A stretch of 57,238 nucleotides of DNA from positions 1 through 57,238 of the forward strand of contig JAIXVB010000067.1 in NCBI GenBank assembly GCA_027483245.1, written 5' to 3'. The notes under the pieces are model-generated. The model saw only the letters and a program-made list of their open reading frames with translations. It searched no databases and was not told the origin of the DNA. Each line of letters opens with the position of its first letter. The stretch's first letter is position 1. Position numbers and translations under genes: made by a program. This document shows positions 1 through 57,238 of the stretch, in pieces. The stretch comes from Verrucomicrobiaceae bacterium. GTDB lineage: Bacteria; Verrucomicrobiota; Verrucomicrobiia; Verrucomicrobiales; Verrucomicrobiaceae.

Positions 1-162
1 CACCTCCAGTTCCATGCGGAACGTGACCTCACCCCTGAGGAGCGGGATGAACGCCGCGCTGAAATTACCCGTGCGCAGTTGCAATCCCTGAGCGGCCCTT
101 CTAACGTTTCAACAACCATAACCCCCTCGGAGGAAAAACCCTCTGATCCCAATGATGAATAA
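1..162 (+). CDS. C-terminal end of an unrecognised upstream protein (partial)
   Basis: The first frame is open from base 1 to a TAA at 160-162 and gives a 53-residue hydrophilic, charged tail rich in Glu, Arg, Ser and Pro, with no recognisable domain. Its end overlaps the start of clpC by about 11 nt, which suggests cotranscription and translational coupling. The N-terminal part lies outside the window, so no function can be assigned. Confidence 0.55.
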   Translation, partial: HLQFHAERDLTPEERDERRAEITRAQLQSLSGPSNVSTTITPSEEKPSDPNDE

Positions 163-2683
163 TTTCACACCACGCGCCCAACAGGTCTTGGCCCTCGCTC
201 GTAAAGAAGCCGACCGGTTCAATCACAATTACGTCGGCACGGAGCACATCCTCCTGGGTCTCATCAAACTGGGACAAGGCGTCGCCGTCAATGTTCTCAC
301 CAAACTCGGTCTCGATCTCGAGACCGTGCGCTTGCAGGTCGAGCAGCAAGTCGGCTCAGGACCCGAAACCAAGATGGTCGGCAACATCCCCTACACGCCC
401 CGCGTGAAGAAGGTGCTCGCCCTGGCCAGCAAAGAAGCCAAAGCGCTCAATCACAGCTATGTCGGCACAGAGCACATCTTGCTCGGCCTCTTGCGTGAAG
501 GTGAAGGCGTCGCCGCTCAAGTGCTGCGCAACCTGGACATCAATCTCGACAAAGCTCGCAATGAGATCCTCAAAGAACTCGACCCCAACTTCTCCGGTGG
601 TGGCGGTGAAGAAGAGGAAGAAGAGGAAAACAACGAGCCAGTCTCCCCCGCCGGCAACACCGACGAGGACAAAAAGAACAAGAAGAAGAACGAAAAGACC
701 CCTGCTCTTCGCGCCTTTGGTCGTGACCTCACCGAGATCGCCCAGAAAGGCGAGATGGACCCCGTCATTGGTCGCACGGAGGAGATCGCTCGTGTCATTC
801 AGATCCTCTGCCGCCGCACCAAAAACAATCCTGTTTTGATCGGTGAAGCAGGCGTTGGCAAAACCGCCATCGTCGAAGGACTCGCCCAAGAAATCGCCGC
901 TGGCAGCGTGCCTGAAATCCTGCGCGACAAACGCGTGGTGACACTCGACCTCGCCCTCATGGTCGCCGGCACCAAATACCGCGGCCAGTTTGAAGAGCGC
1001 ATCAAAGCCGTGATGGACGAAATTCGCCGCAACAAAAACGTCATTCTCTTCATCGATGAGATGCACACCATTGTCGGTGCAGGCTCCGCCGAAGGCACCA
1101 TGGATGCCAGCAACATCATCAAGCCTGCCCTCAGCCGTGGCGAGCTTCAAGTCATCGGCGCGACCACGCTCAATGAGTTCCGCAAATACATCGAGAAAGA
1201 CAGCGCCCTCGAGCGTCGCTTCCAGCAGGTCAAAGTGGAAGAACCCTCCGTGGACGATGCCATCAAGATCCTCATGGGTCTGAAAAGCAAATACGAGATC
1301 CACCACAAAGCCAAGTATTCCGACGAAGCCATCCGCAGCGCCGTCACGCTCAGCTCACGTTATCTCACCTCGCGTTTCTTGCCGGACAAAGCCATCGACA
1401 TCATGGACGAAGCAGGCTCCAAGGCCCGCATCGCCGCCATGACGCGTCCTCCTGAGCTCAAAACCATTGAGGCAGAAATCGAAGTCATTCGCATTGAAAA
1501 AGAAACCTCGATCAAAGATCAGGACTTTGAAAAAGCAGCGCGCCTCCGCGACAGCGAGAAGAACACCAAAAAGCGCTACGACGACATCCTCGAGACTTGG
1601 CGTCAAAACAACACCGAGCGCATCGTTGACGTCTCCGATGACGACATCATGAGCGTGGTCTCCAAATGGACCGGCGTGCCTCTTCAGCGCATGGAAACGG
1701 CTGAGGCTCAAAAGCTTCTCAAGATGGAAACCGAGCTCAAGGGCAAGGTCATCGGACAGGATGAAGCCGTCATCGCCATCAGCAAAGCCCTTCGCCGCAG
1801 CCGTGCCGACCTCAAAGATCCACGTCGCCCAATTGGTTCATTCCTCTTCCTCGGCCCCACAGGTGTCGGTAAAACCTTCCTCGCCAAAAACCTCGCCGAA
1901 TTCATGTTCGGCAGCGCAGAGGCCCTGATCCAACTCGACATGTCCGAGTACATGGAGAAGCACACCGCCAGCCGCCTCATCGGCGCACCTCCGGGATACG
2001 TGGGTTATGAAGAAGGCGGTCAGCTTTCCGAAGCCGTGCGTCGTCGCCCTTACAGCGTCGTGCTTTTTGATGAGATCGAAAAAGCTCATCCAGATGTCAT
2101 GAACCTCCTCCTCCAGATCCTGGAAGAAGGACAGGTCACCGACAACTTCGGCCGCAAGATCGACTTCAGAAACACCATCGTCATCCTCACCTCGAACGTG
2201 GGTGCTGAAACCATCAAGAAGCAGTCCAGCCTTGGCTTTGCCGCCATGACGCAAGACCACGCCGACAATGCCAGCATCAAAGGCAAACTCTCCGAGATGG
2301 CCAAGAAGTTCTTCAAGCCAGAATTCCTCAACCGCCTGGACGACCTCATCGTCTTCCGCATGTTGGAGAAGACTGAATTGACTCGCATCGTCGATCTTGA
2401 GGTCAACAAAGTGGTCCTTCGCCTGAAGAAGAAAAACATCCACATCACGCTGGATGAAAGCGCGACAGAGTTCCTCATGAAAGAAGGCTACGATCCACAG
2501 TATGGCGCACGCCCTATGCGCCGCGCCGTCGAGAAACACATCGAAGACCCCCTTGCCGAGCATCTCCTCGGTGGCGACATTCGCGAAGGAGACAACGTCA
2601 AAGTCACCTTCGATGCCGAAGCTAAAAGGCTCAAATTCTCCGCTGAGAACGAGCCCAAAGTCGCCGAAGAAAGCATCGCTTAA
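152..2683 (+). CDS. clpC: ClpC-type AAA+ protein unfoldase
   Basis: This 843-aa protein is an Hsp100 unfoldase that would thread substrates into the ClpP peptidase in the cytoplasm. Two Clp-N repeats occupy about residues 1-150, each with a conserved GTEHILLGL motif. An acidic and lysine-rich linker follows (about 150-190). The first AAA+ domain has Walker A GEAGVGKT at 231-238. A UVR-like coiled segment near 450-470 marks it as ClpC rather than ClpA or ClpB. The second AAA+ domain has Walker A GPTGVGKT at 568-575. ATG codons at 152 and 155 both fit; a GGAGG at 129-133 is rather distant. A strong terminator follows directly. This is a core chromosomal gene and the left anchor of the prophage locus. 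The final 25 or so residues are variable and acidic. Confidence 0.97.
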
Positions 2684-2693
2684 ACAAACACGA

Positions 2694-2719
2694 GGCGGGT
2701 CGCAAGACCCGCCTTTTTT
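2694..2719 (+). terminator. Rho-independent terminator of clpC
   Basis: A perfect 8-bp stem (2694-2701 with 2706-2713) closes a GCAA tetraloop and is followed by six T residues. It lies 11 nt after the clpC stop codon and isolates clpC from the tRNA gene. Confidence 0.95.
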
Positions 2720-2819
2720 GTGCCCTCATGGCCTCTTCAAAAATCTTCAAGAAGATGCAAAAACCCGTTGCATAAGGCCCTAGCCTTTGGCACTATCGCG
2801 GCCCGCCAAAAGCGGGAAT

Positions 2820-2892
2820 GGCTCGGTAGCTCAGTCGGTAGAGCAGGGGATTGAAAATCCCCGTGTCGGCGGTTCGATTCCGTCCCGAGCCA
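2820..2892 (+). tRNA. tRNA-Phe (GAA anticodon), prophage integration target
   Basis: The 73-nt cloverleaf has a 7-bp acceptor stem (GGCTCGG with CCGAGCC), a D arm with GTAGCTCAGTCGGTAGAGC, an anticodon loop reading TTGAAAA (anticodon GAA), and a T arm with GGTTCGATTCC. Discriminator A is at 2892. The next bases are CCT, so no complete CCA is encoded in this hybrid copy, whereas the attR copy reads CCACCA. The 3' half from 2848 on is identical to the attR core and is phage-derived, yet the cloverleaf is intact. A short GC hairpin (2802-2816) lies just upstream. TTGCAT (2768-2773) and CACTAT (2791-2796) are a weak promoter candidate. Confidence 0.96.
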
Positions 2893-2894
2893 CC
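2848..2894 (+). other. attL core (47-bp direct repeat with attR)
   Basis: These 47 bases, from the 3' side of the anticodon stem to the CC after the discriminator base, are identical to 44926-44972. Identity stops at both ends: G versus A upstream, and T versus A downstream. Position inside a tRNA beside an integrase is the classical layout for a tyrosine-recombinase attachment site. Confidence 0.95.
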
Positions 2895-2916
2895 TCTTAT
2901 CAATGTGATTTGAGGT
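2892..2916 (+). other. Imperfect inverted repeat just inside attL
   Basis: ACCTC (2892-2896) and ATCA (2899-2902) pair with TGAT (2906-2909) and GAGGT (2912-2916), with symmetric TT bulges. It abuts the tRNA 3' end on the phage side. It could act as a replacement processing or termination hairpin for the tRNA, or as part of the recombination site. There is no proper T tract, so termination is unproven. Confidence 0.4.
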
Positions 2917-2990
2917 TCTTCACACGCTGGAATGCCCTGAATACAAGGGCTCTGCGCTCACTCACTCCAAGCGGTGGTTTTTATGTGTCC

Positions 2991-3051
2991 TTTTCCGTTC
3001 TCGTGTTTTCTCTTGCTTTCTCGCGTCTTTTTGTGTAGCGGATTGTGTAGC
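2991..3051 (+). promoter_or_regulatory. Candidate integrase arm-binding sites at attL
   Basis: TTGTGTAGC occurs at 3031-3039 and 3043-3051, a 12-bp spacing, right up to the integrase start codon. The core GTGTAGC recurs at 44848-44854 near attR. TTTTCCGTTCT occurs once on each side (2991-3001 and 44865-44875). Shared words outside the att core and near both prophage ends are what arm-type integrase or accessory-factor sites look like. Their overlap with the integrase start would also allow autoregulation. Confidence 0.45.
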
Positions 3052-3052
3052 T

Positions 3053-4354
3053 ATGAAGACGAAACGCACTCCACGCTCTGCTCCGAATCAACTGATCACC
3101 CGCTATGGGAAGGCTCGGTTCTACCAAAAGCCACGCGCGCAAAGCAAGTGGGCTGATCCAAAGGTGCCTGAATTCATGCCGAACTGGCTGGTGAGATTCC
3201 ATGTGGGCGGGCAAACCTGGGAAGAGTCTGCGGGTCCGATGTATCCTGTGCTGGATGGGTTAGCAGGGGTGAAGGTCTGGGCGGAGACGGTCATGAGAAC
3301 AAAGCTGGAAGCGATGCGGATGGGCCGACTCGAGGAAATGGAGGCGGTGACGCGGCCGGCACGGGTGGTGACGCTAGCTGAGCTGGTGAGAGTGTATCTG
3401 CAAAACGTGCCGCCGAATAAGGGCGACTTCCGCAAGAATGCCTACCGGCTGAAGATGATCCTGGAAGAGAGTTCTGGCCTGGAGGCTGAGAGGATCCCGG
3501 TCAATGAGAGCTGGTTCAATCCGGATCAACTGCGCGCCTGGGTGCGTCTGCGCCAGGAGCACTGGCGCCGGGGATGGACGGTGCGTGGTGCGGCTCCGGC
3601 GGATGCCTGGGAGCAGCTGAGAGCAGATCTGAAGGCCGGACGGCTGCCAGGCATCGACAAGAGTGAGGTGATGGAGTGCAACACAACGATCTCTACCTAT
3701 CTCCGCTGTGGTAAGGCGGTGTTTGCGAACAGCCGCGAGTATTTGTCAGGTCTGGTGCTGCCTGAGCTGCGTGAGTTTTTGTCTTTCAGCGTGGATGTGT
3801 CGGCTCCTGAGGGGCACCGTGACATTCCGGCGGAGGTGCTGGCGAAGCTGGATGGTCACTTGGCGTCTCTCAGGGAGACAAATCCGCGTGTGTGGGTGTT
3901 TTCCCAACTTGAGCAGTGGACGGGAGCACGCCCGATCACGATAAAGAGTCTGGCCAAGTCAGCGATGACTGTGGCTGCGGATGGATCTGCGGTGGTGTCT
4001 CTGCCGGTGACGAAAGGTGGCAAGCCGGTCATGTGGCCCCTGCCTGCTGAGGTAGTGTCTGTGATTCTTTCCGTGGCGACTGAGGAAAGCCTGATCGGCG
4101 CGGTGCACAAGACGGATGCAAACGAGATCCACCGCGAGCACAATGAATGGCTGACACAGCTGGGCTTAGAGGGCACTCAGAAGACGTATCTTTTCCGCCA
4201 TGCGAGGCTGCAGCAACTCAGAGATCACGGGGGCGTGGAATTGGCTGCTGCAGGTGGCGGCCACACGACGACGGCGATGGTGCAACGGAAATACACGGAG
4301 GCGCAGAAGGCTATGCCGATGCTGGAACCCCGTGGGGCACGTGCTGCGGGTTGA
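3053..4354 (+). CDS. Tyrosine site-specific recombinase (prophage integrase)
   Basis: This 433-aa protein should catalyse integration and excision at tRNA-Phe. The C-terminal catalytic domain keeps the full residue set of the family: Arg293 in TGARP, Lys321 in VTKGGKP, His383 and Arg385 in FRHAR, His404 in GGHTT, and the nucleophile Tyr414 in RKYT. The N-terminal half is basic and likely holds the arm-binding and core-binding SAM-like domains. The ATG at 3053 directly follows two TTGTGTAGC repeats. The gene reads away from attL into the prophage. No excisionase is adjacent; the HTH protein at 8720-9181 or the small protein at 22474-22749 are possible directionality factors. Confidence 0.95.
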   Translation: MKTKRTPRSAPNQLITRYGKARFYQKPRAQSKWADPKVPEFMPNWLVRFHVGGQTWEESAGPMYPVLDGLAGVKVWAETVMRTKLEAMRMGRLEEMEAVTRPARVVTLAELVRVYLQNVPPNKGDFRKNAYRLKMILEESSGLEAERIPVNESWFNPDQLRAWVRLRQEHWRRGWTVRGAAPADAWEQLRADLKAGRLPGIDKSEVMECNTTISTYLRCGKAVFANSREYLSGLVLPELREFLSFSVDVSAPEGHRDIPAEVLAKLDGHLASLRETNPRVWVFSQLEQWTGARPITIKSLAKSAMTVAADGSAVVSLPVTKGGKPVMWPLPAEVVSVILSVATEESLIGAVHKTDANEIHREHNEWLTQLGLEGTQKTYLFRHARLQQLRDHGGVELAAAGGGHTTTAMVQRKYTEAQKAMPMLEPRGARAAG

Positions 4355-4386
4355 CAGGTTGTGAGTGGTTAGATTACGACTCGACT

Positions 4387-4635
4387 ATGGAACAAGAAGT
4401 AAGCTGTCTCTCATGCAAACACGCTCCCGCAGGATTTGAGGATGGATACGCTGAATGCCGTCGCCACGCACCCATTCCCCGCCTGATCCCGCAAGAAGAA
4501 CGTCTCGAACAAGGTTACCATATAGCTGTATGGCCTTTGGTTTCACAAAATGACTTCTGTGGTGAATGGGAGGCTGAGCATGTGCGGAGAATCCCAAAAA
4601 GCTCCGCGCCAGTAGTCGGCGCAACGGGGGCGTGA
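4387..4635 (+). CDS. Small Cys4 phage protein of unknown function
   Basis: The 82-aa product has CxxC near residue 8, a third Cys in YAECRRHAP, and a C-terminal WPLVSQNDFCGEWE block. This CxxC...C...WPxV...D.CGE(W/F) layout recurs in many small phage and bacterial proteins and probably binds a metal such as zinc; that is recalled from family resemblance. The ATG at 4387 was chosen because the longer reading frame overlaps the integrase gene and lacks sense there. It lies 32 nt after the integrase stop. Confidence 0.75.
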   Translation: MEQEVSCLSCKHAPAGFEDGYAECRRHAPIPRLIPQEERLEQGYHIAVWPLVSQNDFCGEWEAEHVRRIPKSSAPVVGATGA

Positions 4636-5047
4636 TCGTCCCTGCATTCCGCTAACGGCTCTGCGAGCACTGCCGCTGCATTCCGGGCGCGATCACGTCC
4701 CCGACACGCCTCCCCTGCCCTTTGATTTGAGGCAACGCCATGGGCTGCAGTCTCTCCGCAAGCTGCGTTCGTGCACCCATGGCCGTGCCTGGAGTTTTCT
4801 CACAAGCTCCGCGCCTGTCCTGCCACAGTTTGCCCGCCAGTCTGTGCTAAAGACTCCGATGCTCTGCGACTTTTAGCACAGCCAGGCCAGCTAACTCTAC
4901 CACCCACCGATGAGCCAGCTAGCAGCGCGCTCTCTGCTGGCCTGTCCTGCCTACTGCGCCCACGTGACCGCCTCCGTGGCTTGACGAGGCCCGCCTCGAG
5001 CTTGCTGCCAGCTGGTGATTTTTGACTCGACTGCGTCGGGCCTCTGA
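4636..5047 (+). other. Intergenic stretch with a long-stem hairpin, no convincing gene
   Basis: About 410 bases with no reading frame I would call a gene. It contains a perfect 9-bp inverted repeat, TGTGCTAAA at 4843-4851 and TTTAGCACA at 4872-4880, around a 20-nt loop. GCCTGTCCTGCC occurs twice (near 4814 and 4940), as does GACTCGACT (near 4380 and 5027). An 84-aa frame at 4771-5025 has low-complexity composition and no start signal. Confidence 0.5.
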
Positions 5048-5069
5048 ATAGTGTTCTTTAGAACATTAT
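5048..5069 (+). promoter_or_regulatory. Operator-like inverted repeat overlapping a start codon
   Basis: ATAGTGTTCT (5048-5057) and AGAACATTAT (5060-5069) are inverted copies matching at 9 of 10 positions around a TT spacer. The right arm runs into the ATG at 5068. A dimeric repressor bound here would block initiation of the downstream gene, and an RNA hairpin here would hide the start codon. The regulator is not identified. Confidence 0.5.
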
Positions 5070-5475
5070 GAAGGCGATTTTATCCGGGGGCGTGATTGTT
5101 GAGACAGATTACTTTGAGTCGAGCGCGCGTGATGCGGGGCGCGCCTGGCTGGTGATGTGTGGGACGCAATGGCATGTGCTGCTGCCGAGGTGCTGTGATG
5201 GGGTGCCTAGGCTGTGTGTGGCGAGGCCTGTGACGGCGCGTGCTGAGGTGGACGGATGGCGCTGGAGGCTGGAGCTGGATGGGTGGCACCTCCCCTTCCC
5301 TGTGTCTCAGATCATTGGCAAGCGGCCACGACTGCCGGATGTGGGCACGCAGTGCCGCCGGTCTCTGACTCTCTATGCAACCCGTGTGAGGCGTGGATCT
5401 GGGCAGAGTTTCTTCGGCGCCTTCGATGAAGGCGTGAGTGTCTATGCGCAGTGTCCGCTGTTTCTGGTGCGGTAG
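5068..5475 (+). CDS. Hypothetical phage protein
   Basis: A 135-aa protein rich in Arg, Trp and Cys with no family I recognise. It has alternating hydrophobic stretches that suggest a small beta-rich fold. The start at 5068 is the first ATG and sits in the inverted repeat at 5048-5069; there is no good Shine-Dalgarno sequence. It stands alone in the early accessory zone, followed by 53 nt before the Cys-rich peptide gene. Confidence 0.55.
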   Translation: MKAILSGGVIVETDYFESSARDAGRAWLVMCGTQWHVLLPRCCDGVPRLCVARPVTARAEVDGWRWRLELDGWHLPFPVSQIIGKRPRLPDVGTQCRRSLTLYATRVRRGSGQSFFGAFDEGVSVYAQCPLFLVR

Positions 5476-5528
5476 GTGAGGCATGTGCTAGGACTTGACT
5501 AGGGGTTTGCTTTGTGCAGTCTAGAGGC

Positions 5529-5717
5529 ATGAAATTCCCGCTGCTCATCGCCATCAGTGCGCTTGCTGGGGTGCTGTGGGCGGCGGTGCCATCCAAGCGC
5601 CGCAGTGTGGGGCCGTGTGAACCCTACGCGGAGGTTTGTCGGCATTGCTCAGACTGCTCCCAGTGCAAGCATTGCTCGAAGTCCGGCGGGAAATGCAGCG
5701 TGTGCTGGAAGAAGTGA
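5529..5717 (+). CDS. Small exported Cys-rich protein
   Basis: From the ATG at 5529 the product has 62 residues: a signal-peptide-like hydrophobic N terminus (MKFPLLIAISALAGVLWAA) followed by a basic spacer and a cysteine array, CxxCxxCxxCxxC plus CSVCW. It is likely secreted or periplasmic with disulphides or bound metal. The longer start at 5514 would bury the signal peptide. A damaged copy of its 3' end occurs at 6274-6321, after the GYF gene. Confidence 0.65.
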   Translation: MKFPLLIAISALAGVLWAAVPSKRRSVGPCEPYAEVCRHCSDCSQCKHCSKSGGKCSVCWKK

Positions 5718-5720
5718 ATT

Positions 5721-6275
5721 ATGAGCATACTTGCTTCGCGTGCCCCCAGTGAAGGTTTGCCCGAACCTTGGCAAATGACATCATTCTTTATTGGGCTTGG
5801 GATGGGCCTGCTGTTTTACCTAGTGGCCTCTATGAAGTATCCCAAAGACGATGTTGCTCACGCGGCTGGAGTCTTTGGAATGATGGCTTTCTTTCTGGCC
5901 GCGTTTGTCCAATTCGTGGGTATGCTGGCTATGATTTTTCTTGGCGAATTTTTGACCGAAGATCTAATCATGGGATTCGTCATTTTCGCTGAGGCTGTGA
6001 TGACGTTCTTTTACGCCCGGAATTTCATCCGAGAGTGTAACGAATTCGAAGTGCAGCGGAAACTTTCACAGATGGTTTACCTTTTTGATCAAGGGCAGCA
6101 ATCCGGCCCATTTACAAAAGAGCAGATTTGCGAACTGAGTCGTGATGGTGCCTTAAGTGAGAATGCTTGTGTATGCCGTGCCGGTGACACGGCGTGGACT
6201 ATGCTAGCAGATGATAAAGAGGTGAAAAAGTGGCATGAGACTCCAAGCGGTAACAAGTTTCGGCGGTTGCCCTGA
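5721..6275 (+). CDS. Membrane protein with C-terminal GYF_2-like domain (moron)
   Basis: This 184-aa protein has three hydrophobic segments in the first 115 residues (about 20-38, 49-76 and 82-100) and a soluble C-terminal domain with the GYF_2 pattern Y-x7-GPFTKEQI, then a small acidic turn and TAWTML. GYF_2 domains are usually peptide-binding modules attached to membrane proteins. Its base composition is visibly more AT-rich than its neighbours. It starts 3 nt after the Cys-rich gene and is followed by a scrap of that gene, so it looks like a late insertion carried as a lysogenic cargo gene. The host process affected is unknown. Confidence 0.75.
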   Translation: MSILASRAPSEGLPEPWQMTSFFIGLGMGLLFYLVASMKYPKDDVAHAAGVFGMMAFFLAAFVQFVGMLAMIFLGEFLTEDLIMGFVIFAEAVMTFFYARNFIRECNEFEVQRKLSQMVYLFDQGQQSGPFTKEQICELSRDGALSENACVCRAGDTAWTMLADDKEVKKWHETPSGNKFRRLP

Positions 6276-6321
6276 TTCAAACAAAGTCTGCAAACACTGC
6301 TCAGTCTGCTGGACGAAGTGA
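6274..6321 (+). pseudogene. Duplicated 3' remnant of the Cys-rich gene
   Basis: The frame starting at 6274 encodes VCKHCSVCWTK and stops at 6319-6321. This matches the end of the 5529-5717 product (CKHC...CSVCWKK) with about six residues deleted. No start codon belongs to it. It marks the right edge of the insertion that brought in the GYF gene, or an older tandem duplication. Confidence 0.65.
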
Positions 6322-6383
6322 CCAGGGGCCTGGGATGATGTTGCCAGGGAAAGTCATTTGTTCTGTCTGAGGGGTGGCTTTTC

Positions 6384-6677
6384 TCAGGCGGTTTTGCGGG
6401 GCTTGGCCCCCGTGTTCACGGGCGCAGGGGCTTCGGGCTTTGCAGTAGCGGGCTGTTTATCGGCCTGGATGACTTCCCAGAACTCTCGAATGTCTATCGG
6501 GGTAATGAGTCTGCCGCCGTGTTCTTTTACATACTGCCGTAACGACTCGATGGCGTGTCTGACGAGCTGCGGAACCTCAATCCCGCAGGCCCGCGCCGTC
6601 TCATCCAACCATGCTTTGTCCTCTTTGGTGAGGCGCATGGTGTAAACGATGGATTCAGGGGCATTCCGCTTCGGCAT
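6384..6677 (-). CDS. Ribbon-helix-helix transcriptional regulator
   Basis: The 97-aa product has an N-terminal beta strand (ESIVYTMRLTKED) and two helices typical of MetJ/Arc/CopG DNA-binding dimers, followed by a Pro/Ala-rich tail. A Shine-Dalgarno AGGTGA lies 9 nt before its ATG. It is the only confidently minus-strand phage gene and is divergent from a second small protein at 6757. The 79-bp space between them holds repeated operator-like words. It is the best repressor candidate in the element, since I see no CI/Cro-type repressor. Confidence 0.8.
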   Translation of the reverse strand: MPKRNAPESIVYTMRLTKEDKAWLDETARACGIEVPQLVRHAIESLRQYVKEHGGRLITPIDIREFWEVIQADKQPATAKPEAPAPVNTGAKPRKTA

Positions 6678-6692
6678 TGTTTAGCTTCACCT

Positions 6693-6753
6693 TACAACAA
6701 TTAAACACAACTTATTTCTTGCGTGTTATTTTATGTTGTGTTTTGTTGTGTTT
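6693..6753. promoter_or_regulatory. Divergent promoter/operator region with repeated GTTGTGTTT
   Basis: AAACACAAC at 6703-6711 is the exact inverse of GTTGTGTTT, which occurs at 6735-6743 and again at 6745-6753, a 10-bp period that puts both on one DNA face. The related TACAACAA is at 6693-6700. Short repeated half-sites at helical spacing fit cooperative binding by ribbon-helix-helix dimers. The region is markedly AT-rich. Confidence 0.6.
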
Positions 6754-6756
6754 GTT

Positions 6757-6984
6757 ATGGCGAAATCAAACGACAAGAACGTGTCCACATTCTCGATCCA
6801 GGTGCCTGCGGATCAGGATGAGTTCCTGCAGCAGGCTGCGGAGTTGCTCTGCAACTCTAAGGTTGGTGTCATCAAGCTGGCGATTAACCGCCTGAAGAAC
6901 TCCGATTTCCTCGCCGAGGCTCAACGCCTGGCTAGCACCGACTCAACGGAGGGCACGAGCCGTGAGGCTGTGTTGGCGGCGTGA
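6757..6984 (+). CDS. Small RHH-like regulator, divergent from 6384-6677
   Basis: The 75-aa product from ATG 6757 has a short strand (STFSIQVPADQ) followed by two amphipathic helices, an arrangement compatible with a ribbon-helix-helix fold or an Arc-like antirepressor. The earlier in-frame ATG at 6733 falls inside the operator repeats and was rejected. The C-terminal tail (STEGTSREAVLAA) is echoed in the next frame's tail at 7516-7556. Its stop overlaps the next GTG start by 4 nt. Confidence 0.6.
   Translation: MAKSNDKNVSTFSIQVPADQDEFLQQAAELLCNSKVGVIKLAINRLKNSDFLAEAQRLASTDSTEGTSREAVLAA
6944..6970 (+). repeat. Linker repeat, copy 1
   Basis: 27 bases, beginning CAACGGAGGG, match 7516-7542 with two mismatches. 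A 10-base core recurs at 7905-7914. The copies lie at the edges of small accessory cassettes. Confidence 0.6.
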
Positions 6985-7556
6985 GTGTGCATCTACTGAC
7001 TCCTGAGCACCTGGGAAAGCGTGTGCTGGTCTCCATCCAACACGGGGTGCCAGAGGTGATTGAGACGAAGGCCGAGGAATTCTCTCCCTGCGGTGAGTTT
7101 GTGAGGCTGAATACGGACTCTCCTTTTCACCGGCATTTCCCGTGGAGTGCTGTGAAGGAGGTGAAGCTGCTGGCGGTGCTGGGCTGTGCGCTGCTGATGC
7201 TAGCGCAGTGCCAGCCAAATCTGGACGCCGGTAGCAATGACGATGCAGCCGGTGAGCACGACGTAGAGCGTGGTAAGCTGATTCAAACGGCGGCTCTGGG
7301 CCTCCGAGCTGGCGCTGGATGCCTCTATGGCTTTAGTGAGAGCTGCAAGCCGGTTGCTGAGCTGGAGAAGGATGTTCGGTGTGTTTGCCCCGCTGTTCCA
7401 TTCAAAGAAGCTTTTGGCGGCAATCTTTGTGCGGCGATCAAGCTCTGGGGCGTCAAGGTCAAAGTCTTCTTTCATCCTGAAGACTCTGACTCTCTAGCCT
7501 CTTCTTTGCAACTCACAACGGAGGGCGCGAGTCGTGAGGCTGCGGTCCAGGCGTGA
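6981..7556 (+). CDS. Small phage protein; 3' part overlapped by an antisense gene
   Basis: Residues 1 to about 73 (from GTG 6981) look like a real small beta-rich protein with coding-like third positions. Beyond about 7200 the frame merely stays open over the opposite-strand frame at 7200-7475, and codon quality falls. The 4-nt overlaps at both ends (6981-6984 and 7553-7556) support the full 191-aa reading. The alternative is that a shorter gene was extended when the minus-strand cassette and a second linker repeat were inserted. No family recognised. Confidence 0.4.
   Translation: MSVHLLTPEHLGKRVLVSIQHGVPEVIETKAEEFSPCGEFVRLNTDSPFHRHFPWSAVKEVKLLAVLGCALLMLAQCQPNLDAGSNDDAAGEHDVERGKLIQTAALGLRAGAGCLYGFSESCKPVAELEKDVRCVCPAVPFKEAFGGNLCAAIKLWGVKVKVFFHPEDSDSLASSLQLTTEGASREAAVQA
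7200..7475 (-). CDS. Small coiled-coil protein with C-terminal membrane anchor
   Basis: The 91-aa minus-strand frame has a heptad-rich helix (about residues 33-66) followed by a clean hydrophobic segment (TLYVVLTGCIVIATGVQIWL) near the C terminus. That architecture is too orderly to be an accidental antisense frame, though it fully overlaps a + frame. Function unknown; small tail-anchored proteins in prophages can be exclusion or toxin-like factors. No strong ribosome-binding site is seen. Confidence 0.5.
   Translation of the reverse strand: MKEDFDLDAPELDRRTKIAAKSFFEWNSGANTPNILLQLSNRLAALTKAIEASSASSEAQSRRLNQLTTLYVVLTGCIVIATGVQIWLALR
7516..7542 (+). repeat. Linker repeat, copy 2
   Basis: Second copy of the 6944-6970 element, two mismatches in 27 bases. 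It repeats the TEG(T/A)SREA coding tail in the same frame of the preceding gene. Confidence 0.6.
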
Positions 7557-7927
7557 AGGCTGACAATTCTATGCCTCAGGCAGCTCGCGAGACGCCTGCT
7601 CAACAAGAAGCCACTCTTCGGCTATTTCTGCTGCATGCGCGGAGAGCTGCCCTGATCGAAGATCTAAAGCTGTTAGGCGTGCTTCCAGCCGACTTTGTTC
7701 CATCTCCCACATTTTTGCCCGTGCTGCCGCCTGCTGCTCCTGTGGCAGTCCAGCTAGAAACATCAACTCCAGGGCATCCTGCCGAGCCTGCACACGACAC
7801 AGATGGGCATGAACTGCCGCCTCAAGCTGATCTAGGCGCTGCTGAATCTGATCATAAAGTGTCATGCGCTGAGGCTGGCACAGCTGTCGATGTGGCTCAA
7901 CATGCAACGGAGGGAGGTGCGCTTTGA
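7553..7927 (+). CDS. Doubtful + strand frame opposite a coiled-coil gene
   Basis: This 124-aa frame begins at a GTG overlapping the previous stop by 4 nt and ends in a TTGA overlap with the next gene, which favours translation. Its Pro/Ala/Thr-rich composition and poor third-position GC argue against it. The minus frame 7569-7865 reads better. I keep it only because of the start-stop chain. Confidence 0.25.
   Translation: MKADNSMPQAARETPAQQEATLRLFLLHARRAALIEDLKLLGVLPADFVPSPTFLPVLPPAAPVAVQLETSTPGHPAEPAHDTDGHELPPQADLGAAESDHKVSCAEAGTAVDVAQHATEGGAL
7569..7865 (-). CDS. Small helical (coiled-coil) protein
   Basis: From the ATG at 7865 the 98-aa product is almost wholly amphipathic helix, rich in Gln, Glu, Leu and Ala, with a break at LAGLPQEQQ. 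Codon use is closer to neighbouring phage genes than the opposite frame. The longer frame to 8006 was rejected because it overlaps the better-supported gene at 7924. Lies between linker copies 2 and 3 and is tandem with 7200-7475, so the two may be one small minus-strand unit. Confidence 0.45.
   Translation of the reverse strand: MTLYDQIQQRLDQLEAAVHAHLCRVQARQDALELMFLAGLPQEQQAAARAKMWEMEQSRLEARLTALDLRSGQLSAHAAEIAEEWLLVEQASRELPEA
7905..7914 (+). repeat. Linker repeat, copy 3 (core only)
   Basis: CAACGGAGGG, identical to the first ten bases of the two longer copies, placed 10 nt before the TTG start at 7924, where it could serve as a Shine-Dalgarno sequence. Confidence 0.5.
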
Positions 7928-8265
7928 GTGCGAGTAAGCCAGCCGCATCGACGGTCTTTCCTTGGTTGCGTGCCAATCTGGGACCAAGAGCCTTGGGTGC
8001 CCTCACGACGGCAGATTCGAAAGCGCTCGAGGCGGCTGTCCAGATCGTGGAGCTCTGGACCTATGCTGATGAGTCTCCAGCGCGTGATTTGCCAAACGCC
8101 TTTGCTGCCTGTGTGCGCTGTATGCAGCCGAGCACTCAAGAGTTTGCCTTCCATGCCATTGCTCATGTCTGCGACTGGCACACGCGCCAGCAACTGTGGG
8201 ATCTGGCTGGGCTGCCTCCGCTAGGATGCATCCAACGCTGCAAATTTGAGCCTGCTGAAGGCTGA
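7924..8265 (+). CDS. Hypothetical phage protein
   Basis: The 113-aa product begins at TTG 7924 with a strong purine-rich upstream sequence. It is mostly helical, with a patterned middle section (AFAACVRCMQPSTQEFAFH) and a His/Cys pair that could bind metal. No family recognised. It is followed by 161 nt without a gene before 8427. Confidence 0.55.
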   Translation: MSASKPAASTVFPWLRANLGPRALGALTTADSKALEAAVQIVELWTYADESPARDLPNAFAACVRCMQPSTQEFAFHAIAHVCDWHTRQQLWDLAGLPPLGCIQRCKFEPAEG

Positions 8266-8426
8266 CCCTGTGCCTGACCACGGGGCCTTGATCCGTGGGA
8301 CGTGTGACGCAGGCCGCTACCACGAATGCGACCGCCACGGCTCCGGTGTCCTGGAGCTAGCGGGACCGCCAGCAATGGCAAGTCCGCCCGGCGAATCAGG
8401 GCGGCATTCCATTTTTTTCCAATCTC

Positions 8427-8690
8427 ATGATCATCCCTCAAGATCGACCAATGGCGGCAGCGTGTGCGGACTGTGGCAGGCCTGTGGAGCTGCCGCGGCT
8501 GTCGCCTGAGGTGCTGTATTTCGAGGTTTCTCTGAACGCTGGGAGCGAGCGCCCAAATCGCGCGGTGGTCATGCCTGACGAGAGCTATGCGGTGGCATGG
8601 CGTGGTGTGATCTACCGAATGACTCCCGAGGATTGGCGACAGTACCAGGAGATGATGGATGACGATGCACGGGACGCTGGGGCCGTCTGA
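8427..8690 (+). CDS. Hypothetical small phage protein
   Basis: The 87-aa product carries CADCGRP near its N terminus (a possible zinc knuckle half), then a beta-rich section and an acidic helical end (TPEDWRQYQEMMDDD). A start at the internal ATG 8451 is also possible. The 161 nt before it contain no gene. Unknown function. Confidence 0.55.
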   Translation: MIIPQDRPMAAACADCGRPVELPRLSPEVLYFEVSLNAGSERPNRAVVMPDESYAVAWRGVIYRMTPEDWRQYQEMMDDDARDAGAV

Positions 8691-8694
8691 TTTT

Positions 8695-8717
8695 CGCGAA
8701 CCTTTTCTTTTTTCGCG
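8695..8717 (+). promoter_or_regulatory. Inverted/direct repeat before the HTH gene
   Basis: CGCGAA (8695-8700) and TTCGCG (8712-8717) form a hairpin around a pyrimidine loop, and TTTTCGCG itself is repeated (8691-8698, 8710-8717). It lies 2 nt before the ATG at 8720, with no Shine-Dalgarno sequence, so it may be an operator or a translation-control element. Confidence 0.35.
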
Positions 8718-8719
8718 CC

Positions 8720-9181
8720 ATGGATAAACCTATCCCAAAACCCAAACGCGGCCGGCCTACCAATGCCAGCAAGTGGCTGACACTGGATGAGGTGGCAGAG
8801 ATCCTGAGGTGTGATGTGGATGTGTTGGCGCGACTTCTCCAGAAGGTCCCTGGGACGCTGCCAAATGCGATTTGTGAGGATGGTGGCTGGATGGTGCCTG
8901 AACGCGATCTGCGCGTGCTGCTGGGTGCGTCTCAAGGTCCCCTGCCCCAGATGGCCACGGTGGAGGATGTGGCCTCGGCTCTGCGCCGGTCGGTGAAGAC
9001 TGTGTATGCTTGGCTGAAGGTGCAAACTCGCTGCCCTCGGACGGGCAAGATGGTGCCCATGCTGCCGCATCAACGCGTGGTGGGCTCGATCCTCATCAAA
9101 GCTGCTGATGTGATGGCTCTGCCCTCACGCTTGCCCGGCCCCCGCCCTTCTTTTTTTTCTGATCGGGAGGTGGTTCTATGA
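8720..9181 (+). CDS. Protein with two excisionase/MerR-like HTH modules
   Basis: The 153-aa product has a basic Pro/Lys N terminus and two similar helix-turn-helix modules: LTLDEVAEILRCDVDVLARL near residues 21-40, and ATVEDVASALRRSVKTVYAW near 80-99. Tandem winged-helix modules of this kind occur in excisionases and terminase small subunits. It overlaps the next gene by ATGA. It may be an excision factor or DNA-packaging recognition protein; nothing in the sequence settles which. Confidence 0.65.
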   Translation: MDKPIPKPKRGRPTNASKWLTLDEVAEILRCDVDVLARLLQKVPGTLPNAICEDGGWMVPERDLRVLLGASQGPLPQMATVEDVASALRRSVKTVYAWLKVQTRCPRTGKMVPMLPHQRVVGSILIKAADVMALPSRLPGPRPSFFSDREVVL

Positions 9182-9795
9182 GTGAAGCACTAACAACCGA
9201 ACTCGGGTTCTCTCTGGACATCGTGGAGAGAGAAGAAAAGGCAGGCCGCTGGCCTGATCTGACACGGCTGGAGCAAAGGCGTCCAGACATGCTAGCAGCA
9301 ATCGTCTGGTTTCTGGCGCGTGGGGTTTCTGTGAAGTCGATTACGAAGGCGCTGAAAGTGTCGCCGTGCACCGTCAACAGGGTGCGCCATGATCCGAGGT
9401 GGCAAGAGGCTGTAGTATCAGAATCCAAGGGGGTAGTGCAGAAGCTGGACGAAATCTTGGCGCTGACCGTGGACGATGTGCTTGCCCAGGCGCGCGAGGG
9501 TAGGTTGCCGAGCATCTTCGACCTAAAGCTACTGTTCGATATCCGGCAGCTTTTGTCAGGTGGCTTCACACAGCGCGTGGAGGTCAAGGCCTCAGCGGAT
9601 GAAGAGGAATTCATGCGCTTCATGATGCAAGCCAGGCTCGCTGATAAACAGGGCTCTGGAATGGTTTTTGAGGCGGAGTTTTTGCCGCAATCGGCGGCCC
9701 GCGACGTCACCCCGATTTCTGGCTCCGACCGCCCCACCTCCGCGCCTATCGAGGTCCAAGCAGGGGATTCTGAATCCCCCTCTTTAACTCCATAA
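9178..9795 (+). CDS. Homeodomain-like HTH protein
   Basis: The 205-aa product contains a helix-turn-helix near residues 40-75 (GVSVKSITKALKVSPCTVNR) and a long helical middle part, then a disordered Pro/Ser-rich tail. A GGGAGG sequence 7 nt before the ATG gives a good ribosome-binding site. The HTH followed by an oligomerising helix is reminiscent of small terminase subunits, but it lies 11 kb from the large terminase, so a regulator is equally possible. Confidence 0.6.
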   Translation: MSEALTTELGFSLDIVEREEKAGRWPDLTRLEQRRPDMLAAIVWFLARGVSVKSITKALKVSPCTVNRVRHDPRWQEAVVSESKGVVQKLDEILALTVDDVLAQAREGRLPSIFDLKLLFDIRQLLSGGFTQRVEVKASADEEEFMRFMMQARLADKQGSGMVFEAEFLPQSAARDVTPISGSDRPTSAPIEVQAGDSESPSLTP

Positions 9796-9805
9796 TTCGT
9801 TGATT

Positions 9806-10087
9806 ATGAACGCTTTGCACTCACACCACGCACACGGCTACACATTATGTGCTGCTCAAATCTTCGAAACAGGGGGGGAGGGGGGCACTTCGGTTCGGAG
9901 TCCCTCAACCCCTACCTTGCATTCAGCGCCAGTAAAATTTTTGGCAATGCGGAATCCGATGGATTGCCCGCCCGCCTGTGGATTCCGGCCCGAAAAAAAA
10001 GAGGGGGGCGGCGGCGATGGCCGCGCCCATGACCCGGGAATGTCCCCTGCCCTGCGCGCCCTAACCCTGTCCATCGCAAAGCGATGA
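9806..10087 (+). CDS. Uncertain low-complexity frame
   Basis: A 93-aa frame with His, Gly and Pro-rich composition and an in-frame KKEGGGG coded by an A8-G6 tract (9993-10006). It has a poly-G run near 9870. The only support is the ATGA overlap with the following frame at 10084. This stretch (9796-10119) may instead be noncoding. Confidence 0.25.
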   Translation: MNALHSHHAHGYTLCAAQIFETGGEGGTSVRSPSTPTLHSAPVKFLAMRNPMDCPPACGFRPEKKEGGGGDGRAHDPGMSPALRALTLSIAKR

Positions 10088-10119
10088 CGAACCCAAAACA
10101 CGAACACGAAAACATAACT

Positions 10120-10608
10120 ATGAGCGATTACTCAATCTTGATCAGAGGCTCCGGGCCATGCGGCACGGGTGACGAATCCAGCGCCGATCTGCGCGTGCTG
10201 GATTTCATGAAAAAACTCCAGGAAAGTGGACACACTTTCAGCGCTGTATCGCTCCAGGTGGATGGCGTTATGCTCCCCATTCTGGGAGGTGTTTCCGAGC
10301 ATCCCCTGATCGAGGCGACGCCGGTGGAGACGGTCACTCTGGGGCAGGTGCTGGAGGCTGTCTCGGCGGTGCATTCCGATCTGAAGAAGTTCGCGAGCTA
10401 CGAAAAGCGCGAGGACAAAAAAAAGGAAGGGGGCGGCAAAAAAAAGGAGACGCCCCCCGCTCCGGTTAAACCCGAGATTGAGGAGCAGGCACCCGTGGTG
10501 GTCGATGCGGCGACAGCCCAGCCCGGGGAGACTGAGCCCGATGCACCTGCAGCGCCGGAAGTCCCAAGCCCGCCGCCGGAGGAACCCACCACGGAACCAG
10601 AGGCCTGA
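10120..10608 (+). CDS. Hypothetical protein with disordered acidic/Pro-rich tail
   Basis: From the ATG at 10120 the product is 162 aa; an upstream ATG at 10084 gives 174. Residues 1-90 look like a compact alpha/beta domain. Then come KKKEGGG and KKKE coded by two A8 tracts (10417-10424, 10438-10445) and a Glu/Pro/Ala-rich tail. Start choice is based on where folded-looking sequence begins. Unknown function. Confidence 0.55.
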   Translation: MSDYSILIRGSGPCGTGDESSADLRVLDFMKKLQESGHTFSAVSLQVDGVMLPILGGVSEHPLIEATPVETVTLGQVLEAVSAVHSDLKKFASYEKREDKKKEGGGKKKETPPAPVKPEIEEQAPVVVDAATAQPGETEPDAPAAPEVPSPPPEEPTTEPEA

Positions 10609-10623
10609 CCCATCTCGCTAGAG

Positions 10624-10645
10624 CCGGGCGGCCTTTGCCGCCCGG
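10624..10645 (+). terminator. Strong GC hairpin after 10120-10608
   Basis: CCGGGCGGC (10624-10632) pairs perfectly with GCCGCCCGG (10637-10645) around a CTTT loop, 16 nt after the stop codon. No T tract follows, so it is either a weak or factor-dependent terminator or an mRNA-stabilising hairpin. Confidence 0.55.
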
Positions 10646-10674
10646 TGAAGGCAGCAACCCAAACACGACTCTGT

Positions 10675-10824
10675 ATGAAATTTTACGCAAAACTCAGAAC
10701 CAAGGGGCAAAAAACCGGCTGGGCTATGAGCGGCAAAAACCGCGCCCAACGCCAACGCATCGCAGCGGGCTTTCAGTCCATGAGTTCGAAATTCACCCTT
10801 ACCCAAGGCGCTTACTTCGGCTGA
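10675..10824 (+). CDS. Small basic protein (49 aa)
   Basis: ATG 10675 to TGA 10824 encodes a 49-residue, strongly basic peptide beginning MKFYAKLRTKGQ with a second basic run, SGKNRAQRQRIAAGF. It lies between two hairpins. Charge and placement suggest nucleic-acid binding, but no family is recognised. Coding status rests on composition and clean boundaries. Confidence 0.45.
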   Translation: MKFYAKLRTKGQKTGWAMSGKNRAQRQRIAAGFQSMSSKFTLTQGAYFG

Positions 10825-10835
10825 CCCACCCCTTT

Positions 10836-10896
10836 GCCCGCCCCTCTCTGACTTCCGTGAGTTGGCCCACACTGAGGGCCTCCGAGAGGGGCGGGC
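10836..10896 (+). ncRNA. Stable nested hairpin in a leader, candidate structured RNA
   Basis: A 13-bp perfect stem pairs 10836-10848 (GCCCGCCCCTCTC) with 10884-10896. Its 35-nt apical part holds a second small stem, GGCCC 10864-10868 with GGGCC 10876-10880. It sits between the 49-aa frame and the DHH gene start at 10926. It could be a terminator for the upstream unit, a leader regulating the DHH operon, or a small phage RNA. There is no T tract. Confidence 0.4.
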
Positions 10897-10925
10897 ATCT
10901 TCCCCACCCACCCAACAACACTTTC

Positions 10926-11783
10926 ATGAAGCCCACTTTTGTCCTTTACCACGCCCACTGCCCCGATGGTTTTGCCGCCGCCTGGGCTGCATGGATGGCG
11001 CTTGGCGATGCCGCCACGTATCAGCCCGTCAGCTACGGCCAGCCTCTGCCCACCATCCCCGATGATGCTCGAGTGTTCATCGTCGATTTCAGCTATCCGC
11101 GGACTGAACTCGAGGCACTTGCCACCCGATGCGAGGTCACCGTGATCGACCATCACGCCACGGCACAAGAGGCCTTAAAAGGCCTTCCATTCGCCATCTT
11201 CAACATGCAAAAAAGTGGCGCGGTTCTCACGTGGGAACACTTCCACGCAGAGCCGGTGCCAGAGATGCTGCTATACGTTCAGGATCGCGATCTGTGGACG
11301 TGGGCACTGCCTTACTCGCGCGAGATCAATGCAGGTCTCTGGCGATCTCAGCCGCGTGAATTCGGTCTGTGGAAAAACACCGCCTACCTCTGGGACAGAG
11401 GGGTAACCACAAGAAAGGAGATATTGATTTCCATGGGTGAGACCCTGGCATTCTCAGACAGCCTCATGGTGGATTCGCTCTGCAAGTCACCACACTGGAT
11501 ACGGATCCTTTGCTACACCGTGCCAGCCGTGAATAGCCCGTTGTTCCAGAGTGAGGTTGGTCACCATCTGCTGGAGCTTCATCCAGAGGCGCCCTTCGCT
11601 GCGGTCTATATGACGCTGGATGATGGCAGGCTTGCCTACTCACTCCGCGCCCGTGCCGATGACTTTGATGTCTCGGTTGTCGCCAAAGAGTTTGGCGGAG
11701 GCGGACACAAAGCCGCCGCCGGATTCAAATCACCCGCTCGTTTTGCCCTCGTCGAAAAAAAGGAGGGCCGGACCGATGGGTAA
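10926..11783 (+). CDS. DHH/DHHA1-family phosphoesterase
   Basis: The 285-aa protein has the metal-binding layout of DHH phosphoesterases: HAHCPDGF (His9, His11, Asp14), a strand with VDFSY, the signature DHH at 75-77, DRDLW, and the C-terminal DHHA1 motif GGGGHKAAAG (His261). Relatives hydrolyse oligonucleotides, cyclic dinucleotides or pAp. A phage copy could degrade signalling nucleotides used by host defences or recycle nanoRNA; both are inference. ATG 10926 was chosen because the homologous core begins at once. The end overlaps the next gene; its last codons (coding EKKEGRTDG) contain the next gene's AGGAGGG. Confidence 0.85.
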   Translation: MKPTFVLYHAHCPDGFAAAWAAWMALGDAATYQPVSYGQPLPTIPDDARVFIVDFSYPRTELEALATRCEVTVIDHHATAQEALKGLPFAIFNMQKSGAVLTWEHFHAEPVPEMLLYVQDRDLWTWALPYSREINAGLWRSQPREFGLWKNTAYLWDRGVTTRKEILISMGETLAFSDSLMVDSLCKSPHWIRILCYTVPAVNSPLFQSEVGHHLLELHPEAPFAAVYMTLDDGRLAYSLRARADDFDVSVVAKEFGGGGHKAAAGFKSPARFALVEKKEGRTDG

Positions 11784-12804
11784 AGATACCAAAATCGAAT
11801 GGTGTGACAGCACCGTCAACGGCACCTCGGGCTGTGATGGCTGCGAGCTGTGGAATGCTCAGGCGCGGACGTGTTATGCGGGGCAGCTGCAAACGAACCG
11901 TCTCTCCAAATCGCTGCCCAGGCTCTACAGCAGCGACTTTTCGCAGGTGCAAATGATCCCCGGGCGCTATGCCCAGGCAGCCTCATGGTCCGATCTGCGC
12001 GGCACTGAGAGGCCAGAGAAACCCTGGCTCAATGGGAAGCCTCGCACCATCTTTGTCGGCGATCTGGGGGACACGTTCAGCCGCGCTGTCACTGACGAGT
12101 TTTTAACACGCGAGTTGTTAGGCGCGATCACGAGCAAGCAAGGCAAGCGTCACTTTTGGATGCTGCTCACCAAGCGGCCCAAGCGGCTGGCAGAGCTCGC
12201 GAAAAAATGGGGCGGACTGCCGGACAACGTGATGGCGATGACCACGGTGACGGATCAGCAGAGCGCTGACAAGCGCGTGGCTGAACTGCTGCAGGTGCCT
12301 TGCCACTGGCGTGGGCTCAGCTGTGAGCCGCTGCTTGGGCCTGTTGAATTGAGAACAGTGAATGATGCACGGGGCAATCATGCGCTGAGTCTCAAAAACC
12401 CATCCGCCAACAAAATCCACTGGGTCATCTGCGGCGGCGAGAGCGGCAAGGACGCAAGGCCGATGCATCCCGACTGGGCGCGTTCACTGCGGGATCAATG
12501 CAAGACGGCAAAGGTGCCGTTCTTGTTTAAGCAGTGGGGTGAGTGGAGTGAAGTCGATCCAGAGGCACGGACTGAAGACGGCCAACACGTTTCGATCATC
12601 GCAGACAGTCAAAAAGGGAAATCTTTGTTCCGTCCATTGACTGACTGCCTTGTGTCCGCAGACGGCAGAACCTGGAGCAGAGAGTCATTGCCGTCAGACC
12701 TTTCAGGCAGGCTTATGCGAAGGGCGCACAAAGCCATCTCAGGCCGCCTGCTCGATGGGATCGAGCACAACGGGTATCCACTCACAGAAGGGAGGGACGC
12801 GTGA
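11776..12804 (+). CDS. DUF5131 / phage Gp37-Gp68 family protein
   Basis: The 342-aa protein starts TKIEWCDSTVNGTSGC and continues with CDGCELW...CYAG, the N-terminal cysteine block of the Gp37/Gp68 family (DUF5131), which resembles radical-SAM proteins. Further family blocks are TIFVGDLGDTF, MLLTKRP and ICGGESGKDARPMHPDWARS. The reaction is not established. It overlaps the DHH gene by 8 nt and joins the next gene by TGATG. Together with the PP-loop enzyme downstream it may form a nucleic-acid or nucleotide modification set. Confidence 0.85.
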   Translation: MGKDTKIEWCDSTVNGTSGCDGCELWNAQARTCYAGQLQTNRLSKSLPRLYSSDFSQVQMIPGRYAQAASWSDLRGTERPEKPWLNGKPRTIFVGDLGDTFSRAVTDEFLTRELLGAITSKQGKRHFWMLLTKRPKRLAELAKKWGGLPDNVMAMTTVTDQQSADKRVAELLQVPCHWRGLSCEPLLGPVELRTVNDARGNHALSLKNPSANKIHWVICGGESGKDARPMHPDWARSLRDQCKTAKVPFLFKQWGEWSEVDPEARTEDGQHVSIIADSQKGKSLFRPLTDCLVSADGRTWSRESLPSDLSGRLMRRAHKAISGRLLDGIEHNGYPLTEGRDA

Positions 12805-13106
12805 TGGCTAAGGCATCGCAAAAAGTCATCGTCAAGATCGGGCACATCGATGTGCTGCTGCCGGATGATACCGGAGTGACCCAGATCATGAAGACGCTGT
12901 CACGCGCCATCGTCGTGTGGGATCTGAGTTCGACCGTCCAAATCAGGGATGAGGAGCTGCAGTTGTCCATGCGTTATGTCCCGGACAAAACCAAGTTCGA
13001 GACGCAAGACAAACAACCGGTGCCAGATCCGAGGCCAAAGAAAAAGGGACGCGTCCTGGAACTCAAACCGCCAAGTTTCTTGGCGCTGATGGGAGGTAAC
13101 GAATGA
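12804..13106 (+). CDS. Hypothetical protein between DUF5131 and PP-loop genes
   Basis: The 100-aa product is a small alpha/beta protein with a basic KKKGR patch near the C terminus. A GGAGGG lies 7 nt before ATG 12804. TGATG coupling upstream and ATGA coupling downstream show it belongs to the same operon. No family recognised. Confidence 0.65.
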   Translation: MAKASQKVIVKIGHIDVLLPDDTGVTQIMKTLSRAIVVWDLSSTVQIRDEELQLSMRYVPDKTKFETQDKQPVPDPRPKKKGRVLELKPPSFLALMGGNE

Positions 13107-13903
13107 GCGTGTCCCACGTCGTAAATCTGTCGGGTGGTGTCTGCTCGTTTTGGTGCGCTCAAAGAGTCATCCAGCGATACGGGAGAAAAGGCGTCGTGCT
13201 GCTCTTCGCTGACGTCATGATGGAAGACGAAGACCTGTATCGATTCAATGAACAGGCTGCACAACATCTCGGCGTCCCAATCACGCGCATCTCGAAAGAG
13301 ATGACACCCTGGGAACTCTTCGCGAGCGAAGGCATGATCGGAAACAGCCGCGCGCCGATCTGTTCGGTGAAACTGAAACGCGAACCTCTCGACATGTGGC
13401 ACAGAGCCAACACGCTCGAGCTGACCACCACATTGCATGTCGGCATCGACTGGACGGAAGAGCATCGGCTGCATGATCTGCGGCGCCGCAAACCGACTTG
13501 GAAGATTGAGGCGGAGATGTGCGAGCCGCCGCTGTGGGACAAGTGCAAAATGCTGACAGAGCTCAGAGCGCTCGGGATTGAGCCGCCTCGTCTCTATACA
13601 TTTGGCTTCCCTCACAACAACTGTGGAGGATTCTGCGTAAAGGCAGGCCAAGCCCAGTTTGCTCTGTTGCTCAGGACAATGCCGGACCGGTATGCGTGGC
13701 ACGAACAGCAAGAGGCTAACCTGCGCGATCAAGTCGGTGACTTCTCTGTCATGACCGACCGCCGAGGCGACGGCAAAAAGAAGCCTCTAACAATGCAAGC
13801 TTTGCGCGAGCGGATTGAAGCAGGCGAATCTTTTGATCGCGATGACTGGGGTGGATGCGGGTGCGCACTCGACTCAGAGCCTACGGAGAGGAGGGAGGCA
13901 TGA
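13103..13903 (+). CDS. PAPS-reductase-like PP-loop enzyme
   Basis: The 266-aa protein opens with the adenylating PP-loop SGGVCS (residues 10-15) followed by a Rossmann-like core, with later motifs CSVKLKREP, HNNCGGFCVKAGQ and a C-terminal GGCGC. Relatives include PAPS reductases, TilS/TtcA thiolases and the DndC family, all of which activate substrates with ATP. In phages such genes are common beside DUF5131 proteins. A role in sulphur or base modification of nucleic acid is plausible but inferred. Coupled by ATGA at both ends; GGAGG 7 nt before the start. Confidence 0.85.
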   Translation: MSVSHVVNLSGGVCSFWCAQRVIQRYGRKGVVLLFADVMMEDEDLYRFNEQAAQHLGVPITRISKEMTPWELFASEGMIGNSRAPICSVKLKREPLDMWHRANTLELTTTLHVGIDWTEEHRLHDLRRRKPTWKIEAEMCEPPLWDKCKMLTELRALGIEPPRLYTFGFPHNNCGGFCVKAGQAQFALLLRTMPDRYAWHEQQEANLRDQVGDFSVMTDRRGDGKKKPLTMQALRERIEAGESFDRDDWGGCGCALDSEPTERREA

Positions 13904-14199
13904 GCACCTTTGCTGATCAAGCCCGGGACAAGGCGAATGAGATCCGGCAGCGGATGATCAAAGCCAAGGCCTTCATTTCGGAGTGCAAAGCACGCGTGCA
14001 CGATCCGGCGGCCATTGATGCGCTAACGGCCCTGCAGGCAGATCTGCTGACGATCGGCACGGACTGTGAGCTGCTCCGAGTGGCGCTCTCCACCGCGACC
14101 ACGGTGGGGGAGTTCCGGGGACGTGCCACCTCTCCCCACCTCTACGCAGACGCGGGCATGGCTGCCGCGAATGACGACACCCTTTTCCCCGACCGCTGA
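13900..14199 (+). CDS. Hypothetical helical protein
   Basis: From ATG 13900 (ATGA overlap, GGGAGG just upstream) the 99-aa product is largely helical with a DKANEIRQRMIKAKAFI segment. The longer frame from 13855 overlaps the PP-loop gene and was rejected. No family recognised. Confidence 0.6.
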   Translation: MSTFADQARDKANEIRQRMIKAKAFISECKARVHDPAAIDALTALQADLLTIGTDCELLRVALSTATTVGEFRGRATSPHLYADAGMAAANDDTLFPDR

Positions 14200-14207
14200 C
14201 TCTGACC

Positions 14208-14627
14208 ATGAACTCTGTTTCTCTTTCCCCTGACCCCTCTCCGCCACTTCTGGCTGAGACTGCCGCCTCACCCACTCAGCACCGCGATGTGCCGGCTGTG
14301 ACGAGTGATGAGGCGGCAGCGTCTCCAGCCATCACGCGCAAGATGCCGACGAATGGCAAGCACGTGGTCCTCATCGGGCATCTCCGAGATGGCCAGATCT
14401 GGCCGATCATGACACTGGAACAGCGTCACGACGTGATGGTGGTGAAAAGCGGCAAGGCCAAGGCTGCGGATGCCATGGCGGTGATTCCTGCCACGGAGGC
14501 CGCGCTGCTGCAGGCCATCCGCGAGAACGACGAAGAGCGACGCCGCCTCGCCCAACTGATCCGGGAGCAGGTGCTGCTGGTCAGTGGACAGGCACCCCAA
14601 CCCACCCCCGGACAAGACGACCTCTGA
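14208..14627 (+). CDS. Hypothetical protein upstream of the replication initiator
   Basis: The 139-aa product has a disordered Ser/Pro/Ala N terminus (to about residue 45) and a helical C-terminal part (ENDEERRRLAQLIREQVLL). It begins 9 nt after the previous gene and ends 2 nt before the initiator. Possibly an accessory replication protein, from position only. Confidence 0.6.
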   Translation: MNSVSLSPDPSPPLLAETAASPTQHRDVPAVTSDEAAASPAITRKMPTNGKHVVLIGHLRDGQIWPIMTLEQRHDVMVVKSGKAKAADAMAVIPATEAALLQAIRENDEERRRLAQLIREQVLLVSGQAPQPTPGQDDL

Positions 14628-14629
14628 TC

Positions 14630-15589
14630 ATGATTGTTGACCCTGATTTCGTCACTCACTGGAAAACGAAAGCCCTGGCCAATGCCATCGGTGGCATGGG
14701 GCCCGCGCTGCAGGCCATGCTGCTGCTCTGGGGCCACTGTCAGGCACGGAAGGCCTGGCAGTTTCAGCTCACCCCGCTCAGGCTGGCAGGCATCTGCGGC
14801 TTTGAGGGGCGCGCCCAGGTGCTGTGGGATGCCATGATGGAGCTGCCACTCATTCAGCCAGTGCCAGGCGAGTTAGGATGGTATGAGGTGCATCAATGGG
14901 CGGAGAAAAACGGGCAGTTGATCCGCAACTGGGCGAACAATTACGGCGGTCAATGGAGCCCAAAAGGCGGACCCCCCAAGGGCGAACCCAAGGGCGAACC
15001 CAAAGGCGAACCCAAGGGCGAACCCAAGGGCGAACCCAAGGGCGAACCCAAGGGCGAACCCAAGGGCGAACCGATAGGATATGATAGGAAAGGAGAGGAT
15101 AGAATCAGAACCCCCAAAACCCCCAAGGGGGCACTGGATTTAGAATTTCCTGCTCAGTGGAGCCAAGCTCGGCAGGAGACCATGCAGCGCTGGATTGCCT
15201 ACAAGGCCGAATGTCGCAAACGTTACAAGCCCTCAAGCTGGTCACTGCTCTGCACTCGCCTCTCCGTGTTGGCGGACAATGAGCTGGACGCCTGTGTCAA
15301 TGAGTCAATCAGCCAGGGCTGGCAGGGCTTGTTTCCAGAGAGGTTCGCTGGATCGACCACCAGCCCAGTTTTCCCGCAAAAAAAAGAAAGGGGCGGCGGC
15401 GGGTTCTTTGAGCCGGAGTTGACGCCTCGAGCTGAGATCGAGCATCCGGCCCCAAAGGGCTATGAGGCGGCGTGGGCTGAGATGTTTGACATCCCGTGTC
15501 CGCCCTGGGCTGGCATGATGCCGGAGCACCAGCAGCGCATTCGCCAGAAATTGGATCTGAAAAAAGAAGGAGGCCCCGACCATGCGTGA
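14630..15589 (+). CDS. Phage replication initiator-like protein with internal iterons
   Basis: The 319-aa protein has an N-terminal winged-helix-like domain (residues 1-110), a low-complexity linker of eight PKGE repeats (116-147), a helical C-terminal domain (160-240) and a linker with KKERGGGG. It lies directly before the DnaB-type helicase, the position of lambda O or DnaD-like initiators. The linker DNA is a run of 12-bp iterons followed by a purine/AT-rich patch, so this gene probably contains the origin. The last codons carry the helicase Shine-Dalgarno AGGAGG. Initiator assignment rests on context and layout. Confidence 0.65.
   Translation: MIVDPDFVTHWKTKALANAIGGMGPALQAMLLLWGHCQARKAWQFQLTPLRLAGICGFEGRAQVLWDAMMELPLIQPVPGELGWYEVHQWAEKNGQLIRNWANNYGGQWSPKGGPPKGEPKGEPKGEPKGEPKGEPKGEPKGEPKGEPIGYDRKGEDRIRTPKTPKGALDLEFPAQWSQARQETMQRWIAYKAECRKRYKPSSWSLLCTRLSVLADNELDACVNESISQGWQGLFPERFAGSTTSPVFPQKKERGGGGFFEPELTPRAEIEHPAPKGYEAAWAEMFDIPCPPWAGMMPEHQQRIRQKLDLKKEGGPDHA
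14975..15110 (+). repeat. Eight 12-bp tandem iterons plus AT/purine-rich tract: candidate phage origin
   Basis: The unit CCCAAGGGCGAA is repeated eight times without gaps from 14975 to 15070, with a single base change in unit 3 (AAAGGC) and a degenerate unit just before. It is followed by 15071-15110, rich in GATAGGA/AGGA words and low in C, suited to strand opening. Iterons within the initiator gene beside the helicase match the lambda origin plan. Confidence 0.6.
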
Positions 15590-17162
15590 GCCTGAAACAG
15601 AAGAACTGCTAGGCCGTGCTAATCGTGCGCTGCCCTTCTCTGATGAGGCGGAAAAAGGCCTCCTCTCATGTCTGCTACAGAACCCGACAGAGCTGGTCTA
15701 TCAGGCACAAATGCAGCTGCCGGTGGAGGCGATGCACCACCCCGGGAATGCAGCGTTTTACAGCGTGCTCCTGGAGATGACCGCCAAGGGGATTCCTCTG
15801 GATATTGTGACGGTGACGAACCAAATGCGTGATAAAAACACGCTGCATCTCGCAGGCGGTGAGGCTGGTGTTTCTGCGGTATTTACGTTCGTTGTGCTGC
15901 CATCCCACTTCGCCCACTACTGCGGGATCGTGCGGGACAAGTGGGTGCAGCGGCAGATCATCGCGGCGGCAGCCGAGTCTATCGAGGATGCTCAACAGTA
16001 TGGGCAGAGTGATGCGGATGCCGGCGTGGACTCACTGGCTGCACGGTGTGAGGGTCGCTTCTGGCGCGTGCTGGAGCAGGCCCAAAAAAAGAAAGGGGGC
16101 GCGGAGAGTCGCACCATCACCTCTGGCGAGATGACGGCGGAGTGGACAGAGAACTTCGAGCGCATCGTGGCCAATCGCGGGAAGACGATCGGCATCCAGA
16201 CAGGCTGGCATGACGTGGACCGCACCTTTCACGGACTGGCTCCTGATGCGGATGGTGACTTCCTGCTGATCGGGGGTTTCCCTGGCAGTGGTAAGACGGG
16301 TTGCTTTGTGACGCTGCTGGAGTCCATCGCGATCGATCAGGGCTGGCCTACCCTGGCGTATCCCCTGGAGATGGGCCGCGTGGGGGTGTGCCACCGCCTC
16401 TACCTGGGACGTGCAGGTGTGAATGTCAGCGTGTCCCGCTCAGGGTTCATTTCGAAGGATGATTTCGGACCCATCGTCCGCGCATCAAAGGAGATCAGTC
16501 CGGCCAATGTGCACTGGGGACATCAGTCCTCACTCTCAGCTGCGGATCTGCGCGCGGAGGTGACGATGATGCACCGGCAGCACGGCATCAAATGCGTGAT
16601 GATCGATCACTTTGGCCAGTTGCGGCCAAGCTCACGGCTGGGGAAGAATGACAAGATCGCCGGTCAGATCGAGATCATGGAAACCATCCACGATCTGCGG
16701 CGGAATCTGGGCATCTTGTTCATCCTCTTTGTGCAGCTGGACAAGGCCGCGCGTGAGAAGCAGGCGAAGAATCGGCCCCCTGGCAATGGCGATGTGCGCG
16801 GGGCCAGTGAGATGATCGAGTATCCCACTCACATCGGGTTCATTCACCGGCCAGACGAGGTGGTGAAGTGGAACCAACTGGATGAGAAGAAGCAGGAGAC
16901 CTGGATGGGCATGACGCATGGGTTCCGCATCGACTGCCCGGAGGTCTGGTGTGATGGCCGTGGTCTGCCAGATGCGATCAGCGTGGCGAAGATCGACTAC
17001 GAGGAACACGCCCGATTCGTGATCACCAAGAACCGCTGGGGACCGACCACGGACGAGATCTGTCTGCGGTATCGGAAGGAGCTCCAGAGGTTCCAGAGCC
17101 GTGCCACGAAGATCTACAGCAACAATCCAAAGTATCGGCAGGTGAAGCTGCCGGGGTTTTGA
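15582..17162 (+). CDS. DnaB-type replicative helicase
   Basis: The 526-aa protein has the DnaB N-terminal helical domain (about 15-160, with PFSDEAEKGLLSCLL), a linker coded partly by an A7-G5 tract (QKKKGG), and a RecA-like motor with Walker A GGFPGSGKT (231-239), Walker B CVMIDHFGQL and the late motif ITKNRWGP. It would unwind phage DNA 5'-3' as a hexamer, loaded by the upstream initiator. The start ATG 15582 overlaps the initiator end and has AGGAGG upstream. Length is slightly above the usual 450-480 aa because of insertions in the motor. Confidence 0.9.
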   Translation: MREPETEELLGRANRALPFSDEAEKGLLSCLLQNPTELVYQAQMQLPVEAMHHPGNAAFYSVLLEMTAKGIPLDIVTVTNQMRDKNTLHLAGGEAGVSAVFTFVVLPSHFAHYCGIVRDKWVQRQIIAAAAESIEDAQQYGQSDADAGVDSLAARCEGRFWRVLEQAQKKKGGAESRTITSGEMTAEWTENFERIVANRGKTIGIQTGWHDVDRTFHGLAPDADGDFLLIGGFPGSGKTGCFVTLLESIAIDQGWPTLAYPLEMGRVGVCHRLYLGRAGVNVSVSRSGFISKDDFGPIVRASKEISPANVHWGHQSSLSAADLRAEVTMMHRQHGIKCVMIDHFGQLRPSSRLGKNDKIAGQIEIMETIHDLRRNLGILFILFVQLDKAAREKQAKNRPPGNGDVRGASEMIEYPTHIGFIHRPDEVVKWNQLDEKKQETWMGMTHGFRIDCPEVWCDGRGLPDAISVAKIDYEEHARFVITKNRWGPTTDEICLRYRKELQRFQSRATKIYSNNPKYRQVKLPGF

Positions 17163-17186
17163 GTCTAACCAACAACACAGAAATTT

Positions 17187-17444
17187 ATGGAAGCAAACAC
17201 GACAATCAAGCCCGGGCCGGTGGCGGCGTGGACCGAGCGGCCGCCTGAGGCGCTGGGGAACTATTGGCACTGGGACGGGGATGAAGATCACCGGGCTGTG
17301 GTGGTGGATGTCGGCATCATTTTTGATGGAGTGGCCTATGCCAGCACCTTGCTATGCGAGGGGCTGACACCTGTCGCAGACATGCAGGGCTGGTGGCAGC
17401 CAGTGGAGCAACCAGTGCTCCCCACGGGAAGGAGGTTCGCATGA
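17187..17444 (+). CDS. Hypothetical small acidic protein
   Basis: The 85-aa product is Trp-rich and acidic (NYWHWDGDEDHRAVVVD) and probably a small beta-fold. It follows the helicase by 24 nt and overlaps the next gene by 4 nt. No family recognised. Confidence 0.6.
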   Translation: MEANTTIKPGPVAAWTERPPEALGNYWHWDGDEDHRAVVVDVGIIFDGVAYASTLLCEGLTPVADMQGWWQPVEQPVLPTGRRFA

Positions 17445-17773
17445 CACGTCGGATAAAAGAACTGAGACTGCCGGTGGGGATCGATGCCCAGGGTAAGGTG
17501 GAGACCATCGCCATCGGCTACGTGCTGGAGACCGACTATGGGCAGGGCAATGTGGCGCGAGATTTTGAGCTGTGCATCAGCGTGCTGAATCCCGTGCTCT
17601 TTAGCCAGGTCAAACCCCTGGCGGGGAAATCGGCCTACGTCACGCTCGAGGGCGTGACCTTTGCAAAGCGCTACAAGGCACCGACTCAAATCTCCCCGCC
17701 CGACGCGGCGGTGGGTGGTCTGGCCAGTGACCCGGATGCGCATGTGGATTCGGACGGGAAGGATTTGGAATAA
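17441..17773 (+). CDS. Hypothetical protein, possible ssDNA-binding-like or accessory
   Basis: From ATG 17441, with AAGGAGG 5 nt upstream, the product is 110 aa: a compact beta-rich domain (to residue 85) followed by an acidic tail ending in DSDGKDLE. A beta domain plus acidic tail next to the helicase recalls ssDNA-binding proteins, but no signature confirms it. The longer frame from 17354 overlaps the previous gene. Confidence 0.5.
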   Translation: MTRRIKELRLPVGIDAQGKVETIAIGYVLETDYGQGNVARDFELCISVLNPVLFSQVKPLAGKSAYVTLEGVTFAKRYKAPTQISPPDAAVGGLASDPDAHVDSDGKDLE

Positions 17774-17781
17774 CCAACATT

Positions 17782-18393
17782 ATGGACACACACAGTGATC
17801 AAATTCAATGCAACCGCTGCCGGTGGCGGGGGACGTGGGAAACTTGTCTTGAGGTTCCGAGTCGTGAGGGCGGGCGGGATAGAACTTGCCCGAAATGTGG
17901 GTGCAAGACGTTCACTGCGTTGCCTCATGTGGAGTATGCCGTGGGCTATCCTGCGGATCTGATGGAACTGCCTGCGCTCTCGATCCGGCAGCCCTGGGCC
18001 TGGCTGGTGGCGGACGGGCTCAAGACTTTCGAAAACCGTGATTGGTCGCCGAAGAATCCCGGGCGGAAGTTTCGGGGTCGGTTCCTGATTCACGCGTCTG
18101 CGGGCTGCACTCAGATCGAGTTCCTTCAGTCATGCGTGGCCGCTCGGCTGGCGCATCGGCAGCGCACGGGCGGCGAGGTTCAGATTCCGCCTCTGCGGGT
18201 GCTGCCTCGGGGGTGCCTTGTAGGTGTGGCCACGATCACGGATTGGTGCGATGAACCCAGCTATGATGACCCCTGGTCCTTTGGCAGTGGCTTTGTGATT
18301 CGCGAGGCGCAGATGTTCGCCCCGATTGATTGCAAGGGTGCCCTGGGATTCTTTCAGCCACACTTTACGCTGCCTGAGGAGGTGAAGGCGTGA
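17782..18393 (+). CDS. ASCH-domain protein with N-terminal zinc ribbon
   Basis: The 203-aa protein begins with a four-Cys zinc ribbon (CNRC near residue 10, CPKCGC near 36) and continues with an ASCH/PUA-like domain marked by LSIRQPWAWLVADGLKTFEN, RFLIHAS and a late FVIREAQ block. ASCH domains bind RNA or modified nucleosides and some cleave RNA or deaminate cytidine derivatives. The phage role is not known. Overlaps the methylase by ATGA-type coupling. Confidence 0.8.
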   Translation: MDTHSDQIQCNRCRWRGTWETCLEVPSREGGRDRTCPKCGCKTFTALPHVEYAVGYPADLMELPALSIRQPWAWLVADGLKTFENRDWSPKNPGRKFRGRFLIHASAGCTQIEFLQSCVAARLAHRQRTGGEVQIPPLRVLPRGCLVGVATITDWCDEPSYDDPWSFGSGFVIREAQMFAPIDCKGALGFFQPHFTLPEEVKA

Positions 18394-19193
18394 CGCCCAC
18401 TCGCCCAATTTCGCGATGGTATGGAGGCAAGTGGCGGTTGGCTCCGGCCATCGTGGCCGCGATGCCGATGCATCATGTCTATGTCGAACCGTTTGCCGGG
18501 CTCGCGTCAGTGTTCCTGCAAAAGCAGCGGGTGACATGCGAGGTGCTGAACGATCTGAGTGACGATGTGGTGAACGTCTTCACCATGCTACGGGATCGCG
18601 GTGAGGAACTGACACGAGCACTGGCGCTGACACCGTATGCGCGGACGGAATACATCGCGGCGTATGAGCCGTGTGAGGATCCGCTGGAACGCGCGCGGCG
18701 GTTCTTGTTTCGCAGCACGGCCGGCATTGGCACGAACAGCGCGGTCAGGCGCACGGGGTTTCGGACATCTCTCTGTGATGTAAGACACAACACGGCCACG
18801 AGCTGGGCGAATCTGCCGCCTCATTACGCGGCGATCATTGAGCGGTTGCGGGGTGTGATCATTGAGCACCGACCTGCCATGCAGGTGATGGCGCAGTATG
18901 ACGCCGCGCACACGCTGCACTACTGTGACCCGCCTTATCTGGCTGACACGCGGAAGGATCGATCTCAAGGATACGCGCATGAACTCCAGACGCCGGAGGC
19001 CCATGTGGAGCTGCTGTTATTTCTCCGGGGCCTGAAGGGTCGCGTGATCGTCAGTGGCTACCGCAGTGAACTCTATGACGAGCAGCTGGCTGACTGGTAT
19101 GCCTGCCCTCTGTCACGTGGCCGCGACCAAACGAACAAAGCCACGGCGGAAAAACTGTGGATGAACTTCGAGCCTCGGGGGGATCTGTTATGA
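18390..19193 (+). CDS. Dam-type (D12 class) adenine-N6 DNA methyltransferase
   Basis: The 267-aa protein shows the D12-class order: RWYGGKWRLAP at the N terminus, SAM-binding EPFAG (33-37), the catalytic motif DPPY (180-183) and a C-terminal RGRDQTNKATAEKLWMN block. Dam relatives methylate GATC; specificity here is inferred. It would protect phage DNA from restriction or time replication and packaging. The start overlaps the ASCH gene and the end overlaps the next gene by ATGA. Confidence 0.93.
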   Translation: MTPTRPISRWYGGKWRLAPAIVAAMPMHHVYVEPFAGLASVFLQKQRVTCEVLNDLSDDVVNVFTMLRDRGEELTRALALTPYARTEYIAAYEPCEDPLERARRFLFRSTAGIGTNSAVRRTGFRTSLCDVRHNTATSWANLPPHYAAIIERLRGVIIEHRPAMQVMAQYDAAHTLHYCDPPYLADTRKDRSQGYAHELQTPEAHVELLLFLRGLKGRVIVSGYRSELYDEQLADWYACPLSRGRDQTNKATAEKLWMNFEPRGDLL

Positions 19194-19405
19194 CCGCAGA
19201 GAAGGCAACACCGAACGAGATCGCGCAGGACATGCTGTGCATGATCGCGACGGGGCAAAGTCTGGGCCCGCACAGTCACCTGATCGTGACATGGCAGGGT
19301 CAGCCGATGGCCTGGTTCAGCTCACGGGCTGAGACGGCCGCGGCATTCCTGGAACATTTTCCAGGCTGCCAAGAAACCATCAAACCAAGGAGGAAGAAGG
19401 GATGA
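19190..19405 (+). CDS. Hypothetical small protein
   Basis: From ATG 19190 (ATGA overlap) the 71-aa product has two short helices, a beta hairpin (HLIVTWQGQPMAWF) and a basic end (KPRRKKG). The longer frame from 19157 is rejected because it lies inside the methylase gene. Coupled to the Cys-rich gene downstream. Confidence 0.6.
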   Translation: MTAEKATPNEIAQDMLCMIATGQSLGPHSHLIVTWQGQPMAWFSSRAETAAAFLEHFPGCQETIKPRRKKG

Positions 19406-20184
19406 AGACTGAAGAAAAATCGCCCATTGAAACCGTTAACGAATTTTACCGACTGCTCACTGAGCATGAGGTGCCGGAAGGTTGGACGCTGCCCAATCTG
19501 CCGCCCAAGATGACGGGAGAGCAAGCCTTTGCCCTGATCTACTACCTGCAAGAAGGGCCACGCTTGCTCCCGGATCACATCGAGAGATGCGAGGAATGTG
19601 GGGAACTGGCGGATAGTTGGAGCCAGAATATTGAATACATCGAGTCCATCGGGAAAAGGCTCTGTGAGGGCTGCTACCAGTCAAAGCATGGGTTCGCATG
19701 TTGCGCCTGCGAGAATCATGATTGCCACACAGCGCCAGGGCGTTTGGCTGTGGTCGCTCAAGAAGTCCAGGGCTTGCTGCCGGGGCTGTATCAGATCACT
19801 GAATGGCCATTCTGGGCAGATGGTATGATCAGCGGCTACCTCTACGAAGACACCTTCAAGCATGTGGGCGAGGTGCCCGAGAAGGCTGACACTGGGGATT
19901 ATGCAATAGGCTTTCTCTGTGTCGAATGTGAGACGGCAATCAATACCCCGATGGAGGCGGATGGGGACGAACTCCGTCCGTGCGTGGAGTGCGGAGAGAC
20001 GATTGGGCAAGGTGCCGGCCAGCACACATGCGACTGCTGCGGTGAGCTGTGCTGCACAGCCTGCTCTCACGATGCGGACTCAGTCGAGCATCCAGATTGG
20101 CAAGTTCTGTGCGATGACTGCCAAGAAATTCACGGCTGCTGCTGCTGCGAGGAAAATCAAACCTGTGAGGAGGCGGGGGAATGA
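19402..20184 (+). CDS. Large cysteine-rich, multi-zinc-binding phage protein
   Basis: The 260-aa protein carries about 25 cysteines, mostly as CxxC pairs in three groups: CEECG and CEGC with ACCAC (about 57-105), CVEC twice (173-197), and a C-terminal array CDCCGELCCTAC, CDDC and CCCC (211-254). The arrangement suggests several treble-clef or ribbon zinc sites. Between the groups is a non-Cys alpha/beta part. No known family. ATGA coupling to both neighbours places it in the replication/modification operon. Confidence 0.7.
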   Translation: MKTEEKSPIETVNEFYRLLTEHEVPEGWTLPNLPPKMTGEQAFALIYYLQEGPRLLPDHIERCEECGELADSWSQNIEYIESIGKRLCEGCYQSKHGFACCACENHDCHTAPGRLAVVAQEVQGLLPGLYQITEWPFWADGMISGYLYEDTFKHVGEVPEKADTGDYAIGFLCVECETAINTPMEADGDELRPCVECGETIGQGAGQHTCDCCGELCCTACSHDADSVEHPDWQVLCDDCQEIHGCCCCEENQTCEEAGE

Positions 20185-20435
20185 GTGCGAAGGAATTGAG
20201 CAAGCGACTGGAGCGCGTGGCGGAGGAATGGCCGGCCGGGTGCCTGGTGTGGCATCGCGCAAGCGGAAAGCGAGGCGTGGTGGTGGAGTATGCGATCGAT
20301 GGCATCGGCGCGGTCATGATCGTGGTCGATTATGGAAACGGACCCTGGGATAAGGAACTGCCGATTGTGCTCTCAGCGACCCGCATCAGTGACGGCGCTG
20401 ATGGTGATGAATGGAAGGAGGGCGCGGGGGTATGA
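20181..20435 (+). CDS. Hypothetical small protein preceding terminase
   Basis: The 84-aa product has an N-terminal helix (AKELSKRLERVAEEW) and a beta-rich body. It is coupled by ATGA to the Cys-rich gene and to the terminase gene. A small-terminase role is possible from position, but no HTH is visible. Confidence 0.6.
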   Translation: MSAKELSKRLERVAEEWPAGCLVWHRASGKRGVVVEYAIDGIGAVMIVVDYGNGPWDKELPIVLSATRISDGADGDEWKEGAGV

Positions 20436-22477
20436 TCCGAGAGCCTGAGCTGACGCTGGAAGATCGGGTGCGTGCTGGGGTGCGTGGGGTGAAGGATGCG
20501 CTGAGGGTGCACCTGGAAGGCATCTTGCAGACACAGGCGGTGCATCCGGTGCATCCGCGTGTGGAGGTGCTGTGGGATGTGCCCTATACCATCACGAGCG
20601 TGACGATGCGCCTGGGCGGGATCCTGGAAGAGGTGTCGCCTGAGATGGTGGCGAAGCGTGTGGCATCGCGCCAACGACTGATCGAGCAGGAAACAAAGGA
20701 TCCGCTGCGGTATGCCTGTGAGCCGGAGATCTGGCGACTGATCGACATCGAGATGTGCAAGAAGCGCCTGGCCAATCCGGGGCTGGTGCTGGAGCTGCTG
20801 GTGACGGGGGGCATCCGCGCGGGCAAGACGGAAGGCGCGACCCGACGGATCAATGCCAATTTCTTTTATACGCCAAAGGGCTGGTGCGTGGGCCTGCATG
20901 AAACGGACATCACGAGCCGATCGATTCAGCAGACGCGCGTGCATCGCTTTCTGCCGCCAGAAATGGACACCGGCAGCGGCAAGCACAAGCGGGACAAGCG
21001 AACGAAATTTAGCTACTCAGAAGGCACGGGTTTCACGGGCAGTGAGTTCAACATTTACTGGACCTGCTTTGATGAAGCGAACCGCGAGATGGAGTGCGGT
21101 GGGCGCTATGACTTCCGCTTTTACAAGCAGGACATGAGCACCTTCCAAGGCATGGAGCTGACGTGTGCCACGAGTGATGAGCTGGTGCCGCTGACGATTG
21201 TGAAGGTGATCCGGGAACGTCTCTCGACACGAGCGATGGATACGGGCAAGCCGGAGTTTCTGGCGCGGATCCGCAAGGCGCTGGAGATGCTGGAGCGCGG
21301 GGAACCGCTGCCCACGGCGCTGCTGGGGGCGATCTACCACGGGGTGCACATCTTGACCTTCACGCCCAAAGAGGGCTGGAACGCGACGGTGAATTCCTTT
21401 CTGAACGGGGCGGTGAAGTATGGGTGGATCCAGGCTCCCTTGCTGGCCAATGTGCCAGGGGTGAAGGATCGGCGCGTGCCACGCTTTGCCCAGCCGATGG
21501 AGCGCGCGCGGCTGGTGGCGTATCTGCACACGAGCGACAATGTGATGCGGCCGAGTTATGACGCGGTGGCAGCCCAGCTCGAGGGGAAATCAGAACAGGA
21601 GATCCGCATCACGGCGTATGGGGATGTTGACAAAGATTGGCAGAGTGAGTTCACGGACTACGACGAAGCGATTCATGTCAAAGACTGGAAGGACATGCCG
21701 CGAGAGGGCACGATCTATGTGGCCTGTGATGGCGCGGGGGCAAAGCCCTACACCTTTGCCTGGTATCTGGTGGATAGCCTGAACCGAGTGTGGCAGCTGC
21801 AGGAATGGCCGTGTGTGCACTGGCCGATCGAGGGTATCGGAAACCCAGGGCCGTGGGCGATCCCGAGCGAGAGCGATAACCGCAACGGCGATGTGGGACC
21901 GGCGGGTAAACTGCGGCTGAAGAAATTCAACCGAGCACGATGGAACCGCATCGTGTGGCAGGGATGTGAACGCATCATCCGCAAGATGGCGGAGACGGGC
22001 GAGCCGTGGAAGGGCCGCTTCAAGGCGGGGCCGATGTCATGGGAGAACCGGCCCGAGTGGGAGCTGGAAGGACCCTTCACGGAAGTGGAGGTGGCATGGA
22101 TCGACTCGCGATTCAGCACGAGCAAAACAGAGAACTCGGAAGGGTCCGTGGTGACCATCCTGGAAGACTTCCTGGCTCAGGACAACGCGGCGCCATGGTC
22201 GGGGGCTGGCGGTGATTCGCTGAGAGAGGGGAACGATCTGATCTCCCGCGCGCTGGCGGATGAGATCGAGGGCTTGCCAGGTCTGATCATCAATCGCGAA
22301 TGCGAGAACACGCGGTTCACGCTGGCCACCTACACACTGCCCGAATTCCGCGAGACGACAAAGGCCTGGGATGAGGCCTGCAAGGAGTTCCGGGACCTGC
22401 TGGTGTTTCTGCTCTCCAAGGATCACGAGGACACTAGCGGCGTGGAAATGATCAGCCAGGGGACAAGGCAACGATGA
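20432..22477 (+). CDS. Large terminase subunit (DNA packaging motor)
   Basis: The 681-aa protein from ATG 20432 has an ATPase domain with Walker A GGIRAGKT (126-133) and a Walker B-type FDEA (Asp214, Glu215), then an RNase H-like nuclease domain with VACDGAG (Asp433) and later acidic residues. It would cut and translocate DNA into proheads through the portal at 22822-25077. Length is at the upper end for the family because of a long N-terminal extension (about 100 residues). ATGA coupling on both sides. Confidence 0.85.
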   Translation: MIREPELTLEDRVRAGVRGVKDALRVHLEGILQTQAVHPVHPRVEVLWDVPYTITSVTMRLGGILEEVSPEMVAKRVASRQRLIEQETKDPLRYACEPEIWRLIDIEMCKKRLANPGLVLELLVTGGIRAGKTEGATRRINANFFYTPKGWCVGLHETDITSRSIQQTRVHRFLPPEMDTGSGKHKRDKRTKFSYSEGTGFTGSEFNIYWTCFDEANREMECGGRYDFRFYKQDMSTFQGMELTCATSDELVPLTIVKVIRERLSTRAMDTGKPEFLARIRKALEMLERGEPLPTALLGAIYHGVHILTFTPKEGWNATVNSFLNGAVKYGWIQAPLLANVPGVKDRRVPRFAQPMERARLVAYLHTSDNVMRPSYDAVAAQLEGKSEQEIRITAYGDVDKDWQSEFTDYDEAIHVKDWKDMPREGTIYVACDGAGAKPYTFAWYLVDSLNRVWQLQEWPCVHWPIEGIGNPGPWAIPSESDNRNGDVGPAGKLRLKKFNRARWNRIVWQGCERIIRKMAETGEPWKGRFKAGPMSWENRPEWELEGPFTEVEVAWIDSRFSTSKTENSEGSVVTILEDFLAQDNAAPWSGAGGDSLREGNDLISRALADEIEGLPGLIINRECENTRFTLATYTLPEFRETTKAWDEACKEFRDLLVFLLSKDHEDTSGVEMISQGTRQR

Positions 22478-22749
22478 AACCAATCCGAGAACCACAGCAA
22501 GGAATGAAAGCTACGCCACCGCTACCCAACCAACTGAAGAAACTCGGCGGGCCGAACCGGCCGCTGCACATCGCTACGGCTGAGGTGCGGGCCTTGGTGG
22601 AGTTCTGGGGCTTCACGCGCAATGGCGAGGAGTTCGTGAAGAAGCTGGTGCGCTGCAAGGTGCTGGTGCCGATGAAGCTGAAGCATCAGAGGGGGAACCG
22701 CTTTGAGACGGTGGCAGTGCTGAAACTCTATGAGACGGAACGGGCTTGA
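22474..22749 (+). CDS. Small winged-helix-like protein
   Basis: The 91-aa product after a basic Pro-rich N terminus has ATAEVRALVEFWGFTRNGEE followed by a basic strand pair, suggestive of an excisionase/MerR-like DNA-binding fold. ATGA coupling to the large terminase makes a packaging accessory (small terminase analogue) the first guess; an excision factor is the second. Confidence 0.55.
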   Translation: MKPIREPQQGMKATPPLPNQLKKLGGPNRPLHIATAEVRALVEFWGFTRNGEEFVKKLVRCKVLVPMKLKHQRGNRFETVAVLKLYETERA

Positions 22750-22761
22750 CAGTGAGGCCGG

Positions 22762-22802
22762 GGACCGCAGACTTGGGGCGTCGCTTCAGGCGCGGTCCTT
22801 TT
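22762..22802 (+). terminator. Probable terminator between packaging and portal genes
   Basis: GGACCGC (22762-22768) pairs with GCGGTCC (22792-22798), followed by TTTT. The 23-nt loop is long, so termination may be partial. It would separate early/packaging transcription from the head genes. Confidence 0.55.
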
Positions 22803-22821
22803 GGGAGAGGGAACCACGATC

Positions 22822-25077
22822 ATGAAAGACGACAACAAAGCAATCACCACGCTGGAACCGCGTGAGAAGCCGACTGCCCAGCAGCTCATTAACGAGCTGA
22901 AAGAAAGCATCCTAGCGGCTTCGGCCATGGGTGTGTTTGATCGCCTGCTACGCTGTTACAACACGCGGCGCTGCCTTTGGGCAGGGCAGCAACCGGACGG
23001 CCGTTTGGGTGAGGACGATACGGATCTGCCGGTGTTTCGCTGGAAGGGTGCGCCGGATGTGCGGGTGCCTCTGGCGGATAAAATCGTGCGCTGGCTGACC
23101 ATGATCCGCATGAGTGTCTTCAATCGCGGTGACATGCGAATCGGTCCACGGCGCGTGGACAAGGAGCAAAGCGCGACGGAGATGGCAGGTGTCTGGCAGG
23201 ATACGATGGACTATTTCCACTGCGTTCAAGAGTGGAACTTTGCCAAAGGGTTCGAGCTCTTCTCAACCTGCGTTGAGGAGTTTGGTTACTCGCTGATCTT
23301 GGCAGACTGGCAGCGAAAACAACGCACGGAAAAGCTGTATGTGACGGTTCAGCAGCTGACTGATGTGCTGCTCCAGGCGGCACAAGATGAGTTGTTCGAG
23401 CAGGCGTTATCGGAGTTACCAGAGGGCACGGAGCTGGATCCTGAAAGTGTGCTGACTCCTGAGGTGTCTGAGGCACTGGTGCAGAAGGTGAGTCAGGATC
23501 TGCAAATGATGCTGGCGATGGCGGGCAATCCGACCTCGGCACAAGTGGAGCGTGTGATGCGGATCGACGAACGCATGACAGAGATGGAGGCAGAGAAAGT
23601 GCTGAAGGCCCTGCGCAAGAGTCCGGGGGAACCGGCGGAGTATCATGCGCCCAAGGATGACGGCGGTGTGCCCATCGTGGAGGGGTTTGTGCCTTTTGTG
23701 AACTGCCTGCACTCGCACGATCTGACGGTGCAATATCCAGGGCAGGCGGAGTTCTTTGCCATTCCGAAGTTCTGGAGCGAGAACAAAGTGCGCGAGCGGG
23801 CTCGGGTGGAAAAGTGGCACAAGGCAGGCACGGAGACTCTGATCAAGAATCACAAGAACAAGTTCTGGAATGAGCTGACGCAGGGACTGAGTGTGCCGGG
23901 CTGGGGCATGATGGGCACGGGCATCGGCTGTGAGCCAGACATGCAAGCCATGGAGAAGGTGCCACGCTGGCTGGTGGTCTATGTCTGGCGGCGCGTCACG
24001 AATAAACAAGGCCTGCCAATGGTGTGCCGCGCCGTGGTGAGCCCCCACATGCCGGATCAACTGCTGCTGTGGGAGACAACGGATCTGGAGGAACTGCCCA
24101 TCATGTGTGATTCGGCTGAGCCTGTTACCATCGCAATGCTGGCGCGGGGTGTGTGTGACATCGTGGTGGACAAACAGAACCACGTCAAAGACACGCTCGA
24201 CAGTGAAGGAGCGCGCGGGCAACTGGGGAGCAACCCTCCCCTGCTCCGGACGGGAGCGGCGAACGTGGGTATCAAGCCTGGCATTGAGCTCTATGCCAAA
24301 CGCAGCGGACAGAGTTATGACGGATCCAAGTTCATGGACGTGCCTGTCGTGGACATGGGCGCGCTGAAGGTCATGGAGAAAGTGGAGCAGCTCGTTGAGC
24401 AATACTACTTCCGCAGCAGCGACACGTCCGGGGAGGATCAGCAGCTTTTCCGAGAGAGTGTGCTGTTCGCCAGCAAGCGTGCGCTGGTGCAGACCAACCG
24501 CATCGTGTGGCGGCAGGTGCAAGAGCACATCGACAACCTGCAGGTGGGTCGGATCAATGGACGCGAGGTGAATCTGGAGGCGCGCCGAGATCAGCTGGCA
24601 GGTGAAGCAGACATCACGATCGGGGTGCATCTGCAAGGCTATGACAAAGACGCGGCCTCAAACTTCACGAAGGTCATGGGTCAGATCATGCAGAACGACC
24701 GCGGTGGAAACATCGACTGGAATGAGGCCACCAACATCGCTGCCCAACTGTGGGCACCGACGTATGCGCGTCGTCTGATCCTGACGAGCCAAGCGGCGAG
24801 TGGGAAGGTCATCGATGATCAGGAAATGAGAATCGCCAAGATGGCCGCGGGTGTGCCGGTGCGGTATGAAGACAGAGTCAGCAATCCAGGACTGAGACGC
24901 CAAGTGCTGCAGCAGTGGGCGCAGATGCCGGGCAATGTGGAGCGGGCGCAGACAGATGCCCTATTCGCGGAGATGCTGACGAAGGAACAGGAGATGCTGG
25001 ATTTCCAAGAGCAGCAGCAAACGGTGAACCCGGTGATCGGCAGGACTGGGGTGAAACCAAATCAACCGGTGGAATAA
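22822..25077 (+). CDS. Portal protein
   Basis: The 751-aa protein follows the large terminase and precedes scaffold and capsid, the standard portal position. Its size fits the large portals of P22- and N4-like podoviruses. Supporting features are the conserved early part (WKGAPDVRVPLADKIVRWL), a long helical middle and a Gln-rich coiled C terminus (EQEMLDFQEQQQ) like the portal barrel. It would form the dodecameric DNA channel. ATG 22822 was preferred to an upstream TTG. Assignment is from position, size and fold-like pattern. Confidence 0.8.
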   Translation: MKDDNKAITTLEPREKPTAQQLINELKESILAASAMGVFDRLLRCYNTRRCLWAGQQPDGRLGEDDTDLPVFRWKGAPDVRVPLADKIVRWLTMIRMSVFNRGDMRIGPRRVDKEQSATEMAGVWQDTMDYFHCVQEWNFAKGFELFSTCVEEFGYSLILADWQRKQRTEKLYVTVQQLTDVLLQAAQDELFEQALSELPEGTELDPESVLTPEVSEALVQKVSQDLQMMLAMAGNPTSAQVERVMRIDERMTEMEAEKVLKALRKSPGEPAEYHAPKDDGGVPIVEGFVPFVNCLHSHDLTVQYPGQAEFFAIPKFWSENKVRERARVEKWHKAGTETLIKNHKNKFWNELTQGLSVPGWGMMGTGIGCEPDMQAMEKVPRWLVVYVWRRVTNKQGLPMVCRAVVSPHMPDQLLLWETTDLEELPIMCDSAEPVTIAMLARGVCDIVVDKQNHVKDTLDSEGARGQLGSNPPLLRTGAANVGIKPGIELYAKRSGQSYDGSKFMDVPVVDMGALKVMEKVEQLVEQYYFRSSDTSGEDQQLFRESVLFASKRALVQTNRIVWRQVQEHIDNLQVGRINGREVNLEARRDQLAGEADITIGVHLQGYDKDAASNFTKVMGQIMQNDRGGNIDWNEATNIAAQLWAPTYARRLILTSQAASGKVIDDQEMRIAKMAAGVPVRYEDRVSNPGLRRQVLQQWAQMPGNVERAQTDALFAEMLTKEQEMLDFQEQQQTVNPVIGRTGVKPNQPVE

Positions 25078-25105
25078 ATCAAACCCGCCAGAGGCCCCTT
25101 CAATC

Positions 25106-25432
25106 ATGAAACTGTTTCGAATGTTCTTCCGCCGTCGCCATCGAGTGACGCAACTGCCAGAGCTGTGTGGCAAGAGGCTCGCCCTGTCTGAAGTGAAAGC
25201 GGCGCTGCATGGCGCCAAAGAGGATCTGCGCGTGAGAGCGGTGCTGCAGGTGCTGGCGATGCGCCGCCAGGCCTGTGATGAGGCGGCGGCCACGGATGCT
25301 TGGAAGGGTCAGGATAGCCGCTACCAGCAGGGCGGCCGGCAGTCATTGGATGATGCCTTCCATGATCTGGCGCAGATGCTGGAGCACGGGAAATCCGATG
25401 GTGAGATGCAGACGTTTTTCGCGGAGACCTGA
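25106..25432 (+). CDS. Hypothetical head-associated small protein
   Basis: The 108-aa protein has a very basic N terminus (KLFRMFFRRRHRV) and a helical body. It is the last gene before a strong terminator. A role in head assembly is guessed from position only. Confidence 0.6.
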   Translation: MKLFRMFFRRRHRVTQLPELCGKRLALSEVKAALHGAKEDLRVRAVLQVLAMRRQACDEAAATDAWKGQDSRYQQGGRQSLDDAFHDLAQMLEHGKSDGEMQTFFAET

Positions 25433-25460
25433 GGTTGTTGGCGGGTGCTTTGTGGGATGG

Positions 25461-25493
25461 CCCCGGCGTGTGTGACGACACGCCGGGGCTTTT
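25461..25493 (+). terminator. Strong rho-independent terminator after the portal operon
   Basis: An 11-bp perfect stem (CCCCGGCGTGT 25461-25471 with ACACGCCGGGG 25478-25488) closes a 6-nt loop and is followed by CTTTT. It ends the portal unit, so scaffold and capsid need their own promoter, presumably in the 112 bases 25494-25605; I see no convincing -35/-10 pair there. Confidence 0.9.
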
Positions 25494-25605
25494 CATTGCC
25501 ACGCTTCTTGTTAGGGGTTTTTCCCGGTATTCTGGGGACGGTCAAATTTACATCCGTGCTGCGGATGGGGATGATGGGCGCACTTGCCCCCGGGCATGAC
25601 ACGCT

Positions 25606-26745
25606 ATGACTACCCAGGCTGCCCCATCTCTTGCCGCTCCGGCCAGCGGCTCTACGTCTCCAGGGAACGCTGTCGCGGCTGCTGCCGCTGCTGCTGCATC
25701 CAGCCCTGGTGCCGCGAATACCGCCCCCGCGATGCAGCTCACCCCCGGACTCGAACAGCTTGATCAGGACGCTATCATGGCGGCCTTCATGGGTTCCCCG
25801 GTGGCGGCTCCAGACGCGACGCAGAAAGAGGACACGAACGAAGAAGCCAAAACCGAGGAGGAAACGACCGAAGAAACAGACGAGTCCACTGAGGAGACCG
25901 AAACGGAATCTGAAGAGGAAACGACCGAAGAAACGGAAGAGTCCACTGAGGAGCCTGAAAGTAAATCCGATCTGGACAAAGGACTGGAGAACGCGCTGAA
26001 AGACAAGCCAGGCTTGCACAAGCGTGTGAAGCAGCTCTTTGGTCAGAATAAGGCGCTGAAGTCTGAAGTGACGACGCTCAAAGCCCAGCTGCAAAGCAGT
26101 GGTGAAACGCCGCCTGTGGTGCTGCAAGCCAGTGGATCTGATCCGCTGGCCAGTGTGACCGCTGAGGCGCAACTGGTCGATGCGGAAGAATCAGCCCAGT
26201 GGTGGCTGGACTGGTGCGAGGCGAACCGACAAGGCGGGACTCTCAATGAGGGCACCGACAAGGAAGTGACGCTGGACTCCAAACAAGTCACCGATCAGCT
26301 GCAAGCAGCACGCAGACTCCTGAAGGCAGTCCCGGCCCGCCGTGACTATCTGAAGAAGTATGCGGAAACAGCGAAGGCTGTGGGTGCTGTGGTCAAGGAA
26401 CTCACCGACCCCAAAGCAGACAGCCGTGAGGCGAAGCTGCTGAGGAAGGCCCCGGAACTGATGCGTGAGCCTGAGTATCTCCAGGTTCTCGCAGACGCGA
26501 AGGCGGGACGTGAGCAGCGTGAGAAGCAGGCAAAGGGCATCACATTCGTGGAGGTGAATCCGAAGAAGGTCACCAAACCAGTCGAGGGCAACAAGCCCGA
26601 CGCTGAAGGCAGCAAGGCTAAGGTCACCCAGCCAGTCGTGAAGACTGAAGCGATGACAACCGCGACTCTCTCTGATCTGCGAGAGCGGGCCGCGAAAGGC
26701 GATCCAGCTGCCAAGGAGCAGCTCATGGCCGCCTTCCTTTCCTGA
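25606..26745 (+). CDS. Scaffolding-type protein with acidic repeat
   Basis: The 379-aa protein begins with a disordered Ala/Ser/Pro region, then a Glu/Thr-rich acidic stretch (about residues 77-122) that contains a 19-codon tandem duplication (57-bp offset, 25858 and 25915), then long charged helices to the C terminus. This composition and its place directly before the capsid gene are typical of phage scaffolding proteins, which fill proheads and are lost at maturation. Confidence 0.75.
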   Translation: MTTQAAPSLAAPASGSTSPGNAVAAAAAAAASSPGAANTAPAMQLTPGLEQLDQDAIMAAFMGSPVAAPDATQKEDTNEEAKTEEETTEETDESTEETETESEEETTEETEESTEEPESKSDLDKGLENALKDKPGLHKRVKQLFGQNKALKSEVTTLKAQLQSSGETPPVVLQASGSDPLASVTAEAQLVDAEESAQWWLDWCEANRQGGTLNEGTDKEVTLDSKQVTDQLQAARRLLKAVPARRDYLKKYAETAKAVGAVVKELTDPKADSREAKLLRKAPELMREPEYLQVLADAKAGREQREKQAKGITFVEVNPKKVTKPVEGNKPDAEGSKAKVTQPVVKTEAMTTATLSDLRERAAKGDPAAKEQLMAAFLS

Positions 26746-26775
26746 GCAGTAACACCCTTTTAATCCTTTCATTTT

Positions 26776-27801
26776 ATGATCATTCACAGAGGCAATCAGC
26801 TCACCGTCAAGCCAGACGTCTATGACGTGCTGCTGGGCGAGTTCGACGCGGCGGAAGCACCGCTTTACAATCGCTTCAAGAAACTGGGCGATAGCCCAGA
26901 TGCGGCGCTGTTTCACTGGCCCTTTGATGTGGCGGATAACCCAAGCAATGCGGGCGCGCCAGAAGGTCGCCGCTACGACCAGGGCAATACCGTGATCAAC
27001 GGTGCACGGGCGATGATGTATGGCCGCATGCACTACCACAAAGAGGAATATGGCGTGGGCGAAGTGTCCGAGGGCAATGCCGTCTATGGCACAGGTGGGG
27101 CAGCTGAGTATGCCTACCAGACCAAGGCCGCTCTGCGCAAGACGATCAAGTCTGCTGAATACACCCTGGTGGGTGGGCAGGAATCGCAGGCAGGTAGCAA
27201 GACGGTGAACTACATCACTCGCGGCCTGGAGCGCCTGATCGTGGACACGGCAGGCATTGCGGTCCAGACCGACACGGCCACGGTGATCCCGGCGGCGTTC
27301 CGTCCGGCGGCAGCGCAGGTGAAGACTCTCACGGTGACCAGTGGTGACTACCCTCTGACAGAGGCGAACATCACCGATCCCTTTGAGGCGATCTACAACG
27401 CCCTCAAATCCAAGATCAACCTTGATGTGTTCTGCACCACGAAGTTCAAGGGCAAGGTTTCCGCCTTTGGCAAGCTGACACCCACGGTCACAGACATGAC
27501 GGTGGTCAGCCGCTTCAACCAGAACGCGACAGACATGAAGGTGGTGGCGGTGATCGAGACCTATGTCGGAGATTGCGGCATTGCCCGCTTCGACCTTCAC
27601 CCCTGGATGCGTCATGACACTGGCACACAGCTGAGTGAGGCGATCGGCCTGGACATGCGCTACGGCGGCCTGCGGATGCGCACGCCTCCGAGCGTGAAGC
27701 AACTGCCGGATCAGGCTGCTGGTAAGGAAGGCTACACCCAACACATGTTCGGTCTGCAGCTGACACCCAAGTTCCAGGCACGCTGGAAGCGCTCTGCCTA
27801 A
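26776..27801 (+). CDS. Major capsid protein (HK97-fold, SU10-like)
   Basis: The 341-aa protein directly follows the scaffold. It begins with a short extended arm (LTVKPDVYDVLL), has a central EEYGVGEV and helical spine region, and ends with a beta-rich domain; overall it resembles the SU10/DUF5309 family of major head proteins. No obvious cleavable prodomain is present. Identity rests on position, size and family-like pattern. Confidence 0.75.
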   Translation: MIIHRGNQLTVKPDVYDVLLGEFDAAEAPLYNRFKKLGDSPDAALFHWPFDVADNPSNAGAPEGRRYDQGNTVINGARAMMYGRMHYHKEEYGVGEVSEGNAVYGTGGAAEYAYQTKAALRKTIKSAEYTLVGGQESQAGSKTVNYITRGLERLIVDTAGIAVQTDTATVIPAAFRPAAAQVKTLTVTSGDYPLTEANITDPFEAIYNALKSKINLDVFCTTKFKGKVSAFGKLTPTVTDMTVVSRFNQNATDMKVVAVIETYVGDCGIARFDLHPWMRHDTGTQLSEAIGLDMRYGGLRMRTPPSVKQLPDQAAGKEGYTQHMFGLQLTPKFQARWKRSA

Positions 27802-27856
27802 CCCTTCCCTCTCCCAAGAGGATTCACCCGCCAAGGCAAGTTCACCCAATCGTCTT

Positions 27857-28261
27857 ATGCTCAAAGTCAAAGTGCCAGATCACGTCCGACAGGAGGCCAC
27901 CGCCATGCTGGCAGGTGACTCGAACCTGGCGGACTGGTTTATCGCGCGACTCGAGCAGACGGCGGTGAGTGAACTTGCCGAGGCCCTGGCGGATCAGGAC
28001 TTGGTGAGTGCCGACAATTTTAAGGCGCAACATCGCCCCATCGAAGGCGTAGGACAGTGCACCTTTCGCATCGCCCAAAGTCTGGCGAACTGGATCACCA
28101 AATGGGTGAGCGCGGATCATGTCTATGACGAGGCCTTTGTGACCCAGCTCATCAAGGACAACGGGCATCTCTGCCTGAAACCCACCTTCCAGCAAAAGGC
28201 GCAGATCATCCGCCCTGACTGGCAACCCGAGAAACCTGACGCCGTGATTGTGACGGCTTGA
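27857..28261 (+). CDS. Hypothetical head or connector protein
   Basis: The 134-aa product is mainly helical and acidic (LAGDSNLADWFIARLEQ). It lies between the capsid and a beta-rich decoration-like protein, so it may be a head-completion factor. No family recognised. Overlaps none; the next ATG is 5 nt after its stop. Confidence 0.6.
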   Translation: MLKVKVPDHVRQEATAMLAGDSNLADWFIARLEQTAVSELAEALADQDLVSADNFKAQHRPIEGVGQCTFRIAQSLANWITKWVSADHVYDEAFVTQLIKDNGHLCLKPTFQQKAQIIRPDWQPEKPDAVIVTA

Positions 28262-28266
28262 CGATT

Positions 28267-28584
28267 ATGCCCGCAAGACTCAGAACGATTGGCCGGGAAG
28301 AATGCGGCCCGGTGACAGGCACACTCGATGACGCGAGTGGCAGCATCACAACCGGCGGCACCAGCCAAGTGGTGGTGGCTGAAAACTTTGACCGGTCTTA
28401 CCTGCTGTTTCAGAACCACAGCGACACAGACATGTGGCTGAACTTCGGCGCGGCCGCTGTGGCCGGCCAACCCAGCATCAAGATCCCAGCGGGTGTGGCC
28501 TACACGCCCAGCTTTGTGGACAATCGGTCGGTCAATGTGCTGTGCGCGACGACCGGGAAACAATTCACCTGCAAACAGGCCTGA
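28267..28584 (+). CDS. Beta-rich decoration or fibre-base protein
   Basis: From ATG 28267 the 105-aa product is nearly all beta strand with Gly/Asn turns (YLLFQNHSDTDMWLNFGAAA). This single jelly-roll-like pattern is common in capsid decoration and head-fibre proteins. A TTG at 28258 is an alternative start. Confidence 0.6.
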   Translation: MPARLRTIGREECGPVTGTLDDASGSITTGGTSQVVVAENFDRSYLLFQNHSDTDMWLNFGAAAVAGQPSIKIPAGVAYTPSFVDNRSVNVLCATTGKQFTCKQA

Positions 28585-28590
28585 TCTGAT

Positions 28591-29307
28591 ATGGCACGCG
28601 CGTCTGCAAACTTCCGAGATCTGCTGTGGGATGTGGCTGGTATGTCCGGCCTGCAGCCTGACCCGGCGATTGATGGCGGCGGCCTGACCGAGCAGCAAAC
28701 CTCAGAGGTGCTGCTGGATCTGAATGAGGGCTATGAGCTGGCCTACACCTGGCAGGGCATCCACTGGGAAGACGCGTGGAAGTCTGGCACGCTGACGCCT
28801 GTGGCTGGTGTCATCAGCTATGCGCAGATTGAGGACTCAGCCCTGTTCACTCTGTGGACTGCGGATCCACGCGTGAAGAACTCTGGCGCGGTGCCTGTGG
28901 ATTGCATGACTTCCGACGCGGGGCTGCATCTCCAGGCGGACGTGTCCACGGTGTATGCCTTTTGGAAGCCAGTGTGCCCGCGCTTCAGTGCCACTGCCTA
29001 CGACAATGTAACGGCCTACGCGGTGGGCACGAGTGTGATGGCTACGGATGGCCAGGTGTATCGGGCACTGGTCAGCACCACTGGGAATGAGCCCTCTGCG
29101 AGCCCGACTCAATGGCGACTGCAGCCGGTGGTGCAAGCGCTGAGAAAACCGGCGCTGCTGCTGGCCATGGCAAACAGGGCCACGCGTCTCGGGAATCACG
29201 GGGAAGCACGCAAGCACACTGAGAGTGCGGAGGCGAAACTGGAGGATCAAGCCGCGCTCGAATTTCCTCGCGTCTCAGGCTGGTGGTGGATCCGCCGCAA
29301 GAATTGA
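28591..29307 (+). CDS. Head-tail adaptor with inserted carbohydrate-binding-like module
   Basis: The 238-aa protein has an N-terminal helical part (NFRDLLWDVAGMSGL), and at about 140-175 a short module AYAVGTSVMATDGQVYRAL...P.QW, which follows the pattern of chitin/carbohydrate-binding repeats. The C terminus is helical then Trp-rich. Position after the head genes suggests a neck/adaptor protein that may also contact surface sugars. Confidence 0.6.
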   Translation: MARASANFRDLLWDVAGMSGLQPDPAIDGGGLTEQQTSEVLLDLNEGYELAYTWQGIHWEDAWKSGTLTPVAGVISYAQIEDSALFTLWTADPRVKNSGAVPVDCMTSDAGLHLQADVSTVYAFWKPVCPRFSATAYDNVTAYAVGTSVMATDGQVYRALVSTTGNEPSASPTQWRLQPVVQALRKPALLLAMANRATRLGNHGEARKHTESAEAKLEDQAALEFPRVSGWWWIRRKN

Positions 29308-29311
29308 TTTT

Positions 29312-30073
29312 ATGAGCGAATTTTTTCCCAATGGGCCTACGGGTGACGTCAATTTGGCCAGTCCAGGCCCGATCGGGGCCACGACGCCGAATGAGATCAC
29401 GGCGACGCGGCTGCTGCTGACATGCCCGCCGGTGGACATCCGCATTGAGCCATCTCATGGCTTGTATCACACGGCCGTTGCAGGCTCGGGGCAGTCCTAT
29501 TCGGAGAGCACTTTCCGCGTGGTCAATACGGGAACCACGGCCAATTCAGGAGCCCGATGGGGCTGGAACAATGGCGCGGTCAATAACTCGGGCACCATCA
29601 TCCATTCGGTCGATGGACTGGACTTCCGCAAGATCCCTTGGGGTAAGCGTGTGGAGCTGGAGTTTGCGGTGCAGCTTGAAGCCTGGAACGCGTCAACCAA
29701 TGGCTCTGCCCGGCTCTACTGCGGTCTGGGCTCTGAAGTGCCTGGGTATGTGCTGGATCGTGTGGGTGTGGGTATTCACATCGCAGCGAATCGCACTTTC
29801 AAACTGGTCGCTCACAATGGCACGACGCTGACGGAATCAGCGTCACTCGGGACGCTGTATGGCGCGGGTGAGATCAATCTGTTCAGGATCATCTCACTGG
29901 CGGGCACGGTGCATCTCTATCGCGGCAATGCGCTGCTGGGAACGATCACCGGCGGGCCGTCTGTGGATGGTGCACAGAACAAATGTGGCATCTCAGTGGA
30001 TGTCACGAACGGGGCAGACGCTGCCGCTGTGACACTGTTCACCGGATACATCAACACTCGCATCTACGACTGA
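29312..30073 (+). CDS. Lectin-like tail fibre or spike protein
   Basis: From ATG 29312 the 253-aa protein has the fibre-type opening GDVNLASPGPIGATTPNEI, then a beta-sandwich-like domain rich in Gly, Asn and Trp (for example GARWGWNNGAVNNSG). It likely forms a trimeric receptor-contact protein. The longer frame from 29225 overlaps the adaptor gene. Confidence 0.65.
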   Translation: MSEFFPNGPTGDVNLASPGPIGATTPNEITATRLLLTCPPVDIRIEPSHGLYHTAVAGSGQSYSESTFRVVNTGTTANSGARWGWNNGAVNNSGTIIHSVDGLDFRKIPWGKRVELEFAVQLEAWNASTNGSARLYCGLGSEVPGYVLDRVGVGIHIAANRTFKLVAHNGTTLTESASLGTLYGAGEINLFRIISLAGTVHLYRGNALLGTITGGPSVDGAQNKCGISVDVTNGADAAAVTLFTGYINTRIYD

Positions 30074-30074
30074 T

Positions 30075-30458
30075 ATGATCACCGCGCACGACATTGAGAC
30101 GGCTCTGGGAATTACGGGTGTGATCCTGTCTGAGGCGCGTGGTGTGGTGTCGATCGTGGCCGATCAGACGGTGACGGATGAGATGCGCGCGAAGGTGCAA
30201 GCCTGGCACGACAAGGGCGCGGTGACGACGCATAAGTGGCAGCCGACCCGTGTGGTGCTGTCACGCATGACAGCACCGGAGAAGGCCGCGCTGAGAGCGG
30301 CAGCGGTGTCAGTGCCCGAGGTGGCAGACGCCTACGACATCGCCCTGTCTGTCGGGACGATCAGCGAGATCGACGATGACTTTCCTCTCTTTGTGATGCT
30401 GCTGGATCAGCTGGGCATCATTGAGTCTTCACGCTGGGAGGTGCTGCTCAATGAGTAA
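30075..30458 (+). CDS. Hypothetical tail/adaptor-associated protein
   Basis: The 127-aa product has alternating short strands and helices and an acidic C-terminal half. It begins 1 nt after the fibre gene and overlaps the membrane gene by 8 nt. No family recognised. Confidence 0.6.
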   Translation: MITAHDIETALGITGVILSEARGVVSIVADQTVTDEMRAKVQAWHDKGAVTTHKWQPTRVVLSRMTAPEKAALRAAAVSVPEVADAYDIALSVGTISEIDDDFPLFVMLLDQLGIIESSRWEVLLNE

Positions 30459-30693
30459 CCTCCTCAAGATAAACGCAACGCTGTTGTCCATGGTCGGTTC
30501 AGCTCTGGGCACGGGCTGCATCGTGGTGTGGATCGCGAGCGCCAAGGCCAGCGACATCGACACGGCGAAGTCGGACATCCACGAGCTGAAGGCAGCGGAT
30601 CGGACCAAAAGCGAAACACTTTCCCGTCTTGTCGAGCGGACGGAACTCATCCTCAAGCAGCTCGAATCCATCAACGCAAAACTGAAGCCATGA
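30451..30693 (+). CDS. Single-TM coiled-coil protein, holin or spanin-like
   Basis: The 80-aa product has one transmembrane segment (about residues 10-30, GTGCIVVWIA) followed by a charged coiled coil to the end. This is the shape of inner-membrane spanins and some pinholins. It is coupled by ATGA to the next membrane gene and lies upstream of the endolysin candidate, so it is part of the lysis cassette. Confidence 0.6.
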   Translation: MSNLLKINATLLSMVGSALGTGCIVVWIASAKASDIDTAKSDIHELKAADRTKSETLSRLVERTELILKQLESINAKLKP

Positions 30694-31256
30694 AAAATCT
30701 GATCATCGAAATTCTATCTCTCATCATGCTCTGCCTCACTGGCATCGCGGGCGTGTTGTCCATGCCTGAAATCGGCGTGCTGCCTGCGGAGTATCTGCGC
30801 TATGTGCCGCTGGTGATGATCGTGGTGCTGGGCCTGAAGCAAGCCCTCTACATCGTGCTGGATCTGGCCGATGATGGGGTGCGAAATGGCAGCTACAAGG
30901 TGCCGCCGGTCATCAGGGTGCTGGGCATGATGCTGCTGCCATGCTGTTTGTTATCCTGCGTCAACTCGAGCAGCTCAGACAGTCAGCTCGCCTGGGCGAG
31001 GGCAGGTGTGGTGGCGGCAGAGTTCTCGCTCGATCTGGCAGAGATTGGGTATGCCTCGAAGATGGCGAATCCTGACACGCCACCTGCACAGAAACTCATG
31101 GCTGAAAAAGTTTTGAAGGCGGCGAGAGAGCGGCTGGAGAAGGAGAGAGCCAAGCTCATTAAGCTTCAGGACTTGAGAGCGAATCCGCTCTTGCTGCCGC
31201 CGGTGCCTGTCGTGCCAGACAGCACGTCTGCGAAGGATGTAATCATCCTTGGCTAA
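30690..31256 (+). CDS. Holin/spanin-like membrane protein with lipobox-like segment
   Basis: From ATG 30690 the 188-aa product has two hydrophobic helices (4-24, 39-58), then a third hydrophobic stretch ending at Cys90 (LLPCCLLSC) that looks like an internal lipobox, then a periplasmic-type coiled coil and a Pro-rich end. It could be a holin fused to an outer-membrane spanin-like lipoprotein. An alternative is an embedded start for a separate lipoprotein near ATG 30927-30932. Confidence 0.6.
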   Translation: MKNLIIEILSLIMLCLTGIAGVLSMPEIGVLPAEYLRYVPLVMIVVLGLKQALYIVLDLADDGVRNGSYKVPPVIRVLGMMLLPCCLLSCVNSSSSDSQLAWARAGVVAAEFSLDLAEIGYASKMANPDTPPAQKLMAEKVLKAARERLEKERAKLIKLQDLRANPLLLPPVPVVPDSTSAKDVIILG

Positions 31257-31330
31257 AATTACCCGATGCCCACGGGGGCGCAGAGCGGCGCTGTGGCCTG
31301 CCGCAACCCAAACCCAAACCTGATACCAAG

Positions 31331-31579
31331 ATGCACTACAGAAACGGCAGAGAAGCAAAGAACGGTGATAAAATCATTCAGCTCACTTCCAGCGGACCGG
31401 CGAAGATCGTCTCGTTTGGTGTGCTGCATGACGCCACACCCGGCAATGATTATTGCAACGGCAGTATTGCGGTGCCAGTCCAGCAGTCAGGAGCCTGCAT
31501 GTGTGACTGCATCCATGTCGATGACCTCGCGGCAATCCTTGCTGAGCACGGCTTGGATAAGCGGCCCGAGGGCAAGTGA
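31331..31579 (+). CDS. Small conserved-looking phage protein (NGREAKNGD)
   Basis: The 82-aa product starts MHYRNGREAKNGDKIIQL, an opening seen in small phage proteins of unknown role, and has a CMCDC cluster. The 74 nt before it hold no gene. Lies inside the lysis cassette. Confidence 0.6.
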   Translation: MHYRNGREAKNGDKIIQLTSSGPAKIVSFGVLHDATPGNDYCNGSIAVPVQQSGACMCDCIHVDDLAAILAEHGLDKRPEGK

Positions 31580-31752
31580 ATTTTCCACGGGCTCAATGCA
31601 GTAGCGGAACCACCCAGAGCAGGCCTCATCCTGCGCGGGCCGTGAAGGAACATCAGGTAAGTGCGAGCCCACCTCATACGCCACCGCTGTGACCCAGCGG
31701 CCGAACCCTGGAGCGGGTGACAGCCGGAAAGACGGCTTCTGTTGTTCCGCGT

Positions 31753-31798
31753 GTTCCATGTGGAACTAACGAATTGTTCTTCAAGAAAATATTTTCTT
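31753..31798 (+). promoter_or_regulatory. Palindromic control region abutting the endolysin start
   Basis: AAGAAAATATTTTCTT (31783-31798) is a perfect 16-bp palindrome ending one base before the ATG at 31799. GTTCCATGTGGAAC (31753-31766) is a second perfect-arm inverted repeat. No Shine-Dalgarno sequence is present between them and the ATG. Either a repressor operator or an RNA hairpin that hides the start codon would fit. Confidence 0.5.
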
Positions 31799-32338
31799 AT
31801 GATTCCTCTCTCCACTCCACAGTTGGCGCTGGCCAAGGTTCAAGAAATCATCCTGAAGCATGGGGTGAAGGATCCTGTGATCGTGGTGGCGATCCGGGGC
31901 TACTATCGCGACACGATGGGCAAGCCCGGTGCAAATGATCGCGGCATCTATGATGACGCGATGTTCATTGTCTCCGCTCGGCATTTCAGCAGCTGGAACG
32001 CGAACACGGACCCGTCCGTGCATCGGCCAGGCATCGCTTCGCTAATGCCTGGGGTGCATCGCTATAAGCGTGGCAATCATGGAATCTCCCGCCCGGGTGG
32101 TGGTTATCCGGCCTTCCGCCCTGCGACCCGAGACGAGGCGCTGCCAGTGAGCCGAGATGGCATAAAGGATCCCAAGCCGGGTGTGGCAATAAACATCCAC
32201 AAAGGCAGCCGAAACAGCACCAGCTCTGAAGGCTGCCAGACGCTGCCGCCTCATCAGTGGGATGCGTTCTATTCGACACTCGATCGTGAGTTGCGCGAGC
32301 ACAAGCAAAGCAGCTTTCCTTACATTTTGACGGAGTAA
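31799..32338 (+). CDS. Probable endolysin with L,D-transpeptidase-like SxGC motif
   Basis: From ATG 31799 the 179-aa product contains GVAINIHKG followed by SSEGCQTLP (His134, Cys146), resembling the HxG/S-x-GC active site of YkuD-fold enzymes, plus a C-terminal helix. It would act on peptidoglycan. It follows two membrane proteins, so an endolysin role is likely. The motif is family-like, not proof of the fold. Confidence 0.6.
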   Translation: MIPLSTPQLALAKVQEIILKHGVKDPVIVVAIRGYYRDTMGKPGANDRGIYDDAMFIVSARHFSSWNANTDPSVHRPGIASLMPGVHRYKRGNHGISRPGGGYPAFRPATRDEALPVSRDGIKDPKPGVAINIHKGSRNSTSSEGCQTLPPHQWDAFYSTLDRELREHKQSSFPYILTE

Positions 32339-32350
32339 CCGCACACCCCT

Positions 32351-35300
32351 ATGGCTACACGCAGTGAACGCGGAGATGATCCCCGGTGGATCATGGAGGT
32401 CATCACGCCGGGGAATGATTTCATTCTGCGGCGGAAGGTGCCAACCGCGCCATGGGAAGCCAAAGGAGAAGTCAAACCACAACCGGGGGAAGCTCATGAG
32501 CTTGGCGCAAAGTATCCAGGCTACAAGGTCGCGGGCATCGTTCCTGGGGATGAAGAAGGCTGGGCGTTTGTCTATTACGCGAAGACGCGGGCGAATCAAC
32601 AGGCCTACAATTTCGAGCATGGGGAGCAGCTGAACAACGAGTGGCCGGAGGTCCAACAGACCTGGGCGGTCTTGCGTGCTGACTACAAGGGGACCAGCGA
32701 TCCGGCACCTGTGGCACCTCTGCTGACAGCGGGCATGACATGGACACACATTGGACGCAGTCAGCAACGGATGGACGCCCGAACAGATTCTCTGTTCGTG
32801 GTTTATGTGGACACCTGGCGTGACATCTCGACAGCGCGCACAGGTAGCACGGTGGACCTGGAGACAAATACCCTGCGCTCTTTCAGCAAGCGCATGGTGC
32901 CAGCAGGCACAGCCGGGCAAGTGGTGGGCAATGATGGCCAATACAAGCAGGTGCAACCAATCAATCGGCTGTGGTCGATTGAGACAACCGAGCAGGCGAC
33001 CGGTCTGGCGGGCAGTGCGGTCAATGGCAAGGCGACGCGCACCTTTGAAATGGTCATGAACTACTCATGGCCACGAGTGCTGGACTATGTGTATTTGCAG
33101 CCCGTCTATCAGGGGTCGGTCTATGGGCCGGTCGATAGCTACATTGTGGCACCGATCTACAAGGCCTATGCTTACAGCGGGGCCTGTCTAGCCACAGTCA
33201 TTGAGGAATGGACCAAGGTGCGACCGCGCACCGGAGGCAATCCCAACTGGCCGACGGAGACACCGGGCTATCCAGATTATCCGCGCCTGGACGTCCCTGT
33301 AGAGATGTTGCCCAATGAAATCAGCTTCAATGGCGCGAGCTTCAATGTGCAGGTGCCGCCTTGTTTGCATTCGGGGTATCGATTCTGGGATTCCCAGTTC
33401 TCTCAATACTTCCCGCCGACGTCGCCGACACAATGGCCAGCGACGCTGGTGGCAAGTGTGGACTTGAGGCAAGAAGCAGGCGGCTGGCTGAAACGCACGA
33501 TCCTGGTGCATGCGCCCTCGATCGCTGGGGTCTCGAGTGGGCTGGATCTGACCCTGGTGAGCAGCACGACGACAACCGCGACACTGCAGTGGACGCCGCA
33601 AGGCTCAATCCCGGTCCTGGAACTGCGCCTCGATGTGAGCACGGATCCCACGTTCCGTGTCGGGTTCCTCAGTGGATTCCAGAACAAGCTGATCACGCCT
33701 GGAGGCAACACGCCGCCGCTCCAAACTGTGGTGGATGGCATGGCGCGTGGCATCATTTATTACGCCCGAGTGCGGCGCATCTCCGGACCGAATGTCCAGA
33801 CAAGCAACACGCTGACGATGCTCAGCGAGCCACAACCTGAACTGACCGTGACGGTGGAAGGTGATGAGATCCTGATAAGCGATGAGGCTGTGCTGGAGGA
33901 TGTGACGGTGGGTGTGCCTGCGACCTTCACGGTGGTGCTGCGGAATCCGGGGCTGCTGACCCTGACGCTGACCTCTGCGGCCATCACAGGCGCGCAGGCG
34001 GCGGACTATGCACTGAGTGATCTGCCTGCCTCTCTGGGGCCGGGTGAGGAGGCTGAGCTGACACTGACGGTGACGGCGGCGGCGACGGGTGCACGTGAGT
34101 GTGTGCTGACAATTCTGAGCAGCTCTCTGGCACATCCGAGCTATGACCTGAGCTTTTATGCAATGGCGATCGCGCCGGAAATCGCAGTGGCGTGGGATGG
34201 AGATGACTGGTCCAATGGCAGCACGCTGGATCTAGCACCCACGGGCCTGCTGGTGGGCACAACGCTGGACTTTGATTTCACCATTCGCAACGATGGCACG
34301 GGGGATCTGACTTTGTCCGCCCTGCTTGAGACAGAGGATGAACTGAGCATCATCACGATGCCGGCCGCTGTGGTGGAACCGGGGGATGAAACGACCCTCG
34401 TAGTCCGCGCGGCTCCGGCCAGTGGTGGCACCAAGGTTGGGGTGCTACGCCTAACCAACAACGATGGCGATGAAGGAAGCTTTGCGCTGAATCTCAGTGT
34501 GATCACGACGACGGCGCCAGAGATCGAGGTGGTGAGCCCTTATGATGGTGTCCTTCTAACCGGGAGTTCGGTGGGGTTTGGCCGCGTGGCTTTTTCCGCT
34601 GGGGCACGTGCGATGGATTTCCTGGTGCGCAATGTGGGCAGTTCAGATCTGACCCTGTCAAGCGTGCTGCTAAGTGGGACCGATGCCGCGCGCTGGGCGG
34701 TGACGAGTATCTCTGCCGGCACGGTGCCCGCCGGAAGCTCGGCGACTATCCGACTGACCTACACGCCACTGAATGCGAATGTGAGTCACACGGCCGTGGT
34801 GACCATCACGACAGATGATACGAGTGAGCCCACCACGGCGATCACCCTGACAGCCACCAGCCAATCCACGGCGACGAATGGGCAGCGGCTTCAGGTGGAG
34901 ATCCCGGGTGGAACTGTGATCCCCCGGAACGGCACTCTGGCGCTGGGCGCTCTGCCAAAGGGTGTGCCGGTGGAGTATCAGGTGACGCTGCGGAACACGG
35001 GGGCCGCGCTGCTGAGCAGTCTGGGTGCCTCGAAGAGTGGCACGCATTCTGGCGATGTGTCGCTTTCGAGTGTCAGTCCGATCACGATCGCGGCCAGTGC
35101 GAGCACGCCCTTTGTCGGGCTGACATCGGTCTTCACGCTGACCTACACGCCGACAGATTTCGGGGCGCGAACATCTGCCATCACGATCACGTCTGATGAT
35201 CTGGATGGCGCGACTTATGTGATCAACATCACTGCCACGGGAATCCTGGTGGAGAGTCTGGTGACGCATCAATCTGCCGCTGTGATCCTGGGTCAGGCGA

Positions 35301-36316
35301 GTGAGACAGCGCAGGTCTCGGCGACAAGTGATCTGGTGACGAAAGGGCCAACTGCTGTTGCGGTGAATGCGGATGGCTGGACGGCGGTGTGTGACACGTC
35401 CGCGAATCGGGTGCTGCTGTTTGCTCCGGAGGCAGAGACAGGCGATGCCGCGCGCTATGTGCTGGGTCAGCCTGACTTCACCACCGCAACGGCGGGAGTG
35501 ACGGCCACGAAGATGTCCGCCCCGCGCGGGGTGTGCTGGAGTGGATCTCGCCTGATCGTCAGTGATACGGGCAACAATCGGGTGCTGATCTGGGATGAGC
35601 GACCTACGGTGAACGCCAAGGCTCCGGACGTGGTGCTGGGTCAGAGTGTGTTCACCAGTAACGCAGCCGGATGCACCCAGAAAAAGCTGTATCAACCCGT
35701 GGGTGTGTGCGTGGACAGTGACGGGAATCTGTGGTGTGCGGACTCATTCAACCATCGCGTGGTTCGCTTCTCTGGCGTGCCGACGGCAAGTTATGAAAGT
35801 GTGAATCTGGTGCTGGGGCAAACAGCTTACACGACGCGCCTCTATGGCAGCGCTGCCAACCGACTCAACAAACCGCTGGGGGTGGCCGTGAGCACGGGGG
35901 GCAAGGTGTGTGTGGCTGACACCGGCAACAATCGTGTGCTAGTTTTCAACACGACACCTGCGACCTACAACACGAGTGCGGATGTGGTGGCGGGGCAGAC
36001 GGGCTTTTCGCTTGGCGCTGCTGCTACGACTGCGGCCAGGATGCGAGCCCCGGAGGGCGTGGCGATCGGCGCGAATGGATGCCTGGCTGTCAGTGAGTCA
36101 GGTAACAATCGGGTGGTCATCTTCAATGCGATTCCGACGGCCTCCGGAGCGAGTGCGAACATCGTGCTGGGGCAGGCAAACTTTACCACTTCGACCGCCT
36201 TTGCCGGTGGTGTGAGTGCGCAGTCCATGAGTGCACCGAGGGGGCTAGGCTTTGATGGCAATGCGCTGCTGGTGGCAGGGGCAACGATGAAACGCGTGAT
36301 GAGGTTCGAACCATGA
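32351..36316 (+). CDS. Giant tail/adhesin protein with ASH-like domains and NHL propeller
   Basis: The 1321-aa protein has a phage-specific N-terminal part (about 1-370), a fibronectin-like section (375-490), four ASH/choice-of-anchor-like Ig domains (roughly 497-605, 609-720, 723-840, 846-965) with motifs such as FTIRNDGTGDLTL, and a C-terminal set of six repeats of about 58 residues marked LGQ..FTT, P.GV and D(T/S).NNRV (starting near 973, 1036, 1094, 1153, 1211, 1270). The last part should form a six-bladed NHL-type beta-propeller. It is likely a distal spike or receptor-binding protein. ASH and NHL domains are more familiar from bacterial surface proteins, so host capture is plausible. 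Confidence 0.75.
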   Translation: MATRSERGDDPRWIMEVITPGNDFILRRKVPTAPWEAKGEVKPQPGEAHELGAKYPGYKVAGIVPGDEEGWAFVYYAKTRANQQAYNFEHGEQLNNEWPEVQQTWAVLRADYKGTSDPAPVAPLLTAGMTWTHIGRSQQRMDARTDSLFVVYVDTWRDISTARTGSTVDLETNTLRSFSKRMVPAGTAGQVVGNDGQYKQVQPINRLWSIETTEQATGLAGSAVNGKATRTFEMVMNYSWPRVLDYVYLQPVYQGSVYGPVDSYIVAPIYKAYAYSGACLATVIEEWTKVRPRTGGNPNWPTETPGYPDYPRLDVPVEMLPNEISFNGASFNVQVPPCLHSGYRFWDSQFSQYFPPTSPTQWPATLVASVDLRQEAGGWLKRTILVHAPSIAGVSSGLDLTLVSSTTTTATLQWTPQGSIPVLELRLDVSTDPTFRVGFLSGFQNKLITPGGNTPPLQTVVDGMARGIIYYARVRRISGPNVQTSNTLTMLSEPQPELTVTVEGDEILISDEAVLEDVTVGVPATFTVVLRNPGLLTLTLTSAAITGAQAADYALSDLPASLGPGEEAELTLTVTAAATGARECVLTILSSSLAHPSYDLSFYAMAIAPEIAVAWDGDDWSNGSTLDLAPTGLLVGTTLDFDFTIRNDGTGDLTLSALLETEDELSIITMPAAVVEPGDETTLVVRAAPASGGTKVGVLRLTNNDGDEGSFALNLSVITTTAPEIEVVSPYDGVLLTGSSVGFGRVAFSAGARAMDFLVRNVGSSDLTLSSVLLSGTDAARWAVTSISAGTVPAGSSATIRLTYTPLNANVSHTAVVTITTDDTSEPTTAITLTATSQSTATNGQRLQVEIPGGTVIPRNGTLALGALPKGVPVEYQVTLRNTGAALLSSLGASKSGTHSGDVSLSSVSPITIAASASTPFVGLTSVFTLTYTPTDFGARTSAITITSDDLDGATYVINITATGILVESLVTHQSAAVILGQASETAQVSATSDLVTKGPTAVAVNADGWTAVCDTSANRVLLFAPEAETGDAARYVLGQPDFTTATAGVTATKMSAPRGVCWSGSRLIVSDTGNNRVLIWDERPTVNAKAPDVVLGQSVFTSNAAGCTQKKLYQPVGVCVDSDGNLWCADSFNHRVVRFSGVPTASYESVNLVLGQTAYTTRLYGSAANRLNKPLGVAVSTGGKVCVADTGNNRVLVFNTTPATYNTSADVVAGQTGFSLGAAATTAARMRAPEGVAIGANGCLAVSESGNNRVVIFNAIPTASGASANIVLGQANFTTSTAFAGGVSAQSMSAPRGLGFDGNALLVAGATMKRVMRFEP

Positions 36317-36516
36317 GTGACCCCACTTCCATCACCGATCTGATCAAGGCCCAACTCGACGGCGAGCAGGGTGACGAGGCGCAGGTGGCCATGCTCAGGC
36401 AAGTCATCGCGCAACAGATTCGCGGGGCCTTTGCCCTGTTTCGCGTGGTGGCGGGCAATGGAGCAGCGGCCGTGTCTGGACCGGGACAACACATGATCAC
36501 TCGCGACTATGGATGA
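36313..36516 (+). CDS. Small virion-associated protein
   Basis: 67 aa, helical, coupled by ATGA to the giant protein and overlapping the next gene by 8 nt. No recognisable family. Confidence 0.55.
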   Translation: MSDPTSITDLIKAQLDGEQGDEAQVAMLRQVIAQQIRGAFALFRVVAGNGAAAVSGPGQHMITRDYG

Positions 36517-36694
36517 TGCAGCCCTCAACGGAGATCTCGGACCGAAGGCACAGGCAGACGCGGTGCTGGCGGAGGTCACACGCCGATTGACGGCGGCTAT
36601 CTCGGGCATCCAGATCCAGCCGGGCGATGCGGACACCGTGGTGCATGCAGGGTTTCCCTTCACCGTCATTGAGCAGCGAGGAGGTGACTCATGA
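36509..36694 (+). CDS. Small virion-associated protein
   Basis: 61 aa with a short helix (QADAVLAEVTRRLTAAI) and a beta end. Overlaps both neighbours by 8 and 4 nt, so it is part of one translational unit. No family recognised. Confidence 0.55.
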   Translation: MDDAALNGDLGPKAQADAVLAEVTRRLTAAISGIQIQPGDADTVVHAGFPFTVIEQRGGDS

Positions 36695-37272
36695 CACGTG
36701 ATCAGGTCAATGGCCTGCTGGCCTATGCGGACGGGCTGATCGCAGAGGAGATGGCCAAGCTGTCTCTGACAGCAGGCGATGGCGTAACGGTGAGTGGCTC
36801 TGCAGGTGCGCAGAGTGTCAGCATCGAACGGCAACGCGTGACGACTGAGGTGCGCGTGCGTGAACCTGAGGAGATCTTTGTGCTGACGGAGTTCAGGGGT
36901 CGCTTCTGGACTTCAGAAGGGGGGGTGGATGTGGACATCTACGACCCACCTACCCCGTGGTTCAAGATCCGCACGGATGGGCGCCGCGAGATCCTAGAGA
37001 CCATTGGTGCCCCCGGTTTCGCCGGTAAATCACAGGCGCTCAACACCGTGGACGATGAGACGGGGGACTTTGTGCGCCGGGAATACACCGTGACTTTCAC
37101 CGTGTCGCCAGTGCGTGGTGTGCGTCGCCTCACGTGCGCTCTGATGTATGCCGATGAACCCTATGGAGAGCTGTCAAGGTTCAGTCTGAATCTCGGGTCA
37201 GGCGGGGTGTCCAGGTCAGTCAGCGCTCCCAAAAACCGAGAGATCTACATCGGCTTTGTTTCCTTTGAGTAA
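36691..37272 (+). CDS. Hypothetical structural protein
   Basis: The 193-aa product has an N-terminal helix and a long beta-rich body, ending in IYIGFVSFE. Possible tail or internal virion component from position. No family recognised. Confidence 0.6.
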   Translation: MTRDQVNGLLAYADGLIAEEMAKLSLTAGDGVTVSGSAGAQSVSIERQRVTTEVRVREPEEIFVLTEFRGRFWTSEGGVDVDIYDPPTPWFKIRTDGRREILETIGAPGFAGKSQALNTVDDETGDFVRREYTVTFTVSPVRGVRRLTCALMYADEPYGELSRFSLNLGSGGVSRSVSAPKNREIYIGFVSFE

Positions 37273-37292
37273 ACACGAACACACTTATTGTT

Positions 37293-38609
37293 ATGGCTAA
37301 AATCAGACTTCCCTTCAACCAGATCCCAAGCGGCACTTTTGATGCTGCTTTTCCCAAGTCGCCAACCACTGGCCTGCCGGCCGCTCATCAAGGAGTCGAA
37401 ACGCAGGCAAAGATGATGGCCCCTAAACTCATACCTGCGCAGCTCGATACCTCGGCCAGTGATAAGATGGTGGCTCTGGGTCGCAGTGGCAGACCCTACG
37501 CGCCGCAAATGCCGGGAACAAACATCGGTGAACCGCCAATGGCTCCAACTTTAGCGCCAGCGCTGCTGGGCAGTGATGTCGGTGCTCCGAACTATGCGCC
37601 ACGGATGCCTGGAACAGACATCGGTGAACCACGGAATCCTCTGGGGGGAATGGATGCGCGGCCGTTGTCTGCGCGCGGTGGTCCGATGGGCTACAGTCCG
37701 AAGGGTGTGGGCACCAATAACCCCAACGCTTATGCCGTGGGTCAGAACAACAAAGGGTTCCGGTTACGAACCTCGACCGAGGCCCCGAATCCAGCGCCTC
37801 CCAGCATGCCCAAGTTTCCGGGCTCACTCCTTAGCGACTCCGCCCGACCTCGGCTGCCTTTGCGACTGCCAGGATCGCCAGCGTCTCTCCCCTCTGTGGA
37901 GGGAGATGGAGGCGGCGCGTCGCAAGGAATGCCAAAATTTCCGAGTGCACTTCGGGAGGCTTCAGCGCCTGCTAGGCTACCCTGGCAGCTGCCAGGATCT
38001 CCCATCCAGAGTCCGCCTGGGCGGGATGATGCCTTCTGGGCTGAGCGGGAACAATCCATGAACGATTTCTGGAAAGGTCAGGATGCTGATGAAGTGCAGC
38101 GAGTGGCGCAGGAGGCTAAGGCTGCTGAAGCTGAAGCGAAGAAAGGATTCAAGCTCCAGCCTCTCGACCCACTCGACCCTAGCCGTGGGGATGCGCTGCT
38201 ACGGGGTGATGACAGCCTTTTCAATATCTTGCCAGGTAAGAAACCTGCTCCGCCTCCTGTGACGGCTGACGACGTGGCGGCAGCACGGGCTATGGGCGGT
38301 GCTGTGACAATGCCTCTGCCTGGCGGCGGGCAAGTCAGCTTCCCCGCACAGGAGCAAGCCGAGCCAGCCATGATCAAGGCCTTCAATCCCATGTCTGGAC
38401 GTGTGGTGGATTATCCTGCTGATTACGAACTCCCCGAAGGATGGACGGCCATTCAGAAGAAGGCGGCGGCAGCAACACCACCACCAACGGCAGTGCCGCC
38501 CCCGGCTGCTGCTAAGTCTGGTGCGGGTGCTGCCGGTGCGGGTGCTGCTGCTGCAAAGGCACCGCCCGCCAAACTACTACCTTCGGGCAGCGGCGCGCGC
38601 CGGGTCTAA
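37293..38609 (+). CDS. Pro/Gly-rich virion protein with internal duplications
   Basis: The 438-aa protein is mostly disordered. It carries paired repeats, APQMPGTNIGEPP with APRMPGTDIGEPR (69-112), and MPKFPGSLL with MPKFPSALR followed by RLPLRLPGSP or RLPWQLPGSP, and a C-terminal Pro/Ala run. A charged helical part lies at 245-285. Likely an internal or tail-associated linear protein. Confidence 0.6.
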   Translation: MAKIRLPFNQIPSGTFDAAFPKSPTTGLPAAHQGVETQAKMMAPKLIPAQLDTSASDKMVALGRSGRPYAPQMPGTNIGEPPMAPTLAPALLGSDVGAPNYAPRMPGTDIGEPRNPLGGMDARPLSARGGPMGYSPKGVGTNNPNAYAVGQNNKGFRLRTSTEAPNPAPPSMPKFPGSLLSDSARPRLPLRLPGSPASLPSVEGDGGGASQGMPKFPSALREASAPARLPWQLPGSPIQSPPGRDDAFWAEREQSMNDFWKGQDADEVQRVAQEAKAAEAEAKKGFKLQPLDPLDPSRGDALLRGDDSLFNILPGKKPAPPPVTADDVAAARAMGGAVTMPLPGGGQVSFPAQEQAEPAMIKAFNPMSGRVVDYPADYELPEGWTAIQKKAAAATPPPTAVPPPAAAKSGAGAAGAGAAAAKAPPAKLLPSGSGARRV

Positions 38610-38629
38610 CCCTTCACACGATTTCTGAT

Positions 38630-41600
38630 ATGCCATCCAAATGGGAGCTCACATCGGTCAAAACAGGCCAAGTTTACAACGCCGAATTCGATGATGACGA
38701 TCCCCCTGAAGGGGATCTTCAGTCCGCGATCGATCAGTGGGATCAAGATTTCTACAATGAACAAGGGCTCGACCCCTCCATTGCAGAGCAGGGGCCGATT
38801 GGGACCGCCTCCAATGCTGCGGCCCGAGACCTGGGCGGACTTGCGCTCAAATCTGTGGGCGGAGTAGTCAAGACGGCCGCTGAAACAAAGCGAGCCCTGG
38901 GGCCAGTCGGAGACGTTGTGAGCGCCATGCCAGGCATTGGTGCGATGATGGCTCTGGGGCAGACTGGAGATGCAGTGGCAGAGTTCACCGATAAGGTGAG
39001 TGAAGAGTCGCGAGCAGTCTTCCCCACGAATCCCGCTAACCCTGTGGCCGAGGCCATTGGGGGTGGTCTGGGTCAGGCTATCGGTATCCTGGGCACGGCT
39101 GCGGCCTCTGTTCCCGCTCTGGGGACACGGGCAGCTATGACTCTGGTCCCTGCTGCTATCGGGGGTGCCATGGGCATGGGCGAGGGGATCGATACGGCCA
39201 AAGAGATCGGCATTGAAAACCCGGCGGGCCGGTTGGCCATGGGGGCGGCCTTTGGCGGGATCGAGGCAGCAACGGAACGGCTGGGGGGAATCGGTGGCAA
39301 GGTTGCCTCTGAGGCTCTCCAGCAAGGTGTGAAGCAGGGCCTGAAACAGGGGGGCAAATCCATCATCAGTGAAGCGGGTGAAGAGATGCTATCAGGAACG
39401 GGACAGGATGTGGTGACACGTGCGGCCGGTGAAATGATCGGCAGTGAGGCCCCCCTGCCCACCCTGAATCCGCTGGATCCTGAGTTCATCAACAAGCGCA
39501 AGCTGGAAGCGATCGGCGGCGCGGCGGGTGGCACGTTGTTTGCAGGGGTGCAAGTTGTCGCCGGGCAGGGCACCTCTGCGGTGCCATCTGTCGAGTCTCC
39601 AGTCCCTCTTGCTGAGGGTGAGGTGCTGAAGAGCGTGAGGCACCCTGAAACGGGGAAGTCCTACGACATTGCTTTCACGCAGGAACCTACTGAAGAAGAC
39701 ATCGAGGCCGCAGTGATGCACTTTGGCAACGAGGATGTGAATGGGCAAGACGAACCGCCAGCCTGGACCGCTCCGGTGCCTGAACCTGCTACGGTGCGGG
39801 CACCTGAAGAGGTGGCTGCGGAGTTCCGGCAGAGGGCTGTCTTACGCCCAGCGGCCCCACTTGTGGGCATGGAAGAGCATGTGAGTGACCTCACGGAAGA
39901 GGATGTGGCTGACATTGAGCAGGCGAACCGCTTTGCGAACCCGCAAGATCCAAGCTTGTCACCCGAAATGAAACCGGGTAATTTGGGTGATGATGTCTCC
40001 CCCACCCGTGATTACAGCGAACCCGAAGCCTCGGGATTGCTTCAAGCCTGGGGACGCACTTTACCTCCGACCCTTCTCCCTGCCGGACGAAAACTCACTC
40101 CAGCCTCAGCCGATGTGCTTCGTGGAAGGGCTGAAAGCCTCGGATTCGCCAAAGCTTTCGCAAACTTGTTCGGACGCAGAGTTGTAGTCTTTGAGGGACT
40201 TGGGCCAGAGGGGCCGGGCGGGGCGACAAACCCGGATTTCCCAGACACGGTGTTCATCAATGGCCAGTCTAAGCGACACTGGCACTCCATCGCCGGACAC
40301 GAAATGGTGCATCATTTGGAGGTGGCACAGCCAGCCTTGTTTAAGCGTCTGGATGCCACGCTGAGGACACAGTTGGTGCGTCAGGATCTGGCCCGCGAAA
40401 ACTACAGGGCCTACTATGAACAAGGCGGTGATCTGAATGTGCGGCGTGAGATCTACGCGGATCTGATGGCCGAGAGCATGAGTGACCCCGATTTCTGGCG
40501 GAAGATGGGCCAGCAAGAACCGGGTCTGTTCATGCCTCTGGCGCGCAGTGTGTGGAACTGGTTTCAGGCAGTGGTGACAGCGCTGAAGAGACAGGGGTGG
40601 GAAGCGAGTCTGTATTTCCGCGAGGTGCAACGGGCTCAAAATGCGCTGGCAGCGGCCATGGTCGAGTTTGCACGGCGGGAACAAGGCCTGACTCCTGATG
40701 CTGCCGAGAGCGCAGTCGGCGGACTGCTGCAGGGTGACAACTTCTTCGAGGGCATGACGGCTCCTGAAATGATGGGACCCAATCAGGTCAAGGAAACTCA
40801 GGCCCGCTTTGCCCGCCCCGATCAGAATGAACGACTCTATGAGAAGCGGCAGGATACGGCCGTGAGGGGGCACGCGGAGGCTTGGTTGGATGATCGCACC
40901 CTGGCGAGCGCCATTGACGCGCTGGCGTCTGATGGATTGCCTGCAGGCATCCCCTCTGAAGATGTGAGGCAGCAAGTAATCGGCCAAGCACTGATGCGTG
41001 CCACGGCCGCTATGCAACGCGGCGATGAATTTGCCCGCACTCAGGCCCGTGTGCTGGCGAACAAAGCTGCAAGGCTGTATCAGAATGCAGGGCGGGAAAG
41101 TGCGCGAGCCATGAGACAGCGTGCCGTGGTGAATGCTGAGCTGGTGCCGATTGCCCCCGTGCTGGCGGCTGAAAGCCTGCTGATCGATCGGGCGGATGCG
41201 GTGATGGGGAAACGCTTTGAAGGCGGTGCCGAGGGTGGCGCGGCCAAGGTGGATGCTGCCGCAAAGAGAAGCGGTAAGACTGGAGGTGAGGAACTGGCGA
41301 AGAAACTGGAACGCCGCGTGAATGGGCGCAAGCGAGAGGAGGCGGATGAAGCGACCGTGAGGGAGAGAGCTGAGCGCCGTGCCAGTCAACTCATCTACGG
41401 CGTGGAAGAGCGCCTGCGTCAAGGCTCCAAGGATCTGAAGAAAACCGGCACGGGGGCGGACACGATCAACCGGGCCTTTCGCGAACAAGTCACCGACCCC
41501 CTGCCCTGGGCTCAATTCGCCGTGCGGATGGTGAAGCTGAATGTGGGGCAGGAAGTGGCGGCGCGTCTGTTTCAGACCGCACAGAGAGAAGCTCAAGATC

Positions 41601-44371
41601 AAGCAGCGATGGCCATCTACCGCGCCGAGAAAGCCCGTCGTGAGAGAGCAGAGCGCACGGCGAGCCAACTCATCTACCGCACAGAAGAGAGACTGCGCCA
41701 GGGCTCCCGCGATATGGAGCGTGCCGCGAATGGAGACAGCATCAATCAAGCCTTCCGTGATCAGGTGGAATCACCCCTGGAGGCGGGTGCCTTCCGCGCC
41801 CGTCTTCTGACTCTGGGTGTGCCGGATTGGCTTTCAGATCGGCTCTTCAACACGGCTCAGCGCGAGGCAAATGATCAGGCGAAGATGCGCCAGTTTGAAT
41901 CGGAGCAAGCGGCCCGTGAACTGGCGAAGGATGAGAGCGCCCTGGCCCGGATGCTGAATCAACTGCGGGGGAAGATGTTCCCCGGTATGAGCTGGCAGGC
42001 GATCTTCGAAGAGCTGCCCAGCCAACAACGGGAGAGGCAGCGGGAGATTTACACGCGACTCCGCAAGGATGAGAGATTGCGTAATCTGACTTCAGCCGAG
42101 CTTGTGGGGCTGACCAATGAGCTGGACAAGGCCTGGCAACGGGAACGGCGAAAAGTCTTCCTCCGTGAGCTGGAGAAAGCGGGGGCTCTGGGTGAGAAGG
42201 ATACCAGCGATCGGCAGAAGGTGCAGAAGACCATGCCGAAGCTGCTGAGGGCGATCAACCTGGGACTGATGACCAGTGAGACCTTCCGTGAGGCGGTGGC
42301 GACTGAATACGGCCTGAAGATGATCAGTGGTGCCGATGCGGCCAAGCTGCGAACACTGGCAGAAGAAGCTTACCAGGCACCTGAAGGAGTTCTGAGGAGT
42401 CGCAAACTAGCGGATTTGTTGGCGGGTATCCAGAAGAGCACGGGCACAAGCCGGGCAGAAGCGCTCAACTCCTACTGGGTGGCAGCAATCCTGTCTGGCT
42501 CGAGGACAATGTTCGATACCTTCATGAGCGTGGGGAATGGACTCGGGAATCAATTCATCCAGTCTGCAATGCTTACCATGAAGGGTGGGGTCAGAGGTGC
42601 GGCATGGAAGAGCATGTCTGAATGGTGGGGAGGTCTGATTCAGGCATTCCCAGAATCCATGCAGATCCTAGCCAAAGGCGACTACAGTTACTTGAAACGG
42701 TTCAACGATGATTTGCGAAAGGCTTTAGATGGTGAGAGCACTTTCCGGCCTGTGCCTCTTGGGGAAGCTTTGTGGAAAGATGGGAATTGGATAGAGAAAT
42801 GGGGAATGGCTCCTGTGATGATCTGGACTGGCCGACTGATGGCAGCGGCTGACCATCTAAATAACACGGCCACCACTGCAGGTGCGCGCGTTGTTGCACA
42901 GGCTTTGCATCCTGAGTTTTACACACAGGCGGGTCCATCTGCAGCAGACAAGACGGCGGCAAGGGATCAAGCTATGCGTGAGGTGACAGGGGGTATGCCT
43001 CCCCGGACAGCTCAAGAGCGGGCGACAGTCAATGCCAGGACTCGAGAAATCTTGGCCGGAATGCTGCGGACTGAGGAACAGACGGAAGCCAATTTCATGG
43101 GCGATCAGGCGGCCTATCAAAATGACCCAGTGGGATTGTTTGGCGCGGTTTATCAAGGTGTGAGTGGCGGACTCGGTATCCTTGAACGGTCAATCCAAGC
43201 AGCAGCAGAACAGATCAACCACACTGGCCCGGCTGGCCACTATGCTCGCGGCATTATGCTTTTTGGTGCTGGGGCCCTTCGCTCAATGACAGGATCAAAG
43301 TTCATTCGTTTCGGGTCGAACTTTGGAAACGATTTGTTGGGGTTTGTTCCTGGAACCTATCTTGCAAAACCATTCATTTTGGGAGGTGATCCAAGCGCCT
43401 CGCAAAAGCAACTTTTGCTAGGAAAGAACTTGTTTGGTTTAATTGCGGCTCTCAGCGTTGCTGCGATGTTCCTCGGAAAGGAGGATGAAGAGGAGGGTTG
43501 GCACATAGAGGGGCCTTGGGCAGACTTGAGCCCTGAAGAAGTGAAGATGCGGCGTGCCGCCGGATTCGAACCGTTTACTTTCTGGAAACGGGACCAAGGT
43601 AAAATCGCGCGTGTGAGTTACAAGCAGTGGCCCACGTCAGGGCTTTTGGCTGGGGTGGCACATTTGCAAGACCGTCGGAGGTTTGCACCAGAGAAATGGG
43701 AGATGGAAGGTATGTCTGGGCATCTACTTGCTGCCGCAACGGTTGGGCTTTTCCAAGTCAAAGAGGCTAGTGCTGTGCGTGGACTAGCAGAGCTTTTGGG
43801 TGCTTCTAAATTTGGGGCAAATCCCGAAGATGACTTTGTGGACAAAATGATGAAGCTGCCGATGAACTTCGCTGGAGGCTTCATTCCGACACTGGCGAAG
43901 GATATGGATCTGCTGACGGATCCGCAGCGCTACAAGCCTGAGGGCACTTATGAAGAGTTTATCCGCTCCGTGCCATTGGTTCGGCGCTCTGTCGCAGGTG
44001 GACGCCCTGAACTGAACATTCTTGGTGTGCCCATCTTGCAGGATCGCAAACCTTGGAGCCGCACCTACACGCAAGCCGAGCATGGTGTGGCTAGCACCCG
44101 CTTGGCAAAACTGATGACAAGAGGGTTGTCTCTTTCAGTGCCTGACACAGGTCGAAAGATCTGGACTGATGGTGGATGGACGACAGTCGCGGCGCTCGGG
44201 GCTGAGGCAGAATGGGATTATCAGAAATGGGTGGGGCAAGGATACGCTGCCTTTCTGGAGTCCAGACCTGATCTGATGACGCTTTCGGATGACGCTATCA
44301 GGGCTACTTTGAGTCGCGCCGCTGAAACGATAAAGATGCAGGCACTGTTCAGGCTTCAGGAGAAATATTGA
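38630..44371 (+). CDS. 1913-aa polyvalent virion protein with HExxH metallopeptidase motif
   Basis: This very large protein has a Gly/Ala-rich N-terminal region with hydrophobic segments (100-320), a zinc metallopeptidase core with HEMVHH (His557, Glu558, His561) and a likely third ligand in REIYADLMAE, a long charged coiled-coil region (about 720-1250, with two imperfect repeats beginning ASQLIY), and a C-terminal part with hydrophobic patches. It fits the large polyvalent or ejection proteins of podoviruses, which enter the cell with DNA. The peptidase could cut host or virion proteins. It is the last long structural gene. Confidence 0.75.
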   Translation: MPSKWELTSVKTGQVYNAEFDDDDPPEGDLQSAIDQWDQDFYNEQGLDPSIAEQGPIGTASNAAARDLGGLALKSVGGVVKTAAETKRALGPVGDVVSAMPGIGAMMALGQTGDAVAEFTDKVSEESRAVFPTNPANPVAEAIGGGLGQAIGILGTAAASVPALGTRAAMTLVPAAIGGAMGMGEGIDTAKEIGIENPAGRLAMGAAFGGIEAATERLGGIGGKVASEALQQGVKQGLKQGGKSIISEAGEEMLSGTGQDVVTRAAGEMIGSEAPLPTLNPLDPEFINKRKLEAIGGAAGGTLFAGVQVVAGQGTSAVPSVESPVPLAEGEVLKSVRHPETGKSYDIAFTQEPTEEDIEAAVMHFGNEDVNGQDEPPAWTAPVPEPATVRAPEEVAAEFRQRAVLRPAAPLVGMEEHVSDLTEEDVADIEQANRFANPQDPSLSPEMKPGNLGDDVSPTRDYSEPEASGLLQAWGRTLPPTLLPAGRKLTPASADVLRGRAESLGFAKAFANLFGRRVVVFEGLGPEGPGGATNPDFPDTVFINGQSKRHWHSIAGHEMVHHLEVAQPALFKRLDATLRTQLVRQDLARENYRAYYEQGGDLNVRREIYADLMAESMSDPDFWRKMGQQEPGLFMPLARSVWNWFQAVVTALKRQGWEASLYFREVQRAQNALAAAMVEFARREQGLTPDAAESAVGGLLQGDNFFEGMTAPEMMGPNQVKETQARFARPDQNERLYEKRQDTAVRGHAEAWLDDRTLASAIDALASDGLPAGIPSEDVRQQVIGQALMRATAAMQRGDEFARTQARVLANKAARLYQNAGRESARAMRQRAVVNAELVPIAPVLAAESLLIDRADAVMGKRFEGGAEGGAAKVDAAAKRSGKTGGEELAKKLERRVNGRKREEADEATVRERAERRASQLIYGVEERLRQGSKDLKKTGTGADTINRAFREQVTDPLPWAQFAVRMVKLNVGQEVAARLFQTAQREAQDQAAMAIYRAEKARRERAERTASQLIYRTEERLRQGSRDMERAANGDSINQAFRDQVESPLEAGAFRARLLTLGVPDWLSDRLFNTAQREANDQAKMRQFESEQAARELAKDESALARMLNQLRGKMFPGMSWQAIFEELPSQQRERQREIYTRLRKDERLRNLTSAELVGLTNELDKAWQRERRKVFLRELEKAGALGEKDTSDRQKVQKTMPKLLRAINLGLMTSETFREAVATEYGLKMISGADAAKLRTLAEEAYQAPEGVLRSRKLADLLAGIQKSTGTSRAEALNSYWVAAILSGSRTMFDTFMSVGNGLGNQFIQSAMLTMKGGVRGAAWKSMSEWWGGLIQAFPESMQILAKGDYSYLKRFNDDLRKALDGESTFRPVPLGEALWKDGNWIEKWGMAPVMIWTGRLMAAADHLNNTATTAGARVVAQALHPEFYTQAGPSAADKTAARDQAMREVTGGMPPRTAQERATVNARTREILAGMLRTEEQTEANFMGDQAAYQNDPVGLFGAVYQGVSGGLGILERSIQAAAEQINHTGPAGHYARGIMLFGAGALRSMTGSKFIRFGSNFGNDLLGFVPGTYLAKPFILGGDPSASQKQLLLGKNLFGLIAALSVAAMFLGKEDEEEGWHIEGPWADLSPEEVKMRRAAGFEPFTFWKRDQGKIARVSYKQWPTSGLLAGVAHLQDRRRFAPEKWEMEGMSGHLLAAATVGLFQVKEASAVRGLAELLGASKFGANPEDDFVDKMMKLPMNFAGGFIPTLAKDMDLLTDPQRYKPEGTYEEFIRSVPLVRRSVAGGRPELNILGVPILQDRKPWSRTYTQAEHGVASTRLAKLMTRGLSLSVPDTGRKIWTDGGWTTVAALGAEAEWDYQKWVGQGYAAFLESRPDLMTLSDDAIRATLSRAAETIKMQALFRLQEKY

Positions 44372-44392
44372 CCTGTGTGCTAAAATTAATTT

Positions 44393-44845
44393 ATGAGCGG
44401 ATTTTTAAATCGAGTCATGACGAAGCTTGGCTTCAGCCAAGAAATGACAGCAGCGGAAGCTTTGGATCATCTGGGAACTCTGAAACCTGGGCAACGGGCT
44501 GCGGTGGGTCTGGCCGGTCAAGGTGTCTGTCCTGCACAAAAGCTTTGGGACGGGGGTGACTTTGAGGGGGCGCTGGCTGCTTATACCTCGCTCATTTCAA
44601 ACTCTCCTCAGTCAGCTCTGCTTTACCTGAATCGTGGCAATTTGCTGAAGCAAATGGGGCGGACGCATGAAGCCTTGGCGGACTATGCTTTAGCCCACCG
44701 TTACGGGCCAGATCTGCCCGCCATGCTGTTTGCTAGCGAAATGATGATCCTGCAACTAGGCCCAGACAACCCAAGTTTTCAGCGTTCTGCCGCTCGGTAT
44801 GCTGCCAGGGCTGAGCTCACAAGAGCCAAACAAGGCATGAACTAA
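44393..44845 (+). CDS. TPR-domain protein at the prophage right end
   Basis: The 150-aa product has two tetratricopeptide repeats (about 52-120: DFEGALAAYTSLISNSP and RTHEALADYALAHRYGPD) and flanking helices. It is the last phage gene before attR. TPR proteins mediate protein contacts; here it may be a cargo gene expressed in the lysogen, or a virion adaptor. Confidence 0.7.
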   Translation: MSGFLNRVMTKLGFSQEMTAAEALDHLGTLKPGQRAAVGLAGQGVCPAQKLWDGGDFEGALAAYTSLISNSPQSALLYLNRGNLLKQMGRTHEALADYALAHRYGPDLPAMLFASEMMILQLGPDNPSFQRSAARYAARAELTRAKQGMN

Positions 44846-44847
44846 AC

Positions 44848-44875
44848 GTGTAGCATTCTGTGTGTTTTCCGTTCT
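44848..44875 (+). promoter_or_regulatory. Candidate integrase arm-binding sites at attR
   Basis: GTGTAGC at 44848-44854 and TTTTCCGTTCT at 44865-44875 repeat words found beside attL (3031-3051 and 2991-3001). They lie about 50-80 bp from the att core. Confidence 0.4.
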
Positions 44876-44925
44876 TTTTGATCTGGAACCCTTATAAATC
44901 CAAGGATCTGAGACGCCGCCAAGGA

Positions 44926-44972
44926 GGATTGAAAATCCCCGTGTCGGCGGTTCGATTCCGTCCCGAGCCACC
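44926..44972 (+). other. attR core (47-bp direct repeat with attL)
   Basis: Identical to 2848-2894. It is a tRNA-Phe 3' half without the 5' half, so it cannot make a tRNA. Right of it the chromosomal sequence resumes with the original end, CCACCA. Confidence 0.95.
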
Positions 44973-44993
44973 ACTTCAATTTGAAGTGGTTTT
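44971..44993 (+). terminator. Original tRNA-Phe terminator, stranded at attR
   Basis: CCACTTCAA (44971-44979) pairs with TTGAAGTGG (44981-44989) and is followed by TTTT. It directly follows the tRNA 3' end sequence. It now lies 42 kb from the functional tRNA. Confidence 0.85.
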
Positions 44994-45860
44994 GAGCGTT
45001 GATTATCAACGTTTTACGTGGCGAAAATGGCAAACCACACCCGCCTTCCGCAGCTTATTCCGCAAAACCTCCGCAGTTTCCTCCGCATTTCACACCCGTT
45101 TGCAATGATTGCATTGTTTGCATTTTTGGGTGTGTCACCTGGAAAATCGAAGATCGCCTGAGCAAGTGCTGCTTCACCAAGAAAGCATGAACTTGCAGTC
45201 ATTGAAGGCATCTCAGCTTTAGGCTCAAGATCAGCCCGAGCAAGCTTGGCTCAGATTCTTTCTTCGCCGCACGGGTCCGTTTTTCCACAGGCTAGCTTGT
45301 TCCCTCCATTGCATCTGGCCGAGCTACGTCATGCAGCAATGAGTAAAGATAACGATCGCATGTCTGCGACCTCATTTGATTCGGCGTTTCTGAACTGCCA
45401 GCCCATCGCCATTGACTGGATGGCTTCCCCAAGATCTTCGCGCTCAGCCTCGTCAGTAGTAACGTCTCTGCGAGATTTGAGCTCGGCGATTTGGTTGAGG
45501 ACAGACTCTATTTTTGAAACCTCTCCCCTGCCCTGACTTTTGAGGGACTGTTTGTTCCAAGCCCTCGGCTGGGGTGGTGCGTCCATGACTGCAACTGACA
45601 TCGAGAGAGTATCAAGCGGGGCGGTTATGTGTCCATCTGGGCTGCGGTCGAATTTTCGGCACGCAAGGGTCTTTCATTCCCAAATACGTCCACCAAAGAA
45701 GCTGGCGAAATTTTCATCGCGTAACGCTTGTCGTGGTTCAACGGCAACTCATGCGGCATAAAGGAGCGCGGTTGGGGCAGTCCAGCGGTCCAGTCGAGGT
45801 TACTCCACTTTTTAGACGGCTTCATACTCCCCCCACGATACACTCAAACGGCACATGTGG
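44994..45860. other. Scarred intergenic zone right of attR
   Basis: No intact gene is convincing. It contains a palindrome CGTTGAT-T-ATCAACG (44997-45011), a 44-codon frame at about 45029-45163 (MANHTRLPQLIPQ start) that may be a gene stub, and two minus-strand fragments (next entry). Composition shifts along it, which fits a patchwork of past insertions at this tRNA. Confidence 0.5.
45329..45843 (-). pseudogene. Two out-of-frame minus-strand fragments, likely a decayed gene
   Basis: Frame 45625-45843 (72 aa; contains RSFMPHELPLNHDKRYAMKI) and frame 45329-45601 (90 aa; contains a helical KIESVLNQIAELKSRRD) read in the same direction in different frames, 23 bases apart. Both look protein-like, so a frameshifted gene is the simplest explanation. 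Family not recognised. Confidence 0.35.
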
Positions 45861-45954
45861 GAAGGCCACGGACTCCCGTGGCTCTGCTGCCTTTTTGGGT
45901 TGTTCAATTGATACTGCCTAACGGGAAGTGGGCGTCGCAAGAGGTTTGATCCTC
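45861..45954 (+). repeat. 94-bp direct repeat, copy 1
   Basis: Matches 47433-47526 over all 94 bases with six mismatches and no gaps. It starts with a perfect hairpin, GCCACGG-ACTC-CCGTGGC, and a downstream CTTTTT that resembles a terminator. It sits directly before the truncated pol III alpha gene. Confidence 0.9.
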
Positions 45955-46326
45955 GGATGCACCCTCACCACTCCTTCTCTTGATCGACACTCACGGGTCG
46001 CCTGGAGCAGCTCCTGCCCCATTGCCGAACTGCACCGCTACCATGGCCAACGCGTCACCGTCTGCGGCCTCATCATCGTCAGCCGCCACCACATGCAGCA
46101 AAACGGCCAGCCCATGAAGTTCATCTCCATCTGCGACTACAGCGGCATCGTCGAGTGCGAGATCTTCGCCGCCGCCTACCGCCTCTATGGCCTCAACACC
46201 GTCCGCTACCCCGTGGTCCAGATCACCGGTGAGGTGAAACCCTTCGACAATCAACAAGGCTACACCCTCGAGGTCTTGCGTGTGGAGAAAGCCCGAGTGA
46301 AAACTCCGCCAGCATTCATCCCATGA
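45955..46326 (+). pseudogene. 3' remnant of a DNA polymerase III alpha (DnaE-type) gene
   Basis: The frame encodes the C-terminal OB-fold part of bacterial pol III alpha: LHRYHGQRVTVCGLIIVSR, then FISICDYSGIVECEIF and a final VVQITGEVKPFDN. All catalytic parts are missing. The open frame reaches back to 45928 inside the 94-bp repeat, so the repeat replaced the upstream part. Its stop overlaps the GIY-YIG gene by ATGA. The original may have been an error-prone DnaE2-type polymerase, judged only from this end. Confidence 0.7.
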
Positions 46327-47126
46327 GCGAGGAAATCACGCGTGCCGCCTCACCTCGGCAGCTCAAGCTCTTCCATTTGGAAAACCCGCTCACGTTGCGT
46401 TTCGGGAGCGACTTCTTTCGCTCATTGCCCGAAGGCCCTGGCGTCTATTTTTTTCACGGCATCGATGACCGCCTTCTCTACATCGGGCAATCTTCAAACC
46501 TCCGTGCCCGGCTAGGCAGTTACCGGCACGTTGATCAAACCCGGCACCCTCGACGCACACTGCGGCTCGTGGCCCGGATCACCCGCATCGAGTGGAAAGA
46601 GTGCTCCTCGGCCACCGAGGCCGTCGAGTCGGAGCGGACACTCCTTCTGGAGCACCGACCGCCCTTCAACCGCGCCGGCGTCTGGAAAGGCGAACCCTGG
46701 TGGCTGGCCATGGAGATCGAAACGAGCCGCCTGACGCTCCGACTCCAGCGGGAGGCCACGCCTGGAAGTCTCGGCCCGCTGCCGCCAGGATCCCGGCATG
46801 CACTGAGCACCGTCGTTCGTGCCTTGCTCCGCATTACCCACCCCACCTGGCGTTTGGCTGACTTCCCCTGCGGCCTCATGGCCTCCGCCCTGCCGCTGGA
46901 ATGCCGTCTTCAGCTGCCTTCGCCCACGACCTTTGTCCAAGCGCTCACCTCCGCACTCGCAGGTGAATTGTCGGCCCTTCTGGCCGCGTTGCAGGCTCTT
47001 CCTCCGCCCGCCACTCTCACCGAGCAAGCGTTCTGGCAGGAAGAACGGGAACGGCTTGAGAAACTGCAGGCTTCCAGTTCTTCGATCGTGCCCTCGGTTT
47101 CCACACGTGAAGGACCAAAGAGCTAA
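46323..47126 (+). CDS. GIY-YIG endonuclease-domain protein
   Basis: The 267-aa protein has a GIY-YIG domain with GVYFFHG (Tyr42), LLYIGQSSNLRARL (YIG 53-55, Arg61) and a catalytic Glu in EAVESERTLLLEHRPPFNR. The C-terminal half is Leu/Ala-rich and helical. Relatives include UvrC-like and pol III epsilon-linked nucleases involved in repair. It is coupled by ATGA to the pol III alpha remnant, so the pair once formed a repair-type operon. Confidence 0.8.
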   Translation: MSEEITRAASPRQLKLFHLENPLTLRFGSDFFRSLPEGPGVYFFHGIDDRLLYIGQSSNLRARLGSYRHVDQTRHPRRTLRLVARITRIEWKECSSATEAVESERTLLLEHRPPFNRAGVWKGEPWWLAMEIETSRLTLRLQREATPGSLGPLPPGSRHALSTVVRALLRITHPTWRLADFPCGLMASALPLECRLQLPSPTTFVQALTSALAGELSALLAALQALPPPATLTEQAFWQEERERLEKLQASSSSIVPSVSTREGPKS

Positions 47127-47174
47127 GGAGTGAAGCAACCTTTCATGAGGTGCCTTTTGTCTGCGTCAACCGAC

Positions 47175-47432
47175 ATGCCCGACTCCATCGCCATCCTCAG
47201 TGATATTCAGGGCAACCTTCCCGCCCTTCTCGCGGTGCGAGCAGACATGGAGAGCCAGGGCATCGAGAAGGTTCTCTGCCTTGGCGATGTTGTGGGCTAT
47301 GGCGCTCAACCGGCGGAATGCATGGAACGGTTGCGTTCCAAAAACTGGGTGACTCTCCTGCCCGGCAACCACGATGCTTATGTCGCCTCCGACATCGATC
47401 CCCCGGGCCTCTCGCCGGAAACGCGGCAAAGA
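47175..47432 (+). pseudogene. 5' fragment of a calcineurin-like metallophosphoesterase
   Basis: The frame from ATG 47175 gives IAILSDIQGNLPALLAV, then CLGDVVGYGAQP and LPGNHDAYV, the first three metal-binding motifs (D-x-H position here DIQGN, GD, GNHD) of YfcE/calcineurin-like phosphoesterases. In the usual family the first motif is DxHGN; here it is DIQGN, so one metal ligand is changed. It breaks off after SPETRQ, where the second 94-bp repeat begins. The His motifs near the C terminus are lost. Confidence 0.75.
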
Positions 47433-47526
47433 GAAAGCCACAGACTCCCGTGGCTCTGCTGCCTTTTTGGGTTGCTCGATTGATACTGCCTAACGGGAAG
47501 TGTGCGTCGCAAGAGATTTGATCCTC
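47433..47526 (+). repeat. 94-bp direct repeat, copy 2
   Basis: Second copy (six mismatches to 45861-45954). The stem of its hairpin has one A-C mismatch. It is at the exact junction between the truncated phosphoesterase and the hsdR fragment. Confidence 0.9.
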
Positions 47527-47810
47527 TTCTCCAAGCGTTCACCGAGTTCTTTGAACTTGGGATCACCGGCGTGCTTCTTGAGGCGGGCGATGAGTTTGAT
47601 TTCCACTTCGCGGGCCTTCTTGCTTGGGTTGGCATCTTTGAGGATGCTGTCGAGCACATCAGCATCCAGCACGAGGGCTTCGATGTCATCGCGCACGGCT
47701 TCGACGTGGACCTTCTCGTTGATGAGTTCGATGGTCTTCGCGCCGAGGCGATGCCAGAGCAGCTTGCCGTTCCCGCCCACGGGCTTCACGGATTCATAGG
47801 TCAGGCATTA
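47527..47810 (-). pseudogene. Fragment of a type I restriction R-subunit (HsdR C-terminal part)
   Basis: The frame reads GKLLWHRLGAKTIELINEKV then VRDDIEALVLDADVLDSIL, the helical region near the end of HsdR proteins. It stops upstream at a TAA (47808-47810) and is cut at its C-terminal side by the 94-bp repeat. No motor or nuclease domain and no hsdM/hsdS are nearby, so it is a scrap from an older restriction locus. Confidence 0.7.
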
Positions 47811-47823
47811 TCAATATTTGACT

Positions 47824-50619
47824 TCACCACGCCTGTGAAAGCAGTTCCTTTACACTGATCGGGTTCAAAACGGATGTGCAGGTCTCCCAGTCGGCATCTT
47901 CCACCTTGCTGTATTTCACATCGAAGGGGTTCCGGGTGGCCGTAGTTCGGTCAATGAGCTGGTTCGCGGCCTGCTCGTCTTTCAGCGCGACTTGCACCCA
48001 TACATCCTCAAGCGTGTCGGGAATCTGACCAAAGAGGCTGTGGATGGATTCAAGCCGGTCTGCTAGGACTTGATGAACGCGGTCTTCGACTGAGTCGCGG
48101 TAGCGTAGGTTGGCGATCCAGATTTCACTTCGTGCTTGGCCAATGCGTTGGATACGACCTTTGCGCTGCTCCAGGCGAGTCGGGTTCCAGGGAAGGTCAA
48201 TATTGATGAGCGTGCCGAGGCGCTGGAGATTCAGACCTTCAGAAGCAGCATCGGTTCCAAGCAATAGCTTGAGATCGCCAGCTCGGACCCGTGCCTTGAG
48301 CACGTTTCGGTCACAACGCTGGAACTTGCCGTCACGCCAGAACCCTGAGCGATTGCTGCCTGCGTAAAGGCCTATATCCATGCCCGCAAACTCGGCGCGC
48401 TTTGCCATTTCATCTCCAACCCAACGAACCGTATCGTAATACTGTGAGAAAAGGATACACCCAAGACCAAGCCAGTCCTGTGTGGCACTTGGATGGGTGC
48501 CACGGAGATATCTAATTAACGCTTCAAGCTTTGGATCATTGGTCCCACCTTGCTTCAATAGACCAAGACACAGACGCAGAGACTTCAATTCGGCATCGGT
48601 AAAGTTTTTGAAGGTGCTGGCACCTTGCGGAGGCCGACCGACTTGCGCTGGCTCTTCTTCATCAGCGTCGTCGTCATCTTCGTCGTCGAGCGTTTCAGGG
48701 TCCTCCCCCAGAAGCTTGCGGATAGTCCTGCGCCCAGCCTCCATTGAACTGCCCATACGGCGCAGAAGGAGCGTTTTGAAGAATCCTGCACCCTTTACCC
48801 TCTGTTGGAGCAGCAAACAAAAAGCCTCGGCTTCGAGATAAGCGTCGCGCAGGTAGCCACCAAGCACGAGTGCGCCCTCATGTTCCTCGCCGAATAGCTT
48901 CACCGTCACTTTAGGCAAGAAGTAGCTTCCGGTGGCAGGATTGATTGTTGCTTCGAGGTAGCCGCGTGTGCGGCGCACGATGCAGCGCAGCAGCGGGTTA
49001 AAACGCTCACCGTAGTGAGGCAGCAGCGCGTTCTCAAGCTGAACGCGGCGGATGGCTGGGGACATATTCGCCAAGCTCTCTGGCTTGAACTGCCAGGATG
49101 TGTCCGCTGCCTCAAGGTTGTTGCGAATGCGAGCGAAGGCTTGATCTTCAAACCGGGACGGCAGTGGATCGCGGACGTATTGCCAGCCATCGCGCACGTC
49201 AGCGGTCGGCACGACCTCATCACCCATTGCAATCGCTAAACAATGACTGGGGCGATACCACGGGCTTGTCTGAGTCCATCCGCCCAGCACGCCTTCATTA
49301 CCGTGAGACAGTATGTGCAGGAGATCCCATGCCTCCACGGGATGAAGCTGCACCGGCGTAGCCGTGGCCAGCAGCATGCTCTTCGTCTTCGGGCCGATTT
49401 GACGAAGAAATGCCATGAGCTTGTTCGGCTCAGCCCTCTCGTCGATCTCATCTGCATCAGCGTCCACTTTGGGGACTTTACGGCGGCGGGCGCGATGTGA
49501 CTCGTCCACGATGACACAGGTATAGCTGCGGCTTAGAAGCTGGTTCACTGCTTCAGATAACCCACGCACCACTAACCCTTGAGAAACCAGACCGATGCGA
49601 CGCGGGCATTTGCCGAGCGACTTGGCTCCTTCCGACGGGTATTCTAGCTCGTTCTCATCCACCCAGGCTTTTCCATTCCAGCGGGCGGAAGGCAAAAGCA
49701 GGAGTTCCATCAGTTCATCCTGCCACTGCTGAAGAAGTGGTTTCGGTGCAAGGACGAGAATTGGCCCACCATCGGGATCATCAATCGCCATCAGCAGCGC
49801 AGCCATGGCGAGCTGGATTGTCTTCCCCAGGCCCACTTGGTCAGCCAATACGAGGCGCGCACCGCCGAGCCGGTGCCGCTCCAGTGCGAGCTGAGCAAAA
49901 TACTTCTGATGCGGCCACAAACCCTGTTCGCGACGATAAACGGGAGTCTCCACAGCGACGGCAGCCGCAGCGGCGGTGGGATCAGCGGTAGATTTCAGTT
50001 CTTCCGGCTCAATGACCCTGCGCCCGATGATTCGCTGCACGTCTTGGGCAATGAAGGGACAGCAGGCGAGGTCCACGGCCCGCGCATCATTCCACAGCGC
50101 ATCAAACTCTTCCTGCACCCAGGCGATGGTTTCGGGCGCATCGTCCTCCCACAGCAGCTCATAGTTCACTTTCCAGGCGGAGGCGCTTTCGTTCACGCTG
50201 CCGAGGAAAGCCGTGGATGTGCCATCAGCTCTCCTCACGACTCCAGCTTTGCCATGGATCAAACCAAAGGCGGAATCAGGCAGCACACGCACTTCGATCT
50301 TCTTACTCATCAGCGCTTCGTAAAGGGCGCGGTAACGTGGCAGAGCGAAGGGCGGCGCTTCTTCGGGCAAGCCAGCGCACCAACTCCGGCGCAGTGCGGC
50401 CTGGGCAGCGGCGGCAGTCGTGAGGTCTTGCGGATCGAGGTCCGAATTGCAAATGATCCGCACGGGACCAGTCACTTTCGCCAGAGCTTCACCCGCTACT
50501 TCAAAGAGACTGGAGCGGAAATAGCCTGCGATACGGTCATACGATGCTGCTCCCTCAAGGCGCTGGTTGAGCACTGCACGGTCGAGTCGATTACGACGGC
50601 TGGAATGACGCTGGAGCAT
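47824..50619 (-). CDS. Phospholipase-D/SNF2 fusion helicase of the defence operon
   Basis: The 931-aa protein has an N-terminal PLD-type domain with HGK at 122-124 and GSVNES at 140-145, then a SNF2-like motor: Walker A ADQVGLGKT (259-267), DESH box (372-375), ATATPV, and late motifs TDAASEGLNLQ and EQRKGRIQRIGQ. A Glu/Asp-rich stretch lies at about 640-660. It would translocate on DNA and may cleave it. Start ATG 50619 abuts the stop of the methyltransferase gene (TAA-ATG), so translation is coupled. Last gene of the operon. Confidence 0.9.
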   Translation of the reverse strand: MLQRHSSRRNRLDRAVLNQRLEGAASYDRIAGYFRSSLFEVAGEALAKVTGPVRIICNSDLDPQDLTTAAAAQAALRRSWCAGLPEEAPPFALPRYRALYEALMSKKIEVRVLPDSAFGLIHGKAGVVRRADGTSTAFLGSVNESASAWKVNYELLWEDDAPETIAWVQEEFDALWNDARAVDLACCPFIAQDVQRIIGRRVIEPEELKSTADPTAAAAAVAVETPVYRREQGLWPHQKYFAQLALERHRLGGARLVLADQVGLGKTIQLAMAALLMAIDDPDGGPILVLAPKPLLQQWQDELMELLLLPSARWNGKAWVDENELEYPSEGAKSLGKCPRRIGLVSQGLVVRGLSEAVNQLLSRSYTCVIVDESHRARRRKVPKVDADADEIDERAEPNKLMAFLRQIGPKTKSMLLATATPVQLHPVEAWDLLHILSHGNEGVLGGWTQTSPWYRPSHCLAIAMGDEVVPTADVRDGWQYVRDPLPSRFEDQAFARIRNNLEAADTSWQFKPESLANMSPAIRRVQLENALLPHYGERFNPLLRCIVRRTRGYLEATINPATGSYFLPKVTVKLFGEEHEGALVLGGYLRDAYLEAEAFCLLLQQRVKGAGFFKTLLLRRMGSSMEAGRRTIRKLLGEDPETLDDEDDDDADEEEPAQVGRPPQGASTFKNFTDAELKSLRLCLGLLKQGGTNDPKLEALIRYLRGTHPSATQDWLGLGCILFSQYYDTVRWVGDEMAKRAEFAGMDIGLYAGSNRSGFWRDGKFQRCDRNVLKARVRAGDLKLLLGTDAASEGLNLQRLGTLINIDLPWNPTRLEQRKGRIQRIGQARSEIWIANLRYRDSVEDRVHQVLADRLESIHSLFGQIPDTLEDVWVQVALKDEQAANQLIDRTTATRNPFDVKYSKVEDADWETCTSVLNPISVKELLSQAW

Positions 50620-53600
50620 TTAGGCGTGATCGTTGCGGAGGCGTCCGGCGAGGATACGAGCGGCTTCGCTGTCGGCCCCCCATTCGGCCATGCCTTGGGC
50701 GTTCCCGAGCGCGGCCAGCCATTCCAGCAGGCCGATGAAACCTTCACGCTGGCCCCAGTAGCCTTGGCCGAAGGTGTCGCGCAGGTATTGGCGGCCCGGT
50801 TCGGGGCTATTATCAGCGGCGGTGGTTTCACGGATGGCGAAGAGCAGGTGACGCAGGGCGGAGGCGGCAAAGGGATGCGGTGCTCCGGCTCCCACACGGC
50901 CACGGCGGGCAGGCATGGCTCCCGGGCTGCTGCCACTGAGCGGTGCCAGACCAGTGGCGGCGAAACCGCTCGGCGTGAGCATTCGCGCACCGTTGGCTTT
51001 GTCCGTCTTCAGTAGCGGGCTGATGTCGGTAACGCCGAAGCCACGGGCCAGCTCTTCATACATGCCTTTGCGGCGCTCCCCGCGACTCTCGATATCGAGG
51101 GCGCGGAGGTAATAGCGTTCCACCAACGAAAGATCACGCCAACTGCTGTCTAGCCCTCGCGGCACAAGGAAATCACAGGCGATACCGAGGGCGCGCTCAA
51201 TGACGGCTTCGAAGTCGCTCTTCTGGTTCTTGGCACGCACGGCGAAGACCTCATGCTCCACGTCCCGCCCGTCCAGGTTGCCGTATTGGGTCAGCACTTT
51301 CAGCGCAGCGGCGTAAGCGGCTAGCTGGTAGTCGGCATCGTTGAAGTTCGGCTCGCCATCTTCATCCAGCGCCTGCATGGACTCGATCTGGCGCTTCACC
51401 TCATCTTCGACCAGTGGATAGACTTCATCTAGGAAACCAGGCTCGTTGGCGGCTCGTTTCCGCAGCACGAGGCAGACGGTGCCCTGCACGTAGTTGCCCT
51501 TCTTGATGCCCACTGCCTCCGTCTCGGTGCTGATGGTCCAAGCAGCGGTGGCAGCGAGTCCAGCGGCCCAGAGGATCATGCCCAGGTCCGCCCACACCGC
51601 CGGGTCTTGATGGGTGAACATGACCATTTGCAGGCCATTGTCCGGCATGTGGCGGGCCAGGTTTCGGTAAACTTCCACCATGCTGCGGCGGAAGTCCTCC
51701 CCATCTCCACGCACGGCGAGTTCAGCGCGGGCATCCGGGGTCCATTCGGGAAAGGTGCGGTTCAATTGCTTGTCATACCATGCGAGGAAAAAGTCGGCGA
51801 GTTCGTGATAGTTCACCGCGTCTGCGTAAGGCGGATCGGTGATCCAAAGGTCGCAGACTTCACGGAGGTCACGAGCATCGGAGGTGACGATGCGTCCATG
51901 GCTGCCGAAGGCGTCATCGTTGTTGCCGTTCAGGATTGAAAAAGTCTCCTCCAGCTTGGTGAAGCCTCGTCCTGCATAGTTGAAGTGGCAGTTGAGCGCT
52001 TGATTGTAGAAGACCTGATTTCCCTTTTCATTGCCCTTGTGAAACATCCAAGCGCTTAGCCGCGCATCCCAATCCGCCATCCGACCAAGTCCGAGCAAAC
52101 ACGCAGATTTGGCGGCATTGGTTGAGGCAAGGCGCGAAGCGATTTCCGCTAACATGCCATGCGTCAACAATTGCCGTGGCGTGAAGAGGTGATGCCAATG
52201 GGTCCAACCGCGCTCTCGAATTGGCTGCTCTGTATTGTAGCCTGTTACAATTGGCCTTGAAGGAATGAAGCCCTCATGTTGCCATTCAGAAAAGCGTTCA
52301 CGCAAGAGTTCCTGGACTTTGCTTTCGCGTTCGAGGTCGGCTGGCTCTGGTGCCGCATAGCGGCGGATTTCCTGCGTGCGGCCATCAGGGAGGATCACTG
52401 TCTTCACCCAGCGGATGCAGTAGAGACGCTCCTGAAATACATCGCTGGGACGTGGCAGCACATCTTCGTTGGTCCAGCGCCGAAGTCCTTCAGCGCCACG
52501 GAGAGCTTCGACCGACCATGAACGATTGGCGTCGAATGGGTCCATGACGCGGCTGTTTTCCAATGTGCCTCCCTTTCCAAGCTTGTAGGTGTTTAACTCG
52601 GCATCGGAGATCATTACGATCTCCGGCTGGAGCCGGTCTGAACCGGGAACTCGGTGCCAGTGGACAGCGACTTTGGACTTCTCACCGATCAGCCAACTCC
52701 CAGCCAACGGAATGAAGTAATCACAGCCCTCTGGTTTCACCTCCACGCAGTAGAGATAAGCATCTGCGCGTTCGCCCGCTGCATTGTGCTCGATGCCCCA
52801 TTCCGCGATCTGACGATTGGCTGCGGCTAGGGCGCTTCGCTGCACGCGCATGACTTTCTCCTGCACTTCTTCACCTCCGCCGAGAAGATTGAAGCTCGCC
52901 CAAGTGAGCAGGCACGCGACGGGGTTGAGATCAGAGGCAAAGGCATCACAACCGATCCGAGCCGCCTCAAAGGGAATGGAACCACCACCACAGAAACTAT
53001 CCCCGACGCGCGGCGTATGGCCGAAGGTGCGCTGGCCCAACTGCCCGACCAGTTCCTGAAGGGAGGTAGCGGTGGTGCCGAGGTGGGCATTGATCTCTGC
53101 CCAGGCTTCAGGTCCTGGCCCTCCAAAATTCTCTGGGCGAGCGCAGTGGGTAATGCGCTCAGCATAAGTGAGTGCATCGAAACTCTCACGGTCAGGCACA
53201 GGCCGACGACGTTGGTCGTCGAGGGCCTTCCGTCCGACCGCATCAAGCGATTCCCAGATGCGAGCGCAGACGGCTTCTTTCTCCTCTCCAGAAAGGCCAC
53301 GCTGAAAACCTCGTGCTGAGAAGAACTCATCCTGAATTGCCGATGAGGCCGCTTCTCTCCAAGCACCCACTGGGATCTCACCGTCTTGGCGCTGCCAAAC
53401 GCCATCATCATCCATGGTGAGGATCTTGAGGAAGATCTCGCGGTCCTTCTTCGGGTCATCAGATGCGGGCATCAACATGCCCAGGATGGAGGCGCGGACG
53501 AGGATGAGTGGCTTCCGCCCCCACCATTTGCCAAGACGAGTCAAGGTCTGCCCATTGTTGGCCTTGCGCTCCTTATAAGACTCCGCCGAGAGGCGGGCGA

Positions 53601-53631
53601 TGGGGAACTGGGTCTCGATGAAAGCGGGCAT
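50620..53631 (-). CDS. DUF1156-type DNA adenine methyltransferase
   Basis: The 1003-aa protein opens with the DUF1156 signature (FPIARLSAESYKERK and LGKWWGRKPL). It has a SAM-binding motif DSFCGGGSIPFEAARIG near 208-224 and the catalytic DPPYAD near 598. The C-terminal third is helical and specific. It is likely the modification enzyme that marks self DNA in a methylation-based defence. DUF1156 methylases often carry a Zn ribbon; I see no clear one here. Confidence 0.9.
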   Translation of the reverse strand: MPAFIETQFPIARLSAESYKERKANNGQTLTRLGKWWGRKPLILVRASILGMLMPASDDPKKDREIFLKILTMDDDGVWQRQDGEIPVGAWREAASSAIQDEFFSARGFQRGLSGEEKEAVCARIWESLDAVGRKALDDQRRRPVPDRESFDALTYAERITHCARPENFGGPGPEAWAEINAHLGTTATSLQELVGQLGQRTFGHTPRVGDSFCGGGSIPFEAARIGCDAFASDLNPVACLLTWASFNLLGGGEEVQEKVMRVQRSALAAANRQIAEWGIEHNAAGERADAYLYCVEVKPEGCDYFIPLAGSWLIGEKSKVAVHWHRVPGSDRLQPEIVMISDAELNTYKLGKGGTLENSRVMDPFDANRSWSVEALRGAEGLRRWTNEDVLPRPSDVFQERLYCIRWVKTVILPDGRTQEIRRYAAPEPADLERESKVQELLRERFSEWQHEGFIPSRPIVTGYNTEQPIRERGWTHWHHLFTPRQLLTHGMLAEIASRLASTNAAKSACLLGLGRMADWDARLSAWMFHKGNEKGNQVFYNQALNCHFNYAGRGFTKLEETFSILNGNNDDAFGSHGRIVTSDARDLREVCDLWITDPPYADAVNYHELADFFLAWYDKQLNRTFPEWTPDARAELAVRGDGEDFRRSMVEVYRNLARHMPDNGLQMVMFTHQDPAVWADLGMILWAAGLAATAAWTISTETEAVGIKKGNYVQGTVCLVLRKRAANEPGFLDEVYPLVEDEVKRQIESMQALDEDGEPNFNDADYQLAAYAAALKVLTQYGNLDGRDVEHEVFAVRAKNQKSDFEAVIERALGIACDFLVPRGLDSSWRDLSLVERYYLRALDIESRGERRKGMYEELARGFGVTDISPLLKTDKANGARMLTPSGFAATGLAPLSGSSPGAMPARRGRVGAGAPHPFAASALRHLLFAIRETTAADNSPEPGRQYLRDTFGQGYWGQREGFIGLLEWLAALGNAQGMAEWGADSEAARILAGRLRNDHA

Positions 53632-53646
53632 GGGAAAAGCAGGAAC

Positions 53647-54273
53647 TTAGAGGGAAAGGGAAAGCTGGGAATGCCCGAGCAACTCGCGGCGGGCCTTGGG
53701 GGAAAGACCTTCGCCTTTGACGAAGGGATTGTCGGCGATGGCGGCACGGAGCGCCTTGCGCCAGCCGAGGCCTTTCTGCATGGCCTGCCCGGTGTTGGCC
53801 ACGGTCATGGTGTAGAGCCACCAGCGCTCCTCGGGGGCGAGAGCCTCCCAATTCCGCAGAGCATTCGGGATGTCATCTGGTGGCGCGTCTTCAACTGCCC
53901 AGCACAGGATGCAGAGTTCCTTCCCGAGAGAAGGATGAACAGGGACCGGTTTGCCTGGGTTCTTGGGGAACTTGGCAATCGAAAGGCCATTGGCACGCAG
54001 ACGGCGGTTTGCTTCCTCCCAGAATGCGGGGGCCAGCGCGAGCCAGCGGGTGCGGTCGATAACGACCCGCAGGGCGGGATCGCTGGGGGAAGGCGTGTCA
54101 GTGCTGCGCTCGCCGAGTGAATTGAGGTCATTGCCCCGGTGCTCCGTGATGCAGATCAGGTCAGCACCGCCGCTGCCTCTGGGAACCGACACCAGAAACC
54201 CATGACGCGCCTCATCTGGCAGGAAGCCAAGACCGACGATCTTGCGGGTAGAAGCTGATGACGCGCGTCTCAT
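53647..54273 (-). CDS. DUF3780-family protein of the defence operon
   Basis: The 208-aa protein has the DUF3780 pattern: GLGFLPDEARHGFLVSVPRG at the N terminus and WWLYTMTVANTGQ, GLGWRKALRAAI in the C-terminal half. Function is unknown; it is found with DUF499 and DUF1156 genes. It overlaps the DUF499 gene end by ATGA and is 15 nt before the methyltransferase start. Confidence 0.88.
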   Translation of the reverse strand: MRRASSASTRKIVGLGFLPDEARHGFLVSVPRGSGGADLICITEHRGNDLNSLGERSTDTPSPSDPALRVVIDRTRWLALAPAFWEEANRRLRANGLSIAKFPKNPGKPVPVHPSLGKELCILCWAVEDAPPDDIPNALRNWEALAPEERWWLYTMTVANTGQAMQKGLGWRKALRAAIADNPFVKGEGLSPKARRELLGHSQLSLSL

Positions 54274-57238
54274 GCGGCTTGAATGACTTTCGCGAGATTG
54301 AAGGGTTGATTGGTGGCCTTCAGCCAGTCCAGCAAGAGTTGCCCGGTGGGGAAGTGCAGGGAGCCAACCGTCATGCGCAAACTACCACCGCCGACGATGT
54401 CCTGAAGTTTCTCAGCCACGGCCTTCACAGCGGCGGCATCGTAGCCAGCTCCGAGTGTGCCGGAGTATTCCACGTTTTGAAGGCGGTCACTGCTCTCGGC
54501 TGTCAGGCTGATGTCGAAGGCTGTAACACCAGCGGCATTTTCCAAACGCTGCATCCATTCCCAAACGGCTGTGGAATCATCCAGCTTCGTCTGCTGAATC
54601 CAGCGTGCAGGGAGAGTGGGATCAAGGCTGCGCTCCTCCTGGCCCTTCTGAGGAATCGGAATGCGGATCGTTTCAGAGTTCAGGTCGTAGGCTGTAGCCA
54701 CGGCCATGGCGCAGACGATGCGGCAACCCGTCGGAACGCGGAACGGTCCGTCATACGTCGCTGCACCAGCGCTGGTGGGTGACGAACCATCTGTGGTGTA
54801 GCGGATGGCGATGCCATTGGCCTTTGGCAAGGCCAGCAACTCAACCTCGTAATGGTCGCCGCGATTGTGAAGATGGTATTTGAGGCGGATTTTAGCCGTC
54901 CATTCCTTCACAGCACTCACGCGAATGAGATCAGCCGGATCAAAGGCGAGGAAGCGGTAACGCAGGCCGGTGGCCTCAAAGCGTGCGGGCGTGGGCACGG
55001 GCGTGGAGGCACTTGTAGGGTCACTGTCACCAGTCTCATAAACCACGGAGGGAGCGTGCAGCGGCTCGATCTTCAGGAAGGTGTGGCCATCACCATCCTC
55101 CTGCATGGAAAGTTCACGAATGGACACCTCCGGCACTGGCGGTGGGAAGGGGCCGCGACGGATGTGATTGCCCTCTTCACGCCAAAGCCCACGGTGGAGG
55201 CATGAGGCTTTGAGATCATCCAGCGCGGATAGCTTGTGCAGCGGCCAGTTGGTATTCACCGCAGCGGCCCGCTTGAAGTCGGACCAGAGGACTGTCTTGG
55301 TTTCCGCAGAGCCGAAGAGGCGGGCCTCCGCACGGGTGCGGAAGCTGTCATCGTCGATCTTGGTGGTGAACTTCTGCGCCCCTTCGAGGGTTTTACGAAT
55401 AGTGGCCTCGCCGCTCTGATTCCCCGCGAAGGCCAGGTCCGTGCCCGTGCTCCGCAGGGCGGCATTGATGGAAGGATAGACAATCTGATCGAAGGCTTCC
55501 TTCAGCGCGGCGGTGAACTGAAGACCCACGCGGTCGCGCAGAGAATCGAGGGCACGCCATTGGGGATCATCCGAGGGTGTATTCTCCGAGCGGAGTTCGT
55601 CTTCGATGCTCTGCAAAGCACGGGTCTGCCGTGCAGAGTCGAGCACCTTCTGGAAGGTGTCGCGTGAACCCGTGAGGAAGAGGACGCGGTTCTTGTATTG
55701 CTGCTGGCCCCACCAAGCCTGCCAGTCGGCAGAGATGGGGAGCTGATTCGCCTGCCCGCCGGGCCGCACGATGATGAGCGTGGTCTTCTCCTGCTCGACC
55801 TGAACTTCATCCGGTGGTGGCAGCACTTTGACAGACTGATAGCAATCACGGAGAGACGCTGAGAAGTAGTCCTCCAAATGCTCACGCAACATGCGGTCCA
55901 CCGTCTCTGAGTGAAGCGAAAGCGCGGTGGCTCGGAGCTTGGCGGCAAGGTTTTGCTGGTTCTTGAAGAAGAGGCGTCCGTCAGCGGAGTTGTGCAGATA
56001 CCAGGCGCGTGTTGCTAGCTTGTCGAGGACGTTAGCCTTGAAGGTGGAGAGGTCACGACCTGGGCGCTGGAGGCAGTCCACGAGCTGATATTCCCGCAGT
56101 CCGTGAATGGCACCTGGAGTCGTGGAAAGGGATGCCACGAGAATGAGTCGGGCAGCATCGGAGGCGTCGGAGTTTCCATTGGCGGCGTCGATTTGCTCCA
56201 CCTCAGCATCCCCACTGTGGGCGATGTCATGGGCGATTGCCTCGCTGAGGGAGGGATTGATCGTGCGAATCTCAGAAGCGATCTCGTCGAGGTTCAAATC
56301 AAGATCGTAAGGATGGATGAGGTCGATGGCCTCAGCGCGGTTGGATTTCCAAAGATTGGAAACCACCATCTGCATGAGTCGGATGACGCCGCGAGTCTGC
56401 TGGAAGCCGTCGTTCTCCTTGAACTTGCCCACGAGTTCCCGAAGGTCCGGGTGGAAGGGATAAGCATCACCGACACGCGTAAAGAGTGCTTCAGGTGAAG
56501 TGGTGGTGAGGTTCATCTTGCCCGCCTCACGCAGTGCCTCGCGATAAGCCGCCGCAACCTTTTGAATCTCAGCCTCCGAGGCGACCTTCTCGAACAAGCG
56601 CTTCCGCAGGATGTGATACAACTCATCGCCGTTTGGATTCACCGGAGTGATCGGGACGGCGATACGACGTGACTCGGAGGTGATACCTTGAACTGCGCGA
56701 TTGAATGCAGCCTCAAGATTGGACTGCCCGATGCTGAAGTTTGTCCCTGCAAGATCCGAGAGCACAAGGCAGACATTTTCCATCTCGGCGACTGCCACGA
56801 AGAGGTTTGCCAGCGCCGTCGTCGTGACGACACCGAGGTCTGCATTTCCAACAGGAACTGCGACCGCGTATTCCAGATAGGGCGGCAGTTCGTCGAGGAA
56901 TAGAATGAGAGGCTCAGCGCCGAGCATCTGTTTCCAAGCCTCCGGGCCTGGAGCACTAAGCAAAGGCGAGACATACTTCGTGAACTGGTCCCCCTTGCCC
57001 AACTGCTCAGCGATGGAACCCCAGATGCCTCCCGGCGCATCCGTGCTGCGTCCGTTGAACCCGACCACCTGGCATTTGCCGAGCGTGGGAGCTGGGTTTT
57101 TGTCCGCCAGCACCTTTTTCCGCAAAGCTGGATCACGCGCCAATAACCCGAGAGCAATCATGCTGTGCGTCTTACCGCCACCCATCGCTTGGGAAAGCAG
57201 GAAAACCGATGATCCTGCTCCCGAACCACCGAGGTGAC
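54270..57238 (-). CDS. DUF499 P-loop ATPase of the defence operon (5' end beyond window)
   Basis: At least 989 residues are visible. Walker A is in LLSQAMGGGKTHSM near the window edge, the hallmark of DUF499 proteins, followed by LILFLDELPPYL (Walker B). The C-terminal part contains a FN3/chitobiase-C-like module with IRYTTDGSSPTSAG. It is likely the large ATPase/DNA-sensing subunit, similar in role to BrxC/PglY (inference). The frame is open to base 57238, so the start lies outside. Confidence 0.9.
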   Translation of the reverse strand, partial: HLGGSGAGSSVFLLSQAMGGGKTHSMIALGLLARDPALRKKVLADKNPAPTLGKCQVVGFNGRSTDAPGGIWGSIAEQLGKGDQFTKYVSPLLSAPGPEAWKQMLGAEPLILFLDELPPYLEYAVAVPVGNADLGVVTTTALANLFVAVAEMENVCLVLSDLAGTNFSIGQSNLEAAFNRAVQGITSESRRIAVPITPVNPNGDELYHILRKRLFEKVASEAEIQKVAAAYREALREAGKMNLTTTSPEALFTRVGDAYPFHPDLRELVGKFKENDGFQQTRGVIRLMQMVVSNLWKSNRAEAIDLIHPYDLDLNLDEIASEIRTINPSLSEAIAHDIAHSGDAEVEQIDAANGNSDASDAARLILVASLSTTPGAIHGLREYQLVDCLQRPGRDLSTFKANVLDKLATRAWYLHNSADGRLFFKNQQNLAAKLRATALSLHSETVDRMLREHLEDYFSASLRDCYQSVKVLPPPDEVQVEQEKTTLIIVRPGGQANQLPISADWQAWWGQQQYKNRVLFLTGSRDTFQKVLDSARQTRALQSIEDELRSENTPSDDPQWRALDSLRDRVGLQFTAALKEAFDQIVYPSINAALRSTGTDLAFAGNQSGEATIRKTLEGAQKFTTKIDDDSFRTRAEARLFGSAETKTVLWSDFKRAAAVNTNWPLHKLSALDDLKASCLHRGLWREEGNHIRRGPFPPPVPEVSIRELSMQEDGDGHTFLKIEPLHAPSVVYETGDSDPTSASTPVPTPARFEATGLRYRFLAFDPADLIRVSAVKEWTAKIRLKYHLHNRGDHYEVELLALPKANGIAIRYTTDGSSPTSAGAATYDGPFRVPTGCRIVCAMAVATAYDLNSETIRIPIPQKGQEERSLDPTLPARWIQQTKLDDSTAVWEWMQRLENAAGVTAFDISLTAESSDRLQNVEYSGTLGAGYDAAAVKAVAEKLQDIVGGGSLRMTVGSLHFPTGQLLLDWLKATNQPFNLAKVIQAA

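Follow-up and report, generated by a model that had tools for sequence, protein, structure and literature searches.

Comparison with congeners places two copies of a 94-bp repeat at deletion junctions in a Verrucomicrobiaceae genome

Results

Comparison with related genomes confirmed that two copies of a 94-bp direct repeat, R1 and R2, occupy two deletion junctions in the window, that is, the whole stretch of 57,238 nucleotides analyzed here. We assign them to deletion junctions because the orthologous loci in congeners are intact and free of the repeat. We see about an even chance that one short and discrete non-autonomous insertion (a MITE-like element or an IS remnant), with adjacent deletions, gave rise to both R1 and R2.

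The two copies are identical at 88 of 94 positions, with six mismatches and no gaps, and the coordinates given for them by a first-pass annotation of this DNA proved exact (Table 1). Their start-to-start distance is 1572 bp, they differ at positions 4 (G/A), 10 (G/A), 43 (T/C), 46 (A/G), 71 (G/T) and 84 (G/A), and the longest exact run that they share is at most 32 bp. A 31-nt core of the repeat matched only R1 and R2 in the window and, with three mismatches allowed, had no match in 100 dinucleotide shuffles, so their similarity lies far above chance. R1 and R2 end identically at both sides and all four of their flanks differ, which argues that the 94 bp behave as one complete unit. On inspection, the aligned copies showed no terminal inverted repeats, with complementary bases at 5 of 14 terminal positions, and in the folds of both copies the ends are not paired with each other.

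The hairpin and T run that had been described at the start of each copy were found in part: the 7-bp hairpin is perfect in R1, its counterpart in R2 (47437-47454) contains one A-C mismatch, and the five T lie 9 nt away. An intrinsic terminator was rejected, as the main hairpin ends 9 nt before the run of five T and only a 5-bp stem abuts that run. A terminator scan found 3 candidates against 2.1 expected in shuffles, which is chance frequency. The alternative that the copies represent a terminator conserved in a single gene family is likewise unsupported. As RNA, the repeat folds weakly better than shuffled sequences (z of -1.7 and -1.0). No Rfam model matched over R1 or R2, and a known RNA family was rejected on this ground. 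The two scars have no evident function today.

Table 1. Repeat copies, gene remnants and neighboring features, in positions of the window
Feature	Position	Strand	Evidence or remark
Prophage attR, copy of the tRNA-Phe 3' part	44926..44976	.	51-bp repeat with 2848-2898
o72, small ORF, left boundary of deletion 1	45625..45843	-	tblastn to L151, 54% identity over 67 aa, E 4e-18
R1 (scar 1)	45861..45954	.	flanked by the o72 upstream region and by the polymerase remnant
Left-end hairpin of R1, 7 bp, GCCACGG-ACTC-CCGTGGC	45865..45882	.	sequence and folding
Right-end hairpin of R1, 4 bp, GAGG-TTTGAT-CCTC	45941..45954	.	single change breaks it in R2
Remnant of fused Y-family/DnaE2-type polymerase, residues 1281-1402 of ~1405 (OB-fold end)	45949..46326	+	81% identity to L151; PF01336
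GIY-YIG nuclease-domain protein, intact, 267 aa, same SOS operon	46323..47126	+	PF01541; 65-81% identity in five relatives
Calcineurin-like phosphoesterase remnant, first 83 residues	47175..47424	+	PF00149; 63-73% to L149/L150
R2 (scar 2)	47433..47526	.	flanked by the remnants of phosphoesterase and hsdR
Type I restriction hsdR remnant, residues 791-881 of 1003 (91 internal residues)	47526..47799	-	92% aa identity to L153 hsdR

The three edges of gene homology that could be mapped each lie 0-9 bp from a repeat end. Homology to the DnaE-type polymerase starts at 45949-45953 (at the DNA level from 45950 and at the protein level from 45949), 1-5 bases inside the end of R1. Phosphoesterase homology stops at 47424, nine bases short of R2, and hsdR homology starts at 47525-47526, at the last base of R2; the earlier claim that R2 joins a truncated phosphoesterase to a truncated hsdR was thus borne out. 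The left edge of R1 is placed less exactly, as the region upstream of o72 is too diverged. In relatives, the loci run uninterrupted across all three gene edges and nothing similar to the 94-bp repeat was found in them, which upholds the association with breakpoints that had been proposed for checking in relatives. Flanks on either side of each copy derive from different genes.

We searched segment 45955-47432 in 56 related genomes and examined longer stretches at five loci. In congeners the SOS operon is intact and comprises an SRAP peptidase, an S24/UmuD-like peptidase, a fused Y-family polymerase and DnaE, and a GIY-YIG nuclease. At locus L151 the order is SRAP peptidase (PF02586), S24 peptidase (PF00717), a 1405-aa polymerase fusion and the GIY-YIG protein, and the fusion combines Y-family (IMS, IMS_C) and DnaE-type (PHP, DNA_pol3_alpha, finger, HHH_6) polymerase domains. 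The o72 homologue (L151 6618-6824) is oriented divergently to SRAP, the first gene of the operon, and lies immediately upstream of it. A phosphoesterase follows the GIY-YIG gene at L149 and L150, and hsdR lies in the opposite, convergent orientation ~2.5 kb past the GIY-YIG gene at L153, the one relative of five in which the hsdR neighborhood was seen. The remnants in the window retain this ancestral order and orientation, which argues for deletions in situ and against an imported cassette or a random chimera.

Judged on L151, R1 stands in for roughly 5.2 kb of the operon, and the polymerase remnant represents the last ~124 residues of the fusion. The truncation previously noted at R1 is therefore real by comparison with relatives, and the gene, which had been called pol III alpha, is a fused Y-family polymerase/DnaE2-type gene. 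R2 stands in for the remaining phosphoesterase gene, a further stretch and the 3' part of hsdR. Further copies of the SOS operon are present in this genome (G000): an intact one on contig C258, a near-identical one on C173 that is cut off by the contig end, and a decayed 3' remnant on C333. The C258 copy is a diverged paralogue of the operon in the window, with 67% DNA identity across the 236 bp that the two share, and C173 hardly differs from C258 wherever the two can be compared. Because of these further copies on C258, C173 and C333, the copy in the window would be free to decay.

The union of a Y-family polymerase (IMS) with a full DnaE-type polymerase in one protein of ~1405-1417 aa was seen at L151 1014-5231 (-), L153 4785-9038 (+) and L211 739-4986 (+). 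The fusion lies inside the SRAP/S24/GIY-YIG SOS operon and occurs in one or more copies in several genomes of the genus; our literature search on a DnaE2 polymerase fusion in Verrucomicrobia found no paper.

We found no third copy of the repeat in the genome at E up to 1; matches with E above 2 were mere scraps of 14-28 nt, and partial matches to the repeat ends did not rise above chance. The first-pass annotation had made its proposal of a mobile element depend on further copies in the genome, and the draft genome yielded none. The assembly is a draft of 758 contigs with a completeness of ~92%, and repeated elements tend to be lost from short-read assemblies; because such a draft may hide copies, the genome-wide negative is weakened and not final. 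Searches of 190 relatives (blastn), of 384 genomes of the class, and of 96 genomes with a covariance model built from R1 and R2 all returned chance-level scraps only. No exact 30-mer of the repeat was found in GTDB contigs; a 19-mer had four matches there, and the aligned ones agree with the repeat over 19-20 nt or patchily. Plasmids and phages gave nothing or chance-level matches, one viral match falls within a coding region of an inovirus-like contig, and viral contigs yielded no other core of the repeat. For the 94-bp unit we found neither a transposase nor an autonomous partner.

A 16-nt core of the repeat, GCCTAACGGGAAGTG, is enriched among a subgroup of congeners; in one of them (G019) it forms part of a dispersed intergenic repeat. 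The congener repeats bearing GCCTAACGGGAAGTG were rejected as members of the same family, since their likeness to the 94-bp unit ends after ~17-25 nt, which is too short for us to call it common descent. The G019 repeat, with its GGCCTAACRGGAAGTGTGG core, has ~94 matches on contigs C3 and C5 (for example at L143 and L092), where it is clustered over >100 kb and often ends in GTTAGGC; no integron integrase was found in G019.

On the left, the window contains a 42-kb prophage integrated in tRNA-Phe(GAA) (2820-2894), delimited by 51-bp att cores with one mismatch (2848-2898 and 44926-44976). These att cores are unrelated to the 94-bp repeat, and a prophage att site was rejected as its identity. 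Within the prophage, 14951-15094 is an array of 12-bp units (CCCAAGGGCGAA), a coding-like low-complexity repeat. To the right of R1 and R2 lies a defence-type operon (47824-57185, minus strand) encoding a PLD helicase, a DUF1156 methyltransferase, DUF3780 and DUF499, which correspond to PADLOC models PDLC02193, PDLC02189, PDLC02191 and PDLC02192. The hsdR remnant meets the 3' end of this operon at 47800 in a third junction, either a deletion or an insertion, which lacks the 94-bp repeat.

Discussion

The reading that we favor is that a non-autonomous element would have inserted at two places of an SOS-mutagenesis/restriction island that was redundant and decaying, with loss of adjoining DNA associated with each insertion. 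The first deletion would have removed ~5 kb, from the o72 promoter region to polymerase codon 1281, and with it SRAP, the S24 peptidase and ~91% of the polymerase fusion; the second would have removed the remaining phosphoesterase, what lay past it, and the 3' part of hsdR. Insertion, with adjacent deletion afterwards or at the same time, would be the most economical mechanism, with recombination between repeat copies as a possible second-ranked route. Deletions centered on IS copies without target duplications, arising from adjacent deletion or IS-IS recombination, are known in bacteria (PMC11708052). In the present case, a target duplication is not expected to survive, because deletion put different genes at the two flanks. 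We infer the mobility, the enzyme involved and the order of events, and a mobile nature of the repeat is plausible but unproven. Of the earlier proposal that a mobile element mediated the deletions, the location of both copies at deletion junctions stands, with intact, repeat-free loci in congeners, and a mobile family is unsupported.

None of the known element types corresponds fully to the repeat. The adjacent deletions of IS150 and IS5 without target duplication (PMC11708052) resemble our case in that a repeated element sits exactly at the center of the deletion and the two flanks come from different parts of one locus; in contrast to those IS, the element here is 94 bp long, non-coding and devoid of inverted repeats, with no autonomous copy known. 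Like prokaryotic MITEs (PMC10969869), the repeat is short, non-coding and discrete and has an internal palindrome, and some MITE families are reported at low copy numbers of 1-22 (PMC10969869). Unlike MITEs, it lacks terminal inverted repeats and no related IS was found; a MITE would be expected in multiple scattered copies alongside an autonomous IS related to it, and the draft assembly yielded two copies, both in the window. A short repeat bearing a palindrome also recalls REP elements (PMC3733652), of which GTAG repeats have been reported in the PVC superphylum (PMC3733652), but the unit is 94 bp instead of 20-40 bp, has two copies instead of many and lies at gene junctions, and we found no GTAG or CGTC tag beside its stem.

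Several other origins were weighed against a non-autonomous insertion. Break repair or replication template switching might have filled each deletion with one and the same short DNA, captured without any dedicated mobile element; a small RNA that had been copied, or a piece of a plasmid or phage since lost, could, for example, have been its source. The lack of a family elsewhere and of inverted repeats, the deletions at both sites, and the repeat-free junction at 47800, which indicates that deletions occur here without the repeat, all fit such filler, but the same length and ends at two independent junctions are not expected unless the donor was a discrete molecule. The repeat's weakly better RNA structure than shuffles also counts against it, as does our failure to find a Ku gene in the assembly, on which ground Ku-dependent joining was rejected; we regard filler as rather unlikely. 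We consider improbable a more specific form of capture, in which the lineage repeatedly took up a discrete nucleic acid of 94 nt, lacking inverted repeats, at breaks or deletions and so scarred each repair junction; a small RNA after reverse transcription or a mini-element as yet undescribed would be candidates. Recombination could instead have acted on pre-existing dispersed repeats, four ancestral copies, one ahead of SRAP and one each within the polymerase, phosphoesterase and hsdR genes, having recombined pairwise to leave two hybrids. This is consistent with the direct orientation of R1 and R2 and with the frequent origin of such scars in IS-IS recombination (PMC11708052), but it requires four insertions in one island with none elsewhere in the genome, and not one copy was found in the relatives searched; we judge it unlikely.

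An artefact in which a shared repeat joined contigs of different origin is suggested by the 758-contig draft and by joins that fall at the repeat. Against this, the joined pieces make up one ancestral locus in the correct order and strand, R1 and R2 differ at six positions with no exact run >32 bp, and no other contig was found to carry the polymerase half that is missing, so that an assembly error is very unlikely. Least credible, and nearly negligible in our view, is a pair of integron attC sites bounding a 1.5-kb cassette. The repeat does contain GCCTAAC, the usual first box of integron attC sites, which matches exactly the R'' box at attC-like sites of congeners. In the genus, 14 of 48 genomes encode an integron integrase that scores above the family cut-off. 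Taking as attC an R'' (RYYYAAC) and an R' (GTTRRRY) box that pair across the folded site, we found no GTTRRRY partner within reach of the repeat and no attC-like fold in the window, and the segment between R1 and R2 is native operon sequence in ancestral order. The script used does recover sites of attC type (GCCTAAC...GTTAGGC) that lie close to integron integrases of congeners, at L189 6498-6621 and L192 9420-9483. G000 has an integrase-like gene at a contig edge; its score falls short of the family cut-off, and the contig, 7.6 kb long, yielded no attC-like site.

At present, R1 and R2 are chiefly well-documented deletion scars. If the repeat is mobile, its sharply mapped junctions would make the deletion mechanism testable, and a mobile unit that brings deletions with it would be a small, traceable agent of the decay of SOS/restriction islands in a poorly studied group.
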